NCBI GenBank assembly: GCA_023374025.1
Contig: SIJG01000182.1
Span: 122,900 to 186,899 of the forward strand
Direction: 5' to 3'
DNA length: 64,000 nt
Source of the DNA: Heterodera schachtii
Taxonomy: Eukaryota; Nematoda; Chromadorea; Rhabditida; Heteroderidae
Shown: positions 1 to 64,000 of the stretch, piece by piece
Layout: each line of letters starts with the position of its first letter
Position numbering within the stretch: the stretch's first letter is position 1
Position numbers and translations under genes: made by a program
Notes under the pieces: generated by a model
Databases searched by the model: none
What the model was told of the DNA's origin: nothing
Seen by the model: only the letters and a program-made list of their open reading frames with translations

Positions 1-494
1 GGACCTGGATCAGGCCTGGATTTTTCCTGGATCCAGGTCCAGGCCATTTCTCGGCAACCTGGATTTTTCCTGGACCTGGATTTCCTGGATTTTTGTCCCA
101 GGAAATCAAGGTCCAGGTCAAATGTGAAAAAAATCCAGGTCCAGGTCCAGGCAAAACAGGAAAAAACATGGATTTTCCTGGACAAAATTTTTGAATTTAT
201 TTTTTCAAGTGACCGATGTTTTTTCAAGTTTTCAAAAACATATTAAATAAATTTAAAAATGCATTTTTATTATTATTAATTAGATATTTTTAGATGCTTC
301 TAAGCAAATAATTGATTTTTTTCAACCATTTTTTTTTGCTTTTTAAAACAAATTTCAAAAAATCCAGGTCCAGGCTTGGATCAAGGTCTCGAGGAGCCTG
401 GATTTTTCCTGGACCTGGATTTTTGTCCAGGAAATCAAGGTCCAGGTCCAACAAGAAATCCAGGTCCAGGCTTTTTTCAAAATGTCGATCTCTA
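1..494. mobile_element. hAT-like MITE, CCTGG-rich family, copy 1 (left end outside the window)
   Basis: The stretch is built from repeats of CCAGGTCCAGG and CCTGGATTTTTCCTGG and ends in CGATCTCTA at 486-494. A near-identical copy lies at 4087-4585 and begins with TAGAGATCGG, the inverted complement of this end, so the two define a short element with TAGAGATCG termini. The CCTGG core is internally palindromic and could fold into hairpins. No coding capacity is credible; open frames here are repeat artefacts. Confidence 0.75.
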
Positions 495-741
495 ATTATT
501 ACCTCAGATTTTGTACTGAATCTCAAGGAGTTTAAATTTCGGCCAAACGATTTAAATTTTCGGTAACAGCATCACTGATGAATAGTTTAATTGACCCTTT
601 TTCAAAACCAAAGTTTGGGAGAAATCAGAATGGGGTGGATTTGCCAAATAAATCCTTAATTTTTGCATATATCCCCGCAAAATTCGTTATAGTACAACAA
701 TCTTCTAATAATCCTTTATTTGATGAGAAACAAATTAATAA

Positions 742-971
742 TAAAAAGTTGGAAATTGGCATTGTCCCATTTGTCGGCATCGGAGGGTGCATTTTCTGTT
801 TCTGCATCGTAGAGAAGGAATTTGTAGTCGCTTTACATGGCATTTATGCGCGAGATCACTTCCTCAACGGTGACATGTTTCAATTGGCTGTCGTCCTCGG
901 TGATCGTGTCTCCTCCATGCGCCTCGACAAGCGCTTTCTTGAAATCGGACGATAAAATGGTGGCAAGACAG
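742..971 (-). pseudogene. Partial duplicate of PSME4-like exon (in-frame stop)
   Basis: On the minus strand an exon-like frame begins after a CAG acceptor at 972 and reads LSSDFKKALVEAHGG...VEEVISRINAM. It meets TAA at 833-835 and then continues in the same frame as SDYKFLLYDAETENAPSDAD. The latter part matches a second copy at about 2440-2370 (SDNKFLLFDAANAPSGADK), which is followed there by an HPAFYTWPSKFRVYA segment typical of PSME4/PA200. This is therefore a broken partial duplicate of the same coding region. The part before the stop was not recognised by itself. Confidence 0.5.
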
Positions 972-1061
972 CTGAAGAAAGGAAATTAAATGGTTATAGG
1001 ACATTTGCGGTCTGCTGAAAAGCGGAATTTTCGGCCCGACAAATGCCGTCGGACATTTGCG

Positions 1062-1515
1062 CAGGGACGGTCACAGGATTTCGGTTTTGGGGGGGGGGGG
1101 TACCACCCCCCGGGCGACGACCTTTTTTTTTTGCTTTTCACTCCGCTTTTTTTTGCGGCGGTTTTTCTAGAAAACTTTTGGGGAACAAGGGGTCCGGCGG
1201 TGCCGATAGGCGCCGCCGGAAAAATTTTGCATTTTTAACGCGATTTGTTAACAAATTTTGTCCAAAAAAGTGACGAATTTTGCGATTTTGAGCCATTTTT
1301 AGGAGATTTTAGTCAAAAAATGTCGATTTTTTGGAAAATTTGGGTAAGAGGCTAAGTCTGGGGGGGGGGGGGGTACCACCAAGGAAAATCTAAAATTTTC
1401 AGCAAAAGTACTAATTTTTCCTTAAAAATTTCGGGTGCGGAGGGGCCTTGGGGGGGGGGGGGGGGTACGTACCCCGCGTACCCCCCCCCCCCCCCCCCCC
1501 CTGGGACCGTCCCTG
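1062..1515. mobile_element. hAT-type MITE with perfect 8-bp TSD (CATTTGCG), family B
   Basis: Termini are CAGGGACGGTC at 1062 and GACCGTCCCTG ending at 1515. They are flanked by identical CATTTGCG copies at 1054-1061 and 1516-1523. CAGGG termini with 8-bp duplications are characteristic of hAT elements. Inside are runs of 10-20 G or C and the recurrent block GGCGGTGCCGATAGGCGCCG, which is found across the window. The element has no transposase. It sits between fragments of the PSME4-like gene. Confidence 0.85.
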
Positions 1516-1664
1516 CATTTGCGGTCAATTTCTTAAGGGCCATTACGAATTAAACAAAGAATCACTGAAACTCCTTCGTGAGCGGAAAAAAAGAGCCACC
1601 GATTTCTCCTTCAATTTTCATGGTCCCATCACTTATCCCAAATTTCATTCATCGCTTTGTTCAC

Positions 1665-2515
1665 CTTCCGACGCGCAAGCGGACATTTTGATAGGAACAG
1701 CCCAATCCGTTAACATTATCCATGCAAAGTTCAAACAATCGGCGCCATTCGTTCGGAATTCGCCATTCATACTAAACAAAAACAAAATAGCACATTTAAA
1801 ATGAAAAAATGTCATCTTTTACCGCACCTGATTGAGATTCCGATGGTCGCTTTGCGAGTCCAAAAAGCATTTTGGATAGGCCAATTAATGACGTGCGGCT
1901 CACACGCACCGAACTAAAAACGAGATTAAACTGACAAAATGATGACGAACTTGTGGCCAACGCCGTGCCCCAATTCTTTCGACTTCTTCCGTAAGGCCCA
2001 AAAAAGTGTCGGTCAACCGTTGCTCCAACCGCTCCTGCACCTTCTTGACTTTCGCGTATTGCCACAGTTTCGACCCGCTGACCATTCCGGTGACCAATTC
2101 GGAAGCCAAACAGTGATGCGATTCCTTGATTAATTTTGTAATTTATTCAAAAATATCTACGATTCGTCTTAAGGTAATAATTTTGCTGTTTACGTGTCCG
2201 ATGTCCAGCAATTAATTTGTCGAGCATTTCGAGGAATTCCGGGAGGAGAATGTCATTGAAGCTGCGCAAAATGCGCTACAAAGGAAACACTTTTAATTTA
2301 AAAAGCGAACAATTTTGTTTACTCGGTGGCGCATACACGCGGAATTTGCTTGGCCAAGTGTAAAAGGCCGGGTGAACATTCGAGTGGAATTTGGCACTGT
2401 CCCATTTGTCGGCACCGGAGGGTGCATTTGCTGCATCGAAGAGAAGGAATTTGTTGTCGCTACGGATGCCGAAAGTAATTGGCCATTGCGCTCGGGGCCT
2501 CTTCCGGGTGGGCAA
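1665..2515 (-). pseudogene. PSME4/PA200 proteasome activator homologue, fragmentary
   Basis: Five minus-strand exon pieces follow the order of proteasome activator subunit 4, a nuclear HEAT-repeat protein that caps the 20S proteasome. They are: about 2515-2326 (SDNKFLLFDAANAPSGADK then HPAFYTWPSKFRVYAPPS); 2275-2194 (RILRSFNDILLPEFLEMLDK); 2124 to about 1985 (CLASELVTGMVSGSKLWQYA); about 1990-1940 in another frame (NWGTALATSSSS); and 1771-1665 (YEWRIPNEWRRLFELC...YQNVRLRVG). These correspond to the vertebrate PSME4 stretches around HWGYYTWPK, FRNFDDAFLPVL, EIIAGLIRGSKHW, DWGACIATS and QEWRVPELLHRLLKY, recalled from the family. Splice signals flank most pieces (for example GTAAAC at 2193 and TTTAG at 1772). 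A frameshift near 1985 is needed, and the linker between the first two pieces is missing. It is best read as a decaying gene copy, though assembly indels could explain the shift. Confidence 0.7.
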
Positions 2516-2803
2516 CCCTATAAAAGACAGACAATCAATAAAAAAATAGCATTTTTCAACTTTCCCACCAACCGACCGAAATAACGACGTCCTCCTTAAC
2601 CGCCTTTTGCCTGTGTATTTTCAACCATGAACTACAGAAGCCAATGCTAAATAGCAACAATAAATTAATTGTATGTAAATTAATGGGAAAAACGGACGCA
2701 ATTTGCGCGTGTTTATTATGTCAGAAGTAAGTAATGAAACAGTCATTTGGCACTAATAAGAGTAATGATGAGCGTTCAACAGAACGAAAACTATAAGTTG
2801 GGA

Positions 2804-3178
2804 CAAGGGCGTAGCTAGGGGGGGGGGGCAGGGGGCCCGGCCCCCCCCCCCCCCCCCCCCGAAACCCAAAAAATTAAAAATTTTCAGTAAATTTTTTGAA
2901 ATTATAAGCAATTTTTTTAATAAAATTTTCCCGGCGGCGCCTATCGGCACCGCCGGACCCCCATTATACCATATTTTTGAAAAATGGAGGCCAAAATGGC
3001 AAAAAATATTAATTTTTTGGCGAAAAATTTTGTAAAATACACCCCTAATTCGGGATTTCAAAAAACCAAAAATACACCCCTAAAAATTGTCCTAAAAAAG
3101 AAAAATACACCCCTAAGAATCGGCTTTTTGAGTTGCCCCCCCCCCCCCCCCGAAACGAAGGTCCTGGCTACGCCCTTG
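2804..3178. mobile_element. hAT-type MITE, CAAGGGCGTAG family, copy 1
   Basis: Termini are CAAGGGCGTAGC at 2804 and GGCTACGCCCTTG ending at 3178. Flanking octamers AGTTGGGA (2796-2803) and AGTTCGGA (3179-3186) look like a slightly diverged 8-bp target duplication. The body holds the shared GGCGGCGCCTATCGGCACCG block and long G and C runs. A second copy with a perfect duplication lies at 12282-12666. Confidence 0.8.
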
Positions 3179-3244
3179 AGTTCGGAGGCTCTACCAACAA
3201 TTTAAAAATAAATACAGGCTAATTTGTTGGTTTAATGATGGCAT

Positions 3245-3560
3245 TTATTGGGTGCATGATAAAACCTCGCTTAGACGCCAGTGCAAATTCTCGTCTTTTG
3301 CGATCGTCAGCAAATGTTCAGCGAATGCAAGAAAATTCCTGAATGTTTGCGATTCAAAAAAGGTATAATTTTTTGTTGTAACCCAAATAGTCAAGCTTAT
3401 TGTTAGTGATTTGATCACTGACTCGCGATTTCGTCCGCATGTCTCCGCTTCCGTTTCCCGAAATTCTCCCAATTTTTGTTTGTCGGCAAATGCCGGGATA
3501 ATCGGACAACAGCTGTTCAGCCAAAGGCATAACGGAGTCGGGAAGCTAAAATATATAAAT
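3245..3560 (-). pseudogene. Possible exon remnants, unidentified
   Basis: The minus strand has two exon-like stretches: MPLAEQLLSDYPGICRQ near 3516-3465, and FLAFAEHLLTIAKDENLHWR continuing to a stop near 3245. The second, ending in HWRLSEVLSCTQ, faintly resembles the late PSME4 HEAT region. Its position relative to the fragments at 1.7-2.5 kb would then be out of gene order, so that assignment is weak. Codon use is more balanced than in the surrounding AT-rich DNA, which favours former coding sequence. Confidence 0.3.
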
Positions 3561-3639
3561 AAATACAGAAAAAGAGTAAAAACATCAGAGAACGAACATA
3601 AGATTCAATTTGAAAAGATGAGAAGTTGGAAATAATGAG

Positions 3640-4086
3640 ATCACGGGCCAAATCAGTGAGTTGAATGATGCTCTGAAAGAGAACCTCGGAAAATGTCTTA
3701 TGACTTTGAAAAGCAAAATTTTAATCGGCAATCTCATATACATACTAAAAAGTGCAAAATTGAAAAGTCTTACGGAGAATCCGAAACAAAATTTCTCATA
3801 ACGCCAAATAGCGCAATTGGCGTAAATTTTTGCCCGTTAATTCAAAATTTACACTAGAAAATAACTTTATTGTATTTTTCATTTTGATCAGCCATAACTT
3901 TCTTCATCCCCAACTAAACAGAACAAATTTGGTATCTAAAAAAAGTTTTGAAAAGGAGAATCTTTTTCTAAGGGAATGCTAAGCAATTGAATTTTTAGAA
4001 AAAAGTTATGAAATTTTCAAAGTTTCATTACGTTATAACTCAAACCCTAGCCACAGGTTTTTAACCAAAATGCTAAAACTAATAAT
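3640..4086. other. Non-coding AT-rich stretch
   Basis: No open frame of interest is seen. The sequence contains motifs such as AAAAAAGTTATG and TCATTACGTTATAACT that recur in other non-coding parts of the window, so it is probably old repeat. Confidence 0.5.
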
Positions 4087-4585
4087 TAGAGATCGGCCTG
4101 GACCTGGATCCAGGTCCAGGCCATTTCTCGGCAACCTGGATTTTTCCTGGACCTGGATTTCCTGGATTTTTGTCCCAGGAAATCAAGGTCCAGGTCAAAT
4201 GTGAAAAAAAGTCCAGGTCCAGGTCTAGGCAAAACAGGAAAAAACCTGGATTTTCCTGGGCAAAATTTTGAATTTATTTTTTCAAGTGACCGATGTTTTT
4301 TCAAGTTTTCAAAAACATATTAAATAAATTTAAAAATGCATTATTATTATTATTAATTAGATATTTTTAGATGCTTCTAAGCAAATAATTGATTTTTTTC
4401 AAACATTTTTTTGCTTTTTAAAACAAATTTCAAAAAATCCAGGTCCAGGCCTGGATCCAGGTCTCGAGGAGCCTGGATTTTTCCTGGACCTGGATTTTCC
4501 TGGATTTTTGTCCAGGAAATCAAGGTCCAGGTCCAACATGAAATCCAGGTCCAGGTCCAGGCTTTTTTCAAAATGTCGATATCTA
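4087..4585. mobile_element. hAT-like MITE, CCTGG-rich family, copy 2 (complete)
   Basis: It starts TAGAGATCGG and ends CGATATCTA. Flanks CTAATAAT (4079-4086) and CTTATTAT (4586-4593) agree at six of eight bases, consistent with an aged 8-bp duplication. It is nearly identical to the copy at the window start, including the internal ATTAAATAAATTTAAAAATG linker between two CCAGG-rich arms. Confidence 0.75.
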
Positions 4586-4589
4586 CTTA

Positions 4590-4770
4590 TTATTGTTTTA
4601 TTACCACATTGATCAAGCACATTCGGCTGACGAAATTAAATGCCGTGGCATTCCAATTGATCAATGGAGGAATCCTTTTAAATACCAATCGGACCAATGG
4701 ACGAAGCCAATGGAAGTCAAATTTTCAGAAGCTTCATTTTTCGGCCGGGCTTCTGAATATCTCTGGTTAA
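4590..4770 (+). pseudogene. Exon-like ORF fragment, unidentified
   Basis: Immediately after the MITE a plus-strand frame reads HIDQAHSADEIKCRGIPIDQ followed by WRNPFKYQSDQ and ends at about 4770. Its composition (Asp, Gln, Trp, Cys spread through an ordered frame) is unlike the repeats nearby, so it may be a remnant exon. No family was recognised and no clear splice sites were found. Confidence 0.25.
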
Positions 4771-4869
4771 GATTTTCATAATTGTATTTACGAAAATGTG
4801 ACCGATTTTGGCACGGTTTTTCAATTGGGTAAAATAAAAATGACATTGTTTACAATTTTTATAAATGAA

Positions 4870-6265
4870 AGTCAAATTAATTGACTAGTAATTAAAAATT
4901 GATTAGAACAATTAAAAAAAGACAACAATTTTTTTTTCTTTTTAGTGGCACTGCTGATAAATCAAACCCAATCGGTGAATCGGCAAAATGGGTGGGTCGG
5001 GTCGGGGGGGGGGGGGGGGGGAGCTCAATTGTCGGGGGTCGGGGACCCCGATCGGGTAGAGAGTGATCAACGAAATTTCTTTTTAAATGCTCGTAAATCT
5101 TCCTTTTTTTCACTTTAATCATCTGATTTAAATTCATTCATTGGCGCCAGTAAAAGTGCGTCCAATTTGGCATTTTATAACAAGGAATCCTAGGCCCTAA
5201 AAATTTCCAATTTTTGTGATTTTCGAGCCAATTTTTAGGAAAAAATTTGGAGTTTGGGGGGTGGGCGGTGCCGATAGGCGCCGCCAAAACGTTTTTCGGA
5301 ATTTTTAATTAATTTTATTAAGAAAAATTGTTCAAAATTTCAAAAATTTCCAACCCTTTCCTCCTTCGTATTTAATTAACTTTTAAATTTTTACAACGCT
5401 CGGAGTCACCAATCCCCCGAATTAATGTCGCGGAGTCGGGCGACAAAAAGTCGGCGGTCGGGGACCTCGGGGGACGAGATGTCGGGGGTCGGGTCGGGGA
5501 ATAGGTCCAAAAAATTTCTCGGGTCGGGTCGGGGGGCTCGGGGTCGGGGAATAGGTACAAAAAACTTCTCGGGTCGGGTCGGGGGGCTCGGGGTCGGGGC
5601 TGAACCCTAATAAAAACCATCAAAAAGGGCAAAATTTCCAAAAAAAACTATCCATAACTATTGTCTAAGTAAACCAAAACATTGTTGGTATTCGATCGCC
5701 CTAACGTTTCTCTATTAGCTCACCTAAATTTCAAAAAATTTCGTCAAGTTTCAAAAAAGTTATGACCAAAATGTCTGAAAAACCGGTTCGTTGACTACTT
5801 TTGGCTATAACTTTGCTCAAACTTGGCCCAAATTTTTTGAAATTTAGGTGAGCTAATAGAGAAATGTTAGTGCTATCGAATAATACAAAGAATGTTTGAT
5901 TTGGTTGGCTTTGACAAAAGTTATGGGCAGTTTTTGTTGAAAATTTTCATTTAATGATTTTTTATATAACGCCCATTTTTGATGGTTTATATTAGGGTTA
6001 AGCCCAGAGCCCTCGGGGGGCAAAAAGTCGGAGGCCGGGGACCTCGGGGGGCGACATGTCGGGGGTCGGGTCGGGGGGAACTCAATTGTCGGGGGTCGGG
6101 TCGGGGGGGGGGAGCTCAATTGTCGGGGGTCGGGGACCCCGATCGGGTAGTGATCAATGAAATTTTTTAACGAAAAACTCAATTTTTATTTTTAAATGCT
6201 CGTAAATCTTCCTTTTTTCCACTTTAATCATCTGATTTCGTTAGCGCCAGCAAGAGTGAGTCCAA
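4870..6265. repeat. GGGTCGGG-rich repeats and duplicated flanks
   Basis: Clusters of GGGTCGGG and CTCGGGGTCGGGG lie at 4985-5060, 5425-5605 and 6010-6150. The stretch from AGCTCAATTGTCGGGGGTCG through TTTAAATGCTCGTAAATC and CACTTTAATCATCTGATTT occurs twice, at about 5020-5160 and 6110-6260. Between them, 5650-5945 is an inverted repeat containing the recurrent block AAATTTCAAAAAATTTCGTC with CAAAAAAGTTATG. The minus-strand proline-rich frames (PTRPPT...) and plus-strand Gly/Arg frames are translations of this repeat and are not genes. Confidence 0.7.
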
Positions 6266-7700
6266 GCTAGCCTTTAAACCAGGGGCTTCCATTTGTTCTT
6301 ATTTATAAGAATTTCTAATTTTGGGGTAGCGACGAAAATTGTTCTGATTTCTTAAATATATTTATAATTTTGAAATTTTGTGGCATAATATCACTATTTT
6401 TCAAGAAATTATAAGGTCTGCCGCAAAAATTTTTTGATCTTTTGGTCCCGAATGTACTGAAATTTGTTCTTATTTCTAAGATTTTCTTATTTTCAGGCTT
6501 CACCTAAACTTTTTAATTTTTTTCTGATTAATGTTTTTATTTCGCTCGTATTTGAGTAAAAAACTTTAAAATGGCCATTTTTATGTAAAAAAAATGTACC
6601 AATAACTCTCAATTTTCATTTTTTTTTCCGGCGGCACCTATCGGCACCAGGGCTGGGACGCGACCGCGATCCGCGATGCGCGACCGCAGGATTTTTCTAT
6701 GCGCGCCCCACCCCTAATCGGCACCGCCGGTTCGCAAAAGCTTATTTGTTCTTCAAAATTTGGCTCAAAATCGCGCAAAAATTGGTCATTTTTGGTGAAA
6801 ATCTGTGGGCAAAATGAACTCAAATTTTCAAAAAATTCTCCCGGCGGCGCCGCCTATCGGCACCACCGGCCCTAAAATTTGATAGCATTTTGATCAAATA
6901 AATTGTAAAAATTGACTGATTTGAAAAATGTTGCTAGTTATTATTTTTGACCCTAAAATCTTATTTTTCGGTCTTGGTGTTCATATTTTTGAAAATTACC
7001 GATCGGCACCATGGTTTTGGGGAGCCGGCGGTGCCGATAGGCGCCGCCGCAAAACTTTCGTAATTTTTAATGAATTTTATTAAGAAAATTAGTTCAAAAT
7101 CTCAAAATTTTTCAATATTTCCCGCCTTCGTGGATGAATTAACTTTTAAATTTTTAAAACGCTCGGAGTCCCCAAAAGCAATTATCTTGGCCATCATTGA
7201 CCGTTGCTCTGCATCTGTTCGGAATACCACCTTAAAATAAATGAGCAAAAAATAATTAAGTTTAGAAATATAATTTAAACAAAACACTTAAAATGCCAGC
7301 AAAATTTGTTCATTTATGAATTTTTCTTTCTTTTACATTTTGTTTCATTTTTCATTGGTTCGGGGATCCACCTAGCATCTTTTTTCAATTATACTATTTT
7401 ATTTAAAGATATTTTTAGATATAGGAAATCTTTCTGATCATTTAAAAAAAAGTTTAGGGCTCAAGGACTATTTAAAATTTTTTTAATCAATTTTAAAAAT
7501 TAACCATTTTTATCGATTTTCAAAACTTTGACCGCTCTTTTCTGATCACTTTTGGGATATGGGCATTCACAGTTCATATGTTCCCTTGTTAGATTAGCAT
7601 TTTTATTTAATCTAAAAATAAGACAGCCTTTGGCATTGCGAAAAATACGAAAAAGCAAATTCTTTTATTCATAAAACAATTTTGTATTTTATATTAAAAA
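6266..7700. repeat. Degenerate hAT relics, no gene
   Basis: Repeated GGCGGCGCCTATCGGCACCG-type blocks occur at about 6630-6730, 6840-6870 and 7015-7045, separated by AT-rich DNA. They match the interiors of the better preserved hAT MITEs. No exon structure was seen; the frames present are short and AT-biased. Confidence 0.55.
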
Positions 7701-7713
7701 ATTAAAATGAACT

Positions 7714-8019
7714 TTAAAAATATTTTTGAAAAATTTCCAACAAATTATCTACTATTGTACAGTAGCTATTAGCTAGCACCTCTTCACATACCATTTGCTG
7801 CTGCTGCTCATCGTCCCCAATTTCGATTGGTCTCCGAATTCCTTCGCTTTGTCCGCCACTTTCATCATTATTAACTTCTGCTGAAAGTATTTTAATTGTG
7901 CTGTGCTTTAATGAATCATTAGTTAATTAATTGTCACTCCGTTCTTTACCCTGCTGCTGATCAGCTTGAATTTGTGTTCCTTTGTCGGCATTTTTTGGAT
8001 TACAAATTGAAAATGACAT
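7714..8019 (-). CDS. Small two-exon acidic, Gln-rich protein (hypothetical)
   Basis: Exon 1 (8019-7950) begins ATG and encodes MSFSICNPKNADKGTQIQAD then QQQ. A GTAAAG donor follows at 7949, and the CTTTCAG acceptor at 7882 joins in frame to exon 2 (7880-7714), which encodes EVNNDESGGQSEGIRRPIEI, a QQQQ run and VCEEVLANSYCTIVDNLLEI before TAA. The product is about 78 residues, acidic and glutamine-rich, with no signal peptide, membrane segment or known domain. Consistent splice phase and clean borders support it. The short length and CAG/CAA runs mean it could be a repeat-derived frame or a fragment of a longer gene. Confidence 0.4.
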
Positions 8020-8310
8020 TTTTCGTAGTTTTGATGAGAAAAATGCTTTCCAATAAAAGAATTAAAAGTGATTACGCCGTCGAATAGGGGAGACGAAGTG
8101 AATGACAACAACGAAGCGGCGGAGCAATGGGAAAGCAAATGATTGGACGGGGGGAGGGAATTGTCCCAATGAAAATGATGTAATTAATGAATGGTAATGA
8201 ACAAAAATGCATAAACAAAATTCAACGGATCGACCGAACAGATAATAGTAATGATTGGAGAAAAGGCACAAATATTAACAAATTCAAATCAAATTAGTAT
8301 CAATCATCCA

Positions 8311-8600
8311 GGGACGGTCCCCAGTGTTTTGCCTTTGAGGGTGTACCACCGCCCTCAAGCGACTATCTATTTTTTGCTTTTCAACCTTTTTTTTGCGGCG
8401 CGCTTTTTTCTACAATTGTTGGAGGTTAAGGAGTCGGCGGTGCCGATATGAGCCGCCGGGAAATTTTTTTTTTATTTTGGAGTAATTTGTTAGCAAATTT
8501 TCACTTAAGATGATAAATTTTTGCGATATTGAGCCAATTTTGTGGATTTTTGGAAAAAATAAACGAAATTTTTTTGGGCTTTAATTTGATAAGAAAAAAT
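8311..8600. mobile_element. hAT-type MITE, family B, partial copy
   Basis: It begins CAGGGACGGTCCCCAG and includes the GGTGTACCACCGCCCTCAAG and GGCGGTGCCGATATGAGCCG blocks of the 1062-1515 element. The matching right terminus was not found, so it is truncated or diverged. Confidence 0.6.
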
Positions 8601-9770
8601 GCAAATACAGAAAAAATTACAAAGAAGCAGAATATCTCACATTTTTTTAGTTCATTGCGCTGGGAATTGACTATTTTTTTTAATTAAAATTCAAATAATT
8701 TATTTTTTATTCATTTAATAATTTGAATTTACGCTAAAAAAAAGAATGGCTAAATGATTTATTTACATTTTGTTTTTTGTTTTCCCTATCAGAATGACTC
8801 ATTCACCAAATAATTTCATTAAAATATTTTCGGCAAAATTTTCATTATTTTTTTAGGGAATCGAATCCGATGGTTGCAAATTTGACAGAAACAAACTGAA
8901 AGTCATTAAAAAAAACCATTTTAAAACCAAAAACAAAAATTTTGAAGCGTTTGACAAGATCAGCGCTATCACCAAGGCTTTTGCCGATTAAGGACGGCAC
9001 GCGTGCGGCGATGGAAAGGTAGTGAGAAATGCCAAAAAAAATATGAATTTTGTTTTATAAAACTTTATCACTGCTTTGGAATTCGTCTTTGATTTTATAA
9101 AGGATGTATTTTTCTGCGCCATGAGCGACAAAATTTTTTCAAAGTATCAAATGTTGTCAAAAAACGGACACTTGAGCCGCTCAGCAGAATTGGCACTTGC
9201 GCCGCGATATTTTCGCCGCGGACTTTTGCGCCTCGACACTTGCGCCGACCAGCAAAACTTGACATTTGCTCAAAAAGATATTTTAGCAATTTCAACGAAT
9301 TTTACTCAAATTTACTGTGCAACAATTAAAAAAATAATAAAAAGAAATTGAAAAAAACTAATCACAACGATAGACACCTAAAACTTTGTTTTTGTTAATG
9401 CGTACATCAGCAGCAAAGGCAAATTTGCGACAAGGAAAACAAAAATAATAAGCCACATTAATTTACGTAGATTTTAGTTTAAATAAAATTTTTTGGATTA
9501 TTATAAAATTTTAATAAACGCTACTAATTGGTTTTGTAGGGCGGCGCAAGTGTGGCGACGCAAATGTTCGGTATACCGTTCTCGTCATGCTTTTTTTGTT
9601 GTTGTACGCACCGACGACCTTTATGAAATTCGACCAGAGACCTCATAATATCAGTAATCGTCATTTTAATCGCTTCAGTGGACAATTCCCAAACTTTTTA
9701 AATTCATCTTCTAAATCTGTTTCGCCAAGCTCTGAAATGGTCACCCATTTGGTGCTGAGTCGTTATATAA
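8601..9770. other. AT-rich region with a CGCCTCGACACTTGCGCC repeat
   Basis: Most of this interval shows no gene. The segment 9175-9330 (CGCCTCGACACTTGCGCCGA then CCAGCAAAACT...TTGCTCAAAAA) recurs at 23465-23560, so it is a dispersed repeat. A short exon-like stretch at 8943-9030 (FEAFDKISAITKAFAD in one frame, IKDGTRAAMER in another) could be a gene remnant but lacks support. Confidence 0.4.
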
Positions 9771-9772
9771 AC

Positions 9773-10030
9773 TAGGGTTAAGCCCCGACCCCGACCTCCG
9801 ATCCGACCCGAGACGTTTTTTGGACCCCCCCCCCCCCCCCCCGACCCGAGGCGTTTTTTGGACTCCCCCCCCCCCCCCCCCCCCCGACCCGACCCGAGGC
9901 GTTTTTTTGGGCTCCCCCCCCCCCCCCCCCCCCCGACCCGACCCGAGGCGTTTTTTGGACCGATCCACCGACCCGACCTCCGACATGTCGTCCCCCGAGG
10001 TCCCCGACACTATTTCGGGGGAAATATGCA
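9773..10030. repeat. C-rich GACCCGAGGCGTTTTTTGGA tandem repeat
   Basis: Three to four units of about 48 bp consist of GACCCGAGGCGTTTTTTGGA followed by 15-20 C. The block opens with TAGGGTTAAGCCCCGACC, a boundary also seen in inverted form at about 5600 (GGGGCTGAACCCTAA) and at 5994. It is therefore one family with the GGGTCGGG repeats at 5-6 kb. Glycine-rich and proline-rich frames across it are artefacts. Confidence 0.75.
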
Positions 10031-10407
10031 CTTAATTGTGCTTGAAAATAGCTTATAATTAGCAAAACCCGGACAATTTTTCATAATTTATGAAAAACAG
10101 TAACATACCCAGAAAAAAAACAAGCATGTGGTGGTTATTTGATTGGACTCATCACTTATCTTTGAGAAATTATTGCATAGCATTTTAGCAAATTCAAATC
10201 CGTTTATCAATCACTCTGGTGCCCTAAAAAGAACGAAGCATAATAAACGAAACAATTGCTTAATAAATTTGCTGAGAAAAAGAATATTTGAATATTTATG
10301 TAGGTTTTGGCTCATTGCACTTTAAATATTACTTGGAAATATATTAACGGATTTTAAAAAGTTAAAACAATTAAATGGTTAATGACCTCAAAGAATACTT
10401 ATAAACA

Positions 10408-10900
10408 CTAGGTATGTGTTTCAATAAAAATAAAAATTAATTTGTTTGTTTCATTGAAAGTGCTAAATTTGTCATAATATTCATTTTCCAATTCTTGATC
10501 ATCTTTTATAGCTGATTTTGCTTTTTCCAAATTTGACTTTCTTTCAATGACATATTTACTTAGATTTTCCATTAATTCTTCAAATACATTGATCGATTCA
10601 TTTTTATCTTTTTGCCAAAAACATTTCGAAAATTCATTCATATTGGCATAATTATTTTAAGAAATGACAAATTAAAAAAAAATAAAATTAAACAAGTTAA
10701 TTTGATTGAAGACGTACCCATTTATTTGGGCCATCGATTTTAAAATAATTATTCCATTTTCGTCTTCATTAGTACCATTGGCTTTCTATGCTTTGTCTTT
10801 TTTTTGAGCTTTTTAATCATTTCTTCCAAATTTTCGTCAAAAATTTGTCGAATTATTCCGACAAATCTGTAATTTCCCGCGAATAAATCTATTTAAAATT
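10408..10900 (-). CDS. Possible coiled-coil protein exons, unidentified
   Basis: The minus strand reads MNEFSKCFWQKDKNESINVF continuing as EELMENLSKYVIERKSNLEK, then AKSAIKDDQELENEYYDKF at 10641-10430. It is charged and probably helical. Upstream (about 10880-10700) another minus-strand frame reads FVGIIRQIFDENLEEMIKKL, and a GTNEDENGIIILKSMAQIN stretch ends at a GGGTACG donor near 10719. These may be exons of one gene, but the joining phase could not be fixed, and high AT content makes chance frames likely. Confidence 0.3.
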
Positions 10901-11096
10901 AAGAGAATTCGAAATTCTATGTTTTTTTCAAAGTTTCAATGTTTCTTTCAATCCTCGTTTTTTGAAGATTTTTTTAAATTTGAAGTCAAAATATATTTCC
11001 TCTGTTTTCAGCGTCGATCAATAATATGCCATCCGTTCTTAACGATAACAATCAATTTTCAAATTTGAAATCTCGAAAAGATGTTTCACTCGCGCT

Positions 11097-12202
11097 CAGG
11101 GCTGCACGAAATTTCGTGTCGTTTTCGTGTCGTCCCCTTTTTTCGGCACTTTTTGAGTTTCGTTTTCGTGTTTCGTTTTCGTCCGTCAAAAAATTTTCGT
11201 TTCGTTTTCGGTTTCGATTTTAAAAATTTTGTTTTTCGTTTCGTGTTTCGTTTTCGGTTTTTAAAATTTTGGATTTTCGTTTCGTTTTCGTTTTCGTCAG
11301 AGCAAAATTTTACGAAAAAGACGAAAATATTTACACCCTTAAGAATGACTTTTTTGGGAAGAAATAATAAGTCATTTTTATTGAAGATTGTAGTTTAGTG
11401 GTGCAAACTTCGGATTTTTGTCCTGGTTTTATTATGTGTTCGAATCCATCTGCCCGCACTTTGTTTTAACCGATTTTTTTTTCATTTAATTTACTATTTT
11501 AATTACTAAATCTGTTAACAAATTGCATTTAAATTTTAAAAATTTACCCCAGCGGCGCCTATTGGCACCGCCGGACACTAAACATCTCCCTATTTTCTTT
11601 GAAAAATGCAAAAAATAATCAAAAAACTTTGGACAATTTTTCGACAAAATATGTTAACAAATTACAATAAAATTTTCAAAATTTTCCCCAGCGGCGCCTA
11701 TCGGCACCGCTGGACCCCCCCCCCCCCCCCCCCCCCTCCGCGCACTTCCCCAAAGTGGGAGGTGAAAAATATAATGTGCATTTTTGATCGAATAAATTGT
11801 ATAAACAACAGTGTTGAAGCAATTTTGCAAAATTTCTTATTTTTGACATTGAAATCTTATTTTTTCAATCACACATCCCTGTACTAGAGCCATATCTGCT
11901 TTTCCACCTACTAGGATCTCAATTCCTCCAGTTAGAGGATTCAATTTTCAAGTTTTATGTTTCTTAATTATGATTGAAATAAGTTCAAAAAATTTTCGGT
12001 TTTTTCGTTTCGTTTCGTACGAAAACGGTTATTTTTTCGTTTTCGTGTTTCGTTTTCGTCCGCCAAAATTTTTTCGTTTCGTTTTCGTTTTCGGTTTTCA
12101 AAATTTTATTTTTCGTTTCGTGTTTCGTTTTCGTACCGAATGCCCCTTTTCGTTTCGTTTTCGTATACGAAAATTTTTTTTTAAAGTTTTCGTGCAGCCC
12201 TG
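11097..12202. mobile_element. hAT-type element with perfect 8-bp TSD (CTCGCGCT), TTTCGTTTTCG repeats
   Basis: Termini are CAGGGCTGCACGAAA at 11097 and TTTTCGTGCAGCCCTG ending at 12202, with CTCGCGCT at 11089-11096 and 12203-12210. Both ends are filled with CGTTTTCGTGTTTCGTTTTCG-type repeats in inverted orientation, so the termini are foldback-like. The interior contains further GGCGGCGCCTATCGGCACCG relics and a C run at 11717-11736. An unoccupied site (CACTCGCGCTGCTGCTGTCC) is present at 58478-58497. Phe/Arg-rich frames here are not genes. Confidence 0.85.
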
Positions 12203-12890
12203 CTCGCGCTGCTGCTGTCCCCCATCCCAAATATCCGTGGGGAGGGAAGGGGTGGGCGTCCTTTCCTTCCCCTCCCATCATCAAGGGCGTAGGCAGGGGG
12301 GGGGGCTGGGGGGGGGCTAAAGCCCCCCCCCCGAAACACAAAAAGTAAAAAATTTTCAGTAAATTTTTTTGAAATTTTAAGCAATTTTCTTAACAAAATT
12401 GCATTAAAATACTCAAAAATTTTCCCGGCGGCGCCTATCGGCACCGCCGGACCCCCATTTTACCATATTTTTGAAAAATGGAGGCCAAAATGGCAAAAAA
12501 TATTAATTTTTTGGCGAAAAATTTTGTAAAATACACCCCACAATTCGGGATTTCAAAAAACCAAAAATACACCCCTAAAAATCGACTTAAAAAGGAAAAA
12601 TACACCCCTAAAAATCGACTTTTTGACTTCAGCCCCCCCAAAGCCAAGGGTCTGGCTACGCCCTTGCCCATCATCACCCCCTCCCGTGCGTGCGCTCGCC
12701 CATCCACCGGTTCATTATTCTTTGTAGTTTCAGCAGCAGAAGAGCAGAGCAGTGCTGCTCGGTGCTGAGCCGGCGGTGGAATTGGAGCGAGGAGGAGAAA
12801 GGCAAACCCATGGGGAAGGGGAAGGGGCACAGCTGCTGTGGGCGTGGGGGAGGGCACAACGACGTTTTTAGCGATTTTCTCGACAAAACA
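12203..12890. repeat. Copy of the GC-rich repeat also at 51.6-51.9 and 58.5-58.8 kb
   Basis: The sequence GCTGCTGCTGTCCCCCATCC... and GTTTCAGCAGCAGAAGAGC...CGGTGCTGAGCC matches the GC-rich blocks at 51650-51890 (inverted) and 58480-58740. Here it has been split by the hAT element at 12282-12666. It has several long open frames in different phases in every copy, so none is convincing as a protein. Confidence 0.65.
12282..12666. mobile_element. hAT-type MITE with perfect 8-bp TSD (CCCATCAT)
   Basis: Termini are CAAGGGCGTAGG and CTACGCCCTTG. The duplications are CCCATCAT at 12274-12281 and 12667-12674. The unoccupied site CCTCCCATCATCACCCC exists at about 58549-58565, so insertion and duplication can be read directly. 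Its interior closely matches 2804-3178, including GAGGCCAAAATGGCAAAAAA and repeated AAATACACCCCTAA. Confidence 0.9.
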
Positions 12891-13530
12891 TGGCATAACT
12901 TTGCTTAAGTGCAATCAAACTTTACATTTTTGGTACCATTCGATAGCCAAGTTTTTTCTCAATTAGCCTAAAATTTCAAAAATTTTGGTCACCTTTATAA
13001 AAAATTGTATGAAAATAAGTACTATTTCTGGTAATTTTATATTCATATTAGGGTTTTATTCCGCTCTACCATGTTTTGAGCTTTTTACCCATATAATTTC
13101 TGCCCTTTAATTTTTCTCGAATAAATAGATAAATTAAGATTTTCATCAAAGGAGCGGATGAAACGGTATCAAAAGACGATAAGGTGGGAGCAACCGATTT
13201 AACCCGGCGTCCAACCTAACAAGAACGCAGCTAAGACAGAGATATTTATGCTTAATAGATTCATATTTCTATAAATCTAGGAAAATAGAAAAAAAAAACA
13301 TGACAACATTTTTTAGCTGGCGAGGCAGCAGACTACTCAATTTATTCAACAAGAATGCCTTCTGAAAGTGACTAGAAAATTGCGAAGGAAATGTCACTCA
13401 TTTTGGTAAAAATATGACGGATTCTGAAAGATTAGAAATATAATAAAATGTAATTTTAGAATTAGGCATCAATTTGATATATTAAAAGTTACCGAGTGGG
13501 CGTATGATGAAAAGCAGCCAACCGAGAACC
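12890..13530. other. No gene seen
   Basis: AT-rich sequence. A block near 12900-12990 (ATAACTTTGCTTAAGT, GTACCATTCGATAGCC, AAATTTCAAAAATTTTGG) belongs to a dispersed family also seen at 5.7-5.9, 38.4-38.6, 48.2, 53.1, 56.2 and 57.8 kb. No splice-bounded open frame was found. Confidence 0.45.
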
Positions 13531-13638
13531 CGAGATAATTTATGGGTTATGTTTAGGAGAATAAAAGGCCCACTTTTTTATCATAGATAAAATGCAGAAA
13601 ATTCCCTTGTCGGAACTGATCAAATTAATCAGTTTTAC

Positions 13639-15048
13639 GAATTGGGAAAATAGGGCGCTCGTTCCACTCCCATCGCTCGCAAATGCCACGCGGCAATTAG
13701 TCGCTTGATCGTTCCCTTCCTCGGAAATCCGGAGCAGCTGATGAGAGTGGGAGGGGGGGGGGCGTTCGTCGTTTTCATCATATGCACAAGAATGAAGTTA
13801 AGAACATCAAATTTATGAATCTTAAAATTATAATTGTATTTTCTTCAATTGGAGCAGGTTTGATACAGTAGGAGTTGCTTCGACCACGGTATGTTTCTTT
13901 CCATGAATATGAATTAAAATACAATAGTTGTTTGATCTCCGCAGTTGGGGAGCCGATTTTCGGGGAAAGGGGAATACAGTGTCGGGGATAGGGACGGATG
14001 GGTACGATCCCACAGCTTGCGCAACTTCTCGAATTGGTTGTGCAGTCGGCTAAGGAACGAGGCCAATGACGGGTCAGGCGGATGAATGCGGAACAGCACC
14101 GCCGGAATTTTGAAATTTTATAGCATAAAAATTAAAGTTTGCAGAAAAATTTAGTCTGGCACCGTTTTTATGAGAATTATCAAGACCCTGTCACTTGAAA
14201 GGGCTACTCGAGATAATTTATGGGTTAGGTTTAGGAGAATAAAAGGCCCACTTTTTTATCACAGATAAAATGCAGAAAATCCCTTGTCGGAACTGATCAA
14301 ATTAATCAGTTTTACGAATTGGGAAAATAGGGCGCTCGTTCCACTCCCATCGCTCGCAAATGCCACGCGGCAATTAGTCGCTTGATCGTTCCCTTCCTCG
14401 GAAATCCGGAGCAGCTGATGAGAGTGGGAGGGGGGGGGGCGTTCGTCGTTTTCATCATATGCACAAGAATGAAGTTAAGAACATCAAATTTATGAATCTT
14501 AAAATTATAATTGTATTTTTTCAATTGGAGCTGGTATGGCACCGCCGGAAAAATTTTATAGCATAAAAATTAAAGTTTGCAGAAAAATTTAGTCTTGGGC
14601 ACCATTTTTATGAGAATTATCAAGACCCTGTCACTTGAAAGGGCTACTCGAGATAATTTATGGGTTAGGTTTAGGAGAATAAAAGGCCCACTTTTTTATC
14701 ACAGATAAAATGCAGAAAATCCCTTGTCGGAACTGATCAAATTAATCAGTTTTACGAATTGGGAAAATAGGGCGCTCGTTCCACTCCCATCGCTCGCAAA
14801 TGCCACGCGGCAATTAGTCGCTTGATCGTTCCCTTCCTCGGAAATCCGGAGCAGCTGATGAGAGTGGGAGGGGGGGGGGGCGTTCGTCGTTTTCATCATA
14901 TGCACAAGAATGAAGTTAAGAACATCAAATTTATGAATCTTAAAATTATAATTGTCTTTCTGGCTTAAGCGTCATATTTTTACCAAAACCATAGCCATTT
15001 CTTCGCCTTTTTCTTCGTTCGAGCTTAATGGCATTTTTTGGCCATGAA
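13639..15048 (-). CDS. Unidentified multi-exon gene with a triplicated 99-bp exon
   Basis: Minus strand. Exon 15048-14984, bounded by TTTGCAG and GTAAAA, encodes HGQKMPLSSNEEKGEEMAMV then L. The next exon occurs three times, identical in length and sequence as far as I can compare: 14854-14756, 14414-14316 and 13737-13639. Each is bounded by CATCAG and GTAAAA and encodes LLRISEEGNDQATNCRVAFA then SDGSGTSALFSQF (33 codons, phase 0, so copies could be joined or skipped without frame change). Between copies 2 and 1 lies 14099 to about 13940 with a different frame, LFRIHPPDPSLASFLSRLHN then QFEKLRKLWDRTHPS. Codon use is clearly better than background. No family was recognised. Upstream and downstream ends are not visible, and the gene may be broken at the duplication junction near 14100. 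Confidence 0.5.
14101..14960. repeat. Tandem direct duplication, unit about 440 bp
   Basis: Two adjacent units (about 14101-14540 and 14541-14960) start GCCGGAA...TTTATAGCATAAAAATTAAAG and end TTATAATTGT. A third, shorter copy covers 13530-13845. Each carries AGATAATTTATGGGTTAGG, the 99-bp exon and a G run of about 9-11 before CGTTCGTCG. G-run length is the main difference between copies. Confidence 0.85.
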
Positions 15049-16560
15049 CTGCAAAGTCGGCAAGTTTGCCATCTATAAATTGCTATCATAATAATTCTTA
15101 AATGAAAATAAAAAATATTTCTCGATTCCCTATAACCGAGTCGAGAAATTTCTCGGGTTTTTTGGGTCTCTTTTCTCGTATGCTTTCTCAACGTCATTTC
15201 TCGGTAACGATTCTCGGCAAAAATCGTTTCTTGCATACCCCTACTTACGCTTTTAATGATTGCGTCATTTTTTAATTAAAAAAACAAATTATGTTAAATA
15301 AAACGGGTGTTAGATATCTACTGATGATTAGAGACCGGATTTTTATGTGCTAAAGATCCCGAACACACCCCTAAGAATCGACCAACTCGTTGGTAATGAA
15401 AATAAACATTTTGCTCCATTTTTTGGCTGAAAAATATGTCACTATTCGTCACTATTTCGCACTTTTTTCACTATTTTGTCACTATTTTGGCGTTTTTACT
15501 CATGTTTTAGTTAACTATTTCGGGATTTTTCGTCACTAAAAGTCGCATCCCTAATCATCACCACCAATTTCTCCAAGGCTCATGTGGTCGTTGTTCCCTT
15601 CTGATTTAATTAATTCCCATTAAAATCCACAGAAAAATAAAACATTTATTTTCACCGTTTCCATTCGGTGCCAAAACACCGAAACTTCGCAATTGACGAC
15701 CAACTCATTCACTGTGGCCTTTCATCAGTTCAAATGTAATTATTTCTAGATTCGTGCTTAATTTCTTAATTTGGTACACAAAAATTAGAGAAACAAATGT
15801 TGGCACGAAAATTTATAAGTTTGCCTATTTTTGATGCTACTTTTAACAAAAGCGTTAAAATTTTCAAAAATCATTCAGCCGATCCAAAATAATCGTGTTT
15901 TTATGTTTGTTTTTAAATCCAAATTTTTTTTTGGAAATATAAAATAAATTTCTATATGAAAATTGAATTTTTGACTGTACTCGAATTTTAATCAATTTTA
16001 TTTTCAATAATCATATAATATTTTGGGGATTCATTAACAAATATTCATCTTTTCGACCAGTGCAAAATTAGATAATTAATCAATAGAGCTGTGACAAATA
16101 TTTATTAAAAATCCCGAAATATTAAAAATTTACGAGAAAATGCCGAAATTAACAAAAATATTAAAAAGGTCCGAAATATGCTCTGTTACAAAATTATAGC
16201 TCTGTAATTTATTTCATTGCACTTACTTCCCACGGGCCAATTGAGTTGAAAATTTTACGAAACTTTCTTCTCCAATTACATTAAGATTCACACGAAAAAG
16301 TCGGAAAGTTTAGAAGAAAATAAAATTGTGTTTTTTCCGGAAATTGCCCCAAATTTGCTGTTGCAAAATTATAGCGTACCCTTTACAACATTTCTTAGAA
16401 ACTACTTAAAAATCTGAAAAATTCATATAAGCATAACTTTTTATTAAAAAAACAAATAAATAAAACAATTGCATTTAAATCATACATATTATTGATGTTT
16501 AATTACGCTTTTTAATGTTTTGAGCAAATTAGGTTTTTATAATTAGAACAAATGTAAACC
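15049..16560. other. Repeat remnants, no gene
   Basis: At 15435-15550 are copies of TCACTATTTCG / TCGTCACTATTT ending in TCGCATCCCTAATCA, resembling one arm of a foldback-type element. At 15325 ATTAGAGACCGG matches the terminus of the 53470-54241 family. The remainder is AT-rich and no exons were recognised. Confidence 0.4.
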
Positions 16561-16576
16561 AACAGCAAGTAATTAG

Positions 16577-17781
16577 CCGAACGTCTCAATTTGGAACAGT
16601 TGGTAATTCCGAGTGCATATCGTATTTACAAGCGCACTGAGATTGACGAGGAGCAATTCCTGTTGGCGGACACTGCTGTTTTTCAAATTCAAGGACAGAA
16701 TGAACCCCAACGGTGAGACATTTATAATTTAAACCATTAAATTATGGTCATTTACTGTATTAAGGATTCTCATTTTGTGCGCTACTGCTTCTTTCACCTC
16801 GTCCGCAACATGAAGAAGCAGACAAGGGCCCTGGGGCCTTTCAGAATTACCAACGACAAACGACAGAGACAAACGACAAACGATATATTTGTCGTTAGTA
16901 TACGCCGTTTGTCGTTTATCATCAATCATAATTAAAAATTTTGTCGTTTGTCGTATGTCTCCCGAAATTTGTCGTTTGTCGTCTAAAATTAGGCGTTTGT
17001 CGTTTGTCTCTAAAATTCTGATTGGTTTTTACGACAAACGTCAAATTTCATACGACAAACGCCAAATATTTGGGGGGCGCTCAACACCACCCCTCAAATT
17101 TGTCGTCTGAGAAGTGTCCCAAAAAGACACCACATAATTTTCATCCAAAAAATTTTATTTCATGTTAAAATTATATTCCTAGGGATACGTTAGTCGCTGA
17201 TCATGAATCCGATCTCAGATTTTCATTATCTATGCTTTTATCAATGATTTTTGATAAAGTTATCAAAGTCTATTGAATTCGTGTTCATGATTGGAATTAG
17301 AAGAAATAAATTTTATATTTGGAATCTACGCCTCAAAAAACCCATAAAAAGACACTTTTATCATTTTTTATGCTTTTTGCACTTTATGAAATTTTCGGTT
17401 AACTGGAAAGAATTTACGACAAACGACAAATATACTGTGAAATTTGGTAATTCTGATTGGACGACAATTCGGACGACAGAGACAAACGACAAATGGCAAA
17501 ACGATAAATTTGGACGACAAACGATATATTTTTTTGTCGTAACGACATATTAGGAGACAAACGGCAAATTTGTCATTTGTCGGTCGATTTGTCGTTTGTC
17601 GTTCGTAATTCTGAAAGGCCCCTGGGCCTCACTCATGTAATTATTTATTTATTTTTTGTCATTCAATCCCATTCAAACATTCCCCCCCAAAATGATCACA
17701 ATTATGCCAATGCCAATGTTAGTCTCGAAAACCTTAATAATTTTCTCGCTTTTGTATCCCGAAACTATGAGATGCGTTTTT
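16577..17781 (+). pseudogene. Unidentified gene interrupted by a transposon
   Basis: Exon a (16577-16712), after a TTAG acceptor and before GTGAGA, encodes ERLNLEQLVIPSAYRIYKRT then EIDEEQFLLADTAVFQIQGQ. Exon b starts after TTAAG at 16764 and encodes DSHFVRYCFFHLVRNMKKQT. It runs into an element at about 16830-17625. On the far side, GGCCTCACTCAT is followed by a GTAATT donor, and after a GTTAG acceptor at 17721 the last exon encodes LENLNNFLAFVSRNYEMRF and a stop at 17779-17781. If the element is removed, a frame linking the two flanks can be drawn, but target-site ambiguity leaves the phase uncertain, and exons a and b also differ by one phase. Family not recognised. It is probably inactivated by the insertion. 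Confidence 0.5.
16830..17625. mobile_element. DNA element with ACGACAAACG-repeat termini, inserted in an exon
   Basis: Termini GGGGCCTTTCAGAATTAC and GTAATTCTGAAAGGCCCC are perfect inverted complements. Next to each are arrays of ACGACAAACGACAAA (left) and TTTGTCGTTTGTCG (right), so both ends are foldback-like. Flanks GCCCTGGG and CCCCTGGG may be an 8-bp duplication with one mismatch. The interior has no credible transposase frame. Confidence 0.8.
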
Positions 17782-18017
17782 AGTTTGTAATGTAATTTGT
17801 TATTTACGTATTTTTTGTTGAATTTACGCATTTTTGACGAATGTGGAGTTAAAATGGCAAAATTTTGGTTATATTAGTTTTAAAAATTTATTCTAATTGC
17901 AAAAAGGGTAAAAATTGTATTTATTAAGCCTTACAAAAATAAATAAATAAATAACAATTTAATTTAAAATTTTGCGTACGAATATTAAAAATCCATCAAT
18001 TTTTTGCCAATTTTTCA

Positions 18018-18281
18018 TCACAGAATGGGGAGATCGAATTTGAAGGACGGCCCAAAGTTTGCCTTGATCAAATCGCCAAAGTCGTGCAATGCAATGAACG
18101 GAAACAGCGGATCTGTGGGCGGAGTATCCAAAATAATTGTGGCACCTTAAAATGTTTATTTTATTTTTGAATTAAATTTAATTTGTTTTTTTTTTCGACC
18201 GATCCGTCGTCCATTTTTTGCGAAAATAATTCGTCGCATGTCCAAATTAAGGCCACATCCGACGGTGTCATAAACATCAAA
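18018..18281 (-). pseudogene. SPRY-domain protein, C-terminal two exons (SPRYSEC/RanBPM-like)
   Basis: Exon 18281-18200 (after CACTCACAG) encodes FDVYDTVGCGLNLDMRRIIF then AKNGRRI. It joins in phase 1, with a weak GTCGAA donor, to exon 18145-18018 encoding GATIILDTPPTDPLFPFIAL then HDFGDLIKANFGPSFKFDLP and a stop. The order D.VGCG.N, I.F.KNG, LFPF.AL..FGD.I.ANFG is the C-terminal half of a SPRY (B30.2-type) domain, a protein-binding fold. Secreted SPRY proteins are a large effector family in potato cyst nematodes; cytoplasmic RanBPM-like proteins share the fold. The N-terminal half and any signal peptide are not visible upstream, where a transposable element lies at 18.77-19.28 kb, so the copy may be truncated or its first exons distant. 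Confidence 0.75.
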
Positions 18282-18764
18282 CTGTGAGTGTCCAAATCGC
18301 TTTAAAACAGCTTTTATCGTATAGAGCATAGCGCGGCTTTTTTTGGCTCGGGCGCCAAAAATGATCAGAAAAAATGATCGAATGAAAATACAAGCCCAAA
18401 AACATTGATTAATGCAATTTTCTATTTTATATTGTACTGATAATTTTTCATGGGTTCGGATCCGCCCGACAAATGATGAATTATTTTAATTTTTTTCTAA
18501 TATGATTCCACCTAGCATCCATTTTGTCTCTAGGACCATTTAAAGATTCAATTAAAAAATATTTTTATATTCCATTGTTAAATTTACATTTTTATTTAAT
18601 CCAAAAAATATTACAGCCTTTAGCATCGCAAATAAAATTATTAATAAAACAATTTCGTATTTTTATATTAAAAAATTAAAATGAACCTTTAAAAATCGTT
18701 AATTTGCGCAATTTTCGTGGTAATTTGTTTTTAAAATTTCCAAAGAATTATATTCCGGTCGGGG

Positions 18765-19277
18765 TCGTTTTCGCGTGGCCGTTTTCGCGTAGTTGCATAT
18801 TAGAGAATTCATTAATAGGGATGCGATTTTTAGGCACAAAAATCGCGAATTCGACCAATTCCGAACCCCTAACCCGAACTCGAACATTTTTCGAGAATTA
18901 AATTAAAAATTTTTTTTTTAAATTTCTCTTAAAACATTGTTTTTAGGGTTTTCAGTGTTATAAACTTTCGACAAAAACCATTTCAAAGCCAAAAAATGGT
19001 CATTCTGTAAAGATACGAAGATAAAAATGAATTTTGAATTTTCGATTTTTTGTTTGAGTTAGGGTTAGGGATTCAGAATTCGTTGACGCACATTCGAACA
19101 AACTGACAAATTATTATAGAAGGTGACCAGCCGCAAGAAAGAAAAAACAAAAAAAAAGATATGAAAATTATTCGAGTTCGGGTTCGGGATTCGAAAAATG
19201 GATGTTCGGCACATATCCGACCAATTTCAGTCCTAAACAGGCACTCACGCGAAAACGTACCCCACGCGAAAACGTCT
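18765..19277. mobile_element. Short DNA element with CGTTTTCGCGTGG-repeat termini
   Basis: The left end has GTCGTTTTCGCGTGGCCG and TTTTCGCGTAG. The right end has the inverted CACGCGAAAACGTACCCCAC and GCGAAAACGTC. The interior carries CGAACCCCTAACCCGAACTC and its inverted counterpart GAGTTCGGGTTCGGGATTCG, so a second inverted pair is nested inside. Target duplications were not resolved. Confidence 0.65.
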
Positions 19278-19360
19278 TCTTTCGGATTCACGAATAAAGA
19301 ACCATGGGTATCGATCGCTTGCTTTTTTTGTTGAAAATTTAATTTGGCAAAAATTTCCAT
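19278..19360 (-). pseudogene. Possible first exon (MEIFAKLNFQQ...)
   Basis: A minus-strand ATG at 19360 opens MEIFAKLNFQQKKQAIDTHG then SLFVNPKEDVFAW, running to the edge of the element at 18765-19277. It looks coding and is cut by the element. It lies upstream, on the same strand, of the SPRY exons and could belong to the same locus, but no homology shows this. Confidence 0.3.
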
Positions 19361-19802
19361 TTTTTGCCCTTTTATGATTTATTGGCATATTTCAACTGAC
19401 CATTCAGTGAATCCGAATGGCGATGGTATTGCATTTTAATGCTACAAATTATGCCAAATTTCGGGCCATAAATTCCAATTTCTCGCCACTAATTCCTTGG
19501 CCATTTGATCAACAACAAAGCTTTATTCGCCAAAAAATTGAAAAACAAAAACAATTAAAGGCGAAAAACTGAATAATGATAAATAGAGGGATAGATAATG
19601 TGAAAAAGAGAGAAAAAAGAGGAGAAAGAGTGAATTTATATTGATCAGTACTGATGCACGGGAGTGTTAGTCTAAACTTTTTGAGCGACGGAATTAAGGG
19701 AATATTGTAAATCTGTTGAGGGCCCTGGCGATCATAGACTGATCTGCGATATTGCCATATTTTTGTAAACAAAAAAATTTCATTCCTGATGCCTAATTTT
19801 AG

Positions 19803-20498
19803 CAGCTAAGCATTGTCCTGAATGGACTCGGCATTTTTTCCGCCATTGCCGTGTTGGCCAACGCCGTTTTGGCCTCATTTGCGTAAACCATAAAGCAATA
19901 AATCATTTTGAAAAATGGCAATTTTATATTTTAATTATTATTTTTTTAAACATTTTCAGAGCCTCGTAAATTATACGTTTGCCTTTTTTGCCCATCGCTT
20001 TGGCAAAATGAAAAATGCATAAAAATAGGCGCCTTGGCATCAAGCACAAAAAGTTCGAATTAGGCAAAGTGCTTTTCTGATCACTAAAAATCCCTGTCCC
20101 CGTTTTCACAGTCCCGACCTATGTACTGTAGAATTAATTCAAATCACTTTCGATCAAAAAATTCATTATTTAGTTTTGGCATCGTGCGCTTCCACTTTTC
20201 ATGGCCATTTCGTTCATTTTGCCGTTTCCATTCACTGTTCCAATTTTGGGCTTAGACATGTGCATCCATGTTCAAATGCCACTTTCACACTTGACGACCA
20301 TAAGACAGCAAAGCATTGCTTTTTGGCAATACTTTTTAAATAAAAATTAATGAATTGAACAGCTCTGAGTTCGCCGCTTGGTCCGCCATTCTCTTCGGCA
20401 TCATCTGTCTGCTGCTAAATTTGGCATCACTTTTTGCCTACAAATTGTGCCGTTGTCAAAATGCCAGCCTTCAAAGTGACGCCAACTCAAAATTTTAG
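19803..20498 (+). CDS. Multi-pass membrane protein, partial exons
   Basis: Exon 19803-19882 (TTTTAG acceptor, GTAAAC donor) encodes LSIVLNGLGIFSAIAVLANA then VLASF, a hydrophobic membrane segment. The final exon 20363-20498 (GAACAG acceptor) encodes SEFAAWSAILFGIICLLLNL then ASLFAYKLCRCQNASLQSD and a stop: another membrane helix and a short polar, Cys-containing tail. Between them at about 20172-20340 a frame reading HPCSNATFTLDDHKTAKHC could be an extracellular loop, but its splice phase did not resolve. The layout suggests a small four-helix protein of claudin/tetraspanin/MARVEL type. The exact family is unknown, and the N-terminal exons upstream were not found. Confidence 0.5.
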
Positions 20499-20504
20499 CG
20501 CAAA

Positions 20505-20561
20505 ATGACCATTTACACGGTGTTCACCTTTTTTGGTCAACTGATCATTGCCATTTTTATG
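20505..20561 (+). CDS. Signal-peptide-like first exon
   Basis: ATG at 20505, seven bases after the stop of the membrane-protein exon, encodes MTIYTVFTFFGQLIIAIFM and ends exactly at a GTAAGC donor. A hydrophobic start followed by a strong donor suggests the first exon of a secreted or membrane protein. After a TCTAAG acceptor near 20632, the next frame (IIVYACKI) soon stops, so the continuation is unclear or the gene is dead. Confidence 0.3.
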
Positions 20562-20679
20562 GTAAGCAAAAGCAAAAATTTTTATTTTTTTAATTGCAAA
20601 TTATAAATAATTTCAAATTTCTTTTTTTCTAAGATTATCGTTTATGCTTGTAAAATATGATTTTTAAAGTTTTTCTCCT

Positions 20680-21166
20680 ATTTGAATTATCAATATTTTC
20701 AACAAAAACTAGTAAAAATTTTTAAATTTTACTATTTAAATAAAGAGATACATATTCTGGAATTATTAAAATTAATAGTTGAAAAAACCAATTTTCACAT
20801 TCATGGAATTTGTTTTCTACTTCTATTCAGAAAAGTATTCATTTTCCATCAAATTCCATGCATTATTAAAGCTTTTTTGGTTTTCAACTTTTTAAAATAA
20901 TTTTCAGGTTTGTTCACCTACGATTATTTATGACGAAATCCGTTAGAAAATAAAAGAAATGTCAGAAAAACAGTACGAATTCAAATTTTCTTTGGAAAAT
21001 GTAAAATTAGTGTTTGATCAGAAAACAGGGACAAAAAAATTAAACAAAAAGTGTGTCCGATTATTTGAAAAACGGCGTATAAAAGGCGAGCGGAAAAGCG
21101 AAAACCATACAAAGGCATACGCATTAATTAAGAAATTTTCAATTTAATTGACTTTTTATTTTCTTC
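20680..21166. other. AT-rich, no confident gene
   Basis: Two open frames exist (20682-20900, hydrophobic Leu/Phe/Lys; 20959-21147, Lys-rich). The second starts MSEKQYEFKFSLENVKLVFD and ends in a Lys/Arg-rich tail; it could be an exon, but no splice partner or family was found. Both are strongly AT-biased. Confidence 0.25.
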
Positions 21167-21267
21167 ATGCGCTCCTTTCTGTTCCTCGCCTTCGTAGCAC
21201 ATCTCGTCGTCCAATGTTCGGCTGATGAGTCAATTTTTCGGCCATTGTATTCGAATCTAATCCAGTA
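21166..21267 (+). CDS. Secretory signal-peptide exon, unidentified
   Basis: The frame reads MRSFLFLAFVAHLVVQCSAD and then ESIFRPLYSNLIQ to TAA. The first 19 residues are a textbook signal peptide with cleavage after CSA. A possible GTAACT donor overlaps the last codons, so this may be a first exon. Its 3' part starts a 210-bp segment that is repeated at 22292-22502 upstream of the ubiquitin-like gene. It may therefore be a truncated relative of a secreted gene, with the duplication breakpoint inside the coding sequence. Confidence 0.4.
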
Positions 21268-22502
21268 ACTAGTAGCTTTAATTACAAATTTATAAATATT
21301 ATATTTTCATTTATTACTTTTATCGATCAATTCAATCATAATATAGCGTTTTCATATTGCTTTACATTTTATTATGATTTTCGATTTACACCCATTGACG
21401 TAAATCTGTAAAATTAATTTTACATGCTACAAAATACAATGTTTGAATAGAAAGCAGAACTGTGCCGAGCAAAAGTGATCATTAAATTGAACTGATCACT
21501 AATCGACACGAAATTAATGTTAGAATTATGCCGAACGAAAGTGATCAGACTTCGGCGTCAAAAAATTCGGATTTTGAACTTTGAGTTTTTTTTTGGAAAT
21601 ATACACTCCCTAATGATGGTGCTCAATTACTAATAATGAAAACCTTTTCTAATTTCTCAAAAATATTTTGCTGAAATTTATTCAACTAAATCAAAAACTT
21701 TTCGCGGCGTGTGCCTATGGCTCCTTTTGATCCAAAAGGCATGCAATTTTTGTAAATTTTCAAAGAATACGGCAAAATTTCCAATTTTTTAAGCATTTTT
21801 TTATGCTGAACAAAAAAGTCAAGGACACCTAAGAGATCAGACAATTTCTTCATGGTGAAATCAGTACCCCAAAAATAAATAGGGAAATATTCAGAAAAAT
21901 TCTCTAGCGGTCTCGAAAATTTTCTCGTTAAAGATTATTATGATGGACAGAAAGAGAAAAATTTTCTACAAAATGCAAAAACTGCACGAGCTATGGCTTC
22001 AAGATGCTAAGGTTTCCGGGCGATGAATTTCCAAGTCCTAAAAATTGCTGTAAAAACTTTAGCACTTAGAAGGTATTGAAAAAATCGGTAAACCCTTATA
22101 GTTTCTTGTTAATTCAAGTAGGTTTCCAAAAAACCTTATCTGATAAAATTTTCGCATTTTTTAATATAATATTTTGTAAAGAATAATGAAAAAACTTTTA
22201 GGGTTTGGATTGAAATAACAAAAATTCAAAATGTCATTCGATACATTAATTGGTTTTCTTTGTTCCGGGCCATCCCAAATGCTTGTCCAAAAATGTTCGG
22301 CCATTGTATTCGAATCTAATCCAGTAACTATTAGCTGTAATTACAAATTTATAAATATTATATTTTCATTTATTACTTTTATCGATCAATTCAATCATAA
22401 TATAGCGTTTTCATATTGCTTTACATTTTATTATGATTTTCGATTTACACCCATTGACGTAAATCTGTAAAATTAATTTTACATGCTACAAAATACAATG
22501 TT
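21236..22502. repeat. Direct repeat, about 210 bp, copies about 1.06 kb apart
   Basis: Copies at about 21236-21448 and 22297-22502 both run from CGGCCATTGTATTCGAATC to CAAAATACAATGTTTGA and differ at only a few bases. The second copy ends about 120 bp before the ATG of the secreted ubiquitin-like gene, so it supplies that gene's upstream region. The 21470-22220 interval between copies has no recognised gene. Confidence 0.85.
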
Positions 22503-22514
22503 TGAGCAGAATTC

Positions 22515-22535
22515 TCCCCCATAAAAGGCTGCCCT
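22515..22535 (+). promoter_or_regulatory. Possible TATA-like element for the ubiquitin-like gene
   Basis: CCCCCATAAAAGGCTGCCCT lies about 100 bp before the ATG at 22626, the most TATA-like motif in the short upstream region. This is a guess from position and sequence only. Confidence 0.3.
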
Positions 22536-22625
22536 TGACAGTGGTGAAGCAACATTCTTCTCATCCCCCACTTCCATTCCAAATTCCCCTCCCTTATTCT
22601 TTCAAATTTCCATTAAATTTCCCAA

Positions 22626-23168
22626 ATGAATTATTTTCACTTCATCGGCATTTATGCTGGACTAGCAATGCTTATGCTGATGATAATGCGATCATCCATT
22701 GCGTTGGATAAATTTGAAATTTCCGTTCAATACAAACAGGAAAAACATACATTTGAGGTGGATGACGAGTATACTGTAGGAAAACTGAAGTATATGATCT
22801 ATGAAAAAATAAAAATATACACCTCATCTCAAAAATTGACATTCCCACCGAATAATGAAGAGCTTGCTGACTCTACAAAAATGAGTAATATTGGAAAAAA
22901 TGCTTCTTTGCTGTTAACGCGTATGATTACACTTGGCTTCCAACATAAAAATGACTATTTCGGCGTAATTGTGGAAGAAATGGAAAAAGTATCATCTGTG
23001 AAGGAGAAGGTCATGGCAGAGCTCAAGAAAAAAGACAATCAGCTTAACAATATAACATTGAAATACAATGGAACTGAGCTTGAAGATGATGAAGAAATTG
23101 GCTCTTATAGCATTGAGAAAAAAGCAACAGTTTACGTTTATGAATCTCGAGCAAGTTCGGGTGATTAA
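22626..23168 (+). CDS. Secreted protein with two ubiquitin-like domains (single exon)
   Basis: A 180-residue uninterrupted frame. Residues 1-27 form a signal peptide (hydrophobic GIYAGLAMLMLMIM core, likely cleavage after SIA). Two ubiquitin-like domains follow. The first is about residues 30-100 (ISVQYKQEKHTFEVDDEYTV, then KLKYMIYEKIKIYTSSQKLT, ending SLLLTR). The second is about 102-173 (ITLGFQHKNDYFGVIVEEME, then SVKEKVMAELKKKDNQLNNI, LKYNGTELEDDEEIGSYSIE and VYVYES). The L.YNG.EL.DD..I..Y.I pattern is the classic ubiquitin beta-grasp C-terminal half. There is no C-terminal Gly-Gly, so conjugation is unlikely, and no lysine-rich ribosomal extension. Secreted ubiquitin-fold proteins are known effectors of cyst nematodes, where they enter host cells and affect immunity. 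Two tandem diverged domains behind a signal peptide fits that theme, though the host role is inference. No intron is seen, and codon use is even and intact. This is the best-preserved gene in the window. Confidence 0.8.
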   Translation: MNYFHFIGIYAGLAMLMLMIMRSSIALDKFEISVQYKQEKHTFEVDDEYTVGKLKYMIYEKIKIYTSSQKLTFPPNNEELADSTKMSNIGKNASLLLTRMITLGFQHKNDYFGVIVEEMEKVSSVKEKVMAELKKKDNQLNNITLKYNGTELEDDEEIGSYSIEKKATVYVYESRASSGD

Positions 23169-23553
23169 CTCACTTCTCCGTTGCTAAACGATTGACCATT
23201 CATCGTTCGTTTTTCTTGAACCTTTTTGGCGATCTGTCCTTCTTTATTTGTCCACTCTTTCTTTCGCTGACTGTCACACCTTTCACTGTCAATTTAGCTT
23301 ACAATTAGTTTTTTCTTTTTCATTTTATGCATTTTATACATATCGTTGTTTCAATTTGCATAAAAACCGTAAAATTCAGAGTCATGGTTATATGTTTTTT
23401 AACAGGGATGGCATTCCGAGGCTCCAAAAATTTTCGCAACTCTGAATTCAGAAGCCAAAAAAAAACGGACAATTGCGCCTCGACACTTGCGCCGACCAGC
23501 AAAACTGGACATTTGCTCAAAAAAATATTTTAAGCAATTTCAATCAATTTTAT
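23169..23553. other. 3' flank with a dispersed repeat
   Basis: No exon was seen. The segment 23465-23553 (GCCTCGACACTTGCGCCGAC onward) repeats 9225-9310. Confidence 0.5.
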
Positions 23554-24407
23554 TCAAAAACCCAATTCTTTGTTCTGCTCGGTATTTTCAACAACCTTCA
23601 AGTCTTCCTTTGCCTGCAAATCCTTTCTAAATCCATCAAATCCCTTATGATTTTCTCCCATAAATTTTTCCAATTTTTCTGAGGACACATTGCCAAACAG
23701 TGCGATTTTTTCTGCATTTTTCTCGTAATCCTTTGGCTTACATTTCCCCTCCAAATAGTCAATGATTCCTTTGGCAGTCATTTCGCTTTTCCGGCTCAAT
23801 GATTAACATATTCTAAACAAAAATAAATGAATCAATATAATCTAATTAACGGACTTACCACGGAAAGGAAGACAATCTCTGGCATTTTGTCCGATACCGT
23901 AAGAATGTCACTGATAACTGTCAAATATCTGTCCCACCACTTTTTCGATGGCCAATCTCTTTCTAATTCGAAATTGGGTTTTTTAAATTTATAAATTTTT
24001 TCTGGCAGTTTTAATTTTGTAGTTGAGGCTTAAATTCTCCTCTTTCATATTTCAATTTTGCGCTTCGAAACAATTCACCAATTTTCGCATTCAACGTTCA
24101 GAGGTATATCCCCGGGGTATTTTGGTGATCAATTGTAAAATGATAAGCCCAGCTGACCAAATGTCCATTTTTGGACTGACCTTACATTTATGGTAACACA
24201 AATATTAAATTATTTTAATATTTTATTAAATTTTATTCACCTCAACATCGCCCTGTTTATTTGGTGATAAATGCTAAAAAAATTGAAAATACATAAAAGC
24301 TTATTAAGCATTGACTTTAAGCAGTTCAGGCGCGGTAAAGTAAGAAGGATATTCCAAAAGATTTTCTTTGACGTTCCCTTTTTTGTCCATCCAAAAAAGA
24401 ACGGGGG
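23554..24407 (-). pseudogene. Protein-kinase-fold gene, TBCK-like, partial and frameshifted
   Basis: Minus-strand exons carry kinase subdomains VIII-XI in order. Exon 24407-24316: VKENLLEYPSYFTAPELLK (activation segment and APE). Exon 24273-24241: HLSPNKQGDVE. Exon from 24180: SPKMDIWSAGLIILQLITKI (subdomain IX, D-W-S-G). Exon ending at a GTAAGT donor near 23858: DRYLTVISDILTVSDKMPEI. Last exon from about 23812: NMLIIEPEKR, then after a one-base shift MTAKGIIDYLEGK (subdomain XI), ending near 23554. The YPSYxAPE and SPKxDIWSxGLII patterns recall the pseudokinase domain of TBCK, a TBC-domain protein linked to mTOR signalling; this family call is from memory and moderate. The N-terminal lobe and a TBC domain are absent. 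A stop also follows GYTSER, so exon borders there are unresolved. It is decayed or affected by assembly indels. Confidence 0.6.
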
Positions 24408-24740
24408 CTTAATTTATGAAAATAAAATAAAATAACAAATAAAATATTTGATTAAAAAGAATTATTAGTTTTAAATTTATTAATGATATATTTAAGCACA
24501 TTTTGCGCTTCTACTCTAAAAGGATTAAAATAAAGAATTTTGCTTTTGACTTTGACTTTACTCAAATTCAAAAATATTGCTTATAATAAAAAATTAAGTC
24601 TTGACCTTGAAATGTTTTTTTTTTGACTTCGATTCCACTATTAATTCAAATACAATTAAATTCCATGGAGCAAAAATTAAGTGAATGTCAACTTAAAAAT
24701 AATTCAAAAATTGTTGTTCGTGATTCGATTTTCATTTAAT
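24408..24740. other. AT-rich, no gene seen
   Basis: No kinase N-lobe exons could be found here. Only AT-rich sequence with short frames. Confidence 0.4.
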
Positions 24741-25017
24741 AAATAGAGGGCTTCCTTTTTTCGGCATTAAATAGGCACTAAAATAGGCAAATAATTTTTT
24801 AAATTAATTTTTAGCAAAACACATAAAAACTTCAATTTTATAAACATTTTTCGAATAAGGATAAATTTTTAGCAAAAATTTTTATTAGAAAAAATTAAAT
24901 GTTGAGACCAATTTTTGGGAAAAATTTTTTTTCAATTCTTTGGGGAGTATTTTCTAAATTTTTTCGGGCCATTTCTTAGGTGTGTATTTTTCGTTTTTAT
25001 TGCATTTTTGGGTGCTA

Positions 25018-25150
25018 GGTCGAACCGAAAATAGTCTCAGTGTGGGCGAACCGAAAATGGTCTCAGTGTGGGCGAACCGAAAAACTGTCTCAGTGTGGGC
25101 GAACCGAAAATGGTCTCAGTGTGGGCGAACCGCAAATAGTCTCAGTGTGA
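25018..25150 (+). repeat. Left terminal minisatellite array of the MULE, about 5 units
   Basis: Units GAACCGAAAATAGTCTCAGT followed by GTGGGC repeat about five times, in inverted orientation relative to the array at 29690-31865. Variants ATGGTCTCAG and AACTGTCTCAG match variants in the right array. Confidence 0.95.
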
Positions 25151-25382
25151 ATAAAAAGATTTAAATTTAATTATACGATTCACTAAATCATATAATTATA
25201 TAAAAAAATAATAGTGTGTAAATCAATAATTCCCAACACGTATAATTTTACGAGCTACGTAAATAAAAAAAATTAATATGCATATGATGGATTTTATATG
25301 TTAACGCAAAAAATAAAAATATAATCATAATTTTATCTGTTAGTTGTATTTATTTATCATAATATTGCTATAATTTAGAAAA

Positions 25383-27260
25383 ATGAATAAAATTTTTATT
25401 TTAAAACTTATAATTTTATTCTTATTTGAATATTCTACAACCAGCAAGTCTGGCTTTGAAGAATTTATAAAAAATCACGAAGCTATTGAACTCGTCAAAA
25501 GCTACCAAAATAAAGAAATTAATTCCATAATAAAACTCCATGAACAAATGCAATTGAAAGGGATTAAGTTAAGCTTATGTACGTTGAAACGTTACTTGGC
25601 CAAACTAACTGTCGTTTCCGCACACACAAACAAAAATGATTCTTACACAACTGATGCCCCAATACCCGAGATCAAAGCTGAAAAATGTTTCTCACGAGAT
25701 TTAACAAAAACTGTTTTTATAATTGGAAACGAACCGAACTGGAGGAAATACCGTCGAATGAATGACAAAAATGAGGACATTATATATTTCTTGTTCAAAA
25801 TGTCTCTATTTAAGTGAACAAGAAAAAAATGTTAATGTTAAATCAATTGTTTCATCAGCAGTTTTGCGACAGGGGAAAAATCTCGTTATGTTGCACTCTA
25901 AACATAATGCTAAGTGTAAGCCAGAAGAGTTAGAGAAAATTGAAGCAGAACAAGTCGATAGAGAACAAAGGAAAGAACATTTGAAGTGTGAGTCAGAAGG
26001 CAAAGTCATTTGGCGTCAAGGCTTATCAAAGGTACGAGAAACTGACTTAAAAAACAATACAGATCCGTTGGATGAAAATTCGATTTCGAATAATTATCCT
26101 TCATGGATATCAGTTCGTCGTGCTTACAAACGAAAGAGGCAACAGCAACAAGGCACCGATTCTAATGACCCTTTTGATGTCCCCGAAAGATTACAATTAA
26201 CGAAATTAGGATCACTCAAACTATTAATGGGAAAAACAATTGTTGGAACTGAATGGATGATATATAAAAATCGGGATATTGGAATTATGCTTTTTGCATC
26301 AAAAATTCAATTAGAAGCTGCTAAAAATTGCAAAGTAATGGTAGCAGACGCTACATTTGAGATAGCGCCTAGAGGATTTAGACAAATATGGCTTATTCAT
26401 GGACTGGTAAAAATCATTAAAAATTAAGCATAAAAATTGAATAAGTTAATAATTGTTGAAAAATAAAAACATAATTTAAATGTATAAATATTTTAGTATG
26501 AAACCAATGAAGGAAACGAATGGGTAGTTCTCGCATTTTCATTAATGGAACGAAAAGATCAACTCTCTTATGAAACTATTTTAAAAGAACTTTCTGATCG
26601 TTGGGGAAACGAAACAATAGAACAAATCGAACGGATACATGTTGATTACGAAAAAGCAGAAATCAATGCTTTTATTAAATTCTTTGGTCAGCAAAAAATA
26701 TACGGGTGTATTGTTCATTTTATACGCGCTGCTTTGCGACATATGCAAACGGAATTACCAAGACTGTGGAGGGAATATATAAAAGAGAAAAGAGAAAATG
26801 GACCAATCTATAAGTATATCAGAAGGCTTTTAGCTTTACCTATTTTAAATAAAAACGAAATCCATCGAATATGGCCGCACATAAAAAATTTTGAAGTTGA
26901 AGAAGATTTAAAAGAAAACTTAGACGGATTTCTTCGTTACTTTGATAAAGAATGGATTAGAAAAATTGAACTAGGAAATTTGTGGAATTTTAATAAATTG
27001 TCGAGAACCCGGGGTACAAATCCAGCAGAAGCATGGCATTCTGCCATTAAAAAGTTTGTAATAATATTAGCCATCATTTTACTAAAAATTTAGGGAACCA
27101 AGCAGTGTTCGTAATGCGACGGTACCCGTTTTTTTAAATTTTTTCCAAACAGTTATGTCAGAAATAGATGACCGCATCATAAAAATTAAAAATGGGAAAT
27201 CGAAACCTAGACCAAGAAATAAATTATATTCAGCACTAGAGAATATGAGGTCACTAATCT
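25383..27260 (+). CDS. MULE transposase with WRKY/FLYWCH-type zinc finger
   Basis: The first frame (25383 to about 25785) has a hydrophobic start, a helical ELVKSYQNKEINSIIKLHEQ segment and then NWRKYRRMNDKNEDIIYF. A one-base shift leads into CSKCLYLSEQEKN...HSKHNAKC, a C-x2-C...H-x4-C zinc finger of the WRKY-GCM1/FLYWCH type used for DNA binding. The catalytic core follows. VADATFEIAPRGFRQIWLIH holds the first Asp. After an intron (GTAAAA donor at about 26407, TTTTAG acceptor near 26495) comes HVDYEKAEINAF with the second Asp, then GCIVHFIRAALRHMQ with the usual C-x3-H. TRGTNPAEAWHS holds the catalytic Glu (position 3 of DDE). After the next intron comes EPSSVRNATVPVFLNFFQTV. All DDE residues are present. 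The zinc-finger frameshift (an extra T near 25783) is either inactivation or an assembly error. Exons appear to continue in frame into the OTU region. Confidence 0.85.
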
Positions 27261-27299
27261 TTAAATAAATATTAAAGCATTTTTATAAATATAGGGTCT

Positions 27300-28358
27300 G
27301 CTTATTTCCCAATTTCACGATGAAAGTGATTTTGTGCAAAATACTGAGCATTTTCTTAATAGAATTTCATATTTAATTCTTCAAATGAATGAGCCAGGAA
27401 ATAAAACAAACAAAGATGCTAGAAAAAATGAGGTTTAATTTTATAAAATGGCATTTATATTATAATAAATAAATTTAAAAATTTAAAGCGAAAAAGAAAA
27501 TTGGATAAAATCGGTGATAAGGATTTTGATTCACCAACAGAAGGAGAACAAGAGTTACCAACAGAAGAGAACAAAATAATCGAGAATGAACCCGAACAAA
27601 AGACAGTTTTTTATTCCTTTCAAAAACAGCCTAGCAAAATTAAATTTATATTTAATCCTCCTTCGGAAAGTGAAAAAATTCTTTTTTGCCAAAAATGGGA
27701 TTATATTTATGAAGCTTCAAGCAATAAATTTGCTGATAAATTTGAGTTTGAAGCAGACAATTATGGGCCTGGATGCGTACAACAAATTGTTGGAGATGGA
27801 AATTGTGGATTTCGCAGCCTCTCATGGGCATTAACAGGCACAGAAATAAATCATGATGATATACGACAAGATATAATGAATTTTGTAGAAGATACATTAA
27901 ATCAGTACGACATCGATTCAGAAGGAAATGATTGGTGGGGTAAGAGAATAGCAATGTCATATTTAGGCCATGATAATTTGTTAAATTATTTAAATTACAA
28001 TTAAGAGATGTTTTTTTCTGAGAAAGCTGCTGTTATTGATCATATTTCCCAAAAAAAAAATCCAGCGCAAAATGCTTCCGAAGTAAATAAATGGATGAAT
28101 GAATTTGATGCATTTGCTTTTTCAAAATTATTTAAAATAAACATTATTATTTGTACAACAAAAGAAAATAAAACGTTTTGGCAAATTTTTACTCCCACAA
28201 TGAACAAAAGTGTTAGTAAGCTTAATTTATTTAATTTTAATATAAAAATTATTTAGTTATTAAATTGGGAACAAGCAGAAGGTCGACCAAGTGTTTTTGT
28301 TTACAATTCTTTGAATCATTACGAGGTGATCGTCGACCCGATTAAACTTGGGAATTGA
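27300..28358 (+). CDS. OTU-type cysteine protease domain, probably C-terminal part of the transposase polyprotein
   Basis: Exon 27300-27431 (GLLISQFHDESDFVQNTEHF then LNRISYLILQMNEPGNKTNK) ends at AAAAATGAG|GTTTAA. It is continued in frame after TTAAAG at 27488 by an acidic linker and then GPGCVQQIVGDGNCGFRSLS, WALTGTEINHDDIRQDIMNF. The D-G-N-C-G-F-R-S motif is the OTU catalytic Asp/Cys box. An exon at about 28010-28211 continues (NKWMNEFDAFAFSKLFKINI, FWQIFTPTMNKS). The last exon, 28257-28358, reads SVFVYNSLNHYEVIVDPIKL with the catalytic His in NHYEV. OTU proteases remove ubiquitin or similar modifiers. In a transposon this may protect the transposase or interfere with host silencing; that is inference. 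One frame break near 28004 looks like an intron (AATTAAG acceptor). Catalytic residues appear complete. Confidence 0.8.
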
Positions 28359-28744
28359 TATTTAAATTTATTTAAAAAAATTCATACATAGCACATTTAG
28401 TTATTCAAAACTGATTTCCAAAATGGCGAAACATTATGCCTTATTGATAAAGTGATAAATTTTCTTTGCCTCCTTTTTCAATATTTAACAAATTATAAAT
28501 TCCCGAAATAGAAAATTAACTGATAACAAAAGAGTAGAAAATTAACTGATAACAAAAGACTTTATTTCAATATTATTGTCTTGCTTAAGGACTAACAAGC
28601 ACTAAAAAATCAACACATTGAAATTTTTAAATTATCTTTTTTCACAGCAAAATATAAAAACATTTCAATTTGGGCTGAGCGGGCGTGGCGTTGTCTGTTT
28701 CCTTCATGGTCTAAAAATTTTATTTAGATAAATTGTCATTTTTT

Positions 28745-29172
28745 CTAACCGGTAAAACAAATCTCCTCTAAATTCGGAGTGCGCCAAATTTGCTCAATTT
28801 TGGAAAATAAAAAGTCATTATTAAAAGTCTCAACATCCATCGTGATTGTGTGTTCGTCAATTCTCATTTTAAGCGGAAAAAAACTTTCAATCGTTGGACA
28901 TCTGTTTAACAGGGGAATTAAATTCTTATGATATAAGCCTTTTGAGTAGGTAGGTAAACTGACTAACATTTTCCATTAACACCATGTATGCTGTAGGATA
29001 TCAAATATCCAACCACCGCCGATCCGACCACAATTGGTATCAAAACGAGAGCTGCAATACCTCCAATTGCTAAAACAGTGAGGATAGCACGACGATGTAC
29101 CGGTTTTTGTTCGATTTTGACACTTTGGTAAAGTATAAGGTACAAAAATAAAATTTTTTTGATTGGATGCAT
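28745..29172 (-). CDS. Transposon accessory membrane protein (two overlapping frames)
   Basis: Minus strand, convergent with the transposase. The first frame (29172-28963) starts MHPIKKILFLYLILYQSVKI, a signal-peptide-like segment. After a basic stretch (KPVHRRA) it has a long hydrophobic span, ILTVLAIGGIAALVLIPIVV then GSAVVGYLISYSI. The second (28969-28745) starts MLVSLPTYSKGLYHKNLIPL and continues NRCPTIESFFPLKMRIDEHT, NNDFLFSKIEQIWRTPNLEE. The stop and start overlap as ATGTTAG, so it is either two overlapping genes or one membrane protein broken by a frameshift; the second is simpler. No family was recognised. Its position inside the termini and opposite strand suggest a second gene of the transposon. 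Confidence 0.6.
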
Positions 29173-29295
29173 TGTTGCGATTGGGAGGGATTATTTAATT
29201 AAATTTTTTGAATTATAGATTAATAAATTAGCTTAAATACTCAGATTTTACTATGACATTCTTATGTTATCAATTTTCGCTATTTGGGAATCAAA

Positions 29296-29505
29296 ATTAT
29301 AAAATCTTTACATGAAATGCAAAGAAAATTAGCACCTTATCAATTGTGTTCAATTAATTTGTGAATTTTTCCTTTTTTAGTTTTGTAATAAAAATTATAA
29401 ATTCTTTACATGAAATGCAAAGAAAATTAGCACCTTATCAATTGTGTTCAATTAATTTGTGAATTTTTCCTTTTTTAGTTTTGTAATAAAAATTATAAAT
29501 TCTTT
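29296..29505. repeat. Tandem duplication, about 105 bp x 2
   Basis: The unit AAAATTATAAATTCTTTACA TGAAATGCAAAG...CCTTTTTTAGTTTTGTAAT is present twice in a row inside the MULE, between the membrane-protein gene and the right terminus. Very few differences are seen, so it is recent. Confidence 0.9.
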
Positions 29506-29689
29506 TCTATAAAGCATTCAATAAAAATTAAATCGAAATTATATTTACAGTTCAAAATTAATATTTTAAATTAAATTTTTATTTTATCAATCACTGGGCT
29601 TTTTTTGTGGAACGACTCACCACGGTGGAAAATTAAAAAAATATAATTATTTGATTTAGTGAATCGTATAATTAAATTTAAATATTTTT

Positions 29690-31865
29690 ATTCACACTGA
29701 GACTATTTGCGGTTCGCCCACACTGAGACAGTTTTTCGGTTCGCCCACACTGAGACCATTTTCGGTTCGCCCACACTGAGACTATTTTCGGTTCGCCCAC
29801 ACTGAGACTATTTGCGGTTCGCCCTCACTGAGACAGTTTTTCGGTTCGCCCACACTGAGACTATTTTCGGTTCGCCCACACTGAGACAGTTTTTCGGTTC
29901 GCCCACACTGAGACTATTTTCGGTTCGCCCACACTGAGACTATTTTCGGTTCGCCCACACTGAGACTATTTTCGGTTCGCCCACACTGAGACTATTTGCG
30001 GTTCGCCCTCACTGAGACAGTTTTTCGGTTCGCCCACACTGAGACTATTTTCGGTTCGCCCACACTGAGACTATTTGCGGTTCGCCCTCACTGAGACAGT
30101 TTTTCGGTTCGCCCACACTGAGACTATTTTCGGTTCGCCCACACTGAGACAGTTTTTCGGTTCGCCCACACTGAGACTATTTTCGGTTCGCCCACACTGA
30201 GACTATTTTCGGTTCGCCCACACTGAGACTATTTTCGGTTCGCCCACACTGAGACTATTTGCGGTTCGCCCTCACTGAGACAGTTTTTCGGTTCGCCCAC
30301 ACTGAGACTATTTTCGGTTCGCCCACACTGAGACAGTTTTTCGGTTCGCCCACACTGAGACTATTTTCGGTTCGCCCACACTGAGACTATTTTCGGTTCG
30401 CCCACACTGAGACTATTTTCGGTTCGCCCACACTGAGACTATTTTCGGTTCGCCCACACTGAGACTATTTTCGGTTCGCCCACACTGAGACTATTTTCGG
30501 TTCGCCCACACTGAGACTATTTTCGGTTCGCCCACACTGAGACTATTTTCGGTTCGCCCACACTGAGACTATTTTCGGTTCGCCCACACTGAGACTATTT
30601 GCGGTTCGCCCTCACTGAGACAGTTTTTCGGTTCGCCCACACTGAGACTATTTTCGGTTCGCCCACACTGAGACAGTTTTTCGGTTCGCCCACACTGAGA
30701 CTATTTTCGGTTCGCCCACACTGAGACTATTTTCGGTTCGCCCACACTGAGACTATTTTCGGTTCGCCCACACTGAGACAGTTTTTCGGTTCGCCCACAC
30801 TGAGACCATTTTCGGTTCGCCCTCACTGAGACAGTTTTTCGGTTCGCCCACACTGAGACTATTTTCGGTTCGCCCACACTGAGACAGTTTTTCGGTTCGC
30901 CCACACTGAGACTATTTTCGGTTCGCCCACACTGAGACTATTTTCGGTTCGCCCACACTGAGACTATTTTCGGTTCGCCCACACTGAGACAGTTTTTCGG
31001 TTCGCCCACACTGAGACCATTTTCGGTTCGCCCACACTGAGACTATTTTCGGTTCGCCCACACTGAGACTATTTTCGGTTCGCCCACACTGAGACAGTTT
31101 TTCGGTTCGCCCACACTGAGACTATTTGCGGTTCGCCCTCACTGAGACTATTTTCGGTTCGCCCACACTGAGACTATTTTCGGTTCGCCCACACTGAGAC
31201 TATTTGCGGTTCGCCCTCACTGAGACTATTTGCGGTTCGCCCTCACTGAGACTATTTTCGGTTCGCCCACACTGAGACTATTTTCGGTTCGCCCACACTG
31301 AGACTATTTGCGGTTCGCCCTCACTGAGACTATTTTCGGTTCGCCCACACTGAGACTATTTGCGGTTCGCCCTCACTGAGACTATTTTCGGTTCGCCCAC
31401 ACTGAGACTATTTTCGGTTCGCCCACACTGAGACTATTTGCGGTTCGCCCTCACTGAGACTATTTTCGGTTCGCCCACACTGAGACTATTTTCGGTTCGC
31501 CCACACTGAGACTATTTTCGGTTCGCCCACACTGAGACTATTTGCGGTTCGCCCTCACTGAGACTATTTTCGGTTCGCCCACACTGAGACTATTTTCGGT
31601 TCGCCCACACTGAGACCATTTTCGGTTCGCCCACACTGAGACTATTTTCGGTTCGCCCACACTGAGACCATTTTCGGTTCGCCCACACTGAGACTATTTT
31701 CGGTTCGCCCACACTGAGACCATTTTCGGTTCGCCCACACTGAGACTATTTTCGGTTCGCCCACACTGAGACCATTTTCGGTTCGCCCACACTGAGACTA
31801 TTTTCGGTTCGCCCACACTGAGACCATTTTCGGTTCGCCCACACTGAGACTATTTTCGGTTCGTC
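29690..31865. repeat. Right terminal minisatellite array of the MULE, about 80 units with higher-order pattern
   Basis: About 2.18 kb of the 26-27-bp unit CGGTTCGCCCACACTGAGAC with variable tails TATTTT, CATTTT, TATTTG and AGTTTTT, plus a CCCTCAC variant that accompanies the TATTTG tail. The variants recur in blocks: for example TATTTG/CCCTCAC followed by AGTTTTT, TATTTT, AGTTTTT and several TATTTT units, at about 29990, 30070, 30250 and 30600. The last 300 bp alternate CATTTT and TATTTT. This shows higher-order amplification. Open frames across it are repeat artefacts. Confidence 0.95.
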
Positions 31866-31949
31866 TCACCACGCATTTTTGTTAAGATTTTTTCGAAAAT
31901 CCTGAAATAGGCCATTAGGCACAAAAACCCCGAAATAGGCAAGTAAATT

Positions 31950-33280
31950 TCTTTCGCCAAGCTCTGAAATGGTCACCCATTTTGCCCATTTTGCCGATTC
32001 ACCGATTGGGTTTGATTTATCAGCAGTGCCACTAAAATGAAAAAAATAATTATTGTCTTTTTTAACTTCTATTCAATTTTTAATTACTAGTCAATTAATT
32101 TGACAAAGAGTTCATTTGCTGGGTCAATTTCGTTTTCCTTCAACATTTTAATAAAAGCAGCGGAAGAAAATCAAAAATCATTTTTCTGAAAATGTAAAAT
32201 TTTCTTTAAGCCCCGAATTTATTAAGCGGAATAGCTAAAAGTCTCGAGACCAAAAAACCCGATTTTCTTGAGTTGAGACTCTCGAAAAGCACTAATGACT
32301 AGCACCAAAAAGAGAAGAATGGCTTTGAAGAAAACGTCTTTTTTTTATTTACTGATAATTTCTTTGAGCAATTGTTACCGCTAATTTTTCTCATAAAAGT
32401 ACATGGAAATAACCCTTGAATCTTTTAAAAATGGGCTAAAAATCGAAAGTGTTTTTGGACAAAATCGGTTAGAAAATCAGTGCAAAAATTCCAATTTTTT
32501 ACCGGTGGTGCGTACCCATCAAAATTTTAATTTTCTTGCAAATAGGACAACAAAATTTAAAATTGCATTGGTCAACAAAAGCAATCAAGCAGCATCAGTT
32601 CAAAGAGTAAGAGAAAAAGCTTTTAGGCCGTGCAATAGAGCCCATAATTTTGTTGCCCCTTTCAATTGACCCGTCATCCCGAACGGGTTCATAAATTCGC
32701 CAATGCTCTAACTACAGTGCTTGTTCAAAGATTGGGGTACTGTAACACTATTTCATTTAAAAAACTGGGGTACTGTATGTAGCATGCATTTTTTTGAAAA
32801 TTTTAGTAATGAAAAGTTCCATTTTTTATAAAATTGGGATACTGTAATTAAAGTGTTTTAACCATTATTTATCGGCACCGCCAAGTGAGACATACAAAAT
32901 ATGAAAATTAATTCATTTTCTAAACTTCAATTTCCATCGATATGCCACGGAATTTTACTCCTTTATTTTGAGAAAGCAAAATTAAATTAAAATATAAATT
33001 TTGTCTCTTCGTCTTTTTTACGATTTTATGTAACTCCCAAATGAAATGAGGCGAAAAGAAATTATCTTTTTCAATATCAAACAGAGAAATGAAAAGAGGT
33101 GAGAGAGTTCGTGGTCACAGCGTGCAGACAAAGAAACGATAAGAGGGAAAGAATTGGTGGTCAGAGAGCGACAGCCCTCCGGGGCTTTTTCCCGGCGTCT
33201 AGCGTTTGTGATGGCAGTGATTGGTACGGACGGCGGCGGTTGATAAGGAAAAGAGAGGAAGAAGAAATGAGGAAGGGAGA
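31950..33280. other. Mixed repeat remnants, no confident gene
   Basis: 31955-32105 contains CGCCAAGCTCTGAAATGGTC (also at 9723-9745) and ATCAGCAGTGCCACTAAAAT, an inverted match to 4870-4990. Three TTGGGGTACTGTA-like units occur at 32730-32850. A plus-strand 88-residue frame at 32403-32669 (ending RPCNRAHNFVAPFN) has no clear features and is probably chance. Confidence 0.4.
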
Positions 33281-33284
33281 GAGA

Positions 33285-33288
33285 GAAA

Positions 33289-33320
<32 letters not shown>

Positions 33321-33395
33321 CCAGAGAGAGAGAGAGAAAGATAGAGGGAAAAACGGAGACAACGAAAGAAAGAGAGAAAAGAAGAAGAAGCCATA
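33285..33395. repeat. GA-rich microsatellite
   Basis: An imperfect run of GAGAGAGA / GAAAGAAAGA, about 110 bp. Ser/Leu-rich frames on the minus strand and Arg/Glu-rich frames on the plus strand across it are artefacts. Confidence 0.9.
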
Positions 33396-33702
33396 GATTT
33401 TTCGTATGCTTTTCCCCAATGATGGATTCTTCATTTTAACTCCACTATTTGTCATTACGTAGTCCAGCGGTGCTGATAGGCGCCGCAGGGAATTTTTTTG
33501 TAATTTTAATGCTATTTGTGAAGAAATTGGCTAATAATTTAGGCTTGCCTTGCCTATGCTCAGAAGCCTGGACCTGGATTTTTTGAAATTTAGGCCTCTG
33601 GATTCAGGCCTAATTCTATGATAGAACATAAAATTTGAAATAGAAAGTCTTAAACATTACAAATTTGAAATTTTAGAAAAAAATAAAATCACTTTTTTCA
33701 AA

Positions 33703-34063
33703 ATGTTGGCCGAATATGCGCAACTGCAGGAACACACAGCAACCATCGCGAACACCAACAGGGGCCGTAGTCAAAGAAGGTGGTTATTTGACCAGGTCAT
33801 TTAACCATGGTCATTTGACCTGGTCAAATAACCACCAACCATGTTCTTTTACTGTGCGTTCAAAAACCACCAACCATCATGGTCAAATAACCAGGTTAAA
33901 TGACCATGAACCCGTGGTTGCTCATTTACTACGGGTAAACCATGATGGTAGTGGTTATTTAACCATAACCACCTTCTTTGACTACGGCCCCAGAGGGGAC
34001 GGAAAGTTCATCAGAGATGCCAAGGTGGGCAGAGCATTGGGGAGAAGGATTTTATTATTATTA
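33703..34063 (+). pseudogene. Exon remnant interrupted by a short foldback MITE
   Basis: A plus-strand ATG at 33703 reads MLAEYAQLQEHTATIANTN up to an inserted element at about 33762-33992. On the far side GGGGACGGAAAGTTCATCAG continues as GDGKFIRDAKVGRALGRRI. Both flanks look coding and can be joined through an AACAG/AGGGG junction. The first part has coiled-coil character. Family unknown. Confidence 0.35.
33762..33992. mobile_element. Short foldback MITE (GGGGCCGTAGTCAAAG termini)
   Basis: Termini GGGGCCGTAGTCAAAGAAGG and CCTTCTTTGACTACGGCCCC are perfect inverted complements. The body is made of GGTTATTTGACC / GGTCAAATAACC repeats. About 230 bp long. Flanks CAACAG and CAGAGG hint at an imperfect target duplication. 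Confidence 0.8.
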
Positions 34064-34194
34064 TAATATAATTATTATTGGAATGGCAAAGGCAAAAAAT
34101 AAATAAATTGGCATTCAAAAAAATAAAATATGCCCTTTGTAATTTTTTAAAAATTGAAAAAATTATTTTTTAATCTATTTTTATGTAGGAACGA

Positions 34195-35130
34195 TCCCAG
34201 GATTTCGGCTTGGTGGGTGGATTTCCCCCCCCCCCCTGGACGGCGTTTTACGCCACGTTTTGGTGCTGTAGATGCCGCCAGTAAAAATTTGTAATTTTAA
34301 TGCGATTTACACCAAATTCGTAGAATTTTTTTTTGAATTTTTGTATAAAATTGTGAAATTTTAAAGGATTTTGTTAAATAAATTAAATTCTTTTTGAATG
34401 TATGATATTTTCCCTCGATTTTTAACAGATTTTTTGGGTTTTCGAAATTTTTTCTTTTTTGGGAAAATTTAGATGAGTTAGGTCTTGGAGGAGGGCACAG
34501 ACAAAGAAAATCGAAAATTTTCAGAAAAACCATCGCCAAGTGCCGCAGCCGAAAATGGGCCTAAAATTTGGTCAGTTTATGAACAAATTTGAAATATGTT
34601 AAAATTTAATTAAATTAATGCTTAAATACACATTCTTTCAAAAGCTTTTTTGATTTTAGAAAATTTTGACCAATTTTCTTTTCATATAAATAAGCGGCGC
34701 CTATAGGGGGGTACATGTCAACTCGCCGACGCACGACTCGCCGACGGACTAATCTTTTGTTCGTAACTTTTTTCTTTTTCAACCAATTTTTATAAAATTT
34801 ATGTTATTCGGAAGCTTTAAGGGTTTAGAAACTATCATTAAGCAGATGTTAAGCGACTAAATAATTCTCCAACGAGTTAAAAAATAAAACTCATGAAATT
34901 CACATCTTTTTCAATTTTTTGCATAATAAAAATTATAACTGTTTGTAGAATTATTTAATCGCTTAACATCTGCTTAATGATAGTTTCTAAACACTTAGTG
35001 CTTCCGAATAACATAAATTTTATAAAAATTGATTGAAAAAGGAAAAAGTTACGAACAAAAGATTAGTCCGTCGGCGAGTCGTGCGTCGGCGAGTTGAACT
35101 GTCCCCGCCTATAGTCACCGCCGGACCCAT
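34195..35130. mobile_element. Degenerate family-B hAT relic, split by a foldback element
   Basis: It starts AACGATCCCAGGATTTCGGC with C run, then AT-rich sequence, then GCGGCGCCTATAG. The block resumes after the inserted foldback as GCCTATAGTCACCGCCGGAC, restoring the usual GGCGCCTAT..CACCGCCGG core. Confidence 0.65.
34707..35106. mobile_element. 400-bp foldback element with 8-bp TSD (GCCTATAG)
   Basis: Starts GGGGGTACATGTCAACTCGC and ends GGCGAGTTGAACTGTCCCC. About 180 bp at each end are inverted copies, including GACGCACGACTCGCCGACGG and TTAAGCAGATGTTAAGCGAC. GCCTATAG lies at 34699-34706 and 35107-35114. It is almost a pure hairpin with a short loop. Confidence 0.9.
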
Positions 35131-35199
35131 TGTGCCATAATTTTTTAGAAATTTGACCCCAAAACGCCAAAAATTTGTCTTTTTTTTGCGTAAAACCGC

Positions 35200-36760
35200 T
35201 ATTAATTCCTGCCTGTTTTCTGCCCGGCTCTGAAATTTTTGAAAAAGAACAATGGATAAAAAATTTTATGATCTGAAGAGAAAAAAACTCCGGTTGCCAT
35301 CCCCGGAAAAAATTTATTTTATTTAATCTATTTGGAATTAAATTTCAAAATAATTAAAATTCAAACTAAACTGGCCAATGATTCATTTAACATTAATTTT
35401 TTATTCGAAATACAAAAAAACCAAAATTTATGTTAAAAAAATCATAAATTTTCTTAACAAGGTTCATTGAAAATACCAAATTTTTCTACGATTAGTTTTA
35501 TAATGCCTGTTTTTGCCTATTTCGGGATTTTTGTGCCTAATGTGTCTATTTTAGGATTTCGAAAATATTCTTAACAAAAATGCAACAAAAACGAAAAATA
35601 CACCCCTAAGATCGGTGCGAAAAAATTTCAGAAAGTACATCCTTAAGAATTGAAAATTTTTTCCAAAAATTGATCCCAAAATTTAATTTTTTTTTTTTTA
35701 ATAAAAATTTTTGCTAAAAATTTATCGTTATTCGAAAAAAAGGTGCTAAGTCATTTCGCGACAGTGCAAAAATTGGACACTTCGCGAAAAATGCAAAAAT
35801 GGTGTAAAAATGGGGCGTTTCACGACAGTGCAAAAATGGGCACTTCGCGAAACGTGCAAATTTAACCGAAAAAGACCAGGCCTCATCAGTATGGGTTTAT
35901 TTTATTTTATTTTTTAACTAATTATCAGGGTTCGGAGTTGTATGCATTAAAAAGTTTTTCGCTGTTTTCGCATTTTTCTTGTGAAAGTTTCCAAAAAATG
36001 GCCAAAATATGCTTTAAAAATGCAAAAATGCAAAAATATGCATTTATTCTCGAAAACCCCCAAAATATGCTTTTATATGCACTAAAAACCTTCACCAAAT
36101 AAAAAATTTTTAAAAAATTCTCCACCGAATTGCCTTTTGAATGGTAGGGCTACGGCTTGTACATAAAAAGTTATACCCCCTAGGAATTTTCTAAAATTTT
36201 CCCAATTTGAAGCCATTTTTGACTTTTCTGATCACCATGAAGGAGTGATCTGATGAAGCTTGCGTAAAAGAATTTTGATCAGTATCAAAAGACAAGCTAG
36301 CATGAATTATTTCAGGTTTTTAAATGAACTTTAAGGTGGTTTTTCATGTTTGACTCTAGACTTTTTTCCGCCCTTTCTTTGAGTCAAGTCTGATAAAGTG
36401 AATCAATCTCGGGAATGAATATGTTGTAGGTAATAATTATCTAAAAAAAATAATATCTCGACTTAACAAGCAAAATTTTAAATTTTAAAAATTTTATCAC
36501 TTTGAGTCAAGACTTTTCCATCACTGTATTTAACATAAAGAGACACCGTACTGATGAGGCTCGGTCTTTTTCGGTTAAATTTGCACTGTCGCGAAGTGCC
36601 CAATTTTATTGATTTTAATTTTTTCACTTGTCGCGAAATGACTTAGCACCGAAAAAAAGTTTATAAAATTGAAATCTTTATGTTTTTGCTACCAAAAAAG
36701 CTTTAACAAAACTTTTGTTTGCCTATTTTTGTGCCTAAAAAAGAAGCCCTATTAATATAA
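35200..36760. mobile_element. Inverted AGGGCTTC-family hAT copy, split by a foldback MULE derivative
   Basis: Flanks contain GCCTATTTTTGTGCCTAAAA and AAAGAAGCCCT (right, 36750) and TGTGCCTAATG (left, 35530), matching the reverse of 39219-39799. The host sequence around the insertion, TTATTCGAAAAAAA and GTTTATAAAATTGAAA, aligns with uninterrupted TTATTCGAAAAATGTTTATA (reverse of 24830-24870). Confidence 0.65.
35742..36652. mobile_element. Non-autonomous MULE-like foldback element
   Basis: Termini GGTGCTAAGTCATTTCGCGA and TCGCGAAATGACTTAGCACC are inverted complements and begin with the same GGTGCTA as the complete MULE at 25011. GCACTTCGCGAAACGTGCAA repeats sit inside both ends. GAAAAAAA(G) flanks both sides, an 8-9-bp duplication in a low-complexity site. 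The interior includes TGACTCAAAGAAAGGGCGG-type sequence shared with 40047-40800, and an inserted block of ATGCAAAAATATGC-like sequence at 35925-36110. No transposase. Confidence 0.75.
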
Positions 36761-37130
36761 CTTTGTAAACTGTAAACTAAAAATCAAGTGAAGATATTTT
36801 AAGGAATAGTTAAGAAATGGACTAATTGTTTTTTAATAAAACCTTTTTATTCGTTAATTATTTTTTGAAAAAAGAAAAAAACAAATGCCCATTAATTAAT
36901 TATTAGAGTTAATTGGTGTTTTGAGTTAACAGTCATTTTAGGGTTTTCTTTGTTTGTGCCTTATAACCCTGTCCCGGTTTTGCCCAAAATGCCCGGTCCC
37001 GCTCTACTCTAATATTAATTTATAATTTTCTTTTTTTATGATTTGACGAAATTTTGTCAATAATAACTTTTGCAAATAAGTGTTTTTTCATAAGAAGATT
37101 CAATTAAACTAAAAGATGGCTAACAATAAG
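36760..37130. other. No gene seen
   Basis: AT-rich. It could hold the missing first exon and promoter of the downstream secreted-protein gene, but no ATG-donor pair in phase was identified. Confidence 0.35.
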
Positions 37131-37150
37131 CCTTGTGTTTTTTATTTTAG

Positions 37151-37485
37151 GCTTTTCCCTGCTGTGTTGGCCATGCCTTCTCCTCCTCCTCTTCTGTTTT
37201 TTGCCAATTTCTGCTAGAGAAGGCATTGGTGAGGTTCTCGCCACGCGCTGGGACCCGGACGCAATCGGCCCGGTCACTTTCGACGGCGAGGATCACTCCG
37301 ACGACAACAGCTTGGAAGAAGATGACCTATCCTACCGGGACTCAGACGCCAAACTCATCGAGGAGTTCGGGAAGCTGTACAAGGAGCAGCAGCGGAAGAA
37401 TCCGAATGAGCCCAAACACGTGGCGAAGGCGATGGAGCAATTCGCATACAAAAAAAAATTGGAAAAACACATAAATTGGACTTAA
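37151..37485 (+). CDS. Secreted acidic protein (N-terminal exon missing)
   Basis: The exon starts after a TTTTATTTTAG acceptor. It opens with a strongly hydrophobic run, FSLLCWPCLLLLLFCFLPIS followed by A, a signal-peptide core that needs only a start codon from an upstream exon. The mature part is REGIGEVLATRWDPDAIGPV, an acidic stretch FDGEDHSDDNSLEEDDLSYR, and a charged helical tail DAKLIEEFGKLYKEQQRKNP ending LEKHINWT and TAA. Codons are GC-rich (GAG, AAG, CTC) and quite unlike the AT-rich flanks, so it is surely coding. No known family; no cysteines in the mature region. The initiating exon was not found; the in-frame codon before the acceptor is GTG at 37135, which is not a convincing start. 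Confidence 0.6.
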
Positions 37486-37954
37486 TTGATGTTTGAAAAT
37501 TGGATATGAAAAAAATTGTTTTTTTTTCATTTTGATAAATGTTTGTTGTGTAAGGAATTTTAACAGAATTGGCAGCAAATGAAATAATTGCATGCATTTT
37601 TTAATTTATTTGGTCCAAAAATGGCCAAATCGTGGCTTAAGAGTGAAAAGAGTAAATTTTGGGGGACGATTCCCTAAAAATAGTTTTTTCCAAAATTAGA
37701 TATAACATTAATTTTTTCAAATATTAAAGGTGATTTAGGTCTATTTAAGTCATGTATGGCATTTTATGCATATTTCACCATTTATGTACGAGGAAATTTT
37801 TTTCCAAAAAAAAAATTCTATTTGCATATTTTAGAACATATTGGGAAGTTTAATACATATTTCATACATAGGTAAGGTATTTTAGCATTTTTTATCAGTT
37901 TTCCGCCTTCAATTATTTTTAAAATATTAAAATCCAAAGGAAATACGCTGGTGA

Positions 37955-38041
37955 AAGTTCCAACAATTCTTTTGGCCGACATTGAAGCATTTCTTGCCAC
38001 TCATTCTGCTGGTATTGATGGAGAAATGGATCAAATCCATT
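37955..38041 (+). pseudogene. Fragment of the six-cysteine secreted-protein family
   Basis: The plus strand reads ILLADIEAFLATHSAGIDGE then MDQIH and stop. It matches the middle exon end of the gene at 55442-54818 (ILLADIEASLATHSAAIDGE MDQIH). Only this exon part is present. It marks a duplicated, dead family member 17 kb away in the opposite orientation. Confidence 0.7.
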
Positions 38042-39218
38042 AAATCCGCCAGCGCGTTTCTTAAATCCGCCAATGGGCCCGAAAACAAAAAATGGGTGAC
38101 ACATAAAAATTCATAGCTTGGCTCAAATTCAACCAAATTAATATTCATGATATCTTTCAATAGCCTTAATTGTTCTCTTTCAGAATACAATTTTTAAATT
38201 TTTAGCTTAAATATAAAAAAAATTATAAAGCATTGACATGCTATGTTTTTTGCCATGGTCATGCATATTTATTTATAAACACTTTAAATTCTAATGTCCT
38301 TATAATGTAATTGAGCCAAAATTATTTAAATATTCAATAGCCCAAATAATTCTCTATTTACCTTTAAAATTTCAGAAAATTTCATTGTGTTTCAAAAAAG
38401 TTATGGACAAAAAATTCTGACTCAAGATTTTTTGAAATTTTGTGACCATAACTTTTTTATATAATTTTGTATAAAAATTTTCTCAATTAATATTCTGATA
38501 GACAATACTTAAAGCTTTTGAATGATACCAAAAATTATTAATTTGGTTGGATTGGGCCAAGATACGAATTTATATGTCTTACATTTTTTGTTTTCCTACC
38601 CCATGGCGGGTTTAAGAAACGACCCAGCACTATTTCCATGCCAGGATTGACCGGCTCACACAAACATTGAATGAAATGAAATTAAATTAAGTGTCTAAAA
38701 TCAAATTTTAGTCCATTTGGAATTGGTACTTCAAAATATTTAAAAAATTCAAAGTAAACCGGTTCATGATTTTTTTAATATTAAGTAAATTTATTGACAA
38801 TCCATCAGAAATTTTATCATTTTTTAAATTAATAAAAATCTTCCAATTACGAATGTTTGGTTTAGTTTTTAAAAAGTTAAATGGGTTTTACAACATTTAG
38901 TTACTTAATAACTAGGCTTGTATTTTTAGGTGCTAAAAACTGACAAAAAAAGTTAGTTTTTAGGTTCTAAAAAACCAAAAATAGGTGCTAAAAATGGAAA
39001 ATACATTTGCGCTTATTTGAGAACATTCTGAAATATAAATTACTTTCGCAAACGTGAACAATTGCGTAACAAATTCATTCAACAAGCGTACCAGGTGTTC
39101 GACAGTGCTTGGTTTCGACCCTACTTTTTAATTAATTTTATACATGATTTATTGTACACATGAATTTATATGAATATACATTTGCATATACAAAATTTAT
39201 AATTGAAGAAGTAATAAA
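38042..39218. other. Dispersed repeats, no gene
   Basis: 38340-38580 carries the AAATTTCAGAAAATTTCATT / CAAAAAAGTTATGG family in inverted pairs. The rest is AT-rich, with nothing recognised. Confidence 0.4.
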
Positions 39219-39799
39219 TAGGGCTTCTTTTTTTAGGCACAAAAAATCGCAAAATAGGCATTAAATAGACACTAAAATCCTCGAATAGGCACTAAAATAG
39301 GCAAAAATTTTTTTTTATTAACGCTTTTTAGGTAGCAAAACACTTAAAAATTAATTAAAAAACTTATTTTGCTTATTTTCAATTGTTTTAAAATTGTTTT
39401 CGATAAAAATAATTTTTTAAACCAAAAAATTTTATGAAGAAAAAATAATTAATTTTTGGGGAAGAATTTTTGTGAAAATTCTTTTTCAATTCTTAGGGGT
39501 GTATTTTATGAATTTTTTTTTCAGGTCGATTCTTAGGGGTATATTTTTCATTTTTATTGCATTTTTGGTAAGGATTTTTCCCAAAATCCTGAAAAAGTCG
39601 TCAAAAATGGCGAAATAGGCACAAAAATAGGCATTTAGGCATTAATTTGTAAGCACAAAAAGTCCAAAATAGGCAAAAATAGGCATTATAAAAGTCATCA
39701 TAGACACCCCAAACAAAGCGGAAAACGCGTTTTTCGTGCTTATCTGTGCGTATTAAGTGCGCAAAAATTTTAGGCATTTGCCTAAAAAAAGAAGCCCTA
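39219..39799. mobile_element. Intact hAT-type MITE, AGGGCTTC family, 8-bp TSD (GTAATAAA)
   Basis: Starts TAGGGCTTCTTTTTTTAGGC and ends GCCTAAAAAAAGAAGCCCTA, flanked by GTAATAAA at 39211-39218 and 39800-39807. It has repeated GGCACTAAAATAGGC and ATAGGCATTA units. It provides the uninterrupted reference for the copies broken at 25 kb (by the MULE) and 35.7 kb (by the foldback element). Confidence 0.9.
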
Positions 39800-40046
39800 G
39801 TAATAAAAAATAAGACTTGTATTATTTTTTTGCAAAAAATTTATCGCTTTCACTTCTTCTATACAAATATCTCCTGTCAAAAATACAACAAATTTCTTAG
39901 CAAAAATTCTCGAATCTGCAATGCATAAGATCCCGCGCTTATCATTTAATTTTCAAAATTAACGAGACCTATACCATATAGGCAGAACAAGTTTTTAAAA
40001 ATAAACTTTACTGTCGAAATCAATCACTGTCGAAACTCGAAACCAA

Positions 40047-40800
40047 GGTGCTATGTCATTTCGCGACAGTGCAAAAATGGGCACTTCGCGAAACGTGCAA
40101 ATTTAACCGAAAGAGACCAGGCCTAATCAGTACGGTGTCTCTTTGGGTTAAATACAGTGATGGAAAAATTCTTGACTTAAAGTGATAAAATTCGTAATAT
40201 TTAAAATTTTGCTTGTTTAAGTCGACCTTATTATTTTTCTTTTTTATAATTATTACCCTCAATATATGACTCGTCCACACCAGGGATGGCACGGAATTCC
40301 GACTTCCGAGTTCCGACATTTTTGGGGTCGGAGTTCCAACTTCCGAAAATTTTTGGGGCCTCGGAATTCCGAGTTCCGACTTCCGATATTTTTGGGGTCG
40401 GAATTCCATCCCTGGTCCACACACAACAAAAAATTTATTTGATTTATTCATTCTCGAGATTGATTCACTTGATCGGATTTGACTCAAAGAAAGGGCGGAA
40501 AAAAGTCTTGACTCAAACATGAAAAACCACCTTAAAGATCAGGAAAGTCAAAATGACTTGAAATAAGGAAAATTTTAGAAAATTCCTAAGGGGCTGTGAA
40601 AAGTTTTCTGGAATTTTTTGATTGGGATGCAAGAAAGAACAAAATTCTCTACCGAATTGCCTTTTGAGCCGTAGCCCTACCATTCAAAAGGTAATTCGGT
40701 AGAGAATTTTGTGCTCTTTTCAATCGGCTTATTCAAATTTCCAGGAATTTTTCCTAACCCCCTAGGAATTTTTTCGAAAATTTCCCCGATTTTCAATGTA
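40047..40800. mobile_element. Partial MULE-like foldback copy related to 35742-36652
   Basis: It starts GGTGCTATGTCATTTCGCGA and continues GACAGTGCAAAAATGGGCAC. The interior (TTGACTCAAACATGAAAAAC, GACTCAAAGAAAGGGCGGAA) matches the 36-kb element in reverse order. Its other terminus was not found. It contains the nested hAT MITE at 40281-40414 and an inverted ACCGAATTGCCTTTTGA pair near 40660-40705. Confidence 0.65.
40281..40414. mobile_element. 134-bp hAT-type MITE with perfect 8-bp TSD (GTCCACAC)
   Basis: CAGGGATGGCACGGAATTCC at the left and GGAATTCCATCCCTG at the right, with GTCCACAC at 40273-40280 and 40415-40422. Inside are repeated TTCCGACTTCCGA and TTTTTGGGGTCGGA units. Confidence 0.9.
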
Positions 40801-42050
40801 TTTTAGGTGTCTCGATCACCATAAAGAGTGGTCTGATTAAGTTGTATTAAAAATTTTAATAAGAAAAAACTTCAAAAATTTTGACTTTTTGCAATTTTCA
40901 GTGTATAACTTTTTTGGTAATTGTGAAAACTAGAAAGATTACTCAAATTACTTGGAATTTTTTTAAAACTTTTCAAATGCTCATTTCAAGGACGTCCTTG
41001 CCATTCATTTTCTTATGAGAACACCACTAATGAGGCAAAAACTGCAGTTTTGGTCAATTACTGGCCGTGTAATATGTACAGAGCAATTAGTGCCTGCTAA
41101 TAATTGATCAAAAGTAAAACTTTTGCCTCAGTTGTGAGTTTTCATAGAAAACGATTACTATGAAGAAAAATCATTAGTTAGACAATATCAGGACAAATCA
41201 TATGTCAGATTCGTAACAGCACCCCGAAAACCCCAATATACCACTCAAAAAAAAAAGTTGAATTAGGGAGATCCCCATTCTGCAAGGATCGCCAAAATGG
41301 CTAGAAAATTAAAATTTTTGAGGTTTTTGGTCATAACTTTTTTGTGTCTCATTGTCAGCTAAATTTTTTGAAATTTTGCAGGATAACAAGTACTATTTTA
41401 ATTTATTTGACAAATAAAAATTATATAGCGTTTTGCTCAAAATGGCCCGCGCCAAAATGGGCGGTCCCTTCTGCAAGATTGTTTTTCTTAGTTCGGTTTT
41501 AAGAAAAAAGAACGGTAAATTTCGCTTTTTAGGCCGTTTTCAGTAAAAATAATAAATTTTATTTTTGGGTTAATTTTAAATGATTTTTATTCATACCGTA
41601 TTCGTCAATTAAATGTGTTTTTTTAGTAAATTTATGGATTTGATTAAATTTTATATTAATTTGGAATAGTAAAGCCCATATTTAAGAATTTGATTTCCAA
41701 TTCCGGGTTTTTGCTCCATTTATGTGCATTTTTGTAATTTCATTGCTATCCATAATTGACAGCCCAAATGATAAGACCACAATCAATTTACTAATTGCTT
41801 TTTGCTGTCGGTCCAATTTCCTAATTGAGAGGGGAGCGAGAACATTCGCATGGAAGAAAAAATCCACCAAATGTCATTAATTTCACAGTTGAGCAAGATT
41901 GTTTATTTCATGGCCAGAAAATGCTAAAGTTGGCAGACGACATAAATATATAATAATTCCAACCAAATTAATAAAAGTTATTGCTGATTTAATCATACTA
42001 TACTGACTGATTTACCGTAGAATCGTCCATTTCACAATTACACGGACATT
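40801..42050. other. No confident gene
   Basis: 41310-41400 has the GGTCATAACTTTTTTG / AAATTTTTTGAAATTTTGC family block. A minus-strand frame at 41870-41690 (FFHANVLAPLSIRKLDRQQK) and a plus-strand frame from 42062 (MCDFTNLLRSNQELKSYHAN then LPIKK) look partly coding but have no support beyond composition. Confidence 0.35.
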
Positions 42051-42608
42051 TTCTCATTTTTATGTGCGACTTCACCAACCTCTTACGGTCAAACCAAGAG
42101 CTGAAGTCATATCATGCGAATTTGCCCATTAAAAAAAATAATAATACGCAAAATTTGAAAGCATTGAATAAATTTTTTAATAAAAAAGCTTTTTTGAAAA
42201 TTTGCCCGTAATTTGAATTAAAACGATAAAAATCACAGTATTAAGGACAAAATCAGACGATCACTTCAGTTATAGGTTCTAATCATTTTTGTGCATTTGA
42301 CTTTTAAAAAACAAATTTATAAATTTCAGTCGATTGGACCTTTGAAATTGGAGAAGTCACAAAAAATTATCGTCCCAAAAATTTTGTGATTTCAGCGTGT
42401 TTTCTGAACATTTTTATTACTTTTTTTTGTAAATAATAATTTTAATTTGCAGAGATAATTTTTAATACCAACCGGCGGAGTGGAGAGAGTGGCCAGGCCA
42501 ATTGCTCAAAAATATTTGGCCGAAACACTCGAGGAAGGACAGCACAAAACAAGCAGAAAGCAGTTGAAGAGGCATTTTGGCATTGCCACCGATTTGATAT
42601 CATTCTCT

Positions 42609-43187
42609 GGCGCTATGCAATTTCGACACTGGGTAAATTCGACACTGTGTATTTTCGACACTAAGTAATTTCGACACTGTACAATTTCAAAAACTTTCAC
42701 TGTTTTCCTGCATTTTCACCACTGGACCATTTCGACATTGAGTAAATTCGACACAATCGAGAAATTTTAAAACATTCTAAGCAGTCGAACTAAAGCCATA
42801 GGACTTATACTAAAATTCTCATTTCTTGCAAAAAATTGTCAAGGAATTGTACAACAATATGAATAAAAACACAACGGATTCAGTTATGAAAACGGAAAAA
42901 GAAATTGGTAGCATTCAACAAGCAATATTTGTAAAAAGAGAATTTAAATTTTCAAACAATATTCGAATCCGGGTTCGGGGTTCGAATTTGAGCCTAAAGA
43001 AGGCCAGATTTGTGTTAAGCGCCTTGGATTACTCCAAAAATAATTTTATAAAAATTTATTTAAAAAAAATTTTTTTCGGGACCAATAATCTTTACCATTG
43101 CCAATTTCGGGCTCTAATATAATTCAGTATGCAATCAAAAAGGTTTAATAGTGTCGAAAATACTCAGTGTCGAAATTACCAGCCACG
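42609..43187. mobile_element. Foldback MULE derivative with 9-bp TSD (TCATTCTCT), TTCGACACTG repeats
   Basis: Left end GGCGCTATGCAATTTCGACA with further TAAATTCGACACTGTG units. Right end GTGTCGAAATTACCAGCCAC then G. TCATTCTCT lies at 42600-42608 and 43188-43196. About 579 bp. A frame inside (42826-43122) has no transposase motif. Confidence 0.9.
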
Positions 43188-43566
43188 TCATTCTCTATGT
43201 CTCTAAGGTTATTTTTCTCAGCTAACAAAAATTTTTTGGTACAAATTTTGAAAATTTAGTAAATTTGGGTCCGGCGGTGTAGTTTAAAAGCTTTTCCATA
43301 CATTGATCTATCAAATGATTTGAAATTATTTAATTCATACAATTATTAAAGAAGTAAAACCCAAAAACCGGGCCATTAACCATTTGACCCTTTCCGGTTA
43401 TGCAACAATAAAATAAATGAAATTATTTTCAGATGCGTTCCAATGAATGCCGAGTGAAAAGAATCCGTCGCAATTCGGTTGCGAAAATGGAACAATTTGA
43501 ACTGCTGCAACTTGAAAAACGAAAATATATAATTAAATGGGAGGAAAAAGGGATATTCTCATTGTC

Positions 43567-44741
43567 GGCGCGCTGTCATTTCGTCCCGCGTCGTTTCGTC
43601 CCGCGTCGTTTCGTCCCGCGTCGTTTCGTCCCGCGTCGTTTCGTCCCCCAAGCCAAAATTAGTCGTTTCGTCCCCAAATTTGTTTTATAAAATATTTAGA
43701 TTTTAAGTGTTACCACTAAAAATTTTTCTGGGTTTAGTTAAACAAATCATAAATTTACGAATTTAGACGTATGATGAATCGTAAAAAATTGAAAATCTTC
43801 AAAAATGTCGTAAGCGCAAGTTTTTGGATAACAATGACAGTGAAAACGAAACGCTATCTGCTGATCACCGTCAACAAAATGAGAACAACAATGACCGCGA
43901 CGATGATTTTGAAGAACACGCCATCGTAAACTTCGAACTTGGAGAAACGAAAAGAGGAGGTTGTCTGCATTTGGTTTAATGGTGAGAAAAAAAATTTTTC
44001 AAGAAATATTTTCGTTTTTAAGGGTTCCGATTTACGCTCAAACAAAATGAGTTGTGGAGATGCAGTGTGCGTGACTGCCCTGCACGCGTAAAAATTGTCA
44101 GCAACTGTGACAACGGAATGTCCGGTTACCAAATGCAAAAAGGTCACAGTCACTTGCCGGAGCCGCAAAAACAACAACTTTTGGATGGTTAATATTGAAT
44201 CAGTCTAAGAAATTCAGGCCGAAAAACGACGACAACAAATACTCGAGTGTTGGAGAAAAGGACGTTGTGCTTGTTTTTGGGAGCGAACGGGTAACCATCT
44301 GGGCCGAAAACAGAATTCAAATTTAAATTTTTTAGACTTTGGACATTTTGAGGAAAAACAGTGCAACTTGGCAGGTCGAAGGATATGCAGAAAAATTGAA
44401 GTACTATGAAAATACAGAAGATTCGATGAATGCCCCTTAGAATTTGTTTGATCTGTTTTTTCAATTATGTTATGTTATTTGCTCAATTAATAAAGTATTT
44501 TATTAATTCATTAACTATGGATTGGATTTTAGTCTCTAAAAACTGCCAAAATAGGCACTAATAACTCGAAATATAATGCCTTTTAAAAATAGAATTTAAT
44601 TTGGGGACGAAACGACTAATTTTAGCTTGGGGGATGAAACGACGCGGGACGAAACGACGCAGGACGAAACGACGCGGGACGAAACGACGCGGGACGAAAC
44701 GACGCAGGACGAAACGACGCGGGACGAAATGACGGGCAGCG
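43567..44741 (+). mobile_element. Foldback MULE derivative with 9-bp TSD (CTCATTGTC), FLYWCH remnant
   Basis: Left end GGCGCGCTGTCATTTCGTCC followed by four CGCGTCGTTTCGTCC units. The right end has the inverted GGACGAAACGACGCGGGACG array and ends GGCAGCG. CTCATTGTC is at 43558-43566 and 44742-44750. Internal plus-strand exons: about 43807-43978, acidic (DNNDSENETLSADHRQQNEN) and leading into RGGCLHLV. From about 44022, FRFTLKQNELWRCSVRDCPA then VKIVSNCDNGMSGYQMQKGH, SHLPEP: an FLYWCH zinc finger (W-R-C...C, H-x-H). Then AEKRRQQILECWRKGRCACF at about 44217, and TLDILRKNSATWQVEGYAEK ending NAP and stop near 44440. The DDE core is missing, so this is an internally deleted, non-autonomous copy of a FLYWCH-type MULE. 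Confidence 0.85.
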
Positions 44742-44999
44742 CTCATTGTCAGTTCAATTGGTGGATAAATTTTCCTGGTGCGCTGAAGGGCGTCGAAGGA
44801 TTCCATATTCGTAGGATAATATAAAATTTTGTGTCCGTATTTTGTGAGTTGCAGTTCGGCTTGTTGTTCCCATCTAAGCAAGAAAGTGGCGAGAAAAAAA
44901 TCCAAACACTTGGTGAAAATGCACAGAAAATGACTGCTGAAGAAGTGGAACAAGTGAGCATTTTTTTGTTTGCCAAAATGCACTGTGGCACAAAAAAAA

Positions 45000-46290
45000 A
45001 ACATTAGTAAACGAAAAAGGTCCGAGTCGGTGGTTATTCCTATCTAATTTGTAAGAGATCAAACGCACAGTGACGAATTTATTAATCTACAAATGGTCAA
45101 AAAAATAATTTTAAAATAATAAAATTATGAATTAATTAATTTTTAGGTCTTTTGTTTTTTTATATATGACTTGTTTTGATGGAATTAAGTCCAAATATGC
45201 CATAATTTTAAAGATCATAACGTAAGACCCACTCAAATATCTTTTAGAAAGTGAGCAACTCAAAAATCGTTGGCTCTGTGCACAGGCATTTTGGAAAATT
45301 ATTCAAAATTAAAAATATAAATAAATATTTTTTTTTTTGCGATGCACTTTTTACAAAAAACTTTTAGGGAACCAGTGGGGTCCGGCGGCGTCGGTAGGCG
45401 CCGCCGGGAAAATTTTTAAAATTTCAATGCAATTTTTTAACAAATTTTCACCAAAAAATGAATTAATTTTGAAATTTTGAGACAATTTTCTATGAAAAAA
45501 AGTTTTGCGGGCCCGACGGTGCCAATAGACGCCGCGGAGAAAAAATAGAAATTCTGACTATTTTTAACACATTTTCACTAAAATTTTGGGGCTTTTACAC
45601 TCAAGAAAATGAGAAAATTTTTTTAAAAAATCAAATGTAATTCAAATGTTCGCTTCAAAAAAAACTATAAGTCAAAACAGTCATTCAAAATTTGTATTTT
45701 TTTATTTTCAAATCCAAAATAAGCACGTAGGGTTGAAATAAGCACAAATCTTAGAAATAAACACACTTTGGAAATCTGGATTTAAGCCGATTTATTTATC
45801 AAAAAAAGTATTGGAGTCCCTGCGGTGCCGACAGGCGCCGCATGGGAAATTTTTTTGCAACTTTTGCTCCGATTTCTTAGCTAACTTTGCCCAAAAAAGG
45901 ACCGATGAAATTCTGAAATTTTCAGTTCTATCCAGTGTAAATTTTTCACGGAAAAACCGTGAACTGACCCCGTGAATCGTGCGCGTGACCGTGAGTGAAA
46001 AAACCCGTGAAATTCACGGTAACCGTGACCGTGATTCACGGCACACATCTAGGATTTACCCAAATGAAAATTAGTAGGCAAATCACGCAAACATTTTTTT
46101 ATTGGAGTCTTTTTTAAATGTTTTTGCATTCAGATTAACACTGAGTATTGGTGAATCAAATTTTATATTTTCATGTAAGATTTTGAGTATAAATATTCAG
46201 AATTTGTGATAATAACCAATTATTTTTCCCTAATTATTGTTTAAATACCTTATAAATAATTACATAAAACATATCTACAATATTGGTGAC
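45000..46290. repeat. hAT relics and CCGTGA palindromic repeats, no gene
   Basis: GGCGGCGTCGGTAGGCGCCG-type blocks occur at 45385, 45510 and 45825. 45940-46030 is rich in ACCGTGACCGTGATTCACGG-type palindromes. No exons. Confidence 0.6.
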
Positions 46291-46303
46291 TTATATTTTA
46301 GTA

Positions 46304-47534
46304 ATGGCTGACGTCAAAGAATATATTAAATTGTTCAACACAATTGCTGAGCCGTCCGGAGACTTCGGAGACGCCATGCACAAAATTGGACGAATTTCAG
46401 CAAAAGCGGCCAGCCTAATTGGACTTTCTGCCCGGTGGCCAATTTGTTGGCATCGATTGCGCACACTGAAGTAAATTTATACATTTTCTCTTTAATTTTC
46501 AGCTTTTTTCTGAGCTTTTCAAGCACTCATATGTACAAACTTAAACTTTTTATCTTTTGTCAACTTAAATTTGATTTGCAAAATTTTGATGAATTACGTT
46601 TAGGTTAAATTTTTCCTTAATTAAAATGAAATGTGTTAAATATTTTTGATCTAGTAAAGATCTTTAATCCTTTTTCTGGTTGAAAATGATAGTCCTCAGT
46701 CCGGCTTTCCTGGTTCATGAGAAACTGGTCCTGGTATTAATTGTAACTTATTAATATTTAAAATATGCCTTTTAGCCGCACGAAGAAGTTTTGTTGGCAT
46801 TGTCCAAATTTCGTCGAGACATTTCTAAACGCCTGGACTATCTTGAAATGAAAAATTTCCACTTGATGCGCGACTTCATACTTTCTCAGTACTTTACACA
46901 ATATTCACTTGTAAGTGGGTGGAATGGTAACATTAATAAAAGTCATTGGGATATATTTTAAGCAAATCGAAATGCCTTTGGCAAATGCGGTTGCGGTGCG
47001 GAAGAATTCAACAACAGTCCAAGACTTTATCAACCGTTGTCGTAATGTTATTGTTGCTCCGCTGGTTCTAATGAGAGTAAAAAATATTTTTATATTACTT
47101 AAAAAAATCAATTAAGCAATCATTCCAAAAACAATGCTGTATAAATTATTTTTAAAACGGTTTATTTTTCAAATTGGAGCCTTTCATCATTTAAATCGGG
47201 ATAAATGATCACAAAGGATCAGGATAGGCTTAAAATTGAAATAAATATAGAAATAAGTATTAGAAATGCAAAATAAATTTTCAAATTATCACATTATTTT
47301 TGACTAAAAAAATATTTTTCAATTTTCCTAGATTTCCTGATATTTAAAAAATTAGAAAAATTTTTGTATAAGCTACCAAAACAAAAATAAATATTGAAAT
47401 TATATTAACATTTTAATTAACTTCAGAACCTGAATGTACTCCTAGTCGAAAATTGCCCTTACCCGACCAAAGGGCAGAGCCTAATTTTTGTGGCCGTTTC
47501 TCGCTTTTTCGATGAAACTCGCATATGTTCCTAA
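46304..47534 (+). CDS. Unidentified multi-exon protein, helical (one frameshift)
   Basis: Exon 1 (46304-46470; ATG two bases after a TTTTAG) reads MADVKEYIKLFNTIAEPSGD then FGDAMHKIGRISAKAASLIG. One base must be added near 46434 to continue ANLLASIAHTE to the GTAAAT donor. Exon 2 (46776-46910) reads PHEEVLLALSKFRRDISKRL then DYLEMKNFHLMRDFILSQYF. Exon 3 (46963-47076) reads QIEMPLANAVAVRKNSTTVQ then DFINRCRNVIVAPLVLM. A likely last exon (47427-47534) reads NLNVLLVENCPYPTKGQSLI then FVAVSRFFDETRICS. Exons 2 and 3 are in phase 0 with clean GTAAGT/GTAAAA donors. A repetitive helical protein with no signal peptide; no family recognised. The last exon is duplicated at 50035-50142. The frameshift may be an assembly error, because all other sites are intact. 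Confidence 0.6.
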
Positions 47535-47829
47535 TTCGGGTTTTTAATTCGGTATTTAAAAACATAAATTTCAGAATGGAGAAAATAATTTCTTCCGCTG
47601 AAATTTTTTATTTGCGGAAGGAAATTTTTTTAATGTTTTAGGCACCGTCTTTGGCAATGGCAACCGTCATTTATTTTTTCGTTTTAATACGAAAACAATC
47701 CCGTCGCATTCCGACAAATTCGTAATAATGGCAGAAATACAAATAAAATAGGTCGGAACGGGATTAGTACCGGATTTCTACCAAGGTTTACACCTAGTTG
47801 AACGATTTTCCGGCCGAAGTCCGGGATTC

Positions 47830-48160
47830 CATTCGCAAATTCCCGGGCCAGACCTCTCTATTTAAATGCGCATGTGCAAAATGTTCTCACCAATTTGTCC
47901 GTGCTGGTCACTGGGCCGACTCGTTTGATCAGCTCCTTACATTCCCGTTCCGTCCTCTCTTTCCGGTCCGCCAGCTTGGACATTTCTTCGTTTTTCAGCA
48001 TCTTAGAATTTAAAGAAAAAGTTATTGGCACGAAAATTTGCTGTGGAATCGAATTGCTTTGAGCACTTTCTGTTGTGCCCTCAACGCATTGACATCAGTG
48101 CCAAGCGGTTAGCTAAGATCATCGTGTGCAGAAACAGGTTGAATGTCGGCCAAAAGTGTG
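47830..48160 (-). CDS. Coiled-coil/spectrin-like exon remnants
   Basis: On the minus strand, 48001-47891 encodes MLKNEEMSKLADRKERTERE then CKELIKRVGPVTSTDKL and ends at a GTGAGA donor. Upstream, after TTTCAG at about 48172, SDLATLLADIQPVSAHDDLS is followed in the same frame, past a stop, by NALRAQQKVLKAIRFHSKF. Downstream near 47855, RGLAREFANGIPDFGRKIVQ may be a further exon. Composition and borders suggest exons of a helical repeat protein such as a spectrin-repeat family member. The in-frame stop suggests decay. Assignment is low confidence. Confidence 0.4.
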
Positions 48161-48179
48161 GCCAAATCACTGAAAGGTG

Positions 48180-49730
48180 ATTTTAGTATCATTCGATAGC
48201 CCTAACTGTCTTCTAATTGCCTATAAAATTGCGAAAAGTTCGTTGAGGTTCAAAAATGTAATTGCCAGAAAAATTCAAAAAACTGCTTTTCAAAACATTT
48301 CTGGCCAAAACTTTTGTGAACCTTAACCAAATTTTTCACAATTTTGCAGGTTAATAGGAGACACTTTCCCATCATTGAAAATTGCCCGAAATCCGGCAGT
48401 GTTGTTTTGACAGTTTCCTTCCGCCGTGGGCTTTACGAAACAGGAGGATCAACAAAAATTCTTAAGTGGGAGAACCGACCATTTTGGTGCTTCCATTTTG
48501 GCGCGGGCACTTTGGCACGGTTATTTTGGCGCGAGTTTTTTGGGCACGGGCCATTTGGCGCCCGTTACAAAATGTGAAATCTCGCAGAATCCCGCGCAAA
48601 AAATATAATTTGCGGATCCCGCTGCGGGATTGGAACTCAAAATTCTTTGCGGGACGGGATCTCGCGGGATTAATCGCACAAATCCCGCATTTTCCAAAAA
48701 ATGCGGGTTTGCGGACTGGGATCCCGCATAATCCCGCGAGGGATTCCGTTCCGCGCCGGTCTCTAGTTTTTTCATCTTATAATTTTATTAGTAAGGAATT
48801 TAGATTGTTTTGGATTGATCAAATCAGTGATCACGAATATGATGCAGAATTTGGTTGACCACGAAATTTATATTTGAGTTTACTCGGAAATTCGAAGTTA
48901 CAAATTCTGACGATTTTAAAAATATTTTAACACGGCAGCGCCAAAAATGCTCTAATCTCTCATCGCGCAAAAAATAGCCATGCCAAAGGGACCCCGACCT
49001 CAAATGGCTATTTTTAATTTTCCATTACGTACTATGCTTACTAAAGCTTCAAGCACGTAACCAGAAAAAATCAAGAAAAACCGAACTGCCTTTTTTGCTT
49101 TCCCGCAAAATTTTTTTGCCAGTGTAATTGACTTAAATATTGACATCATAAAAAACGGGAAATTTTTATGGCCTTTTGGTCATTTTGAATCAAACTTTTG
49201 GAAAAATTGAAAATTGGGACCTGGAGAAAATTACAAAATTTAGTGTCTATTTCTAGCGAATGTTTAATGACTTACGTATAAAGTTCACTGCGAGTTAAAG
49301 TTTTTCTTTTGTTGCTGCTCATTGATCCTTCGGCGCACTTAAGTTTTTGAGGTAATACTGCAGAATTGTGGTCAAGATAAAAACAGATTAATAAAAACTA
49401 CGCATTAATTATCCGATTAACAAATATTAAAATTGATTTTTCAAGCTTTTTAGAAATGAAAACTTGGCTTCCCCAAACATTCAAATGCTAATCTGGAAGC
49501 TAGGAGCTCTTCTGAGTTGTAAAAGTAAAAACTCGAAAACTAGCTTAACAACACCAACAAAAACAAGATTTTATCACTATATTAGATCTTTAATCATTTA
49601 AAATTAATGTACCAAGAACACATTTTATTCTGTCTCTCAATTTTGATCTAGTGTATGTTTTGCGGTGACTATGTAAGTTGCACCCGCGATTTCACCTTTT
49701 TGACTTCCTCGTCTGCCCCTTTGATGGACA
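48180..49730. repeat. Dispersed repeats including TTTTGGCGCGGG units, no gene
   Basis: 48185-48350 is an inverted copy pair of the GAAAAGTTCGTTGAGGTTC / TTTGTGAACCTTAACC family. 48470-48560 holds units like CATTTTGGCGCGGGCACTTT. 48570-48770 is the GCGGGATTGGAACTCAAAAT family, ending CGCGCCGGTCTCTAG, a truncated relative of 53470-54241. The rest has no recognised feature. Confidence 0.55.
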
Positions 49731-49737
49731 CCTTAAT

Positions 49738-49919
49738 TAATTCATATTCATTTTTTGGCGATAATTAATTCGGGCTGAAAATTTTATTACATAGTCGACT
49801 GGTTTTTCATGTTTTACAAGAAATTCGCACGCTGCGTGTGAGCACTCGTGGTGGGCAATATGTATTCGACCAATGGTTGCCCAATTCGGAATCATAATGA
49901 AAGAAAAGGACGCATTCAC
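49738..49919 (-). pseudogene. Possible exon, unidentified
   Basis: The minus strand reads NASFSFIMIPNWATIGRIHI then AHHECSHAACEFLVKHEKPV and DYV. The plus strand is also open over part of this, so strand is not certain. Histidine and cysteine content is unusual. No family was recognised. Confidence 0.3.
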
Positions 49920-50261
49920 AACCTATTTGAGAAGAAATAATGCAAGAAACATTGAAGCATCTTTTTGTATAAGCTACCAAAACAAAAATAAATATTGAAA
50001 TTATATTAACATTTAACATTTTAATTAACTTCAGAACCTGAATGTACTCCTAGTCGAAAATTGCCCTTACCCGACCAAAGGGCAGAGCCTAATTTTTGTA
50101 GCCGTTTCTCGCTTTTTCGATGAAACTCGCATATGTTCCTAATTCGGGTTTTTAATTCGGTATTTAAAAACATAAATTTCAGAATGCAGAAAATAATTTC
50201 TTCCGCTGAAATTTTTATTTGCGGAAGGAAATTTTTTAAATGTTTTTAGGCACCGTCTTTC

Positions 50262-53200
50262 TTAAAATTCTTCAAAAATTGATTTTTTTATGGCGTAATA
50301 TATCACTCATATTTCCAAAAAATTTCCACGGCGATGCCTACAGCACCGCTGGACCCTAAAAATCCTTTGTTTTCTTAAAAATTGGCTCAAAATCACAAAA
50401 TTTGGACAATTTTTGGACGAAATCTGGTAACAAAATATACTCAAACTTTCAAAAATTTTCCCGGCGGCGCCTATCGACACCGCTAGCCTTTCGCCCCGCT
50501 TGTTCTTCAAAAAGTCTTTGAAAAAATGCGCCGCAAAAAAATTCTTTAAAATCTGATTTTTTGAGCCGATTACATTTAAATGTATGATTGGCTTATTTCC
50601 TCACCAAAATTATTAAAAATGATCAAAGGAGGCGAAAAATACGACATTTGATACTATATAAAGCGACTTGCGTGATAACAAATATTCTCTTTTTTGTCTA
50701 ATAATGCATCTGAACAATGAATAATTTGTTAAAGATGGCTTACACATTTTTGGGAACAGAAAGGGGGGGGGGGAAGAGATTGTAAAGAAATCGGACAGTG
50801 TCGCCGAAGAGAACCGAAGAAATTCCTGAAAAATTTAGAAGCCTCAGAATTTCTGTTTTTAATTTCCGTTTTAGCAAAACTCGGTTTTCCCGCTTTCCGC
50901 AATTTCTACTGGTCCCAAAAGAATGATTTCCATAATTTTTTGATCTTTCAATTCATTAAATTTTTCGTAGAACTTTTTCATGGCCTTGAATTTCTTCGAT
51001 TTTCTCATTTGAAGGGCTTTTAAACTCTGTTTTCTTGTTTTCTTTTGATATAAAGGATTTTTCAATTTTTTAGGCGGTAGCCTTTAAGCCCGAATTTCAA
51101 AAAAGCTGTAAACCCTTAAATTTTCAATTTTATAATTTTTTCTCACACTGTCCGATTTTTGTAACTGGAGAAAAGGAAGACTTTGATAGAAGAAACAAAA
51201 AATAAAAAAGATTAATTGGTAAATACCGTAAATAAAAGCAAAACAAACGGCTAAACGATTGATGTTTACAGCACAAAAATGGGAAGAAAAATATTTTTTC
51301 GGCACGATTAGGCTTTGATAGAAGAAGCAGAAAGAAAAAAGATTAATTGGTAAATACTGTAATTAAAATAAGATTATAGATTGATCAGAAATGAGGGGAA
51401 GGGAAACAATCAGCAAATAAATGAATGAATTGAATGAATGTGTGTATAAAAGTGGTTATTTATGAGGGGGGAACTTTCCGGGCGCAGCCAGTGGGACTCC
51501 TAAGATATTTAGGAGAAGAAATAATGAAGCAAAGCGAGAAAGAGCCCAGTCGAAAGAATGAGGAGAGGGGAGGGGCTAAATCAGGGGGGGGAGACTCGTC
51601 TCTGTGCTGCGCTTTCGTTAGTGGAAGAGGTCGCCACCGATTTGCTACAGTGCGCCTGCTTTTTGAATGTCGTTATGCCCTCCCCCATACCGACCACAGC
51701 TGTGTCCCCTTCCCTTCTCGCATGGGTCGGCACCGAGCAGCACTGCTCCGCTCTTCTGCTGCTGAAACAACAAAAGAATGATGAATCGGGGGATGGGAGA
51801 GCACAGACACGGGAGGGGTGATGATAGGAGGGGAAGGAAAGGACGCCCTTCCCCTCCCCTCCCCACCCATATTCGGGTGGGGGACAGCAGCAGCGCGAGT
51901 GGGAATACGGAAAAAGTGTATTATGGGGATGATTAAGAGGGAGGAGGGAAACGTGGAAGCGATTACGAGTTGAAGAGAGGAGATTTGATGGTGAAGATTG
52001 TTATTAGATGATAATTAGGTGATAATATATAAGAATCGAGATAGGGCAAAAAAAGAAGAGAAGGATGAAAAGAGAGAAATAAAGGCCAGTATGGAAAGGT
52101 GCTGTTGGAATTAGGGGAAAATAATTTATCACACACATTCTCTCTCAGCTTATTTTTTAATTTTCTTTTAATTTAAATTATTTTTGTGTGTACTTTGTTT
52201 GTGTGTCTTTTTTCGATAGGTCCTTTGTTTGTGTGTCCTCTGTCTGGTGGTCCTTTGAGAGGACACCGCGCTGGACGTGGTTTTAAAATTTAAAAAAAAA
52301 ATAAATTACCAAAGTGAAATAAAATATTTATTGTTTTAAACCTATATAAACATGAATTTTTAAATTAAAATATCTTTTTTAAATAAAAACTGATCACTTG
52401 AAAAAAAACGGACGACACCCAACTCGTTTTGGTTAACTCGTTTTTGCAACAATTCATTTTGGCCCGATTCGTTTTTATTACCCCAACTCCTTTTTTGGAT
52501 CGAAATGCGAAAACGAGACCGAATTGATAAAATTTCAAATATTTGTCCTATTTTTCAGGATTTTTTTTCTTGTTAACACATTTTTCAAATGTATTTTCTA
52601 ATTTGAAATTTGGAAAAATATTTTCTGGTTTTTTATTTTTTGTATCGGTAAGAAAGAATGTAATATTCGTAATCACTGATCAGCGACCCTAAACACATTG
52701 AAATATATTTTCACTTCAATTTAAAAAAATAAAAATTCTTCAAAAAACGAGGTTGAAAGAAACATAGAAACTTATAAAGAAACAGAGTTTCGAAAAATAG
52801 ATTCCCGAAATAGAGGTTTTTTGGAAAAATGCCAAAATATGCACATAAAATATGCACGAAATGACAAAATATGCACAAATATGCAAATATGCACATAAAT
52901 CGCGAAATATGCACAAATATGCAAAATATGCATATGGAAAGTCATCCTAGAAGCTTCAAAACAAGCTAAAAACATGTTTTTCGTGCATTTCAGACCTCCC
53001 ACGTTCCAGGAAAAAAATATGCATGTGCATATAATTACAAACCCTAGTTATAACTTTTCTCATTATCAACCAAATTAGTTATTTTTGGTATCATTCGATA
53101 GCTCTTATGATTCTTTATTAGCCTACAAATTTCAAAAAATTTCGTCAGTTTTAAAAAAAGTTGTATTTCTTATTTTCCTATTTGACAATTATTCAATTCA

Positions 53201-53430
53201 TTTCTCTTTTTTCATTTTTTTTTTGTAATTTTTCTTTTAAATTTTTTTTCAATTTCTCTTATTTATTTTTTAGAAGTTTTTAAAAAAATTATGGTTTTCT
53301 GAGAATTTCATAATTAAAATGTTTACACCGTCAATTTTGATATTGGCTAATCCATAGATTTGAATGCCTTTTTTGCTTTTCGCAGTATTTTTTGTGCACA
53401 AACGATGTGCATATTTTGTAAAATTTTTTG
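50262..53430. repeat. Left arm of a large inverted duplication
   Basis: Matches the right arm (55918-60560) in reverse orientation over most of its length. Anchors include GGAAATTTTTTGGAAAT with GGCATCGCCGTGG (50320/60500), GACCAGTAGAAATTGCGG (50910/59930), the GC-rich block GCAGCAGAAGAGCGGAGCAG (51750/58630), AGAGGACACCGCGCTGGACG (52258/57000 and 58100), and ATGCACAAATATGC-type sequence at 52840-52940 that is present only here. A minus-strand frame 51065-50871, ending ILLGPVEIAESGKTEF, is open here but broken in the right arm. Confidence 0.85.
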
Positions 53431-53469
53431 ATCACTGCTGCTACCAAATATGTATAATGAAATTATTAC

Positions 53470-54241
53470 TAGAGACCGGCGCGGATTTTGCGGGATCCCA
53501 GTCCGTAATCCCGCATTTTTGGAAAATGCGGGATGAATCCCGCGGGATCCAGAAATAATTTTGAGTTCCAATCCCGCAGCGGGATCCGCAAATTTGATTT
53601 TTTGTGCGGGATTCTGCGGGATTTTATTAATTTTTTTGAAAAATTTAATGGACAAATGCCAAATATTTTTGAATTAATTAAAAATAAATTTAATTAAAAT
53701 TAACTCATTTATATCGCAAATTCCATTCAAAATTCATTCAAAATTGCAAAAATTGGTCATTTAGACAAATTTCAGTTAATAAACCTAATTAAATTTCAAA
53801 AAAATTTCGCGCCGATGTCGATAGGCACCGTCGACCCCTCTGTTTCTAGTTTTTTGAAAAAATTGCACCGAATAAAAACGGTTTTGAAAAGCAACAAAAT
53901 AGAAAATTTATTGACCCTTAAAAGATTTGATTCCGATCTCTTTTTACTGTCTTATCCATTCGAAAAATCTTAGTCGACCCATTAACCCCTTTAAATGAAT
54001 GAATCCCCAAGCACTAAAAAATTTCTTTTTCAAAATATCAGGCATTTTTTAAATTTTGGAAATTTTTTGAAATTTAATTGAAATTTTTTTGAATTTTCCA
54101 AAATCCCGCAATCCCGCACGGGATTCCGTAAATTTTAAATGCGAAATTTGCGGGATTAATCCCACGGGATCCCGACCCGCAAAAAAATTTTGAGTTCCAA
54201 TCCCGCTGCGGGATCCGCAAATTTGAAATTTCCGGTTTCTA
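53470..54241. mobile_element. hAT-type element with 8-bp TSD (ATTATTAC), GCGGGATCC repeats
   Basis: Starts TAGAGACCGGCGCGG and ends CCGGTTTCTA, with ATTATTAC at 53462-53469 and 54242-54249. Both ends contain GAGTTCCAATCCCGC / GCGGGATCCGCAAATTTG, so it is internally repetitive. It sits between the left arm and the central gene and interrupts the symmetry of the inverted duplication. The same octamer follows the CCTGG-family end at 495-502. Confidence 0.85.
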
Positions 54242-54249
54242 ATTATTAC

Positions 54250-54817
54250 CAGAATTGATTAAAATATTTTGTTTAATTTTACCTAGAGTCAAATGAAATG
54301 AAAACGCAAAATTGTTTAAATTTTAAATTAATTCGAACTATTTTATAAAAATGGTCTTTATGTTTAGAAAAATGAATATCGCCAAATAGATGAAAATACT
54401 TCTTTTCTCATAAAAATATAATACATTACTTTAGCAAAAAACATCCGTAAAATGGCCCTTTTAAGGCAAGGTAATTTGAATTTTTTTATTTTGATAATTT
54501 AAATAACAATAAAAAATGCTTTATTCTTTCTCTCTATTTTAGCTTGTAAATTAATTTTTAGGTGCGACAATCGAAAAGTTATATATTTATCAATTAATTT
54601 ATTGTTGCTAATACAAAATACAACATCTAATTTGCTGGACAACAATTAAAAACGAACTCTACAATCAGTTAATTCCATTCCGTCATTCATTCATTATTCA
54701 GTGTTTGTGTGAGTCGTCAATCCGGGCATGGAAATCACACTGTCCGTGCCAGGCACATTATGTTGGGAGTGACTTCCTTGAATTAAAGAGCATAAATATT
54801 AATGTGACAAATACTCT
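54250..54817. other. No gene seen
   Basis: AT-rich 3' flank of the central gene; nothing recognised. Confidence 0.4.
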
Positions 54818-55442
54818 CTAATTGGTTTTACCCTTGGGCCCGTTAACGGACACTATCGCAATGCCAATTCCAAACTCGGCACATTTCGAGTCAATTTCAC
54901 TGATTTTCTGACCAAACTGGGCACTCATTGCCTGCCATTCGCTGTTGTTGCTGGCATGGGAAGAAGCGGAGGCGGCAATGGCGAACATGGCACGGACGAA
55001 GCCGAGGCTATGGGCACACTCATCTAAAAAAGAGGAAAAAACATAAAATATCAAATAAAAATAATTAATTGGCTATGGATTTGATCCATTTCTCCATCAA
55101 TAGCAGCAGAATGAGTGGCAAGAGATGCTTCGATGTCGGCCAAAAGAATTGCATCGCCGCCATTCGGACAACCGATCAGTTGGCCTTTCAATTCGCCCAT
55201 AACATTTTGCGCATCCGAACAAAGCGATGACTTGGAAAAGGAATGGGCGAAAGTGCCAACGTAATTGGCCATCAGCGAAACGACTTTTTGGCTGCCGGGG
55301 CAGCACGGATCTATCGAAAAGCAATTAATTAATAATTATGAGGAATAAAAAAAAATTAATTACGCGGTGCCGAAACGCAACATTTGCACAGCAAACAGAA
55401 AATGGCGACGATCGCGAGCAGAGAGATGGACGGAGAAGACAT
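54818..55442 (-). CDS. Secreted six-cysteine protein at the palindrome centre
   Basis: Minus strand, three exons. Exon 1 (55442-55364): MSSPSISLLAIVAIFCLLCK then CCVSA, a signal peptide, ending GCACCGC|GTAATT. Exon 2 (55310-55075, after CGATAG): HPCCPGSQKVVSLMANYVGT, then AHSFSKSSLCSDAQNVMGEL, IGCPNGGDAILLADIEASLA, IDGEMDQIH. The usual GT is absent at its end; a GC donor (A|GCCAAT) joins in frame. Exon 3 (55023-54818, after TTTTTTAG): ECAHSLGFVRAMFAIAASAS, then SEWQAMSAQFGQKISEIDSK and CAEFGIGIAIV, stop. The mature protein is about 165 residues with six cysteines, mostly helical, with no known domain. A secreted, Cys-containing, lineage-specific protein in a suspected plant parasite could be an effector, but that is inference. 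Relatives: a fragment at 37955-38041 and an inverted copy of the 3' exon at 55801-55907. Codon use is well above background. Confidence 0.7.
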
Positions 55443-55718
55443 TTTGAAAGATCTTTGGATGTTTTTATGGAATTAATTAGGCTGGTTGCTTGCTTGGACT
55501 GCCTTTTTTCATTATTTAAATATGTTTTTATCGGAAAGTGCCGACATTCTTACTAAGTTGGCACTGTCTGGCGGTGGCTTTTAAAGGAAATTGTTGGAAC
55601 ATTTAATCAGCGTATTTCCTTTGGATTTTAAATATTTTTAAAATAATTGGAGGCGGAAAACTGTTGAATTTTTTGCAATAGATTTAATTTAAAAAATTTC
55701 AAAAATATTTGACTACAA

Positions 55719-55907
55719 ATGCCAACAACGAATTTGCCATTCTATTTGGAAGGCTTTTTTACGACAAAAACATATTTAAATAATAAAATAAGCCATTCCA
55801 AGCAACCAATCAGTCAGAAAATCAGTGAAATTGACTCGAAATGTGCCGAGTTTGGAATTGGCATTGCGATTGTGCCTATTAACGGGCCCAAGGGTAAAAC
55901 CAATTAG
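55719..55907 (+). pseudogene. Inverted copy of the 3' exon of the central secreted-protein gene
   Basis: The plus strand ends QKISEIDSKCAEFGIGIAIV then PINGPKGKTN and stop, matching the tail of the minus-strand gene 54818-54920 with few differences, followed by the same ATTAGAGAGTATTT. Sequence upstream of the matching part does not continue exon 3. It marks the inner edge of the inverted duplication. Confidence 0.8.
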
Positions 55908-55917
55908 AGAGTATTTA

Positions 55918-58900
55918 TATGCACATCTTTTGTGCACAAAAAAGCAAAAAAGGCATTCAAACCTATGGATTAGCCAATATCAAAATTGACGGTGTAAACA
56001 TTTTAATTATGAAATTCTCAGAAAACCATAATTTTTTTTATAAATTCTTCTAAAAATAAATAAGAGAAATTGAAAAAAAAATTTAAAAGAAAAATTACAA
56101 AAAAAAAGAAAAAAGAGAAATGAATTGAATAATTGTCAAATAGGAAAATAAGAAATACAACTTTTTTTAAAACTGACGAAATTTTTTGAAATTTGCAGGC
56201 TAATAAGAATCATAAGAGCTATCGAATGATACCAAAAATAACTAATTTGGTTGATAATGAGAAAAGTTATTACTAACGGCGCCATAACTGCCTGCGCCGA
56301 AGTGTGCGGTCCCCATTAGGGGCGTGTTTTTCCCATCCCAAAACTTCGGGTAATTTAGCGGAAGCACGAAGTTTGAACTTAAGTTTTCGAAGCCTAAGTT
56401 TCGCCTGCTCTGATCGGCACCGCATGCTACAAACTGTAATTTTAGGGAATAAATCTATTTTTCGAAACTCTGTTTCTTTATAAGTTTCTATGTTTCTTTC
56501 AACCTCGTTTTTTTAAGAATTTTTATTTTTTTAAATTGAAGTGAAAATATATTTCAGTGTGTTCAGGGTCGCTGATCAGTGATTACGAATATTACATTCG
56601 TTCTTACCGATACAAAAAAGAAAAAACCAGAAAATATTTTTCCAAATTTCAAATTAGAAAATTGAAAATACAGTTTGAAAAATGTGTTAACAAGAAAAAA
56701 ATCCGGAAAAAATTGGACCAATATTTGAAATTTTGTCAATTCGGTCTCGTTTTCGCATTTCGATCGAAAAAAGGAATTGGGGTAATAAAAACGAATCGGG
56801 CAAAATGAATTGGGGCAAAAACGAGTTAACCAAAACGAGTTGGGTGTCGTCCGTTTTTTTCAACTGATCAGTTTTTATTTAAAAAAGATATTTTAATTTA
56901 AAAATTCACGTTTATATAGGTTTAAAACAATAAATATTTTATTTCACTTTGGTAATTTATTTTTTTTTAAATTTTAAAACCACGTCCAGCGCGGTGTCCT
57001 CTCAAAGGACCACCAGACAGAGGACACACAAACAAAGGACCTATCGAAAAAATTTTTTTTACAAAATATGCACATCGTTTGTGCACAAAAAATAATGCGA
57101 AAAGCAAAAAAGGCATTCAAACCTATGGATTAGCCAATATCAAAATTGACGGTGTAAACATTTTAATTATGAAATTCTCAGAAAACCATAATTTTTTATA
57201 AACTCTTTAAAAAATAAATAAAAGAGAAATTGAAAAAAAAATTAAAAGAAAATTACAAAAAAGAGAAATGAATTGAATAATTGTCATAATAGGAAAATAA
57301 AAATACAAAAAAAAGTGAGAAATTTTATAAAAATGGCGAATAAATGTAATGCCAAATTTGTAGTCTCCTTTCTTCAATATTTGTCGCATTTTCCATTTGC
57401 TTTTTCCAATTTCTTCTTTCTTTCTTGGCGTTTTCTTTTGCATTTTACACATTTTTCCTTTTTGTCAAATTCTTCCAGAAGACTATCAAGGTTCTTTGGT
57501 CGGTTCAAAATTTGTTTTTACTTTTGTCTATATTTCCCCTCTTTAATTTCAAATTTTAGTTAGGGCGGGGATCGGGGTCACTTCGCGCAGACAGTTTCGG
57601 CGCGTCATACTTTGAAAAGTTATCTTTTTTTGTTGTCAGTTAAAATTAGCCAATCTGGCATCATTTGAAAACTTATACATATATTTCTCAACATTTACAT
57701 GTCATGTCAAATAGAAATGAATCATTCAAATTATAAAAAGTTATGGCACGCCACGCCTAAAAAGCCAAGATAAAGTCAATTTCTGAGCTTGTTGAGGCCA
57801 TACTTTTTTTAAAACTGATGAAATTTTTTGAAATTTGCAGACTATTAAAGAATAAGAAGAGCAATCGATTGATACCAAAAATAATTAATTTGGTTGATAA
57901 TGAGAAAAGTTATTACTAACGGCGCCCTAACTGCCTGCGCCGAAATGTGATGTCACCATTAGGGGCGTATTTTTCCCATTCCAAAACTTCGGGTAATTTA
58001 CCGGAAGCACGTAGTTCGAAGTCCAAAAACCTCAAGTTTCCGAAGCCTAAGTCTCGCCCAGCCCTGATCGGCACCGCGTGCTACAAACCTGTAATTTACC
58101 ACGTCCAGCGCGGTGTCCTCTCAAAGGACCACCAGACAGAGGACACACAAACAAAGGACCTATCGAAAAAGACACACAAACAAAGGACACACAAAAATAA
58201 TTTAAATTAAAAGAAAATTAAAAAATAAGTTGAGAGAGAATGTCTGTGATAAATTATTTTCCCCTAATTCCAACAGCACCTTTCCAGACTGGCCTTTATT
58301 TCTCTCTTTTCATCCTTCTCTTCTTTTTTTGCCCTATCTCGATTCTTATATATTATCACCTAATTATCATCTAATAACAATCTTCACCATCAAATCTCCT
58401 CTCTTCAACTCGTAATCGCTTCCACGTTTCCCTCCTCCCTCTTAATCATCCCCATATACCCTTTTTTAATATTCCCACTCGCGCTGCTGCTGTCCCCCAC
58501 CCGAATATGGGTGGGGAGGGGAGAGGGGAAGGGCGTCCTTTCCTTCCCCTCCCATCATCACCCCTCCCCTCCCGTGTCTGTGCTCTCCCATCCCCCGATT
58601 CATCATTCTTTGGTTGTTTCAGCAGCAGAAGAGCGGAGAAGTGCTGCTCGGTGCCGACCCATGCGAGAAGGGAAGGGGACACAGCTGTGGTCGGTATGGG
58701 GGAGGGAATACAACACGCAAAGAGTAAGGGCACTGTAGCAAATCGGTGGCGACCTATTCACTAACGAAAGGACCGCACAGAGCCGAGGCGTGCACTAGGA
58801 GAGGAAAGTCCCCCCCCCCCCCCCCGCCCATCATAAATAAGCACTTATACACACATTCATTCAACTCATTTATTTATTTGCTGATTCTTTCTCTTTGGAA

Positions 58901-60560
58901 ACTACTTGGATGTATGTATTTTAGTCAACCCCCCCCCCAGAAAAAATGGCAAAATAATATACCAATCGGTTCGCCTTGACGAGCTATGCACGAAAAAATA
59001 GGTCTCCAGTTGCGGAAATGTCAAAAACCGGTTTTTAAACGGTCTAAAACTCGAAAAATTGAGTGAAAAGGGGGGCTCCTGACCCTTTAACTGTGGCGCT
59101 CGTCAGACTACTTCCTCCGCCCTCCGTCTCGCCCGGAAGGGGACACAGCTGTGGTCGGTATGGGGGAGGGCATACAACACGAAAAGAGTAGGGGCACTGT
59201 AGCAAATCGGTGGCGACCTATTCACTAACGAAAGCTCCGCACAGAGCCGAGTCCCCCCCCCTTTGATTTAGCCCCTCCCCTCTTCTCATTGTTTCGGCTG
59301 GGCTCTTTCTCGCTTTGCTCCATTATTTCTTCCCCTAAATATTTTAGGAGTCCCACTGGCTGCGCCCAGGCGAAGAAAGTCCCCCCCTCATAAATAAGCA
59401 CTTATACACACATTCATTCAATTCATTCATTTATTTGCTGATTGTTTCCCTTCCCCTCATTTCTGATCAATCTATAATCTTATTTTAATTACAGTATTTA
59501 CCAATTAATCTTTTTTCTTTCTGTTTCTTCTATCAAAGCCTAATCGTGCCGAAAAAATATTTTTCTTCCCATTTTTTGTGCTGTAAACATCAATCGTTTA
59601 GCCCTTTATTTACGGTATTTACCAATTAATTTTTTTTATTTTTTGTTTCTTCTATCAAAGTCTTCCTTTTCCCCAGTTACAAAAATCGGACAGTGTGAGA
59701 AAAAATTATAAAAATTTAAAATTTGAGGGTTTACAGCTTTTTTGAAATTCGGGCTTAAAGGATACCGCCCAAAAAAATTGAAAAACCCTTTATATCAAAA
59801 GAAAACAAGAAAACAGAGTTTAAAAGCCCTTCAAATGAGAAAAGCGAAGAATTTCAACGCCATGAAAAAGTTACTACGAAAAATGTAATGAATTGAAAGA
59901 CAAAAAATTATGGAAATCATTCTTTTGGGACCAGCAGAAATTGCGGAAAGCGGGAAAACCGAGTTTTGCTAAAACGGGAATTAAAACAGAAATTCGGAGG
60001 CTTCTAAATTTTTCAGTAATTTCTTCGGTTCTCTTCGGCGACACTGTCCGATTTCTTTACCATCTCTCCCCCCCCCCCTTTCTGTTCCCAAAAATGTGTA
60101 AGCCATCTTTAACTAATTATTCATTGTTCAGATGCATTATTAGACAAAAAAGAGAAGATTTGTTATCACGCAAGTCGCTTTATGTAGTATCAAATGTCGT
60201 ATTTTTTGCCTTCTTTGATCATTTTTAATAATTTTGGTGAGGAAATAAGCCAATCGTACATTTAAATATAATCGGCTCAAAAAATCAGATTTAAAGAATT
60301 TTTTTGCGGCGCATTTTTTCAAAGACTTTTTGAAGAACAAGCGGGGCGAAAGGCTAGCGGTGTCAATAGGCGCCGCCGGGAAAATTTTTGAAAGTTTGAG
60401 TATATTTTGTTATCAGATTTCGTCCAAAAATTGTCCAAATTTGTGATTTTGAGCCAATTTTTAAGAAAACAAAGGATTTTTAGGGTCCGGTGGTGCTGTA
60501 GGCATCGCCGTGGAAATTTTTTGGAAATCTGAGTGATATATTACGCCATAAAATAATCAA
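55918..60560. repeat. Right arm of a large inverted duplication (with internal duplications)
   Basis: Reverse complement of 50262-53430, longer because segments were duplicated again. The CACAAAAAAGCAAAAAAGGC to AAAACCATAATTTTTT block occurs at 55930-56040 and 57075-57195. The GGTGTCCTCTCAAAGGACCA block occurs at 56995 and 58110. The GGGACACAGCTGTGGTCGGT block occurs at 58675 and 59140. No intact gene was found. Frames such as 57273-57563, 58507-58764 and 59893-60228 are conserved poorly or in several phases and are not convincing. Confidence 0.8.
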
Positions 60561-60627
60561 TTTTTGAAGATTTTTAAGAAATCAGAACAAAATTGGGTAA
60601 CCCTGGATAATTTACGTGGTGAGTCGA

Positions 60628-60745
60628 AGTGACAAAAGTGCGAATGTTTGCGAAGTGACAAAAGTGCGAATGTGGGGAAGTGACAAAAGTGCGAACGAAG
60701 TGATAAAAGTGCGAATGTGGGCGAAGTGACAAAAGTGCGAATGAG
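60628..60745 (+). repeat. Left terminal minisatellite, about 5 units
   Basis: GAAGTGACAAAAGTGCGAAT plus GTGGGC-like tails of variable length (20-26 bp periods). Only one partial unit is seen at the right end (ACTCATTCGCAC), so again the arrays are asymmetric, here longer on the left. Confidence 0.85.
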
Positions 60746-61139
60746 GGATGATCGGAAGGGGCGGGTCATTTCAGTACCGAATATTAATTAATTATTAATA
60801 TAATTATTTTAATATATTAATTTGATTAGTTTTATAAATTCGATTTATTATTTAATTTTCCTCTATAAATCACATTTTAAGAGAAATAATATTCATAATC
60901 ATATTTTATAAATTTCGGTCGCTTGCACTTTTATTTCATTCACAATTATATTATATTTTGTCTAGATTAATACTTCAAAATAAGCTTTCTTCCTTTTCTT
61001 TTCAGCTAGTAATTTATTTCTCTAATATTCAACCATCATTTTTGTCTCTGATTAATTTTATTTTCAAATTTTTATGGGTTAAATAGACAGTTTTCTAAAT
61101 TTAACCAATTAAATCTTGTTTAATCCACCATCGATTTGT

Positions 61140-61645
61140 GAAATGTATAATTTCGCAGAGGAATGGGATTCTCTATGGGAACAGCCAGAAAAGTAATATG
61201 CAAATCAATTCGAGTTTCAAACCAGTAATCTTGTTGGCGGGCGTAAGTCTTAATTTGTTTATAAAGGCGGATTTATAGCTATTTTAGAAATGTTTTTTTC
61301 ACACAAAGAAGATGCAATCAAACATGCATCAACAAAAAACTCCCGGCTAAAAAGGCTTCTGAGCTTGAAAAATGGATGAGTGCCTTTGACTTGTTTGTCG
61401 CTGCAAAATTATATCGGATAAATATTGTAATGTGTAGACAAGATAGAGAGGAATACTTTTGACAGATTTTTACTCCCAATATGGATAATTCCGTAAAAGA
61501 CTAACATTAATTTTTATAAAATTAGAAAAATTGTTTTCTATTGTATATTAAGATGGTCGCTTATCAAGACCGTGAAACGCCAACCATTTTTATTTTAAAC
61601 TCTACAAATCACTTTGAAGTGATACTGGAACCAACTCGACTTTGA
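61140..61645 (+). pseudogene. OTU-protease region remnant of the MULE family
   Basis: Plus-strand pieces align with the C-terminal part of the 25-kb element's protein. EEWDSLWEQPEK, stop, YANQFEFQTSN corresponds to QKWDYIYEASSNKFADKFEF. MFFSHKEDAIKHAS corresponds to MFFSEKAAVIDHIS. After a frameshift ASELEKWMSAFDLFVAAKLY corresponds to ASEVNKWMNEFDAFAFSKLF, and IFTPNMDNS corresponds to IFTPTMNKS. ETPTIFILNSTNHFEVILEP corresponds to the catalytic-His segment. The Asp/Cys box is deleted. At least one stop and two shifts make it a clear pseudogene. Confidence 0.8.
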
Positions 61646-62460
61646 ATGCTAATTACAAAATCTTATAACGATCACACAATCATTTTTTCTTTCTGTAATG
61701 CGCGTTTGAATAGCCCATCCAAATCTCCGTTGCTTCGCACCAATCGCTTGATATTTCCGTTTGCATATAAAAGTGTTTTAACGTTAACATTTTTATTATT
61801 AGTGTTATTATTAGTAGAAATAGTGGTATAATTTATATTTAAAGTTTTTTGTGCTTACCTATTTATTATTTATTTAAAAAATTTTCAAACCAAGGAAACA
61901 AAATTGCGTTAAGCCGGAACGCCCTGAAATGCGTTCAATTTTCTGAAAAATAGTTTCCAACAGCCAGTCATCTTTACGAATAAACAAATCCACTGGTGGC
62001 AAAGATAAACAAATTGAAACAATAAAGGTTCAAATGTTCTTTTTATTAAAATAATTTTTGAACGTAAACGTTTACTTGATTTGTTCAATTCCGGTGTGTT
62101 TTTGTTGTCGTTTCGATTTTTTCGAGATGTTCCATCAAAAGCATTGTCCCGCCTGCTCCTCCACCAAGGCCCGCTGATCCTGATGTCAGAATTTTTAATT
62201 TGCCGTGGGATGCCGCACGGCCGATTGTTGATAATGCAGTTTTTTATGATGCTGCAGTTCGAACCGATGCAACACTTGCTGATCTTGTTAGTGTTCTTGG
62301 TAGAACCCAACGAAATAGACGCAATAACACTTGCACTCATTGATAATGACCAAATACACATGGAATTATCAATAGAATGATTAAAATAAAAATTTTATTT
62401 CTTAATAATTAAAAAATAGGTATTACATAAAAAACATAATTTTATAAAGGCACAGCCAGC
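61645..62460. other. Interior of the degenerate MULE, unclear coding
   Basis: Plus-strand frame 62073-62340 reads PRPADPDVRIFNLPWDAARP then IVDNAVFYDAAVRTDATLAD, LVSVLGRTQRNRRNN and stop. Its GC-rich codons suggest it is, or was, coding, but no start, acceptor or family could be fixed. The opposite strand is also open for 150 codons. 61646-61831 is a hydrophobic, AT-rich frame of doubtful value. Confidence 0.3.
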
Positions 62461-62549
62461 ATGCCGGCTGGCAACGTTTTTGGCTGGTGTTTTAACTCAA
62501 AGAAAATGAAAGCTTTAGCCGATATGTCCATGCAACGGAACATCGGCCT

Positions 62550-62875
62550 TTTCATTGGCTTTTCCTCCGCGGCATTTTCCTCATCGGTTTGTTGTCTCTG
62601 CCTTTTTCATCGGCTTTTCCTCGCGGCATTTTCCTCGTCGGTTTTTTGTCCCTGTCTTTTTTCATTGGCTTTTCCTCCGCGGCATTTTCCTCATCGGTTT
62701 TTTGTCTCTGCCTTTTTTCATCGGTTTTTCGTCCGCGGCATTTTTCTCGTCGGGTTTTTGTCTCTGCCCTTTTTCATCGGCTTTTCCTTCGCGGCATTTT
62801 CCTCATCGTTTTTTTCTCTGCATTTTTTCATCGGCTTTTCCTTCGCGGCATTTTCCTCATCGTTTTTTTCTCCCC
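62550..62875. repeat. Tandem repeat, about 55 bp x 6
   Basis: The unit TTCATCGGCTTTTCCTCCGC then GGCATTTTCCTCATCGGTTT and TTTGTCTCTGCC repeats six times with small variations. The plus-strand frames are Phe/Ser/Arg-rich in three phases and the minus strand is Lys/Glu-rich (EENAAEEKPMKK), typical of a coding minisatellite, but no start or stop pattern favours either strand. Confidence 0.85.
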
Positions 62876-62912
62876 GCAACAAATCGGCTGATACATTTTA
62901 TGCTTTTACAGT

Positions 62913-63411
62913 ATGTATTGCAATTATATTTTGCTGCTTTTTATATTAAGTGCTGCAACTGCTCATCAACCGATCAACCTTGAATCCGACCCGTTGTGCA
63001 CGGGTCTAAGCCGAATAAATACGACATTGTTAGGTGCAATGAAAAAATGTATATGTAAATAAGCGTAAAGTCATTTAGTTAGTGCCTTTTTCCCAGTTTG
63101 ACTTGCGCACCGAGAATTCCAAATTTTGATTCGGCAACATGATTTCAACCACAGCAATTTTACAAAAATAAGGCGTTTGACAAAAAAAAATTTGGACGAG
63201 ATTTGCTATATCGGTGTTTTAGTATTTAAAATTAAATAACATTTCTGCCATAGACATGGACCGTAAACTTCAAGGAATCCGTGAGCAGGACTGCGATTTG
63301 ACTCAATTTTATTATGAATACAAGATGCGGCTCACGGAGCGATTGTTACATTGGGTTGGAATACTGTTAAACCTATTGTATTTAGAGAGCTTAAATAAAT
63401 TTATTTGTTAG
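62913..63411 (+). CDS. Small secreted protein carried inside the MULE relative (two exons)
   Basis: Exon 1 (62913-63054) starts MYCNYILLLFILSAATAHQP, a signal peptide with likely cleavage after ATA, then INLESDPLCTGLSRINTTLL and GAMKKCI. A GTAAAT donor follows. The CCATAG acceptor at 63253 joins in phase 1 to exon 2 (63254-63411): YMDRKLQGIREQDCDLTQFY then YEYKMRLTERLLHWVGILLN, LLYLESLNKFIC and TAG. It gives 99 residues, four mature-region cysteines and one NTT glycosylation site. Exon 1 alone also runs to a stop after CICK, so a shorter 49-residue form is possible. The stop lies about 15 bp before the inverted terminal repeat, so the gene is inside the element, either captured cargo or a native accessory gene like the membrane protein of the 25-kb element. 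No family recognised. Confidence 0.55.
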
Positions 63412-63590
63412 AGTAAACTATAATTATAACTATTATTTCTCTTAAAATGTGATTTATAGAGGAAAATTAAATAATAAATCGAATTTATAAAACTAATCAA
63501 ATTAATATATTAAAATAATTATATTAATAATTAATTAATATTCGGTACTGAAATGACCCGCCTCTTCTGATCATCACTCATTCGCACAGC

Positions 63591-63840
63591 ACCAGCACCT
63601 GAAAATTATCGACATTTCGAAAAGCTGGAAAATGAACACTATATTTAGACCAAATCTTTTTCAAATTCTTTAACCCTCAAAAGACGGACAATTTGCATTA
63701 ATAAGTTCAAAATAGCTGAAAATATTTTAGAAAATTCTTCAAAATGACAAAAGAACACAAAAAGCACTAAAATATATCTTTTTAACAGGTTATATCGCTC
63801 TAATTCGCCATTCGCTTTTTTCGAGTTTTCATAAAAATCG
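63591..63840. other. Right flank, no gene seen
   Basis: AT-rich flank; only short AT-biased frames. Confidence 0.4.
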
Positions 63841-63849
63841 ATCAATTAT

Positions 63850-63974
63850 TTCGTTTTTTGATTAATTCGGTCGGTCAGAAACAAACCGCAAAAGACCGAA
63901 AAACTAAAAAATTTCTCGGTCGGTTTCGGTAAAAAACCGAAACCGAAAAAAATCGAGCGGTTCGATCTCTAGTA
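63850..63974. mobile_element. hAT-like terminus with GGTTTCGGT repeats
   Basis: The GGTCGGTCAGAAACAAACCG and CGGTCGGTTTCGGTAAAAAA units end in GGTTCGATCTCTAGTATTTA. The CGATCTCTA terminus matches the CCTGG-family ends at 486-494 and 4578-4585, indicating the same superfamily with a different terminal repeat. The left end was not identified. Confidence 0.6.
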
Positions 63975-64000
63975 TTTATTAGTGCCGGGTAATGTTAAAA

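Follow-up and report, generated by a model that had tools for sequence, protein, structure and literature searches.

A frame-damaged Mutator-like element of Heterodera schachtii from a family that probably encodes a transposase fused to an OTU domain

Within the 64,000-nucleotide stretch of Heterodera schachtii DNA that we analysed (the window), positions 25011-31872 hold a damaged copy of a Mutator-like element (MULE), the parts of which are listed in Table 1. Its long inverted termini are built from tandem units of ca. 26 nucleotides, an arrangement of the foldback type, and are flanked by a direct duplication, as reported in the first-pass annotation of this DNA. When one base of slack was permitted at each tip, 11 of 13 elements checked were found to have perfect 8-9 bp duplications at their tips, within the 8-11 bp beside inverted ends that mark MULEs; the duplication of copy C139 has one mismatch, and no tip was found in C19. 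The element had been described as a complete coding MULE, which is correct as to its class, but its reading frame is interrupted both in the finger exon and before intron 3. Exon 1 is split over two frames, one ORF ending at 25817 and another starting at 25762, whereas the same region is open in the C1 and C4:2568016 copies. The second break is a gap relative to related copies directly before 27250, ahead of intron 3; part of this exon 3 gap is also present in C71.

Table 1. Features of the element, in window coordinates
Feature	Position	Strand	Remarks
Left target-site duplication GCATTTTTG	25002..25010	.	9 bp
Left terminal motif GGTGCTAGG	25011..25019	+	resembles motif of other families
5' tandem array	25021..25149	+	26-nt units, 4.9 copies
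Inverted repeat, inner part, 5' side	25107..25201	+	96% pairing with 29641-29735
Hydrophobic, signal-peptide-like leader	25383..25445	+	21 codons; AATTTAG (splice-acceptor-like) four bases upstream
Exon 1	25383..26406	+	leader, helix-turn-helix-like region (by reading), CCHC finger, start of DDE domain
RYYR-CCHC-type zinc finger	25683..25920	+	position transferred from C1 copy
First DDE Asp (ADATF)	26347..26349	+
Exon 2, MULE core	26497..27053	+
Second DDE Asp (VDYEKA)	26644-26646	+	exon 2
DDE Glu (NPAEAWH)	27028-27030	+	exon 2
Exon 3	27094..27249	+	frame-breaking gap relative to relatives
Exon 4, transposase C-terminal segment	27295..27432	+
Intron linking transposase to OTU	27433..27488	+	GAG/CGA, in frame
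Exon 5, linker and first part of OTU	27489..27939	+
OTU Asp (GDGNCGF)	27795-27797	+	exon 5
OTU Cys (GDGNCGF)	27804-27806	+	exon 5
Exon 6, OTU middle	28006..28211	+
Exon 7, OTU end	28257..28358	+	stop 28356-28358
OTU His (NHYEV)	28317-28319	+	exon 7
3' inverted repeat, inner arm	29641..29735	-
3' tandem array	29693..31863	-	26-nt units, 82.9 copies
Right terminal motif GTGGTGAG (as read on -)	31865..31872	-
Right target-site duplication GCATTTTTG	31873..31881	.	9 bp

The catalytic core is that of a MULE-type DDE transposase: the window copy matches the MULE profile PF10551 (E 2.6e-6, 28.2 bits against a cut-off of 27.6), the C43 copy also exceeds the cut-off, all four A1 members match at E ≤ 0.1, and the D, D and E motifs are in place. 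The three motifs that carry these residues agree with the first-pass annotation; its C-x3-H, by contrast, is actually C-x2-H. That annotation had also called a WRKY/FLYWCH finger (C-x2-C, H-x4-C) and proposed profile searches of the exons against the MULE, FLYWCH and OTU families. These recovered MULE and, after splicing, OTU, but for exon 1 of C1 and C43 no FLYWCH match (PF04500) is listed at E ≤ 1. We therefore reject the FLYWCH identity: the finger is real, but Pfam lists it as RYYR-CCHC (PF23674, E 4e-7; C1 lies over the cut-off and C43 under it), and its pattern, read from the alignment, is C-x2-C...H-x3-C.

The first-pass annotation had read the transposase frame through an in-frame GAG/CGA splice into an OTU box (GDGNCGF) with a catalytic His in NHYEV, and both splice and motifs stand. 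It lacked two introns inside the OTU part (27940-28005 and 28212-28256). Scored singly, the OTU exons of the window copy reach the cut-off of neither OTU (PF02338) nor Peptidase C65; spliced together, they exceed both (26.8 against 23.3 and 29.9 against 24.3, respectively), and the spliced OTU part of C43 is likewise over the PF02338 cut-off. By eye, the Cys of GDGNC is kept in 16 of 17 covering rows, together with the Asp, and the His in 16 of 16; the single row without the Cys, C6, has the region deleted. The profile scores after splicing and the conservation in other copies rule out a chance resemblance to OTU. Among solved structures, OTUD1, 3 and 5 match only weakly (E 0.007-0.046); the top match, Ika8, is an artefact of repeats in which no stretch passes by itself, as is Ika4.

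Selection on the coding parts was estimated by the NG86 method at 19 loci, as the median dN/dS of overlapping pairs with dS of 0.15-1.5. The values were 0.148 for the finger/DDE exon (26 pairs), 0.25 for the DDE core (9 pairs), 0.199 for the main OTU exon (35 pairs) and 0.302 for the second OTU exon (37 pairs). At the level of these substitution counts, constraint on the main OTU exon (median 0.20) resembles that on the transposase (0.15-0.25).

The arrangement recurs elsewhere in the H. schachtii genome. In a tblastn survey (E ≤ 0.01, with some 1.5 kb of flanking DNA for each match), an OTU domain was found downstream on the same strand in 15 of 29 loci with homology to the finger exon or DDE domain; at nine of these 15 the order runs from the finger exon through the DDE core and the exon-4 segment to both main OTU exons. 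The C43 copy is intact: removal of six GT-AG introns of 37-47 nucleotides yields an open protein of 922 amino acids that exceeds the cut-offs of both MULE (E 5.3e-8) and OTU (E 1.4e-5). Because of the 15 co-occurring loci and this open spliced gene, the predicted transposase-OTU fusion is well supported, as the first-pass annotation had proposed; the outcome that it had named as fatal, OTU and transposase never co-occurring in other copies, is not what the genome holds. Co-occurrence in diverged copies also rules out a recent capture of OTU by one copy. No OTU was detected within the examined flanks of the other 14 loci; two of these are internal deletions and the remainder mostly short, degraded or distant matches, and transposase lineages without OTU may exist. 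C1 and C4:2568016 do not represent an ancestral OTU-less state, both being internal deletions of the same layout. Outside this genome, no relative was confirmed for the C43 protein (6620 candidates), and none of 24 candidates for the OTU exon reached E ≤ 1e-3; 51 pattern matches in viral contigs and 34 in prokaryote genomes likewise gave none. These searches covered viral and prokaryote collections among others and have little bearing on other nematodes.

Diverged transposase backbones appear to have swapped the OTU-coding tail as one block, to judge from identity plots and trees; the groups compared were defined after the plots had been viewed, which makes the p-values optimistic, and the OTU tree carries a long-branch warning for C19. 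The C43 counterpart of exon 4 lies mostly inside the exchanged block. "Family" and "lineage" denote groupings of our own, made from the co-occurrence, dN/dS and tree results.

We consider it highly probable that the window element is a frame-damaged member of a MULE cut-and-paste family whose standard product is one spliced transposase-OTU protein. The DNA itself shows where the element begins and ends, how the fused gene is built, that this structure recurs in diverged copies and that OTU is under constraint; the enzyme activity of the putative OTU protease is inferred. The protein would comprise, in order, a hydrophobic leader, a helix-turn-helix-like region, a CCHC finger, a DDE (RNase H-like) domain, an acidic linker and a C-terminal OTU domain.

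The signal-peptide-like leader is surprising for a nuclear enzyme, and its hint of the secretory pathway fits a nuclear transposase badly. One reading takes it at face value: the leader directs the product to the ER, and the protein is domesticated or dual-located rather than a plain transposase. Consistent with this, 14 of 16 copies inspected start with an open leader that is exactly 21 codons long, a splice-acceptor-like AG stands 2-4 nucleotides ahead of the ATG in 8 of 10 aligned copies (by reading), and T occupies 53 of 65 second codon positions but 64 of 130 first and third positions (p 1e-5; one copy per lineage, five lineages), an excess that makes it unlikely that the leader is merely T-rich untranslated DNA. 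On the other hand, the leader frame is interrupted in C277 and C94, basic stretches like those of nuclear proteins are present (by reading), and near-identical copies at different sites speak for a working transposon. Moreover, most comparisons give a pN close to pS within the leader: its sequence as such is not conserved and gives no sign of selection; pairs involving C6 have pS of 0.62-0.97 against pN of 0.42-0.49. We regard a secretory or membrane life as rather unlikely. Still more doubtful is a combined proposal, in which the leader would serve in ER targeting, the product would act at or through a secretory or nuclear-envelope membrane, and the OTU tail would be traded as a cassette because it is needed against ubiquitin-based host control.

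An element could also make two products, with the OTU protease produced separately, from its own start or by alternative splicing, and acting in trans; in maize MuDR, for instance, the second gene is separate from the transposase gene. A Met directly ahead of the OTU domain in C43 would permit this, and three OTU loci lie between such terminal repeats with no transposase detected (C10:1143538, C27:1126181 and C79, where the transposase is reduced to a 28-residue remnant); the window itself holds a decayed one at 60.6-61.6 kb. Against it, C43 has no stop between transposase and OTU, and the junction intron has the same place and phase, with an identical GAG/CGA junction, in the window copy, C43 and C113; we judge separate products improbable. 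That single copies picked up a host OTU exon by chance and without function, as in Pack-MULEs, is scarcely credible: MULEs are known to pick up gene fragments (excerpt of PMC6431247), the genome has other OTU-domain matches at six places, and one OTU match, C3:2414551, lacks both a transposase and long terminal repeats in its examined flanks, but OTU accompanies several diverged transposase lineages, its dN/dS is well below 1 with the catalytic residues kept, and the 23 genome matches of the OTU exon include none of those six places.

The fused transposase-OTU family has several known counterparts. Like some Phantom MULEs, it has foldback-type ends. Phantoms are animal MULEs as well, in which a FLYWCH finger is usual, whereas the present family has RYYR-CCHC by Pfam (excerpts of PMC6446971 and PMC3169594). 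No match to the N-terminal FLYWCH finger of Phantoms is listed at E ≤ 1 for exon 1 of C1 and C43; Table 1 of PMC6446971 gives Phantom fingers as none, FLYWCH or SWIM, so this alone is compatible with membership. The same table lists MULE group 14, MuDR-6_HM of Hydra, with an "Ovarian Tumour Gene" motif, a likeness by description rather than by sequence, and gives neither TIR nor duplication length for it. Tm1, a Mutator/Foldback family of root-knot nematodes (Meloidogyne), resembles the present family in several respects: its terminal inverted repeats are composite and made of tandem units, its terminal motifs are asymmetric, its duplications are mostly 9 bp long, and its gene is spliced, with an SL1 acceptor deduced (excerpt of PMC3169594). 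Separately, an SL1 RNA search of our own gave E 3.1e-7, a match that falls short of the Rfam cut-off but points to a nematode genome. According to the same excerpt, the Tm1 transposase has 496 amino acids with a finger match that begins at residue 5, too near the start for a leader to fit, and the terms OTU and protease are absent from that text. The window element, compared by eye with the quoted motifs, has neither the terminal motifs of Tm1 nor its 13-15 nt repeat unit, its own 26-nt units differing in sequence. Ginger1 also joins a DDE transposase to a C-terminal OTU (or Ulp1) domain, but its transposase is of the Gypsy-integrase type with CCGG/CCGT duplications (excerpt of PMC2836005), unlike the MULE domain and 8-9 bp duplications found here. 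Helitrons and Helentrons encode deubiquitinase-type domains (OTU or tegument-type protease) but use a rolling-circle Rep-helicase in place of a DDE transposase (excerpts of PMC9741609 and PMC6431247). OTU in a MULE group, OTU in Ginger1 and Helitrons (excerpt of PMC2836005) and a nematode foldback MULE are each already known, and the earlier suggestion that such an element may be undescribed is too broad.

In the fused protein, the finger would bind the terminal tandem units and the DDE domain would cut and insert, giving the 8-9 bp duplication. The OTU domain would free the transposase complex itself of ubiquitin, or of a ubiquitin-like tag, and shield it from ubiquitin-driven removal. The first-pass annotation had suggested that such a protease could make the transposase more stable or oppose host silencing. 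Protection from removal is our tentative preference among predicted roles, though by itself it falls short of an even bet; the remaining probability may be split between repair-factor and chromatin targets. Ubiquitin- and SUMO-type proteases occur in unrelated transposons (Ginger1, Helitrons and some MULEs), and a constrained, apparently swapped OTU domain fused to a DDE transposase provides a concrete case in which the part that the protease may play in transposition can be studied.

The element spans 25011-31872, with a copy of GCATTTTTG on either side. At each end stands an array of 26-nt units, the two inverted relative to each other; the left one has 4.9 copies and the right one 82.9, and the tips, GGTGCTAGG and GTGGTGAG, are asymmetric. 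When tips and duplications were inspected in 13 elements of the genome, including the window element and allowing one base of slack, perfect 8-9 bp duplications were found at the tips of 11; the copy on contig C139 has a duplication with one mismatch, and no tip was found in that on C19. Between the lineages into which we grouped the copies, array units are unlike each other whereas tips are alike. Tips have no fixed orientation: on the 5' side of the gene some copies carry GGTGCTA and others a CGTGGTGAG-like tip (arrangement in C43, C113, C31, C36 and C94 compared with that in the window, C101, C6, C1, C4 and C139), and the type differs even between the sister copies C43 and C101. It is as if the interior had flipped between the inverted arrays.

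The first-pass annotation took the coding region to be complete; this was not upheld, because the frame of the window copy is interrupted twice, in the finger exon (exon 1) and at the 3' end of exon 3. The finger exon is uninterrupted in the copies on C1 and at C4:2568016, unlike the window copy, and the exon 3 interruption is a gap relative to related copies, part of which is shared by C71. Exons 5-7, which encode the OTU domain, read without interruption and, when spliced, exceed the Pfam cut-offs of both Peptidase C65 (E 5e-7) and OTU (E 8.1e-6). Downstream of the OTU stop and ahead of the 3' array, overlapping minus-strand ORFs of 76 and 75 aa occupy 28745-29190, one with a hydrophobic stretch following its Met; the DNA of 28380-29640 is repeated piecewise across the genome (at least 69 matches).

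Exons of the transposase-OTU gene in the window copy
Feature	Position	Strand	Basis
Exon 1	25383-26406	+	boundaries inferred; start read from sequence
Exon 2	26497-27053	+	boundaries inferred
Exon 3	27094-27249	+	boundaries inferred
Exon 4	27295-27432	+	boundaries inferred
Exon 5	27489-27939	+	boundaries inferred
Exon 6	28006-28211	+	boundaries inferred
Exon 7	28257-28358	+	boundaries inferred; stop read from sequence

The C43 copy, 66% identical to the window over the DDE core (exon 2), yields an open 922-aa protein after removal of six GT-AG introns of 37-47 nt. In Pfam its MULE (314-412) and OTU (768-873) matches exceed their cut-offs, and its RYYR-CCHC match (98-173) falls below; RYYR-CCHC passes in the C1 finger (30.3 bits versus a cut-off of 27). 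Pfam gives RYYR-CCHC instead of the FLYWCH finger proposed earlier, FLYWCH being absent among the matches listed for the finger exon of C1 and of C43. For this reason, and because a tree would need reference transposases of named MULE groups, the family was left unassigned to Phantom.

Genome searches returned 28 matches to the DDE core, 23 to the OTU exon (exon 5) and 42 to the finger exon; loci were drawn from all DDE-core and OTU-exon matches and 20 of the 42 finger-exon matches, with homology defined as tblastn E <= 0.01. Among 29 loci with finger-exon or DDE homology, the fetched DNA contained a same-strand OTU downstream in 15 and none in 14. Nine of the 15 carry every piece in order: finger exon, DDE core, exon-4 segment and the two main OTU exons. 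One or more pieces are missing from the remaining six. Among the 15, local identity to the window in the finger/DDE exon runs from ~40% to 87%, C71 apart (96-99%). Two of the 14, C1 and C4:2568016, are internal deletions that join DNA before the OTU to DNA behind it. The element at C1:664820-669745 also contains a nested 2.2-kb insertion, with ~10 bp of the element (window 27282-27291) repeated at its flanks. OTU homology was found without transposase in the fetched DNA of six loci. C10:1143538-1146768, C27:1126181-1129496 and C79:200368-203457, the last keeping just 28 OTU residues, are three of these, OTU derivatives between terminal repeats of the family type, with transposase undetected; no such repeats were found in the DNA fetched for C3:2414551. 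Window 60615-61640 holds another element of this kind, in a decayed state. Its tip CGTGGTGAG stands at 60615, followed by short tandem units up to ~60745 and by plus-strand OTU remnants at ~61116-61640; no transposase was detected, and an inverted match to its inner arm near 63440-63590 was seen by eye only.

Pairwise dN/dS over 19 loci (medians from non-independent pairs with dS 0.15-1.5) was 0.148 for the finger/DDE exon (26 pairs), 0.25 for the DDE core (9 pairs), 0.199 for the OTU exon (35 pairs) and 0.302 for the second OTU exon, exon 6 (37 pairs). Values above 1 occurred in five pairs with dS of ~0.1 or less (two finger exon, three second OTU exon), as can happen with decaying copies. 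By hand count in alignments that include the window, the GDGNC Cys is retained in 16 of 17 covering rows, the region being deleted in the sole exception, C6, and three further rows ending short of it; the OTU His is retained in 16 of 16.

The OTU-coding tail appears to have a history of its own. Across the transposase exons, C43 and C113 are 58-86% identical (150-nt windows), versus 88-97% (40-nt windows) from ~3015 to 4170 of C43. This block starts inside exon 4 and reaches the OTU stop near 4180; within it, identity dips to 80% and 85% at introns 5 and 6, and beyond it drops to 35-80%. C43 and C36 share the same block edges, with 90-100% identity within. Protein constraint alone is insufficient to explain this rise, since introns within the block are 80-97% identical versus 65-68% for the intron just outside; likewise, it does not explain why dS between C43 and both C36 and C113 is 0.05-0.19 in the OTU exon versus 1.2 in the finger exon. 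The finger-exon tree makes C43 the sister of C101 (100/99) and rejects a constraint that puts C43 with C36 (p-AU 1.4e-6). The OTU-block tree groups C43 with C36 (92/97) and disfavours uniting C43 with C101 (p 0.023) or C113, C31 and C36 with one another (p 0.0065), the tested groups having been picked after the identity plots were seen. We read this as probable movement of the OTU-coding tail between diverged elements, by recombination or gene conversion.

Gene starts were compared in 16 copies. In 14 of them a hydrophobic stretch follows the ATG and reaches K-S after exactly 21 codons; the leader frame is interrupted in C277 and C94. Ten of the 14 open leaders were aligned. Among five copies, each from a different lineage, T occupies the second codon position in 53/65 codons versus 26/65 and 38/65 at the others (p 1e-5), as would be expected for hydrophobic codons and not for plain T-rich DNA. 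Stops occur in 9 of the 10 alternative-frame readings of these copies, the open one belonging to C6. Since pN is about equal to pS in most pairs, the leader is not conserved letter by letter. In 8/10 aligned copies, judged by eye, an AG resembling a splice acceptor precedes the ATG by 2-4 nt, which would fit trans-splicing. SL1-like RNA genes, with a match below the Rfam cut-off, occur in tandem arrays on C9 and C30, often spaced about 613 bases apart. In contrast, the published transposase of Tm1, a Meloidogyne foldback MULE family, lacks such a leader, because its finger match begins at residue 5 (PMC3169594).

OTU domains are known from Ginger1 and Helitrons (PMC2836005), and one Hydra MULE group with OTU appears in Table 1 of PMC6446971. 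For the nematode foldback MULE Tm1, OTU goes unmentioned (PMC3169594). MULEs with OTU and foldback MULEs in nematodes are already known; a nematode MULE-OTU fusion, the leader and cassette exchange were not found among the literature matches listed.

Family architecture, element boundaries and constraint are established here at the level of sequence. DDE transposases of the MULE kind cut at element ends and insert with 8-9 bp duplications, and OTU enzymes cleave ubiquitin chains. The transposase of this family would cut at the element ends and then insert, giving 8-9 bp duplications. Tentatively, the OTU domain may serve to clear ubiquitin marks from the transposase complex; its putative targets could alternatively be repair proteins or chromatin. 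PMC9741609 states that transposon OTU domains were untested, and suggests that the proteases of Helitrons save proteins that transposition needs from loss to the proteasome. PMC2836005 suggests a role in repair signalling.
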